Source of the DNA: a virus
Strand: one strand, 5' to 3'
DNA: 21,737 nt
Virus record (IMG/VR): IMGVR_UViG_3300037963_001693
Span: 3,963-25,699 of that record
Position 1 is the first letter of the stretch. Each line of letters starts with the position of its first letter. Of the stretch, positions 1-21,737 are shown in pieces. A program made the position numbers and the translations under genes. Under the pieces are notes generated by a model, which was given only the letters and a program-made list of their open reading frames with translations, was not told the origin of the DNA and did not search any database.

Positions 1-184
1 CCAATCTAAAAAATGGAGTTTGGTCAATTGCCAATTCTCCGAATCTTTCAGAAAAGTCGTATCTTCTACGTAAATCTCCTGTCGCTAGTGAAGAACCATT
101 TGATGCCGCAAAACCCTGGGTTAAGTCTGTACTTGCTGACAAAGCCAATGGCGTTGCAGCTGGGTAACTTGTATCTGTTGGCAT
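1..184 (-). CDS. Major capsid protein, N-terminal part (cut by window edge)
   Basis: Reading the minus strand from an ATG at 184 gives 61 codons open to the window edge. A strong GGGAGG ribosome site lies 5 bases upstream (plus 190-195). The N-terminus is Ala/Thr/Ser rich and is followed by LRRRYDFSERF, GELAIDQTP and FFRL. From memory this resembles the start of HK97-fold capsid proteins of many aquatic phages, where a GDLRRKYNF-type motif is followed by ELAIxQxPFFR. Its place right after portal and scaffold genes supports the call. The capsid protein would form the icosahedral shell on the scaffold. The rest lies beyond base 1, so length and fold cannot be checked. It is the last visible gene of the minus-strand late operon. 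Confidence 0.8.
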   Translation of the reverse strand, partial: MPTDTSYPAATPLALSASTDLTQGFAASNGSSLATGDLRRRYDFSERFGELAIDQTPFFRL

Positions 185-214
185 ATCTGCCTCCCGTTGT
201 TTGTTGAGTTATTA

Positions 215-1081
215 TTACATCAATTTGTCTAACCCAGTTCCCTCAGATAGCAACTTATCAAAAACGGCATCGTCTACTGATTTTTCTTCTCTTTGTGCAT
301 TCCCGCTTGATGCTACGCTTGTAGGCATTTGTCTAACATTTTTCATTTGTTGTATTACTTCGTTTCTAGTGTTATTAGCGACCTCTTGGTCTCTATTGTT
401 TCTATTTTTTAAATAATACACATCTTCCAATGTTAGTCTATGAGACTTTGCATAATCCATTAAATCTTTGTAGTCTTCTTCTGAAACATTATATTGACTT
501 TTAAAAGCCGTTTCTTCTGAAGCTCTACGTGATTGCTCAGATTGTTTTCTTGCAAAATCACCTAACCTTCTTTGTACAACTCCATCTACTGTTGCATTAA
601 ACAACTTTGCAGATTGAGAGTTAGGGTCTGACAAAGCATCGTCATAATCAAAAACGAAATCTTCGTCTAAGCCAAGTTGCTCTTTTACGCTCTTGGGAGC
701 TGAGCCACCGCCCTCAAAATAACCTCTCACATGAGTGATTAAATTAGGGTCCTCTTTCATTGCATTGAGTAAAGGCATATATGGTTCTAAGTCTTGCAAT
801 TGATTGTTAAGTCTTTTTGCTTCTCTTGACGAATCACTATATCGCTTTTCCCAATCTACTGAATTTACTTCAGTATTTCGCTCTGCAACAGGGTCCTGAT
901 TTGGAGTTGTCTGTTCTACTTGAGCTTCTACATCTGGCTGTTCTACCACTTCACCCATAACTTGTCTATCAAGCTGAGAAAAAAAATCTTCAGCCACAGT
1001 ATCGTTCTCAGTAGGGGTTACATTATTAGATTCTGCACGTTGTGCGTCATCTACTAGTAAGTTATCCTTGTTATTGTCCAT
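215..1081 (-). CDS. Head scaffolding protein
   Basis: This 288-residue protein lies between portal and major capsid protein, the usual place for a scaffold in short-tailed and related phages. It is acidic and hydrophilic, with a low-complexity N-terminal 80 residues rich in D, E, N and Q. A central helical part follows, from about VDWEKRYSDSSREAKRLNNQ (near residue 75). A second helical stretch runs from about residue 165 to 250 and contains RRLGDFARKQSEQSRRASEE. The C-terminus, DDAVFDKLLSEGTGLDKLM, is short and amphipathic, as expected for the capsid-contacting end of a scaffold. The ATG at 1081 has an AAGGAGA site upstream. No catalytic motif is seen. The role is inferred from position and composition. 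Confidence 0.75.
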   Translation of the reverse strand: MDNNKDNLLVDDAQRAESNNVTPTENDTVAEDFFSQLDRQVMGEVVEQPDVEAQVEQTTPNQDPVAERNTEVNSVDWEKRYSDSSREAKRLNNQLQDLEPYMPLLNAMKEDPNLITHVRGYFEGGGSAPKSVKEQLGLDEDFVFDYDDALSDPNSQSAKLFNATVDGVVQRRLGDFARKQSEQSRRASEETAFKSQYNVSEEDYKDLMDYAKSHRLTLEDVYYLKNRNNRDQEVANNTRNEVIQQMKNVRQMPTSVASSGNAQREEKSVDDAVFDKLLSEGTGLDKLM

Positions 1082-1101
1082 ACTGTATTTCTCCTTCTAA
1101 T

Positions 1102-3339
1102 TTACTGTACGTTTTTTTCATTATCAACATTTTCTTGTTGAATTTCTTCTTTTGTCTGTTCATACAAATCTTTAAGTTTACTTTGTAGTATTTTTTGGTC
1201 TTGTTGTGTTTGCATTACTGCTTTAGTTGAATCTATAGAACCTTGATTAACTTTATCTTTAATACCAGCTTGTACTATTTGTCTTTCAAGTGTTTCTATT
1301 GTACCATCTCTACTTTTTATAGCATCTTCTAAAGATGCAACTTGTGATTGTAGTTGACTATAAATGCTTTTACGTTCCATTAATTGTTTTTTGTTTCTTA
1401 TATCTGTTTGTTCAATCATTGCTACATCATCTATTAATCCTGATTGATACCATCTAAAATATTCATCTAACAATGCCCAACGATTTATAGGTTGTGTTGA
1501 ACCTGCTACTATTCTTACATCATATTTAGATGATTGAAAATCATTATATCTACTAACTACTTTACCAAAATCATTATAAATTGGTATGTTAATAGACACT
1601 TCTTGAACTTCTCCTTGTGAAGCTCCAGCTTCTGGTTGAACAATTCTAAATACTTTTTGCGCAGTATATGTAAATTGAGCCATTACTTTAAAAACTTTAC
1701 CAACTTGCTCTAATGCTGGTTCTACGCAATTATTAATCCATTGTCTAATTCTTCTTGTACCATATTCATCCATAGCTAATAAACCACGATAAGTTTCTGT
1801 GCTTGGTTGTCCTATTCCTTGCATACTAGAAGATATACCGCTTATATATTCTATGTCTGCTTTACCAGTTTGAGTAATATTAAAAAATGCATTGTTTATA
1901 GGAGCTGGTTGTACTGGAGTAGGTATTTGAAACCCTTGCCTATATTTTAACATAGCTCCAGGACTACTTGAATATTGTTCCCATTCTTCTTCATCTACAC
2001 TACCCTCAGTATATAACCATCTAAGATTAGATGCTAAGTTTGCATTGTGTAACATAATTTGATGTGCTTTATTTATTTCTCTTTGCTTACCAATCATAGG
2101 AGTTACAGCTCCTACTGGATATGGTGTACCAGTATGTGTATAAGGTATTGGTACAATAGGATAATCTTCTATAGGTAATATTGCTTCATATAAATACATA
2201 TCACCTACTGATGCACACATTTTAATTTGTGTTTTAAAAAACTCAACAGAGTCTACTACTAATTTAGCAAATTCTTTATTTTTTAAACTATCATCAAAAA
2301 GTTTTTTATCCATTACTTGTTGAACAACTCTTGTTTGTAATTGTGTTAATTCAGCTTCAATTAAAGCTTGTTGTTCTGAAATTTTATTTTCCATTTCTTG
2401 CATTAGTTTTTGCATTTCTAATTGTTTTCTTTCAGGCAATATTTCTTCTGCTTCAACTAATTTGTCTAATTCTAATTCTTTTTCTTTTAATTGTACGCTA
2501 AGATTGTTTTGCAAATCTTTAGTTTGCTTTTCCGCTTGTTGTTTAATAGAAATAATTTCTTCATCAGAAGGAGGTTGTTTTATAAACACATTAACAAAAG
2601 GAACTTTTTCTTTAGAATATACTTCATAAAAATCTAAAATTTCATCTTGCTCCCCTTCTAGTGTGTATGCTTCATATTCTACATCACCTGGTTGTATTGT
2701 TTCTGAGTCATGTATATCTCTAAAAGAATATTGTTTACTTTGTACATTACCAGTAGCTCTAACAATTTTTCTTTTGTATTGTGGAAATAATTTAATTAAA
2801 GCTGTTTTAGGTAAATTCTTTTGTACCATAATATAAGACGCATCTCTAAATAAAAAGTCTCTACTCATAGGGTCTACATAAACATCATAAGGGTCTATGC
2901 TATCGTACATGACTTCCCCCGCACCATTATCAGCATTAGAATCAATATTTATTTTAAAAAACCCGCAACCTTTGACTAAAGAATCTTGTATAACATTACT
3001 AAAAACACTTTTTCCGTCTGATAAATGCCAACAATAATCTGCTACAGCACTATGTACATTTGCTATATCTATGTCGCTACCTTCTACTCCAACTGCTTGC
3101 CATCTAGGATTATTAGCTGTAACAAAAAACTTCATAATATCTACAGCTGGTGTAATACGATTAATAATAAAATCAGGCATCCCTGATTCTTGTAAATTTT
3201 CTTTTTCTTCAGCAGTTAATTGTTCATTTAAATAAAAATCCATGCTTTTTTGTGAATCGCTAAACCATTTTTTTCTATGATAATTATTAGCTTTTTTAAA
3301 AAGTTGTCTATTTATTTCTGCTTTGCTTTTACGTGCCAT
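1102..3339 (-). CDS. Portal protein
   Basis: This 745-residue protein has the layout of a head-tail connector (portal) of the kind found in T7-like and P22-like phages. The start has MDFYLNEQLTAEE and MPDFIINRITPAVD. Near residues 160-175 come DSIDPYDVYVDP and then RDASYIMVQK, a typical portal wing pattern. A central coiled coil (about residues 265-345) is very rich in K, E, Q and L, and is unusually long. After it come YPIVPIPYTHTGTPYPVGAV, REINKAHQIMLHNANLASN and ISGISSSMQGIG, then YRGLLAMDEYGTRRIRQWI, all typical of portal cores. The C-terminal 100 residues form a second coiled coil, ending rich in E and N. The stop of the upstream M15 peptidase gene is 1 base away. Confidence 0.9.
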   Translation of the reverse strand: MARKSKAEINRQLFKKANNYHRKKWFSDSQKSMDFYLNEQLTAEEKENLQESGMPDFIINRITPAVDIMKFFVTANNPRWQAVGVEGSDIDIANVHSAVADYCWHLSDGKSVFSNVIQDSLVKGCGFFKINIDSNADNGAGEVMYDSIDPYDVYVDPMSRDFLFRDASYIMVQKNLPKTALIKLFPQYKRKIVRATGNVQSKQYSFRDIHDSETIQPGDVEYEAYTLEGEQDEILDFYEVYSKEKVPFVNVFIKQPPSDEEIISIKQQAEKQTKDLQNNLSVQLKEKELELDKLVEAEEILPERKQLEMQKLMQEMENKISEQQALIEAELTQLQTRVVQQVMDKKLFDDSLKNKEFAKLVVDSVEFFKTQIKMCASVGDMYLYEAILPIEDYPIVPIPYTHTGTPYPVGAVTPMIGKQREINKAHQIMLHNANLASNLRWLYTEGSVDEEEWEQYSSSPGAMLKYRQGFQIPTPVQPAPINNAFFNITQTGKADIEYISGISSSMQGIGQPSTETYRGLLAMDEYGTRRIRQWINNCVEPALEQVGKVFKVMAQFTYTAQKVFRIVQPEAGASQGEVQEVSINIPIYNDFGKVVSRYNDFQSSKYDVRIVAGSTQPINRWALLDEYFRWYQSGLIDDVAMIEQTDIRNKKQLMERKSIYSQLQSQVASLEDAIKSRDGTIETLERQIVQAGIKDKVNQGSIDSTKAVMQTQQDQKILQSKLKDLYEQTKEEIQQENVDNEKNVQ

Positions 3340-3340
3340 A

Positions 3341-3733
3341 TTAATCCCTTATTTCAAAATGTGGTAAATCGTCAAAATTATTATCTTTTAACTCAGTATC
3401 TCTATCCCAATCTCCACCCCAACGTATAGTTAATCCCATTGAAGCCGCAATACCCATAACGAATCCAGCAAAATATGTAAAGCGTTCTCTATCTTTCCAA
3501 TCTATAGGATAAGGTGCTACATCTACAGCTAATGAAGGATATTGGTTATGTCTACCTTTAGGGTATTTTAATTTGCTAAAACCTTTTTCAAACAATTCGT
3601 TTTGTTCTTTTTCTCCACGATGTCCTTGCAATACTGAGCAATCAAAATCTTCAACTACTCTTTCAAATAATTCTATTAATCTTGGGTCGCAAGTATTTAA
3701 TCTTTCTTGTGATTTTTTTCCAAACTTAGGCAT
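3341..3733 (-). CDS. M15-family peptidoglycan peptidase (endolysin candidate)
   Basis: This 130-residue protein matches the small M15 (VanY/L-Ala-D-Glu endopeptidase) family, zinc enzymes that cut peptide bonds in peptidoglycan. The order of motifs fits: DPRLIELFERVVED near residues 16-29, QGHRGEKEQNELFEKG near 36-51, then H62 and D71 in HNQYPSLAVDVAP. At the end comes RWGGDWDRD followed by DLPHFEI with H125. H62, D71 and H125 would bind zinc. It has no signal peptide and no attached wall-binding domain. The ATG at 3733 overlaps the stop of the upstream gene (TAATG), so the two are probably translated together. It could act in host lysis or as a virion-associated lysin; the packaging-module location allows either. 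Confidence 0.8.
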   Translation of the reverse strand: MPKFGKKSQERLNTCDPRLIELFERVVEDFDCSVLQGHRGEKEQNELFEKGFSKLKYPKGRHNQYPSLAVDVAPYPIDWKDRERFTYFAGFVMGIAASMGLTIRWGGDWDRDTELKDNNFDDLPHFEIRD

Positions 3734-4152
3734 TATTGTCCCTTTATATATTTAAATAATTTATCCATCAAATCTATTTCTTTAATTTTATTACCAAAAG
3801 ATTCTTTCATTTCTTGCATAGAATCTATAGGAGATTTTCTATCTTCTTTGTATAAACTTTGATATTCTTCATCAGACATTTGCTCTCTAAAATTATCTCC
3901 ATATTCTTCCCACATTTCATACTCACCTGTTAACATGAGGTCAGCTGGTAATCCTACTTTTTTTCTATAACCATAAACCTCTATGTCAGCTAAAGACATT
4001 CCAGCGTCTTCTAATTTAGATAATGTATTTTCAGCTTCTATTGTTTCTGCTCCTTCTACACCATCTATTTTTCCTTCATACAAATTTAAATCTTTTAATC
4101 TTTCTTGTATTACTTTTGTTTCTTCAGAACTTCTTTTTTTATCTTGTATCAT
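3733..4152 (-). CDS. Small protein with peptidoglycan-binding-like N-terminus
   Basis: This 139-residue protein begins with a stretch resembling PG_binding_1 domains: residues about 8-45 read SSEETKVIQERLKDLNLYEG, then KIDGVEGAETIEAENTLSKL. The family pattern is a helix, L-x-x-L-x-x-Y-x-G-x-I-D-G, G-x-x-T, A and a final helix, and most of it can be followed here. The remaining 90 residues are acidic, helical and unrecognised. It starts within the stop of the large terminase (ATGA overlap) and its stop overlaps the start of the M15 peptidase. The pairing suggests a binding part and a catalytic part encoded as separate coupled genes. The domain call is by eye and needs a profile search. Confidence 0.5.
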   Translation of the reverse strand: MIQDKKRSSEETKVIQERLKDLNLYEGKIDGVEGAETIEAENTLSKLEDAGMSLADIEVYGYRKKVGLPADLMLTGEYEMWEEYGDNFREQMSDEEYQSLYKEDRKSPIDSMQEMKESFGNKIKEIDLMDKLFKYIKGQ

Positions 4153-5720
4153 GCTATTATCCAGCTTTTTGCTTTACGTTTTGGTTTATACCATTTTGGT
4201 TTTTCTGCGTTATTACTTGCATGATTTGGCGGATATGCGTGTAAATTTGCATAATAAAGTGCTTCAATTGTGTCATCATGAGCCATTCTTGGTCCAAAAG
4301 TTACAATTTCGTTAACCAAATCAAACATATTTTCTCTTAAATATAAGGAACCTACAGAAAAAATACCAGATAAACCTGAATAAATTCTGTTTCTTTTTTG
4401 TTGTCCACCTGGTTTTTCAGGTATTACAGCTATATCGTAACGATTAATTCTTCTTCTTTCATCGTTTAATGCTTGCAGAATACTACGATTCATAGCAACA
4501 TCTTCTACTGTAGCTTGTTTACAATTATATTTTTTGTATGCTTCAATAATATAATCTACTACACCTTTTTTGTCTATAATGTTTCCATCAACATCTTTTG
4601 CTCCCAATGTAGGAATACTACGATGACGTTCATATTCTAATACATAACGATTATTATTTGCATCAACTGCAATTACCATAATTACACTAAAGTCTGCATT
4701 TTTTGTATTAATGTCTGTTGCTGGGTCGCATCCAATAAATGTATTTACAGGAGTTCTAACACCATCTACATTTATATATCCTTGTTTTTCTCCATCATCA
4801 AACTCGTAATATCCTTCCCAATATTTAACGTGTTTTCTACCCCAAACTGAATCTTCTTCAGATTGTACTTCCATCATATATTCTTGAAAAAACTTACTAG
4901 GCGTTCCACTATCTTGGTAAAACTTTTTCTTTTCTTCTAACTTAGATAAAGGAAACCAACTATCCCATAATGATGTTCCGTCTGGTTGAATTGCTTTGTA
5001 AGTAATTACTCTCCACGCAAAATCATCTTTGCTTTTTTTACTACGCTCATAATTAATGATGAGGTTATTGATAAAGCTATCATAGTGCACAGGAGTACCA
5101 TTGACCCGAAGACGACCAGTATGAGGCTCAATAGCAGGATAAACAACAGCAGTAACGAGATTGCTATTTTTAGCCCGTGCTTCAGCTGTGATAGTATTTG
5201 CTTCGTGTTCAAAGTCGTCAAGAATGATGAGGTCGTATCTTTTGTGTAATTTAGCACCCCCTCTAATACCCGCAACATTCGATTTACTAATAAGTTTACA
5301 TCCATTGGCTAACTCCACATCTTCTTCTGTCCATTTTTTTCCCTTCAAACTACCAAAGTAGTATTTTATTTTTTCATTGTATTCAAAGTGGTACTTAATA
5401 TAATCCATATTACCAGTACTTAATTTTTGCGTTGCTGATACCCAAGCGTAAAACAACATATCATCTTTTGGACAAAAACAAAAATCTTTAATAATAGAAC
5501 ATTTAGTTAACACAGTTTTTCCGTGTCCTCTAGGTAAAATAACAGCTAATTGTTTTACACTATTATCATCAATAGCATCAGCCATTTCGTAATGAAATGG
5601 AGGTGTTTCACTCCTCATGAAATCATCGGGAAGAAAAAGTTTACCAAAAGCTATTAAGTCTTTACTTGCTAGTTTTAGTGCTTTTTCTGCTTTGCTTACG
5701 TTGTTCTTGTTTATGTTCAT
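4149..5720 (-). CDS. terL: Terminase large subunit
   Basis: This 523-residue protein is the ATP-driven DNA packaging motor and nuclease. The N-terminal ATPase has Walker A PRGHGKT at residues 63-69. Walker B is YDLIILDDFEHE, with D-D-F-E carrying the catalytic acid. The C-terminal RNase H-like nuclease is marked by GCDPATDINTKNADFSVIM, where the first Asp of GCDPATD is the first metal ligand. It is also marked by TVEDVAMNRS and the late acidic motif AHDDTIEALYYA. Length is normal for the family. The start overlaps the 3' end of the 75-residue gene upstream by 59 bases, with only a weak GGAA site, so it likely depends on translation of that gene. Confidence 0.93.
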   Translation of the reverse strand: MNINKNNVSKAEKALKLASKDLIAFGKLFLPDDFMRSETPPFHYEMADAIDDNSVKQLAVILPRGHGKTVLTKCSIIKDFCFCPKDDMLFYAWVSATQKLSTGNMDYIKYHFEYNEKIKYYFGSLKGKKWTEEDVELANGCKLISKSNVAGIRGGAKLHKRYDLIILDDFEHEANTITAEARAKNSNLVTAVVYPAIEPHTGRLRVNGTPVHYDSFINNLIINYERSKKSKDDFAWRVITYKAIQPDGTSLWDSWFPLSKLEEKKKFYQDSGTPSKFFQEYMMEVQSEEDSVWGRKHVKYWEGYYEFDDGEKQGYINVDGVRTPVNTFIGCDPATDINTKNADFSVIMVIAVDANNNRYVLEYERHRSIPTLGAKDVDGNIIDKKGVVDYIIEAYKKYNCKQATVEDVAMNRSILQALNDERRRINRYDIAVIPEKPGGQQKRNRIYSGLSGIFSVGSLYLRENMFDLVNEIVTFGPRMAHDDTIEALYYANLHAYPPNHASNNAEKPKWYKPKRKAKSWIIA

Positions 5721-5889
5721 TTTCCATGAACTCTACGAATTTGTCTTTGTCTTTTTTCATAACGATATATTTATCTAAGATATTATCTATCATTACAATA
5801 TGTTGTTGAAGTTGCATAAGGTGTAGCTCTATGCCTTTTATAGCACGAACCATATCGCCTTTAGTTACCCCTTTTCTTTGTATCGGCAT
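5662..5889 (-). CDS. Small helical protein upstream of large terminase, unknown function
   Basis: This 75-residue protein was not recognised. The middle, HLMQLQQHIVMIDNILDKYI, has a heptad-like spacing of hydrophobic residues and could form a coiled coil. The C-terminal 30 residues are strongly charged and end in a basic Ser/Lys/Thr tail. An AGGAGA ribosome site precedes the ATG at 5889. Its last 59 bases overlap the start of the large terminase in another frame, which suggests coupled translation. Small coiled-coil proteins are common at this position in aquatic phages, but no role can be given. Confidence 0.7.
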   Translation of the reverse strand: MPIQRKGVTKGDMVRAIKGIELHLMQLQQHIVMIDNILDKYIVMKKDKDKFVEFMENEHKQEQRKQSRKSTKTSK

Positions 5890-5895
5890 AATCTC

Positions 5896-6162
5896 CTACC
5901 ATTTAACTTTATTAGCCCAATAAGCTGCTGACATCTTACCTTTTTTAATATTTTTTCTATGTCTAGCTTTAAACGATTTAGCTCTTTTAGTCATAGTTCT
6001 ATCACCAGTTTTGCCTTGTTGACCAAATCTTATAGTTTTAATTTTACTACCTTCTTTTGCTACAACAATGTGTGATTTTGTTTTGTGACCAGGAGTTCGT
6101 TTAGGTTTATTATAACCTGATACACCAGCTCTTTTGAGTCTTGGGTCTTTTTTTCTACTCAT
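5896..6162 (-). CDS. Basic 88-residue conserved phage protein
   Basis: This protein has a recognisable pattern: DPRLKRAGVSGYNKPKRTPG near the start, then KSHIVVAKEGSKIKTIRFGQ in the middle. It ends with KSFKARHRKNIKKGKMSAAY and WANKVKW. From memory the same words occur in many marine and freshwater phages as a small basic hypothetical protein (possibly DUF6321). The net charge is strongly positive, which would fit DNA or RNA binding, but the biochemical role is not known to me. It starts in an ATGA overlap with the 46-residue gene before it and is followed 6 bases later by the 75-residue gene. Confidence 0.8.
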   Translation of the reverse strand: MSRKKDPRLKRAGVSGYNKPKRTPGHKTKSHIVVAKEGSKIKTIRFGQQGKTGDRTMTKRAKSFKARHRKNIKKGKMSAAYWANKVKW

Positions 6163-6299
6163 TTTCCTTGTCCTCTATAACGTTTTTTATAATAGTTTTT
6201 ACTACCTTTAGTCCCATATTTTGTTCTATGGCTTTGACCTTGCCTGGTTTTTTTCTTACCATTTGTGTGTCTTTTAACTTGTGGTCGTAAACCTCTCAT
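6159..6299 (-). CDS. Very basic 46-residue protein
   Basis: A short ORF of 46 residues starts MRGLRPQVKRHTNGKKKTRQ and continues with GQSHRTKYGTKGSKNYYKKR. Nearly every third residue is Lys or Arg, and there is no hydrophobic core. The ATG at 6299 overlaps the stop of the preceding gene (ATGA), and its own stop overlaps the ATG of the next gene. The double overlap and the shared basic character with its neighbours make it a credible gene despite its size. It may bind nucleic acid in packaging or DNA condensation; this is inference from charge only. Confidence 0.65.
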   Translation of the reverse strand: MRGLRPQVKRHTNGKKKTRQGQSHRTKYGTKGSKNYYKKRYRGQGK

Positions 6300-6478
6300 C
6301 GTTTCTTTTTACGCTTTTTAGCAGTTTTAGCGGCTCTTTTAAAATTTGCTGCAGTAGGAGCGCCTTTGCTTCCAGGTTTTCTCATACGTTCACCTGAACC
6401 TGCTTTAATACGTCTACGCTTAGCGTGTATGTTAGCGTATAATCCTTTTTTCTTACTTTTTCTTTTTTTTACTGGCAC
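6296..6478 (-). CDS. Very basic 60-residue protein with a GTG start
   Basis: The ORF opens with GTG at 6478 and encodes MPVKKRKSKKKGLYANIHAK, a middle part with RRRIKAGSGERMRKPGSKG, then an Ala/Lys helix ANFKRAAKTAKKRKKKR. The Lys/Arg content is extreme, and the end resembles the C-terminal tails of histone H1-like proteins. An AAGGA element lies about 10 bases before the GTG. The first 26 bases overlap the end of the 38-residue gene in another frame. A role in binding or neutralising phage DNA is plausible but not shown. Confidence 0.65.
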   Translation of the reverse strand: MPVKKRKSKKKGLYANIHAKRRRIKAGSGERMRKPGSKGAPTAANFKRAAKTAKKRKKKR

Positions 6479-6569
6479 GTTTTTTCATTCCTTTTTTTCT
6501 ACCTGCAGCTTTTGCTTTCTTAGAGGGTCTACCTCTTTTGCTTCCGTAAGTACCTTTTCCATATGGCAT
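6453..6569 (-). CDS. Very basic 38-residue protein (MPYGKGTYG family)
   Basis: The ORF runs from an ATG at 6569, with a GGGAG site 7 bases upstream, to a TAA at 6453-6455. It starts MPYGKGTYGSKRGRPSKKAK and ends in a poly-lysine tail. The MPYGKGTYG opening is one I have seen on tiny basic proteins of other phages, often with a GRP motif like the AT-hook core. The RGRPSKK stretch here is AT-hook-like, which would suit binding to AT-rich DNA. It is the first of four tiny basic genes that follow the metallophosphoesterase. Confidence 0.65.
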   Translation of the reverse strand: MPYGKGTYGSKRGRPSKKAKAAGRKKGMKKRASKKKKK

Positions 6570-6570
6570 T

Positions 6571-7458
6571 TTAATTCTCCCAACAGTTTATTTTATCTTT
6601 AGTAAATTCCATTGTTATCCACCCAGTTCGTTGTATTCCATAAAAAGAATATCTTGCATAATCTGCGTAGCGTAAAAATGAACCTCCTCTAATATACCAC
6701 TTTCTTTTTAAAGTTTCCAGACCTTCTTCATCAATTGTTAAAGAATCTATAGGTTTGCAATATAGTTGGTGATTATGTCCTAAGAAAAATACATCGCCAT
6801 CACTATACACTGATGCCATTTTATCTAATTCAGTATCACCATTTTTAGCACCACTTTTACCATGTCCACTAACCATATACCAGTCTTTACCTTGTACGCT
6901 AATACGTGCATACCCAGGTAGTCTATAGTAAGGAACACCCATTTCACTTGCTAATGTTTTGCAAATATCAAAGTCTAATATATTAAAACTTCGTAAATAG
7001 TCATGATTACCACCACGTATAAACAAACATTTATCAGCAATTGGTTGTACTAATTTTAAAAATGCTAAGTATTGTTGTTCAGGTGTCATGGATTGTCCAC
7101 GTTGATTAATGTTATAATTAGGCGGTATAAGTTCTATCATATCACCATTACCAAACCATCGTGCATTTGGGTCTTCGTAAATAATTTTTATAGCTTCTTG
7201 GAACTTTTTTAAATCAAATTCGTTAGCACCTACGTGTACATCCGTTAATCCGTGCACTCTAAGTTTTTCATCGCTATCAACAGCAAATACTTTACCTGGT
7301 TCTATTTCTAATTTGTCATATTCTTTTACATCGCTAGGTATAGGTATAGAAAACCATTTACCACACGACTTACAACTAAATTGTTGTTTTACAGTATCTT
7401 TATTTCGCTTCTTGCCCTCTTTTTTAGTGAGCATACTACTACAATGTGGACAAATCAT
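6571..7458 (-). CDS. Metallophosphoesterase with N-terminal zinc ribbon
   Basis: This 295-residue protein is a calcineurin-like phosphoesterase, an enzyme that uses two metal ions to hydrolyse phosphate esters. All core motifs are present: D73-x-H75 in TDVHVG, GNGD at 103-106, GGNHD at 149-153, SGHG at 197-200 and GHNH at 227-230. In front of the domain is a zinc ribbon, C3-x2-C6 and C29-x2-C32 (ICPHC and SCKSCGKWF), like those of nucleic-acid-binding proteins. The fusion suggests that the substrate is a nucleic acid or that the enzyme docks on DNA. It begins within the stop of the small terminase (TAATG), with an AGGAGGA site. The substrate is unknown. Confidence 0.9.
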   Translation of the reverse strand: MICPHCSSMLTKKEGKKRNKDTVKQQFSCKSCGKWFSIPIPSDVKEYDKLEIEPGKVFAVDSDEKLRVHGLTDVHVGANEFDLKKFQEAIKIIYEDPNARWFGNGDMIELIPPNYNINQRGQSMTPEQQYLAFLKLVQPIADKCLFIRGGNHDYLRSFNILDFDICKTLASEMGVPYYRLPGYARISVQGKDWYMVSGHGKSGAKNGDTELDKMASVYSDGDVFFLGHNHQLYCKPIDSLTIDEEGLETLKRKWYIRGGSFLRYADYARYSFYGIQRTGWITMEFTKDKINCWEN

Positions 7459-8234
7459 TAGTCCTCCTGTGTTGTTTCTGGTAATATTTTGCGTTGAGCA
7501 CTTTCTATTTCATCGGGACTAAACCCTTGAAACAATCCTACTACGCCCGTTTCTACTTTTTTAACTTGATTACCTAACGTACCTATAGCTTTACCTAATT
7601 CTTTAATAGATTGTAATGCTATATTTTGGTCTTCGCTAGTATCAGCTAATTGTTTTAACGAACCTAATATGTATGCGTGGTCAATGCCTAGTTCTTTAGC
7701 TACTTCTTTAGAAGTTTTTTCTATTTCACTCATTACTCGCTCCTGTTTTAGTAATATTACTGCTTTTTTACGTGCAGTATTACGATTTTTTTCAGTAAAC
7801 GCTTTCATATAAGCACTTACAGCATCCTTTCCTACTGCGACGCTAGTCGCAAAAATTTTTTCTTTATTCGTACACTTCGTGCGTTGTTTAACTCTTTTGT
7901 TTGTATTCTTAATTTTTTGTGAAAATGTGTATCTGTTAGGGTGTTTGGCAAAATCGGTATCCATGTGTGTCTTTGGACTACTAATAAATGTACCAACAAT
8001 AGTTCTGACATAACCATTATTACTAGAATAGTTTTTGCTATCCTTCGGATGGTGCAGATTTTTAGAAACTTTTAATAATTGTATTATGCGCCCATCATCG
8101 CTAAGTACCCAATCGCCCTCTCGCCCTTTTCTCCAATCTTTAACAAGAGGGGTCACTGGATATTTTTCTCTAAATTCTTCTCTAGTATCGTATATATAAT
8201 GACGAACACCTTTGATTACTTTACTTTGAGGCAT
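7458..8234 (-). CDS. terS: Terminase small subunit
   Basis: This 258-residue protein recognises phage DNA for packaging. Its centre (about residues 120-165) reads TNKEKIFATSVAVGKDAVSA, then YMKAFTEKNRNTARKKA, the helix-turn-helix layout of Terminase_2-type small subunits. After it come LLKQERVMSEIEKTSKEVAK and ELGIDHAYILGSLKQLADTS, the oligomerisation helices. The C-terminus ends PDEIESAQRKILPETTQED, likely the contact with the large subunit. The first 110 residues form an extra N-terminal part with VRHYIYDTREEFREKYP and DWVLSDDGRIIQLLKV, which looks like a small beta domain of unknown role and makes the protein longer than usual. The start overlaps the upstream gene by 14 bases. Confidence 0.8.
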   Translation of the reverse strand: MPQSKVIKGVRHYIYDTREEFREKYPVTPLVKDWRKGREGDWVLSDDGRIIQLLKVSKNLHHPKDSKNYSSNNGYVRTIVGTFISSPKTHMDTDFAKHPNRYTFSQKIKNTNKRVKQRTKCTNKEKIFATSVAVGKDAVSAYMKAFTEKNRNTARKKAVILLKQERVMSEIEKTSKEVAKELGIDHAYILGSLKQLADTSEDQNIALQSIKELGKAIGTLGNQVKKVETGVVGLFQGFSPDEIESAQRKILPETTQED

Positions 8235-8499
8235 TCTTTTTTTCTAGTTGTTTATGTAATGATTCAATGAGATGTAAGACTTGTTTATGTATAAAATATT
8301 TTTTTCCATTGATTTCTATAGGTACACTACTAGTTCCCTCGGCGGCATCCATGTCGTCAATTTCACTTAGCACGTATTCTTCCTCTTCTATTTCTGATGA
8401 TAATATTTTTTCCAGCTTAACTAGTTTTTGTATATGCTCAAGTATTTTAACTTGCTCTTTATACGGCAACTTGCCTAGCCATTTTATTGCTATGCCCAT
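8221..8499 (-). CDS. Small acidic helical protein before the small terminase
   Basis: I chose the ATG at 8499, preceded by AAGGA, giving 92 residues; a TTG at 8520 would add seven. The protein opens MGIAIKWLGKLPYKEQ and has a central acidic helix rich in E. A short beta part IEINGKKYFIHKQVLHLIES follows, then a basic end. No known family is recognised. It overlaps the small terminase start by 14 bases, so it is part of the packaging operon. The IEINGKKYFIHKQV segment looks like a small hairpin followed by a helix. Confidence 0.7.
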   Translation of the reverse strand: MGIAIKWLGKLPYKEQVKILEHIQKLVKLEKILSSEIEEEEYVLSEIDDMDAAEGTSSVPIEINGKKYFIHKQVLHLIESLHKQLEKKNASK

Positions 8500-8546
8500 T
8501 GTTTTTCCTTGACAAACCAATCAAAAAGAATTATTTTTAGATACCC

Positions 8547-8574
8547 TAGTAGCTACTAAGCAGATAACTTAGTA
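8547..8574. repeat. 12-bp perfect palindrome overlapping a 7-bp hairpin
   Basis: Bases 8547-8558, TAGTAGCTACTA, are a perfect 12-bp palindrome. Overlapping it, TACTAAG (8554-8560) and CTTAGTA (8568-8574) form a perfect 7-bp hairpin with a 7-base loop. The site lies in the short gap between two late genes. No T-run follows on the minus strand, so it is not a normal terminator. It could be an operator or an RNA processing site. Confidence 0.45.
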
Positions 8575-8585
8575 TATAACTAGTT

Positions 8586-8768
8586 CTATTTCTTTTTCTT
8601 TGGTTCTTTCTTTTTCTTTAACTCTTTCGCAGCTTTCTCTTTTTCAGCTAAAATATCTAAGACAGCTTCTTCAAGCATCTCTTGTTCTCTTTCTTCAGCT
8701 AACTGAGCTTCTCGTCTAGCTACGCCAGTTAAACCAGTCTTTTCTAAGTCTTTAGTTGTATATGTCAT
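8586..8768 (-). CDS. First late-operon gene, 60-residue charged protein
   Basis: This 60-residue protein starts MTYTTKDLEKTGLTGVARRE and becomes a highly charged helix rich in E, K and A, ending in a lysine tail. No family is recognised. It is the first gene of the minus-strand module, about 33 bases downstream of the expected start point of the extended -10 promoter at 8808-8816. The leader lacks a clear ribosome site, which is unusual here and lowers confidence in the start. Confidence 0.6.
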   Translation of the reverse strand: MTYTTKDLEKTGLTGVARREAQLAEEREQEMLEEAVLDILAEKEKAAKELKKKKEPKKKK

Positions 8769-8807
8769 AATATAACTTATGTATAACCCATGTTATTTCC
8801 AAGAAAA

Positions 8808-8816
8808 ATTATAGCA
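8808..8816 (-). promoter_or_regulatory. Extended -10 promoter for the late module
   Basis: Read on the minus strand the site is TGCTATAAT, an exact extended -10 element (TG-n-TATAAT). No good -35 box is found 16-18 bases upstream, as is common for extended -10 promoters. Transcription would begin near 8801 and run through the packaging and head genes. The same nine bases occur on the plus strand at 10335-10343. Confidence 0.5.
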
Positions 8817-8862
8817 TTTTGAAATGGACCTATATATACACACACACCCCCGTGCAGTGGGG

Positions 8863-8890
8863 TTATGATATATAACGATTACGTTAGAAT
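8863..8890 (+). promoter_or_regulatory. Possible early promoter
   Basis: TTATGA (8863-8868) and TAGAAT (8885-8890) are separated by 16 bases and lie just upstream of the first early gene. Both boxes are imperfect. A GGGG stretch at 8859-8862 pairs with the C run at 8847-8851, giving a small hairpin just before the -35 box. Transcription of the early module must start somewhere in 8820-8910, but this exact choice is weak. Confidence 0.3.
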
Positions 8891-8925
8891 TAGATTAATA
8901 TTAATATAGATTAAAGGAGACGACT

Positions 8926-9255
8926 ATGTCTGAGAAAGTTAATGAGCAGGAGTTCATCACGAAAGAAGAAGCAAAACTTCGTAAAGCAACAGCTGACGTA
9001 GTGGGTGCTATGGCTCTAAAATGTCTTGAGATACCAGAGTACAATGAGTATACTGGTAGAAGAGGCATCAAGAACTATGTACCTAAAACTACTGCACAGT
9101 TGCAACGTGAGCGTGGCGCAGCCTTAGAAGAAAATAAATTGCTAAGACAAAAGCATTTATCTATTCTTAAAGGTGAAGACATGAACCCTAATGAGCTTAG
9201 TGCCGCTGATAACTATGAAGCAGGTGCAGCTGAAAAGGGAAACGATCCTGAGTAA
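8926..9255 (+). CDS. First early-module gene, 109-residue protein of unknown function
   Basis: The ATG at 8926 has an AAAGGAGA site 8 bases upstream. The 109-residue protein is charged and helical: EEAKLRKATADVVGAMALKC near the start, a middle with EYTGRRGIKNYVPKTTAQLQ, and an acidic Ala/Gly-rich end. No motif is recognised. It is transcribed away from the late module and is followed within 10 bases of its stop by a clear terminator, so it forms a unit of its own. Being first and separately terminated suggests high early expression. Confidence 0.75.
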   Translation: MSEKVNEQEFITKEEAKLRKATADVVGAMALKCLEIPEYNEYTGRRGIKNYVPKTTAQLQRERGAALEENKLLRQKHLSILKGEDMNPNELSAADNYEAGAAEKGNDPE

Positions 9256-9262
9256 TATAACT

Positions 9263-9288
9263 AGGGTAGTGTAACAGCTACCCTTTTT
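9263..9288 (+). terminator. Intrinsic terminator after the first early gene
   Basis: AGGGTAG (9263-9269) and CTACCCT (9278-9284) form a 7-bp stem with an 8-base loop, followed by TTTTT (9284-9288) and a further T-run at 9293-9300. This is a normal rho-independent terminator on the plus strand. Genes beyond it need read-through or a new promoter. Confidence 0.8.
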
Positions 9289-9358
9289 ATACTTTTTTTT
9301 ATGTTTTATGTATACTTATTGATGCGAACAAGACGTTAGATATACATACAAAGACTTA

Positions 9359-9393
9359 CCCCATTATATACACATTATGTTGATAACATGGGG
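9359..9393. repeat. Inverted repeat CCCCAT / ATGGGG
   Basis: CCCCAT (9359-9364) and ATGGGG (9388-9393) are perfect 6-bp arms 23 bases apart, and the inner TTATGTTGATAA is nearly symmetric. The site lies between the terminator and the first of three tiny genes. It could be an operator or a leader hairpin. The rest of 9298-9449 shows nothing else convincing. Confidence 0.35.
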
Positions 9394-9449
9394 ATAAACA
9401 GAAAAAGAGTAGTATTGCCTTTATAAATGCGTAAAGGAGGTGATGCTAT

Positions 9450-9596
9450 ATGCGATATATTCATATCGTTGGAGAGTTACATAGTGATGACAAAGGTCGT
9501 TATCTACTTATAAATGATACTGGTAAAGCAGTAAAAATTTATGACATGATAGACTTAGTTATGTACATATGTAAGTTCTTTAAAGGGATGCAATAA
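9450..9596 (+). CDS. 48-residue protein with a near-perfect ribosome site
   Basis: The ATG at 9450 is preceded by AAAGGAGGTGAT (9433-9444), which matches the 16S rRNA anti-Shine-Dalgarno over its whole length, so strong translation is expected. The protein reads MRYIHIVGELHSDDKGRYLL, then INDTGKAVKIYDMIDLVMYI and a short basic end. It looks like a small beta domain followed by a helix. No family is recognised. It is the first of three tiny ORFs in front of the long non-coding stretch. Confidence 0.65.
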   Translation: MRYIHIVGELHSDDKGRYLLINDTGKAVKIYDMIDLVMYICKFFKGMQ

Positions 9597-9641
9597 TGTG
9601 TCCCTTATACCTAAATCTTAAACTATGAAACGGAGTGAACT

Positions 9642-9815
9642 ATGACTAGAAAACTAATAAAAGAAATTGGTAATGTATTAACTAGTGGTTATCTTAACAA
9701 TAATAAAGTATTTACTATCTTATCTTTATTAGTGGCGAATGGTAACGCTAATGCGGACATGACTATGGAGGAAATTGATAGAGTCCTTCGTGAGCATTTT
9801 ACTATCAAGAACTAG
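9642..9815 (+). CDS. 57-residue protein of unknown function
   Basis: The ATG at 9642 has a CGGAGTG site about 5 bases upstream. The protein starts MTRKLIKEIGNVLTSGYLNN, continues with a hydrophobic helix VFTILSLLVANGNAN, and ends with an acidic helix MTMEEIDRVLREHF. It resembles a small helical bundle; the hydrophobic part is too short for a certain membrane helix. No relatives are recognised. Confidence 0.55.
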   Translation: MTRKLIKEIGNVLTSGYLNNNKVFTILSLLVANGNANADMTMEEIDRVLREHFTIKN

Positions 9816-9841
9816 ATTATGAGGGAGTAGGTAGAGCGACT

Positions 9842-9997
9842 ATGCAATCATTATTTATACCGTTAGTTCACTTCTCCTACTTCCTTATATTAAAAGATTT
9901 GGTCCATTCTACCATAAAAGAATCGGGTGTATATGCTCGTTACATAAAACTCAGAAATGAGTATAAAGTCAGAAATGGCGACATTATCTTCGGATAG
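9842..9997 (+). CDS. 51-residue protein of unknown function, possibly membrane-bound
   Basis: The ATG at 9842 follows a weak, distant GAGGGAG site (9821-9827). The protein opens with a hydrophobic aromatic stretch, SLFIPLVHFSYFLILKDLV, that could sit in a membrane, and ends with a basic part RYIKLRNEYKVRNGDIIFG. Its stop lies at the left edge of the long non-coding stretch. Weak start signals and small size keep confidence low. Confidence 0.4.
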   Translation: MQSLFIPLVHFSYFLILKDLVHSTIKESGVYARYIKLRNEYKVRNGDIIFG

Positions 9998-10960
9998 TGT
10001 TTGTGTATAAAATTGGAATATCAATTATGGCGTACAGATTCTCTCCTCGGTGAAAGCCAGGGTTTATCTAGATGTAATTGACTAGCACGATAGGGGTGTT
10101 AGTTGAGTTGGAAACAACAATAAGAAAATCCAAAAGATAATGAGTTAAGTGTCGTTGCGGTACTTGTTATCAGTCAGCATAGGTGAATGTCGTAGAAATA
10201 CACAATCATCGTAGCTAAGACTACTTAAAACTCTAGATAACGACTAGAGACGGTAGGAAGTACTTATACTATTCGCTTCTCAAAAGGAAGTGAGGTATAC
10301 AATTTTGTGCGGTACTTTCACATGACCCTTACTTTGCTATAATATACAAGCGTATTAGCTTCAAAGATAATATACTAGCATATATAACAAAAGGAAAAGT
10401 CACAAAACGTTTTAAATCAAAAGTGTTCTTGTTGTTGTCTGAAATACGATAGCTTCTAGTTGCTCCCAAAGCGCTAGAAAATTGACAAACAGCCAAGTTG
10501 GTCTAATTAACCATTAGTTGGAGCGGTAGCTTCGGATTGAGCTTAGTAGTCGGTTAACAGATTAAAACGATAAGAGTGATTAGCTATACTAATTGAACAT
10601 GACATCGCAGTATGTAGGCAACTATAACTGGATAAAAGACTTAAGGGTAGAAATCCGTACGGGTCTCAAGGAGATGTTGGTAAAGGTGTAATCTCAACCT
10701 TTGCAATACTTACTCAAAGAATTATTTGATGATATATTAATGTGTTGATTTCCCAAAGTATATTTTATACGTTAATATCTACAACATTTGTTAGTGATTG
10801 TAGTGTTATTCGTATTTAACTGAGCAATGGCAAAAAAGCAGACGGATAGAAACGGCAACAGTTATTATATCTGGATAATGGAAGTGAGGTGATGAGCCGC
10901 ATTCTAACCAAAAAATACTAATGTAGGTTGAGCGTTGTAATAGATACAGCGCAATATACC
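9998..10960 (+). ncRNA. Large structured non-coding RNA region (RNA A), GOLLD-like in size and setting
   Basis: No credible ORF is found for almost 1 kb, although genes elsewhere nearly touch. Many helices can be read on the plus strand. An 11-bp stem lies at 10078-10088/10096-10106. GTTG-GAAA-CAAC lies at 10107-10118. CTCTAG/CTAGAG is at 10231-10236/10244-10249. A nested hairpin has TATAC/GTATA (10265-10269/10295-10299) and CGCTTC/GAAGTG. TTCTAG/CTAGAA is at 10454-10459/10474-10479 and ATTAG/CTAAT at 10579-10583/10589-10593. A 9-bp stem with one bulge is capped by GCAA at 10608-10630, and GCGTTGTA/TACAGCGC lies at 10932-10952. The loop TAACC (10508-10512) is complementary to GGTTA (10552-10556), a pseudoknot candidate. 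The ends are approximate. It may be one RNA or two, as a promoter-like site lies at 10335. Confidence 0.6.
10335..10343 (+). promoter_or_regulatory. Extended -10 promoter-like site inside RNA A
   Basis: TGCTATAAT is an exact extended -10 element, identical to the one found for the late module on the other strand. A weak TTTCAC lies 16 bases upstream of the TATAAT hexamer. If active, transcription would begin near 10350 and make a 600-base RNA ending before the HA-domain gene. Similar TGnTATAAT strings also occur inside coding genes, so the site alone is not proof. Confidence 0.35.
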
Positions 10961-10981
10961 TTTTAAAGAAAGAAGGTGAAC

Positions 10982-11611
10982 ATGAAAGTAGAAAAATATG
11001 TTTATAAAGCTAAACCAGTTGATAAACAATCAAAAGTATATAAAAAGTTTATGAAAGTGTTTAAAGCTTATAAAAAGTTTGTAGAGGTAAATAAAAGATT
11101 ACCTATGCAGAGTAGTCCTAACCATATTAGACCAAAGTCTGAAACAAAACTATATCAGTGGGCTGTTGGTAAGAAGAATAGAGCTTCTAAAAGACTATTA
11201 GCGGAATGGCAATATGAATTATTATGTACTATTCCTGGATTCACATGGTCTACACAAAGTAATGTTTGGTTTAATATGTTAACAAACTTATCTGAGTATA
11301 TGTTAAAGTATAATGAAACACCTACTCAATTAAGACCAGAACGTTTTCCAGAAAGAATACATAGAGGAAAATGGATTTCACCAGTAGATGATAAACTACA
11401 TAGATTATCAGTTTGGTGCATGGTACAAAGAAATGCTTACAGAAGAGGTACATTATTACCAGATAGAATGAATGCATTGATAGATATTGGTTTTGATTTT
11501 GAACCAGGTAATGGTCCAGCACATGAACGTGGTAATATTCCAGGTATGGATAGTATAGAAAACATAAAATATCTTAAGAATAAACAAAAACATTCTTGGA
11601 GGTATGAATGA
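10982..11611 (+). CDS. Protein with two helicase-associated (HA) domain repeats
   Basis: I place the start at the ATG at 10982, because the GTG at 10976 is part of the GAAGGTG ribosome site. The 209-residue protein has two copies of the HA (helicase-associated) pattern: a tyrosine-rich helix, G/N-x-x-P, then W-x-x-x-(Q)R, L-x-x-x-R and a final GF-x-W/F. Repeat 1 (about 25-92) contains LYQWAVGKKNRASKRLLAEW and ends IPGFTW. Repeat 2 (about 97-175) contains LSVWCMVQRNAYRRGTLLPD and ends DIGFDF. HA domains are three-helix modules thought to bind nucleic acid and usually follow a helicase, but none is attached here. The gene begins about 30 bases after the last hairpin of RNA A, so it may bind or process that RNA; this is inference. 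Confidence 0.75.
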   Translation: MKVEKYVYKAKPVDKQSKVYKKFMKVFKAYKKFVEVNKRLPMQSSPNHIRPKSETKLYQWAVGKKNRASKRLLAEWQYELLCTIPGFTWSTQSNVWFNMLTNLSEYMLKYNETPTQLRPERFPERIHRGKWISPVDDKLHRLSVWCMVQRNAYRRGTLLPDRMNALIDIGFDFEPGNGPAHERGNIPGMDSIENIKYLKNKQKHSWRYE

Positions 11612-11745
11612 TGCAACACTATTGGTATGATGCAGACGCTGATATAATGTATATAGCTTGTTTGCAAACACATGAATTGATATTAATCATTGTGCTTCCT
11701 GTATTATGTTGGGAGTTATGTAAATGGTTATGGAGGTTAAAGTGA
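11608..11745 (+). CDS. 45-residue single-span membrane protein
   Basis: The ATG at 11608 overlaps the stop of the HA-domain gene (ATGA) and is preceded by TTGGAGG. The protein starts MMQHYWYDADADIMYIACLQ, then has a hydrophobic span HELILIIVLPVLCWELCKWL and a short basic end WRLK. It is probably an inner-membrane peptide with the N-terminus outside. Its stop overlaps a GTG start of the next gene (GTGA). Tiny early membrane proteins of phages often act on host functions, but nothing specific can be said. Confidence 0.6.
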   Translation: MMQHYWYDADADIMYIACLQTHELILIIVLPVLCWELCKWLWRLK

Positions 11746-11912
11746 AAAACACACCTAAACCTTATCAAGAATATTATTCAAGATTTGATACGGATAATAG
11801 AAGAACTAAAGCAATATTATCAGCATACGCAAAGTATAGACGTGAAACATTACTTGGTCGTATTGCAGATAGATTTGATAAATTAATAGATAAACTAAGC
11901 AAGAGGAACTAA
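11742..11912 (+). CDS. 56-residue basic protein, GTG start
   Basis: I prefer the GTG at 11742, because a GGAGG site at 11732-11736 fits it and it overlaps the previous stop. ATGs at 11724 or 11730 would place that site inside the gene. The product is KNTPKPYQEYYSRFDTDNRR, then TKAILSAYAKYRRETLLGRI and a basic helical end. It is rich in Tyr, Arg and Lys and mostly helical. No family is recognised. Confidence 0.6.
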   Translation: MKNTPKPYQEYYSRFDTDNRRTKAILSAYAKYRRETLLGRIADRFDKLIDKLSKRN

Positions 11913-11914
11913 AC

Positions 11915-12535
11915 ATGGGATTTGATTTATATGGCGAAAAGCCAATACAAAATGAGTTTAAACATCAAAAAAGATGGGATGAACTTTCAGCTATGTCTTA
12001 CGATGAACGTGAATCAAAAGGACTAAGTGATGAGTATTATACTTTAATGAGTAAATACGAAGACATAAATCCAGGCGCATACTTTAGAAATAATGTATGG
12101 TGGTGGAGACCTTTATGGTCATTTGTTTGTGAACATTGTGAAGACATATTAACTGAAGAAGATATGAACGGTGGTTGTTATAATGATGCACACGTAATAT
12201 CTAGAAAAAAAGCTGAAGCAATAGCTACAAGACTTGAAGATGTTATTGAAACTGAAGAAACAAAAATGTGGATTAAAGAACACATGGATACTTTAGAACA
12301 AGCTAAACGTAACAACAAACAGGTTGAAGCTGAACTAGAAGAACTGAAAAAATTAGTTGAGGTAGAAACAGGTAATCCTGATATTTATCCAGCTATATAT
12401 CCAGATAAATTCAAAAAGAAGTATGATGAAGTTTACGCTAAAAGAGATTGGGCTAGTAGTTACCCATTTCACAAAGACAATGTTATTAACTTCATTAACT
12501 TTGCAAGACAATCAGGAGGATTTTCAATATGTTAA
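11915..12535 (+). CDS. Conserved phage protein beginning MGFDLYG, unknown function
   Basis: This 206-residue protein starts 3 bases after the previous stop. It opens MGFDLYGEKP, has NPGAYFRNNVWWWRPLWSFV near residues 53-72, and then CEHCEDILTEEDMNGGCYND. I have seen MGFDLYG openings and the following FRNNVWWWRPLW block in small phage and plasmid proteins without assigned role. The CEHC and GGC cysteines could bind metal. The middle (about 100-150) is a coiled coil rich in E and K. The C-terminus FINFARQSGGFSIC is hydrophobic. It overlaps the HTH gene by 7 bases. Confidence 0.75.
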   Translation: MGFDLYGEKPIQNEFKHQKRWDELSAMSYDERESKGLSDEYYTLMSKYEDINPGAYFRNNVWWWRPLWSFVCEHCEDILTEEDMNGGCYNDAHVISRKKAEAIATRLEDVIETEETKMWIKEHMDTLEQAKRNNKQVEAELEELKKLVEVETGNPDIYPAIYPDKFKKKYDEVYAKRDWASSYPFHKDNVINFINFARQSGGFSIC

Positions 12536-12783
12536 GAGATAAAACTCAAACATTGCGTATTCTCGGACATCTAAAACGACATGGCAACATTACATCTATG
12601 GAGGCATTTAAAAAGTATAGTGCCACTAGATTAAGTGCAATCATATTTAGATTAAGAGAAGAGGGTTTTGACATTGATACCAGAAAAGAACAAAAAAATA
12701 ATAAGTCTTTCGGTAGATACGTGTTAGAAGACACTCAAAATAATCTTCAATTACTATACGAGTATAGAAGATTGGTAAATTAG
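12529..12783 (+). CDS. Winged helix-turn-helix protein (HTH_39-like)
   Basis: This 84-residue protein has the pattern of the small phage HTH family: TQTLRILGHLKRHGNITSME, then AFKKYSATRLSAIIFRLREE, where RLSAIIFRLRE is the recognition helix, then GFDIDTRKE and the wing FGRYVLEDTQNN. It probably binds DNA as a regulator or a replication accessory. The ATG at 12529 has AGGAGG upstream (from 12514). It lies just before a structured gap with a promoter-like site in front of the nuclease gene, so it could act there; this is inference. Confidence 0.75.
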   Translation: MLRDKTQTLRILGHLKRHGNITSMEAFKKYSATRLSAIIFRLREEGFDIDTRKEQKNNKSFGRYVLEDTQNNLQLLYEYRRLVN

Positions 12784-12792
12784 GTCGTAGGT

Positions 12793-12840
12793 GGGTGCTA
12801 TTTGTAACGAATAGTTAAATGGTTCCGTAATAGCCAGCCC
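12793..12840 (+). other. Structured element in the HTH-nuclease gap
   Basis: GCTATT (12797-12802) and AATAGC (12829-12834) form a perfect 6-bp stem, extended across a small inner loop by GGG (12793-12795) and CCC (12838-12840). The first arm can instead pair locally with AATAG (12810-12814). No T-run follows, so it is not a normal terminator. It could be a leader hairpin, an operator or an attenuator-like switch. Confidence 0.35.
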
Positions 12841-12859
12841 TCTATAGCCTGAAAAGGTA

Positions 12860-12888
12860 TTGACTATAACCTGATAAATAATTATATT
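12860..12888 (+). promoter_or_regulatory. Promoter-like site before the nuclease gene
   Basis: TTGACT (12860-12865) and TATATT (12883-12888) are separated by exactly 17 bases, a good sigma-70 layout. The start point would fall near 12895, within the GAGGAGG ribosome site (12893-12899), leaving almost no leader. That makes the site either unusual or accidental. Confidence 0.4.
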
Positions 12889-12903
12889 CTATGAGGAGGA
12901 TTC

Positions 12904-13653
12904 ATGATAGACATACCAAAAATATACAACGAATACTTGCAACGTAAAAGTGTGGAAAACCGTAAGAAATATGAGAAATATAAAGGATGGTTTTCAGCTA
13001 GTAGCGCAGGTAGTTGTTATAGAAAACAATTACATAGAAGACAAGACTTAGAGCTTGACCCTATGGATGAAAAGAGTGCTAGACTTTTAAGATTAGGTAC
13101 ATTAGTACACGCTGATTTTGAAGAAGCACTAAAAGAATTTGACATTGAAGAACGTGTAGATAAACCAGACGAAGTACAGGTATTAACAGAACATAGAATA
13201 GAAATACCAGAACTTATGGTTGTAGGACACTTAGATGTCGGTGTAGTAAACCTAGAAGGTGAGATGATACATGTATATGATATTAAAACCGCAGGTGCTT
13301 GGAAATGGCGTATGAAGTTTGGAAGAAATCCAGATAAAAATCCAAGTGTAAACTACGAACTACAATTGGCTACATATGCAATAGGATTAGGTAATGAAAA
13401 AGATATTACTGATTTAAGACTATCTATTATGTGGTATAATAAAGACAATTCAATGATGCGTGAAGAAAAGATTAGTGAATTATATCTTGAAGAAGCGTTT
13501 GATTATTGGACAGATTTAAATGAAACTTCTGATAGTATTGCAGGTAAACCTGAAGAACTAATACCAGGTGAACAGAATGTACCAGTATATAACTGGGAAT
13601 GTAAGTATTGTGAGTTTCAAGGTAAGTATTGTCCTGGATTGTATAATATTTAG
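12904..13653 (+). CDS. Cas4-like PD-(D/E)XK exonuclease with iron-sulphur cluster
   Basis: This 249-residue protein is a PDDEXK-superfamily nuclease of the Cas4/AddB/RecB type. Catalytic residues can be followed: H69 in GTLVHADFE, D111 in VVGHLDVG, D126-x-K128 in VYDIKTAG, and Q154/Y158 in YELQLATYA. One early Cys (C38 in AGSCYRKQL) and three late ones (C233-x2-C236-x6-C243) fit the split 4Fe-4S ligand set known from Cas4 and AddB. Such enzymes chew one strand of double-stranded DNA to make single-stranded ends. Here it is followed by an annealing protein and an SSB-like protein, so recombination and replication-fork repair is the likely job. The ATG at 12904 has a strong GAGGAGG site. Confidence 0.85.
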   Translation: MIDIPKIYNEYLQRKSVENRKKYEKYKGWFSASSAGSCYRKQLHRRQDLELDPMDEKSARLLRLGTLVHADFEEALKEFDIEERVDKPDEVQVLTEHRIEIPELMVVGHLDVGVVNLEGEMIHVYDIKTAGAWKWRMKFGRNPDKNPSVNYELQLATYAIGLGNEKDITDLRLSIMWYNKDNSMMREEKISELYLEEAFDYWTDLNETSDSIAGKPEELIPGEQNVPVYNWECKYCEFQGKYCPGLYNI

Positions 13654-13661
13654 GAGAAACA

Positions 13662-13862
13662 ATGAGCAAAGAAGAAACGCATTGTTGTTTGTGTGAAGGT
13701 GTATTAGACGACCCGTACGGACACAACGCTGAACCAATAATGACAGGTAGATGTTGTAGTTTATGTAATATATCTGCAGTAATACCTATAAGATTAAAAC
13801 TTTTACAGATTAGTTTAGATAAAAATGGAGGAAATAAATCGTGGAAGAAAAAAATAAAGTAA
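13662..13862 (+). CDS. Small zinc-binding protein
   Basis: This 66-residue protein has two Cys pairs, C8-x2-C11 (HCCLCEG) and C32-x2-C35 (GRCCSLCN), with GHNAEPIMTGRCC between them and ISAVIPIRL after. From memory this pattern occurs in many phage and plasmid small proteins of the form C-x2-C, GHNxxP, GxCCxxCN, VIPxR. It should fold as a zinc knuckle. The function is unknown; the setting suggests nucleic-acid metabolism. AGGAG lies before the ATG at 13662, and the 3' end overlaps the next gene by 22 bases. Confidence 0.75.
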   Translation: MSKEETHCCLCEGVLDDPYGHNAEPIMTGRCCSLCNISAVIPIRLKLLQISLDKNGGNKSWKKKIK

Positions 13863-14044
13863 CTAAAGATGAATGGATAGCTTTTCTGGAGGTAAGACAA
13901 GATGGACAATATAATATGTTTAGTCCTCAAGCTAGGGATAGTGCTGGTCTTGATAAAGATAAGTGGAAACAAATCATGAATAATTTTGATGAACTATATG
14001 AATATTGGGGGGACTTAAATGAGTGCATTTCAAACGTTAAGTAA
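13841..14044 (+). CDS. 67-residue acidic protein, GTG start
   Basis: The start is GTG at 13841, with GGAGG at 13827-13831 in front. The product reads MEEKNKVTKDEWIAFLEVRQ, then DGQYNMFSPQARDSAGLDKD and an acidic helical end. The DEWIAFLEVRQDGQYNMF stretch is similar to small recombination-module proteins I have seen without assigned roles. It overlaps genes on both sides, by 22 and 26 bases, and so is tightly coupled to the nuclease-annealing protein operon. Confidence 0.65.
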   Translation: MEEKNKVTKDEWIAFLEVRQDGQYNMFSPQARDSAGLDKDKWKQIMNNFDELYEYWGDLNECISNVK

Positions 14045-14576
14045 AATAGATGTAAGTGAACATACTGAAAAGAAAGGTAAATTTACATATCTTTCTTGGG
14101 CTTGGGCTGTGAAAGTACTATTAGAAAACTTTCCAGATGCAACTTGGGAAGTACATACTTATTTTGACAATGGTGTAGAAACACCTTATATGCGTACTCA
14201 AGCTGGTGCATTTGTACAAGTAACAGTAAGTATAGACGAAGTAAGAAGAACTCAAGTACATCCAGTATTAGACCATATGAATAAAAGTGTAGATGAACCT
14301 AACGCTTTTCAAATAAACAATTCAATACAACGTTGTTTAGCAAAAGCAATAGCACTACACGGACTAGGTTTATATATTTACGCTGGTGAAGATTTACCAA
14401 CTGAGCCTGAAGAGTTAAATGAGAAACAAGTAACTGAACTATTTGATTTACTTGGTAAAATTGACAACACACAACTTAGTGAGCAAATAAAGAAAGCTGT
14501 TGATAGTAAAGAAATAAATGACGGCAACTTTAAAGGTGCTATGGCTAAACTAAGGAGGCAACATGAAGTCTCTTAA
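14019..14576 (+). CDS. Single-strand annealing protein (DUF1071/Sak-like)
   Basis: This 185-residue protein matches the DUF1071 group of Rad52/Sak-like annealing proteins. Signature stretches are FTYLSWAWAVKVLLENFPDA (residues about 22-41), a beta region with GAFVQVTVSIDEVRRTQVHP, then the conserved QINNSIQRCLAKAIALHGLG and LYIYAGEDLP. The family anneals complementary single strands during recombination. The C-terminal 50 residues are a helical tail, often used to contact the partner SSB. Genes before and after encode a nuclease and an SSB-like protein. A GGGGGA site lies before the ATG at 14019, and its end overlaps the next gene by 14 bases. Confidence 0.85.
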   Translation: MSAFQTLSKIDVSEHTEKKGKFTYLSWAWAVKVLLENFPDATWEVHTYFDNGVETPYMRTQAGAFVQVTVSIDEVRRTQVHPVLDHMNKSVDEPNAFQINNSIQRCLAKAIALHGLGLYIYAGEDLPTEPEELNEKQVTELFDLLGKIDNTQLSEQIKKAVDSKEINDGNFKGAMAKLRRQHEVS

Positions 14577-14826
14577 TGTAGAAGGCAAAGCAGTTGATTT
14601 TAGAGATGATATATACAAACTGCACACAAAATATACAATAGGTGTAAACGACGGCAAAGAGTTTCGTGAAGCTACGTTTACTGGTACTAAATTATATCAC
14701 GGTAAACCTATGTTAACATTTGTAATGTATGGAGGTAGACGTAATGGTCATCTCAACTTAAATATTAATCAAAGCTATCTATCTTATGCGATAGAAGAAC
14801 CTATGGAGGATAAACAAGATGGGTAA
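14563..14826 (+). CDS. 87-residue protein of unknown function
   Basis: The ATG at 14563 overlaps the annealing-protein gene and is preceded by AAGGAGG. The product has MKSLNVEGKAVDFRDDIYKL, a middle with NDGKEFREATFTGTKLYHGK and TFVMYGGRRNGHLNLNIN, and an acidic end. Alternating hydrophobic residues suggest a small all-beta domain. It is not recognised. It lies between two recombination genes, so a linked role is likely. Confidence 0.7.
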   Translation: MKSLNVEGKAVDFRDDIYKLHTKYTIGVNDGKEFREATFTGTKLYHGKPMLTFVMYGGRRNGHLNLNINQSYLSYAIEEPMEDKQDG

Positions 14827-15094
14827 ATTAAGCGAAGGACAAGCAAAAGACTTGTTAGAAAAAGGTGTTATTGATAAAAGCACTTATCATAAAATGGAAA
14901 ATGATGGTATTATCAGCGCAGGTAGAGGTGTAAAGCGTAGATATATACAAACAGCTGATGGTAATTTTGTATCACCTATGCTGTACTTTTCAGGATTAAA
15001 AGGTGCTAAGTACTCAGATGACATGAAGAAATTAAAAACGGAAGTAAACCAAGTAATAGAAAAGTTTACTACCACAAACACGGAGAGTAAATAA
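14819..15094 (+). CDS. 91-residue basic protein of unknown function
   Basis: The ATG at 14819 overlaps the previous gene by 8 bases. The product has an N-terminal helical part, LSEGQAKDLLEKGVIDKSTY, then GIISAGRGVKRRYIQTADGN and FVSPMLYFSGLKGAKYS, and a C-terminal lysine-rich helix. The first 30 residues look like a small helix-turn-helix or SHOCT-like hairpin. No family is recognised with confidence. Confidence 0.65.
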   Translation: MGKLSEGQAKDLLEKGVIDKSTYHKMENDGIISAGRGVKRRYIQTADGNFVSPMLYFSGLKGAKYSDDMKKLKTEVNQVIEKFTTTNTESK

Positions 15095-15096
15095 AC

Positions 15097-15663
15097 ATGA
15101 AAGAAGCTAATATTAACTTTGTTAATGACGATAATTCTGGATACGTTCCAGTACCAGAAGCTACATATCCAGCTCATGTATCTTCATTTAAGATGAATGA
15201 ATACAACGGCAGTTATGTATTTAATGTTACGTTTCAAGTTGCAGATGAAGCTAAAGAGCTAAAGCTACCTAAGTTACGTAAAGATAATAATGGAAACCAC
15301 GTACCTACAGGTGAACACGTTAGTGGTGCATTTGTAACAGGTAAAGAATATAGAACTGATAAAGGCGTATGGCTTACACCTAATCCTAGTGAAGGAGAAG
15401 AGTGGAAGAACAAACGTTATAAAGAGTTCTTTGAAAAAATGGGAGTATCATTTCCTAAAAACGATGATGGTATAGTTCAATTAGGCATAGTAGAAGATGA
15501 AGATGTATATGGTCTTCCTTGTTTAATTAAATTAAAAGAAACTGAGTTTACTAACAAAGATGGAGAATCAAAGAAATCTTTGCAAGTAACTGAAATATCA
15601 GTTTGGGAAAACGGTACCAGAATCAGTAAAGAAGAGTTTGATGCTGATGATTTACCATTTTAG
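15097..15663 (+). CDS. DUF669 protein, probable single-stranded DNA-binding protein
   Basis: This 188-residue protein matches DUF669: VPVPEATYPAHVSSFKMNEY near residues 15-34, then GSYVFNVTFQVAD, a middle with GKEYRTDKGVWLTPNP, and RYKEFFEKMGVSFP. DVYGLPCLIKLKETEF and SLQVTEISVW follow. The last seven residues are DADDLPF. This is very close to the acidic D-D-x-(I/L)-P-F tip that bacterial SSBs use to recruit partners. DUF669 genes lie next to annealing and nuclease genes in many phages. I infer that this protein covers single strands for the annealing protein and helicase; binding is not shown here. It starts 3 bases after the previous stop. Confidence 0.8.
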   Translation: MKEANINFVNDDNSGYVPVPEATYPAHVSSFKMNEYNGSYVFNVTFQVADEAKELKLPKLRKDNNGNHVPTGEHVSGAFVTGKEYRTDKGVWLTPNPSEGEEWKNKRYKEFFEKMGVSFPKNDDGIVQLGIVEDEDVYGLPCLIKLKETEFTNKDGESKKSLQVTEISVWENGTRISKEEFDADDLPF

Positions 15664-15692
15664 TATTGAATAATTAATACTAATTTATTATA

Positions 15693-15788
15693 TTATATGA
15701 GGGTTCGGCGTATTGAGATTAACCAGGATATTCGGTTATCCCTGGTCATGTAAATACAGGTATTGGCTTGCTCAGAACCCTCGTATAA
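15693..15788 (+). ncRNA. Riboswitch-like structured leader (RNA C)
   Basis: TTATATGAGGGTTC (15693-15706) pairs with GAACCCTCGTATAA (15775-15788) over 14 bp with a single G-U pair. Inside, TGAG (15714-15717) can pair with CTCA (15771-15774) across a 7-base bulge GGCGTAT. A second hairpin has ACCAGG (15722-15727) with CCTGGT (15741-15746), continued past a bulged C by three pairs around the loop TTCGGT. A weak third helix, AATA/TATT (15753-15764), has a CAGG loop. The outer stem ends 2 bases before the GGAGG of the TTG-start gene, so folding could block translation. The sequence does not match the purine, TPP, SAM or glutamine riboswitch signatures I know. Confidence 0.55.
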
Positions 15789-15799
15789 AAGGAGGAATC

Positions 15800-15979
15800 T
15801 TGGATAAACTTAAACAAGCACAAGAATTGTTGCGTGTAAATACTGTTTGGAATAGAATCATACAACGAATAAAGAATAGTTTAGAAATTGGTTCTAGTGA
15901 AAAAGATTTAATAGACGATATTGTGCAAATTGAATGGGCGAAGGAAAAACGCAATGAACGAAGCAGTAATAACGATTAA
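15800..15979 (+). CDS. 59-residue helical protein, TTG start
   Basis: I chose TTG at 15800, because AAAAGGAGG (15787-15795) lies 4 bases upstream; the same frame stays open to an earlier TTG at 15713 inside RNA C. The product is DKLKQAQELLRVNTVWNRII, then QRIKNSLEIGSSEKDLIDDI and an acidic/basic helical end. It appears all-helical and is not recognised. The non-ATG start and the structured leader suggest tight translational control. Its end overlaps the next gene by 26 bases. Confidence 0.55.
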   Translation: MDKLKQAQELLRVNTVWNRIIQRIKNSLEIGSSEKDLIDDIVQIEWAKEKRNERSSNND

Positions 15980-16169
15980 ACTTACAGATAGTGAAGTAAA
16001 CTTAATGGTTGAAACACTTAAAAATAGCACCTTAAATGGTGAAATGAAAGAACCACTAAAAAGATTAGAAAACGATTTAGTTGATATTCTTGATATGGTA
16101 TCTTTAAAACGAAGAGAACAAAAACTTATAAATAGTAGGGAGGTTACTATTGGGGAAAACTTATCTTAA
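15954..16169 (+). CDS. 71-residue helical protein
   Basis: The ATG at 15954 with AAGGA at 15941-15945 is better than an upstream in-frame start at 15921. The product opens MNEAVITIKLTDSEVNLMVE and continues TLKNSTLNGEMKEPLKRLEN, then a helical end. A short strand followed by two amphipathic helices is likely. Its last 20 bases overlap the next gene. No family is recognised. Confidence 0.6.
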   Translation: MNEAVITIKLTDSEVNLMVETLKNSTLNGEMKEPLKRLENDLVDILDMVSLKRREQKLINSREVTIGENLS

Positions 16170-16350
16170 TAAACTAAAACCTGGTTCTAGGTTTAGTCTA
16201 CATGGTTTGCAGGGTATACTACTTAACGTAGGTATCAATGCAGAAGTATTAATAACTGAAATACCAAACGATGCATGGCACCAAGAAAACGAGTCTTATT
16301 ATAAAGGAAGACAAACTTGGTCTGCTAAAACATTAGTGGAGGAGTTATGA
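16150..16350 (+). CDS. 66-residue protein, TTG start
   Basis: The start is TTG at 16150, with GGGAGG at 16138-16143, 6 bases upstream. The product is GKTYLNKLKPGSRFSLHGLQ, then GILLNVGINAEVLITEIPND and a basic end with a KTLVEEL helix. The pattern L-K-P-G-S-R-F, G-x-L-L and A-E-V-L-I looks like a small beta barrel seen in phage proteins of unknown role. Its stop overlaps the next start (ATGA). Confidence 0.65.
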   Translation: MGKTYLNKLKPGSRFSLHGLQGILLNVGINAEVLITEIPNDAWHQENESYYKGRQTWSAKTLVEEL

Positions 16351-16778
16351 AATGCGAAGCATGTGGACACGAGAACGGAAGAAAATACAATCCAATAAGG
16401 CGTATCATTTCTCTCTTAGAAGCAAGAGGCGAAACGTTGTGTCAAAAGAGATTAAAACGAATAATAAAAATAATTCGTACACAAATAGTTTCTGATAGTA
16501 GTAATCAAAAAACCTTTTACTTTCTGCAAGCAATATCCAAAATACCTAACGATACTGTAGAAAGAGTACTTGGTAAGTATGAAATGGATGAACATGCATA
16601 TAGCGGTAAAGGGTTTGCATATCTTCAACAGATGATAATATCTGAACATGAAAATAAATCTAAACTATTAGAAAATGAAATAAAAAAGTTTGGTAGAACA
16701 CCAAAGAAGACAAAAGTTGAGCGAGGAGAATATAAAGATGTCTATAGTAGCAATGGAGGAAACACTCTTTCCAGTTAA
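16347..16778 (+). CDS. 143-residue protein with N-terminal CxxC, unknown function
   Basis: The protein opens MKCEACGHENGRKYNPIRRI; C3-x2-C6 followed by GH could be half of a zinc site. The middle, RLKRIIKIIRTQIVSDSSNQ, and the part KGFAYLQQMIISEHENKSKL are helical and basic. The C-terminus carries a GRTPKKTK basic patch. It resembles small replication-accessory proteins, but I cannot name a family. It is coupled to the previous gene and overlaps the DUF932 gene by 41 bases. Confidence 0.65.
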   Translation: MKCEACGHENGRKYNPIRRIISLLEARGETLCQKRLKRIIKIIRTQIVSDSSNQKTFYFLQAISKIPNDTVERVLGKYEMDEHAYSGKGFAYLQQMIISEHENKSKLLENEIKKFGRTPKKTKVERGEYKDVYSSNGGNTLSS

Positions 16779-17523
16779 AGAAGTTCCAGCAACCTTTATG
16801 AAAGCTGAAGGTAAAAAAAGAACTCTGATGACTGAAACAGGGTATAAGTTCATCGTAAGAGAAGATACAGGAGATGTACTATCTTGTATGACTGATGAAT
16901 ATAAAGTAGTTGACAACAGAACTGTTGTTGATAAAGTACAAAAAGTATTAAAAGGAAATGGAGTTGAACTAGCTGAAGCAAGAACATTTTCTGGTGGACA
17001 ACGTGCTATCTGGAAATGGAATTTCCCTAATACTGAAGTCAAAGTTGACAAAGGTGATTTAATAAATCCACAATTAATCGTTGCAAATAGTTATGATGGT
17101 ACAACATCAGTTAATGTAATGGGTGGTGCATTCAGACTTGTTTGTTTGAATGGTTTGACAATTGGTAATGTTTTAACTAAGAAAAAAGCAGTACATAAGA
17201 ACAACAATACTGGTATTGTAGATATTGATAAGACAATAACGGATACAGTAACTATGTTAGTTCAGTTGTTTGAACAGGAATTTCCTAGACTGACAAGTAC
17301 TAAGCTTAGAAAGAAACATATGATAGATATATCTAAGATTATTCCAACACAATATATGGAAGACTTTACAAGATATTGCGTAAATAATAATATGAATACA
17401 TATTGGGATTTACTAAATGCTTGTACTTATATTGCAACACACGTTGCACATAGAGATAGAGAGTCTGTACATCTAATGGAGAATCAGATATATCCTACAG
17501 TAACAAGATTAGCAAGAGCATAG
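16738..17523 (+). CDS. DUF932 phage/plasmid protein
   Basis: This 261-residue protein starts best at the ATG at 16738, with GAGGAG at 16723-16728; an in-frame start at 16690 has no good site. It matches DUF932: VREDTGDVLSCMTDEYKVVD near residues 40-60, then RTFSGGQRAIWKWNFPN, then PQLIVANSYDGTTSVNVMGG and FRLVCLNGLTIGN. The second half is helical. DUF932 proteins occur in phages and plasmids near recombination genes, with no settled function known to me. RNA B begins directly at its stop codon. Confidence 0.85.
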   Translation: MSIVAMEETLFPVKEVPATFMKAEGKKRTLMTETGYKFIVREDTGDVLSCMTDEYKVVDNRTVVDKVQKVLKGNGVELAEARTFSGGQRAIWKWNFPNTEVKVDKGDLINPQLIVANSYDGTTSVNVMGGAFRLVCLNGLTIGNVLTKKKAVHKNNNTGIVDIDKTITDTVTMLVQLFEQEFPRLTSTKLRKKHMIDISKIIPTQYMEDFTRYCVNNNMNTYWDLLNACTYIATHVAHRDRESVHLMENQIYPTVTRLARA

Positions 17524-18100
17524 GTTCCTGAGAATAAGATAGCTTCTTAATAAAGGTCCCTGAGATATAGACCACTTGATAGAGACTGGCTACGTTAACC
17601 GAAGTCGTATAGAAGTGTAGCACGACCCTCTCTACAAAGTCTATTCTCTTGCTGATAATCTATAGGATGATACATGGAAGAGCTCCAGTAGTTGCCTATA
17701 GTAACAACTACATTTAGTCTCACGGGAAGCATAGCAGACCACGTGGACGAAATTAGTAATTATAGTTAAGTTAAAACCTGAAGCTTAAGCGAATGTATAC
17801 GTACAAATATGGTTGGTGTATACGCTTAACTATATAATTAGGCGGTGATGGATTAGCCAGTAGACTCTAGAGTTTATAAGCCGCCTAAAGAATTAGAAAG
17901 TTGATATGGAGAAATACCATATTGTAAAACTCAATGACGGACCGAACCCTAGGGCGATACCTTTAATATAATCGGTTGGGGACAGAGTTAGAGCTCATAT
18001 TTGAAGCGAATCTTTCTATAACATTAGGAGTAGCAACAGAAGGTGAGTCTTGCATAAAGTCCATGGAAACCGAAACTAGCTGCTCCTATAACATTTGGAG
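17524..18100 (+). ncRNA. Structured non-coding RNA region of about 0.57 kb (RNA B), ROOL-like in size
   Basis: No ORF fills this stretch, but plus-strand helices are dense. GAGAATA (17530-17536) pairs with TATTCTC (17642-17648). TAGAGA/TCTCTA (17580-17585/17629-17634) encloses GCTAC/GTAGC (17589-17593/17617-17621). A hairpin GTAGTTG/CAACTAC (17688-17694/17705-17711) has a loop whose CCTATAG matches CTATAGG (17660-17666). ATAGTTAAG/CTTAACTAT (17762-17770/17825-17833), extended by AATT/AATT, encloses GTATAC/GTATAC. TTAGGCGGT pairs with GCCGCCTAA (17838-17846/17880-17888). ATATGG/CCATAT is at 17904-17922 and ACCGA/TCGGT at 17941-17976. TAGGAGTAGC pairs with GCTGCTCCTA (18025-18034/18079-18088). 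No own promoter or terminator is seen, so it may be cut from a longer transcript. Confidence 0.65.
18016..18100 (+). repeat. Direct repeat framing the last hairpin of RNA B
   Basis: CTATAACATTAGGAG (18016-18030) and CTATAACATTTGGAG (18086-18100) match at 14 of 15 bases, 70 bases apart. The second copy contains the GGAG ribosome site of the gene at 18106. The first copy forms one arm of the 10-bp stem that closes RNA B. The CTCC at 18083-18086 can therefore pair with either GGAG. Confidence 0.7.
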
Positions 18101-18105
18101 GAAAT

Positions 18106-18369
18106 ATGAAATTAAGTAAAAGAGAACAAGCATGGGAAGATAGAAAACAATCTTCTGATGACTTTATAATTAAAGAAAATTTTCAAGAAAGACTTAAAAA
18201 TTTTAAGTCAGTTGACGTTTGGAGCAAAGAACATATTGCAGAACGTGAAAAATTCTATAAAAAATTCGGTAGAGCTTGGTGGATATTTTGTGGAGTTTCA
18301 GTTGTAGAAAAATACAACGAACAATGGATTAATAAATATAGAGTTTTAGATGGAGAAATAAATGAATAA
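18106..18369 (+). CDS. 87-residue protein of unknown function
   Basis: The ATG at 18106 follows TTGGAGG, which lies in the second direct repeat. The product is charged and helical: KLSKREQAWEDRKQSSDDFI near the start, KEHIAEREKFYKKFGRAWWI in the middle, and an end with EQWINKYRVLDGEINE. The FGRAWWIFCGVSVVEKY part may be a short hydrophobic core or a peripheral membrane helix. No family is recognised. Its coding sequence contains a 9-bp inverted repeat at 18191-18209. Confidence 0.65.
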   Translation: MKLSKREQAWEDRKQSSDDFIIKENFQERLKNFKSVDVWSKEHIAEREKFYKKFGRAWWIFCGVSVVEKYNEQWINKYRVLDGEINE

Positions 18370-18631
18370 ATCAGAACATTTTGAAAAAAACGATATGGAT
18401 GATATGTGGGTATGCGATTATTGCGGTACAGAAGAAGTAGATGAAAAAGCGTGGGTTAATATGAACACGCTTGAAGTTATGGAAAGCGTTGACGATACTA
18501 CATATTGGTGTAATATTTGCAATGACGAAGCATCACCATTATCATATTTTGAATTTAAAGAAAAGATTGCTGAAGAATGTGGAGGCAATAAAGAAAAGTA
18601 TCATCAAATTTTAGATGGGAGTAGAATGTAA
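18362..18631 (+). CDS. 89-residue zinc-finger protein
   Basis: Two Cys pairs, C18-x2-C21 (WVCDYCG) and C50-x2-C53 (YWCNICN), frame a segment KAWVNMNTLEVMESVDDTTY. The same order, C-x2-C, W-V-N-x-N-T and Y-W-C-x-x-C, is one I have seen in small phage and plasmid proteins without assigned role. It should fold as one zinc ribbon. The gene overlaps its neighbours by 8 bases and 1 base and has a GGAGA site. Confidence 0.7.
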   Translation: MNKSEHFEKNDMDDMWVCDYCGTEEVDEKAWVNMNTLEVMESVDDTTYWCNICNDEASPLSYFEFKEKIAEECGGNKEKYHQILDGSRM

Positions 18632-18903
18632 TGGGATATTTCAAGAAACTAGAAATAGAACGTATGGATAACTACAAGTTAAGAGAAGCAGAAGACTTTG
18701 AAGACGGAGTAGATAGGTATCCTATGCCTCATATACCTACAGAAGAGGAAATAGAAGATACTAAACAAGATACTACGTGGAGTGTTAAACACGAAGGACA
18801 CTTGAACAGAAATAATATAATCTTCCATAGTAATAAATATCAAAAACTTCACCAAAAAATGAAAAAAGTTGATGATAAATTGAAGGAGCATAAAGATGAG
18901 TGA
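18631..18903 (+). CDS. 90-residue charged protein
   Basis: The ATG overlaps the previous stop (TAATG). The product begins MGYFKKLEIERMDNYKLREA, has a proline-rich acidic middle RYPMPHIPTEEEIED, and ends in a lysine-rich helix. It looks partly unfolded, and no family is recognised. Its last 8 bases overlap the next gene. Confidence 0.6.
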   Translation: MGYFKKLEIERMDNYKLREAEDFEDGVDRYPMPHIPTEEEIEDTKQDTTWSVKHEGHLNRNNIIFHSNKYQKLHQKMKKVDDKLKEHKDE

Positions 18904-19024
18904 CGCTGAAAAAGCATTTGATTTACAAGAAAAAATAGCAAAGCTAATAGATAAATTAAACGAGCTTGGATTTGAGTATATGTATTACAACAATATAAGC
19001 TCAATAAGAAGAAAGAGAAAATAA
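18896..19024 (+). CDS. 42-residue helical peptide
   Basis: A short ORF from the ATG at 18896 has AAGGAG 8 bases upstream and overlaps the previous gene. It encodes MSDAEKAFDLQEKIAKLIDK, then LNELGFEYMYYNNISSIRRK and two more basic residues. The heptad-like leucine/isoleucine spacing suggests a short coiled coil. The next gene begins 1 base after its stop, which supports it being real. Confidence 0.6.
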   Translation: MSDAEKAFDLQEKIAKLIDKLNELGFEYMYYNNISSIRRKRK

Positions 19025-19025
19025 C

Positions 19026-19250
19026 ATGATGAAATTTATAAGTATACCTGTATATAGTAGTACAGATGAAGAAAGTGGAGTAACGCATTACGATATAGAT
19101 GCTATGCGTGAAAAGTTTGAAGAAGAAATGATATTGTTAGAAAGCTCTACACAAGCAGAACTAGATGGATGGGCTGACAAACAAGCAGATTATGCTATGG
19201 ACAATATGACAAGTGATGTATATGAACAAGCTAGGGAGGCATTTGAATGA
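19026..19250 (+). CDS. 74-residue acidic protein
   Basis: The protein starts MMKFISIPVYSSTDEESGVT with a short strand and then becomes an acidic helix, AMREKFEEEMILLESSTQAE and LDGWADKQADYAMDNMTSDV. The ribosome site is weak (AAGAGAA). The stop overlaps the next start (ATGA). Small acidic phage proteins sometimes mimic DNA to block host enzymes; nothing here proves that. Confidence 0.65.
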   Translation: MMKFISIPVYSSTDEESGVTHYDIDAMREKFEEEMILLESSTQAELDGWADKQADYAMDNMTSDVYEQAREAFE

Positions 19251-19648
19251 GCGAAACATTAAAAGAAAAATACAATAGAACTAAAATGTGGTATAATTCA
19301 GCACAGAAATTGCTTATGGATAGAACCATTGTAAACGTATGGTGGCAAGAATGGGATGAAGATTATCCAGATGAAGGTACTGGTTTAGTATTTAGTACAG
19401 ATAAGGGCGATGTATTCTTTGTAGGAATGGATGATGAAGGTAATGGTCCTGGTTCTTTACATGTTGGTATGAGCGATGAACGTAGAGAAGAGTTTAAGAA
19501 AGATGGATTATGTGCTTCTTGTTTACCAGTAGGTGTAGAAAGCAATTCATCATATAAAGAAATGTGGCTAACAATGCATGGTTTAAATAACAAAAGTTGG
19601 GAAGAATCTGGTCATACTGAACTAAAAGAAGTTAAAGATGAAGGATAA
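19247..19648 (+). CDS. 133-residue protein of unknown function
   Basis: The product has a helical start, SETLKEKYNRTKMWYNSAQK, then a beta-rich part TIVNVWWQEWDEDYPDEGTG, LVFSTDKGDVFFVGMDDEGN and GPGSLHVGM. The end carries KKDGLCASCLPVG, with a C-x2-C pair that lacks an obvious partner. The middle looks like a small barrel. No family is recognised. It overlaps the methylase gene by 11 bases. Confidence 0.65.
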   Translation: MSETLKEKYNRTKMWYNSAQKLLMDRTIVNVWWQEWDEDYPDEGTGLVFSTDKGDVFFVGMDDEGNGPGSLHVGMSDERREEFKKDGLCASCLPVGVESNSSYKEMWLTMHGLNNKSWEESGHTELKEVKDEG

Positions 19649-20465
19649 TTGTCCTACGGTATTTCCTTATTATGGTGGTAAGTATATACTATCTAGAAAG
19701 TTGGTACCAATGCTTCATAGACATAAAAGATATGTAGAAGTATTCTTTGGCGGGGGAAGTATGTTTTTTAGAAAAGACAAAGCTAAAATAAATGTATTAA
19801 ATGACTTGCATAATGATGTAATAAATTTGTATATTTCAGTTGCGGAGGATTTCAATGAGTTTAAACGATATGCAAAACATATATTGTTATCAAGAACTCT
19901 TCACGAAAACTATAGAAAACATATACACGAAAATAAATCTTTTGATATACCTGATGTAAAAAGAGCGGCAATGTACTTTTTCGTATTGAAAACGGCGTTT
20001 AATAAAAACCCTTTTCTACCATTAAGTAAAGACGCTAAATGGAACGATGGTATACTTGATGACTTAGAAGCTAGTAGATTAAAATTACAAGACACTTACA
20101 TAGAGTGTATGGATTTTAGAAAGCTATTTGACAAATACAAACCAGATGAAAACGATATGTGGTATCTTGACCCACCATATGTAGCAGCTACTGATAGAAG
20201 CGATTACTATATTCATTCATTTAAAGATGAAGACCATAGTGATTTAAAAACTATGTGTGATGATATTGATAAAACAGGTGGAAAGTTTATGGTTAGTTAT
20301 GATAACAGACCAATTATCTGGGATATGTATAGGTACTATAACATACAGGAGATACCTATAAAGTACGCTGGACAACTACATAGCGATAAAAAAAAGATTG
20401 AATTAGTTATAACAAACTATATACCAAAAGAAAAACAACTTAGTTTATTTGAAATGGAGGACTAA
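19638..20465 (+). CDS. D12-class DNA adenine N6-methylase (Dam-like)
   Basis: This 275-residue protein transfers a methyl group from S-adenosylmethionine to adenine in DNA. The D12-class order of motifs is clear: FPYYGGK at residues 9-15, YVEVFFGGGS (the SAM-binding F-x-G-x-G) at 32-41, VLNDLHNDVINLY just after, and the catalytic DPPY at 178-181. GGKFMVSYDN and the late ELVITNY strand complete the fold. Length is typical. It lies between unknown early genes and the helicase, so it likely acts on newly made phage DNA, for example against host restriction. The target site cannot be told from sequence alone. Confidence 0.92.
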   Translation: MKDNCPTVFPYYGGKYILSRKLVPMLHRHKRYVEVFFGGGSMFFRKDKAKINVLNDLHNDVINLYISVAEDFNEFKRYAKHILLSRTLHENYRKHIHENKSFDIPDVKRAAMYFFVLKTAFNKNPFLPLSKDAKWNDGILDDLEASRLKLQDTYIECMDFRKLFDKYKPDENDMWYLDPPYVAATDRSDYYIHSFKDEDHSDLKTMCDDIDKTGGKFMVSYDNRPIIWDMYRYYNIQEIPIKYAGQLHSDKKKIELVITNYIPKEKQLSLFEMED

Positions 20466-21737
20466 TGAAAATGGATAAACTGAAAGATGTAAATGATATA
20501 TTAGAAATGCCGAAAGCTGAAGAAGCTGAAATTGCGGTATTAGGTTCTATATTACTTGAAGGTAATGAAGTGTTTGAAAAGTCTAAAGGTATTATCAGAA
20601 ATGCGAAAGCATTTTATTCTGAGAAACACCAAAACGTTTGGAATACTTTTATAGAACTATATAGAAATAATGTAGCTATTGATACAGTTACTGTATACAA
20701 TGCTATGAAAGATAGTAAAATAGATAAAAACTTAACTACATACTATCTAACAGGATTAGCCGATGGCGTTCCTACAACTGCAAACGTTGAACATTACTCT
20801 AAAATTGTATGGTATAAATATATACAACGTAGAGTAATTAGAGGTTCGCAAGTTTTATACAACTTAAGTTTGAATAGTAAAGAAGATGTTATTGAATTAC
20901 TACACGAACATGAGAAAGAAATAGAAGAACTAAAATCTGTTGCACCTAGCAAGAAAGTAGATACTAAAGATATAATTAACGATACTATATCAACACTTAA
21001 AACAGGTAGTAATTTAATTCCTTTTGGTATTGAACAGCTTGATAAAGCAGCAGGTGGTATGACTCGTAGTGAGATTACTGTACTTGGTGGTAGACCAGGA
21101 CATGGTAAAACTACTATGGTTATAAATGTTGTAAAGCGATTACTTGAACAAGGCTTTAAAGTTATGTTATTTAATCGTGAGATGACTAACGTTGAAATGA
21201 TGAAGAAAATATTAGTAATGGAAAATCAAAAGTTTAGTTATGAAAAAATAAGAAAAGCTAAAAACATTGATAATGAAATTGCTGAAATATCTTTAAACAA
21301 AGCAGAACTAGGAGAAAAGTATAAGAATCTGATTATGCATGATGATTGTAAAACACTTGCAGATGCTATGAAAGAGATAGCTAAGGAAAAACCAGACGTT
21401 GTACTTGATGACTATATCCAACTTATTCGTACAGACAACAAGAATAATAAAGATAGACGTTTTGAAATTGAAGATATAATGTTAGATTATAAATGGATTT
21501 GTAAAAAAGTAAATTGTAGTGCTATACTAGTATCACAATTAAATAGAGAAATAGAGCGTAGGATAGACCCAAGACCGAAGTTATCAGACTTTGCAGAAAG
21601 TGGTGTTATAGAACAAACTGCGGAAGCGGCGTTCTTTGTATATTATCCTTATGCGGTTGATGACAAGGAAAATGATAGATACCAAATGGAAATCATATGT
21701 CAAAAAGCAAGATATGGACAACTAGGTAGTTATGACT
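20465..21737 (+). CDS. dnaB: DnaB-like replicative helicase (cut by window end)
   Basis: The ATG at 20465 overlaps the methylase stop (TAATG), with a GGAGG site just before. The frame is open for 424 codons to the window edge. Residues about 18-110 are the DnaB N-terminal helical domain (EEAEIAVLGSILLEG, then FYSEKHQNVWNTFIELY and DGVPTTANVEHYSKIV). The C-terminal RecA-like domain opens with PFGIEQLDKAAGGM and has Walker A GGRPGHGKT at residues 208-216. FNREMT follows, then Walker B in VVLDDYIQLI, and later LVSQLNRE and LSDFAESGVIEQTA. DnaB unwinds the fork 5' to 3' and recruits primase. About 30-50 residues are probably missing at the 3' end. Confidence 0.92.
   Translation, partial: MKMDKLKDVNDILEMPKAEEAEIAVLGSILLEGNEVFEKSKGIIRNAKAFYSEKHQNVWNTFIELYRNNVAIDTVTVYNAMKDSKIDKNLTTYYLTGLADGVPTTANVEHYSKIVWYKYIQRRVIRGSQVLYNLSLNSKEDVIELLHEHEKEIEELKSVAPSKKVDTKDIINDTISTLKTGSNLIPFGIEQLDKAAGGMTRSEITVLGGRPGHGKTTMVINVVKRLLEQGFKVMLFNREMTNVEMMKKILVMENQKFSYEKIRKAKNIDNEIAEISLNKAELGEKYKNLIMHDDCKTLADAMKEIAKEKPDVVLDDYIQLIRTDNKNNKDRRFEIEDIMLDYKWICKKVNCSAILVSQLNREIERRIDPRPKLSDFAESGVIEQTAEAAFFVYYPYAVDDKENDRYQMEIICQKARYGQLGSYD

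What the first reader, a model, noticed from the sequence alone, without database searches (positions are those of the whole stretch)
9998..10960. Candidate giant structured RNA in the early module (RNA A)
Almost 1 kb on the early strand lacks a credible gene in a genome where genes otherwise overlap. The sequence instead holds many perfect or near-perfect helices. They include an 11-bp stem at 10078-10106, a GAAA-capped stem at 10107-10118, a GCAA-capped 9-bp stem at 10608-10630 and a final 8-bp stem at 10932-10952. The hairpin loop TAACC (10508-10512) is complementary to GGTTA downstream. GNRA loops plus pseudoknots are the marks of large ornate RNAs such as GOLLD, known from phages and prophages, but no tRNA lies nearby as is often seen for GOLLD. 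It may be a new member or a new class.
Basis: partly seen in the sequence, partly recalled or inferred. Interest (0 to 1): 0.8.

Follow-up and report, generated by a model that had tools for sequence, protein, structure and literature searches.

The report
Divergent GOLLD RNA in a phage
A viral contig with no detectable tRNA genes carries a strongly diverged, full-length copy of GOLLD, a giant phage RNA known to self-assemble into hollow 14-part cages; in sister phages the same spot holds either another GOLLD version or an unrelated small structured RNA that matches no Rfam family.

Summary
Rfam's GOLLD model (3' domain only) matches 10256-10700 end to end, E = 8e-38; its 141 bits sit just under the curated cut-off of 150. 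Covariance models built only from well-scoring GOLLDs find the 5' domain at 9924-10167 (E = 2e-11 and 4e-5). The RNA runs from about 9893 to 10702. The reported interval (9998-10960) starts 105 nt late and takes in about 260 nt with no sign of belonging to it. Of 98 Rfam base pairs, 92 are kept, 46 through changes on both sides. The overlapping 51-aa ORF is not conserved. No tRNA was found in the 52.9-kb sister contig.

New points: sister phages with about 90% identical flanking genes carry GOLLD alleles only about 50% identical to this one. Others carry an unrelated ~235-nt structured RNA at the same spot, with no Rfam match. None of 18 contigs with the small RNA has GOLLD, and none of 27 GOLLD contigs has the small RNA. 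The loop predicted to self-kiss (bridge B8) is a different palindrome in two alleles, which favours cage assembly. Function is unknown; I favour a swappable host-interaction role.

The parts
9893..10702 (+). GOLLD RNA gene, full extent (about 810 nt); ends inferred from homology, not from transcripts
   Evidence: Rfam RF02032 E 8e-38, 5' domain models, collinear match of L230 RNA to 9923-10693 E 1.3e-11, head boundary, covariation
9893..10255 (+). 5' (cap) domain of GOLLD, shorter than the 420 nt of env-38
   Evidence: R1 at 9924-10028, 50.2 bits, E 1.8e-11; R2 at 10077-10167, 32.9 bits, E 3.9e-5; A1 covariation
9900..9915 (+). First hairpin of the RNA; UGG/CCA here, UCG/CGA in L032, UGUC/GACA in L219 (compensatory)
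   Evidence: A2 helix 2, columns 8-11 with 22-25
9949..9960 (+). Hairpin CUCA-GAAA-UGAG, equivalent of CCAC-GAAA-GUGG in other GOLLDs
   Evidence: R1 alignment, 5' domain alignment
10078..10118 (+). 11-bp stem followed by the GUUG-GAAA-CAAC hairpin of the 5' domain
   Evidence: R2 alignment
10256..10700 (+). 3' (ring) domain, the part modelled by Rfam RF02032
   Evidence: cmscan 141.2 bits, model 1-416; 92 of 98 Rfam pairs standard, 46 changed on both sides
10335..10395 (+). Variable linker (disordered and inside the cage in env-38); no tRNA here; most variable stretch of the 3' domain between window, L032 and L028. Limits approximate
10499..10513 (+). Hairpin UGGU-CUAAUUA-ACCA; the loop holds the palindrome UAAUUA (10504-10509); proposed equivalent of L21a, the self-kissing loop of bridge B8
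   Evidence: Rfam alignment; loops compared across GOLLDs; PMC12286853
10608..10630 (+). GCAA-capped stem of the 3' domain
   Evidence: Rfam alignment
10685..10700 (+). 3'-terminal hairpin GGU-GUAAUCUCA-ACC, conserved in GOLLD; its stem covaries in the clade
   Evidence: Rfam alignment; A2 helix 25, 4 of 5 pairs with double changes

Best explanation
Window 9893-10702 (+) encodes a diverged but intact GOLLD RNA of a tailed phage, just past the switch from the leftward packaging/structural genes to the rightward replication genes. Shown here by sequence and covariation: it has both GOLLD domains, the variable linker and the conserved 3' hairpin; the structure is under selection; and the locus is exchangeable, with very different GOLLD alleles or an unrelated small structured RNA at one place in sister phages. 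Inferred from the solved env-38 structure: copies fold into a cap domain (5') and a ring domain (3'), seven form a half-shell, and two half-shells join through self-kissing loops (here probably the palindromic loop 10504-10509) into a 14-mer cage with the linker inside. Inferred and weaker: as no tRNA was found in the linker or the sister genome, the cage here is not a tRNA carrier; presence/absence, strong allelic divergence and replacement by another RNA fit an accessory host-interaction role during infection, such as sequestering a host component or blunting a defence. My odds: GOLLD identity about 0.98; cage assembly about 0.75; accessory host-interaction role about 0.35. The confidence given is for identity plus assembly.
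For: Rfam GOLLD over the full model, E 8e-38; independent 5' domain models R1/R2 at the right place and order; 92 of 98 Rfam pairs standard, 46 by double change, slid controls 30-43 of about 93; clade covariation A1 and A2 far above shuffles and slid controls; collinear full-length match to the L230 RNA; ORF not conserved; two different 6-nt palindromes in the same loop in window and L230, and GC/CG/AU centres in other GOLLDs; no tRNA in the window or the 52.9-kb sister contig; allele swap and replacement by the small RNA.
Against: Rfam score 141.2 is below the curated cut-off of 150. No transcript data. Assembly is not tested. L179-type alleles seem to lack the L21a hairpin, so the proposed contact is not general in the clade. 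The host-interaction role has no direct evidence: sequence divergence and cassette exchange also occur in neutral accessory genes.
Confidence: 0.75

Rival explanations
1. The RNA belongs to a new class of ornate RNA that only resembles GOLLD.
For: Score under the Rfam cut-off; no match in the phage nucleotide collection.
Against: Full-length Rfam alignment with E 8e-38, GOLLD 5' domain in the right place, unbroken series of relatives from 110 to 330 bits.
Confidence: 0.02
2. It works as a tRNA carrier or tRNA-related compartment, as suggested for GOLLDs with tRNAs in or near the linker.
For: Many moderately scoring GOLLDs sit among tRNAs and hold one within the linker; PMC12286853 proposes tRNA cargo.
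Against: No tRNA found in this linker, in the window, in the 52.9-kb sister contig or in other clade loci scanned. Host tRNAs could still be a cargo.
Confidence: 0.12
3. It is a neutral or purely selfish accessory element, kept by transfer between phages and not by benefit to its carrier.
For: Presence/absence and allele swapping at one locus; a GOLLD in an L. brevis prophage is reported to be dispensable for phage production (stated in PMC7567579).
Against: Structure is held by many compensatory changes and kept at one position in many sister contigs.
Confidence: 0.15
4. It is a long leader that controls the following gene in cis.
For: Same strand as the next gene, and no terminator-like site between them on that strand.
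Against: Different genes follow it in sister phages (HA-domain, 173-aa MKDLLAPF and 54-aa MKERKVIS families), at distances from 28 to 279 nt.
Confidence: 0.04

Closest known systems
GOLLD RNA (Rfam RF02032; env-38 14-mer cage, PMC12286853)
   Same: 5' and 3' domains in the same order, Rfam secondary structure, variable linker, conserved 3' hairpin GUAAUCUCA, about 800 nt, phage location, palindromic loop at the likely B8 position.
   Different: Score just under Rfam's cut-off, about 50% identity even to GOLLDs of sister phages, shorter 5' domain (about 360 against 420 nt), no tRNA found in the linker or sister genome, longer palindrome (6 nt against a 2-nt core) in the proposed B8 loop.
ROOL RNA
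   Same: Large noncoding phage/prophage RNA that forms a cage (PMC12286853).
   Different: Different sequence and secondary structure; no ROOL match here in the Rfam scan.
Abundant ~800-nt RNA of Vibrio phage ICP1 (PMC7567579)
   Same: Giant noncoding RNA in a phage that has no tRNA genes.
   Different: Beside the lysis cluster, and compared with GOLLD/ROOL by length in the passage read; I did not compare sequences.

Membership tests
GOLLD | 3' domain with the Rfam secondary structure | tested here: met
   Full model 1-416, E 8e-38; 92 of 98 pairs standard, 46 changed on both sides
GOLLD | 5' domain upstream of the 3' domain (less conserved in the family) | tested here: met
   Models from well-scoring GOLLDs only hit 9924-10028 (E 1.8e-11) and 10077-10167 (E 3.9e-5)
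GOLLD | Conserved 3'-terminal hairpin with GUAAUCUCA | tested here: met
   10685-10700; stem covaries in the clade
GOLLD | Score at or above Rfam's gathering cut-off (a curation threshold, not a biological feature) | tested here: not met
   141.2 against 150 bits; PMC12286853 accepted cmsearch hits by a cut-off of 1e-5, which this passes
GOLLD | Self-kissing palindromic loop L21a (bridge B8) | tested here: inconclusive
   Palindrome UAAUUA in window, UUAUAA in L230, GC/CG/AU in others; assignment to L21a by position only; hairpin apparently absent in L179-type alleles
GOLLD | Assembly into a 14-mer cage | not testable with these tools
   Needs in vitro RNA and mass photometry or cryo-EM
GOLLD | Phage or prophage location | tested here: met
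   Terminase, portal and DnaB genes in the window; IMG/VR virus record
GOLLD | tRNAs nearby (frequent, not defining) | tested here: not met
   None in the window or in the 52.9-kb sister contig
GOLLD | Expression rises during lytic growth | not testable with these tools
   No transcript data
ROOL | Match to the ROOL model | tested here: not met
   All Rfam families searched at E up to 5 and, for 9990-10990, up to 10; no ROOL match

The most novel reading that the evidence does not exclude
One phage locus is a dedicated slot for a structured RNA, and a compact ~235-nt RNA of a class not in Rfam can take the place, and at least part of the job, of the giant GOLLD cage. The two are mutually exclusive, so whatever GOLLD does could be done by a much smaller RNA, or the two are alternative answers to the same host pressure.
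Probability: 0.3. Interest if true: 0.75.

Novelty: new member of a known kind. Interest (0 to 1): 0.5.

Why it matters
What GOLLD does is unknown. A phage group with no detectable tRNA genes and an intact GOLLD weakens tRNA carriage as the general explanation. Sister phages that differ mainly in which RNA sits at one locus (this GOLLD allele, another allele, or a small unrelated RNA; L178 against L179 is the cleanest pair) are natural swap experiments. The clade also shows that Rfam's cut-off misses real GOLLDs, and that the 5' domain, absent from the Rfam model, can be modelled.

Tried and rejected
Enclosing 15-bp helix 10064-10078/10865-10879 from the single-sequence fold: no better than shuffles and not seen in other GOLLDs. 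The 3' stretch 10703-10975 as a GOLLD part or as a diverged slot RNA: no support. Direct nucleotide search in the phage collection: no match. Host: terminase and DnaB relatives in the phage collection are all below 60% identity and spread over many hosts, so no host is named. Promoter and terminator scans gave counts close to shuffled expectation. A scan of bacterial genomes for the slot RNA with one exact pattern found nothing.

Full report
Observation. The interval 9998-10960 has no conserved coding and folds better than dinucleotide shuffles (9998-10970, z = -3.5, 20 shuffles). Rfam's GOLLD model RF02032 matches 10256-10700 over its whole length with 141.2 bits, E = 8e-38. The gathering cut-off is 150 bits, so routine annotation would leave it out. 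No other Rfam family matches meaningfully.

Extent. Rfam models only the 3' half; in env-38 the RNA is 833 nt with the 5' region at 1-420 (PMC12286853). I collected GOLLD-bearing viral contigs with the conserved 3' motif, aligned the 5' region of well-scoring ones and built covariance models of two 5' segments that contain no sequence of the window's clade. They hit the window at 9924-10028 (50.2 bits, E = 1.8e-11) and 10077-10167 (32.9 bits, E = 3.9e-5), in order and directly upstream of the 3' domain; the next best hits in the window have E = 0.54 and 0.31. E-values of these models are rough by the tool's own statement. A sequence-only profile had already pointed at 9915-10126 (E = 0.0038). 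The RNA of a distant sister phage, L230, matches 9923-10693 collinearly (E = 1.3e-11). The homology boundary on the 5' side is about 9893: sister phages have unrelated sequence, or an inserted small gene, directly before the RNA head. The 51-aa ORF at 9842-9997 is not kept in L179, L180 or L032. The 3' end is the hairpin ending near 10700; in 7 of 9 sister GOLLDs the next ATG follows within 28-36 nt, in L202 after 138 and in L230 after 257. True transcript ends are unknown.

Structure under selection. With the Rfam structure as given, 92 of 98 pairs are standard in the window, 3 are not and 3 fall in gaps; 46 pairs differ from the Rfam consensus on both sides. Sliding the partners by 1-3 positions leaves 30-43 of about 93. 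For the clade, alignment A2 (12 sequences, about 50% identity between types) has 129 RNAalifold pairs with 92.6% of cells paired and 88 pairs with double changes (shuffles 45.0 +/- 3.8; slid versions 35-45% paired). The 5' domain alone (A1) gives 92.3% and 49 pairs (shuffles 26.8 +/- 3.0). These structures were predicted on the same alignments, which favours them; the Rfam and R1/R2 tests do not have that bias.

Cage features. PMC12286853 reports a 14-mer with D7 symmetry whose half-shells join by self-kissing loops, with covarying GC/CG in L21a (bridge B8). By position this is the hairpin at 10499-10513. Its loop CUAAUUA holds the palindrome UAAUUA. L230 can form the same 4-bp stem and 7-nt loop with the palindrome UUAUAA. 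Well-scoring GOLLDs have GC, CG or AU at the loop centre. Two different 6-nt palindromes in the same loop are what an intermolecular self-contact would require; the assignment to L21a is mine, by position. L179-type alleles appear to lack this hairpin, so the contact is not universal in the clade.

Surroundings. Packaging and structural genes (portal, terminase) run leftward; the RNA lies on the rightward strand, past the switch, ahead of genes for a Cas4-like nuclease, a D12-type adenine methyltransferase and a DnaB helicase. That this is the early strand is an inference from gene content. No tRNA was found in the window or in a 52.9-kb sister contig that differs from the window at 2 positions. 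That contig has no terminal repeat and may be incomplete. In contrast, many moderately scoring GOLLDs lie among tRNAs and most of the ten examined hold one inside the linker.

An exchangeable locus. Terminase relatives show that sister phages with 87-94% nucleotide identity in aligned flanking stretches carry at the same place a GOLLD only about 50% identical to this one. Similarity is high up to about 9969 and then drops, and L032 differs from the window mainly at the head of the RNA (12 of its 14 differences in the 5' domain lie there), so alleles seem to be swapped or recombined in pieces; fast divergence in place is not excluded. L178, whose neighbours on both sides are those of L179, has no GOLLD but a ~235-nt RNA closed by a 16-bp stem. 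That RNA is in 18 viral contigs found by one exact pattern, has no Rfam match (L178 and L211), and in ten sequences 17 of 68 predicted pairs carry a double change with few breaks. Searching whole records, the GOLLD 5' model is in 0 of 18 contigs with the small RNA, and the small-RNA model is in 0 of 27 GOLLD contigs (the positive controls ring). Many contigs are fragments and some sister contigs have neither RNA, so exclusivity is strong but not proven, and the locus also gains and loses small genes.

How it probably works. Shown: an intact, selected GOLLD with both domains. Inferred by homology: assembly into the 14-mer cage. Weakly inferred: since no tRNA was found and the RNA is exchanged at a cassette-like locus for other alleles or another RNA, it is best seen as an accessory host-interaction factor. 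Literature fits a non-essential role: a GOLLD in an L. [quoted passage not shown] What is enclosed, if anything, is unknown.

Novelty. The RNA is a diverged new member of GOLLD. The exchange with a small RNA without an Rfam family is the new observation and deserves its own follow-up.

Noticed in passing
L178:1734-1981 (-); also L186, L187, L189, L190, L203, L211, L213, L215, L217 and L264-L280: A ~235-nt structured RNA with a 16-bp closing stem sits at the GOLLD locus of sister phages that lack GOLLD. No Rfam match; 18 viral contigs by one exact pattern; not found with GOLLD in any contig searched.
   Followed up: partly
window 9823-9884: A 9-bp hairpin (GGGAGTAGG 9823-9831 with CCTACTTCC 9876-9884) lies upstream of the RNA and is kept in L178, L179, L180, L032 and L028 whichever RNA follows; perhaps the terminator of the upstream gene.
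   Followed up: no
L032 and L028, between the upstream hairpin and the RNA head: A small gene of about 50 codons (MYIRLEKSFNDYLRISYEGNG...) is inserted directly before the RNA; L184 has its start too. The locus gains and loses small genes.
   Followed up: no
window 9893-9925 against L032 and L028: The first hairpin of the RNA differs strongly between window and L032/L028 although the rest of the RNA is about 98% identical, with compensatory stem changes: a mosaic within the RNA gene.
   Followed up: partly
window 10703-10975: 273 nt between GOLLD and the HA-domain gene have no assigned function. Between window and L028/L032 the 8-bp hairpin 10932-10952 changes only in its loop (10940, 10943).
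   Followed up: partly
L223, L238, L242 (upstream of terminase, early strand): More distant sister phages have ORF-free stretches of 0.8-1.2 kb in this part of the genome without an Rfam or GOLLD match; they may hold further unknown RNAs or short genes.
   Followed up: partly
L073, L082, L067, L119, L099, L018, L071, L100: Moderately scoring GOLLDs in these viral contigs hold a predicted tRNA inside the linker and lie among tRNA genes.
   Followed up: partly
window 5896-6478 (-): Three consecutive small, strongly basic ORFs (Lys/Arg-rich, 46-88 aa) lie between the terminase side and a phosphoesterase-like gene.
   Followed up: no
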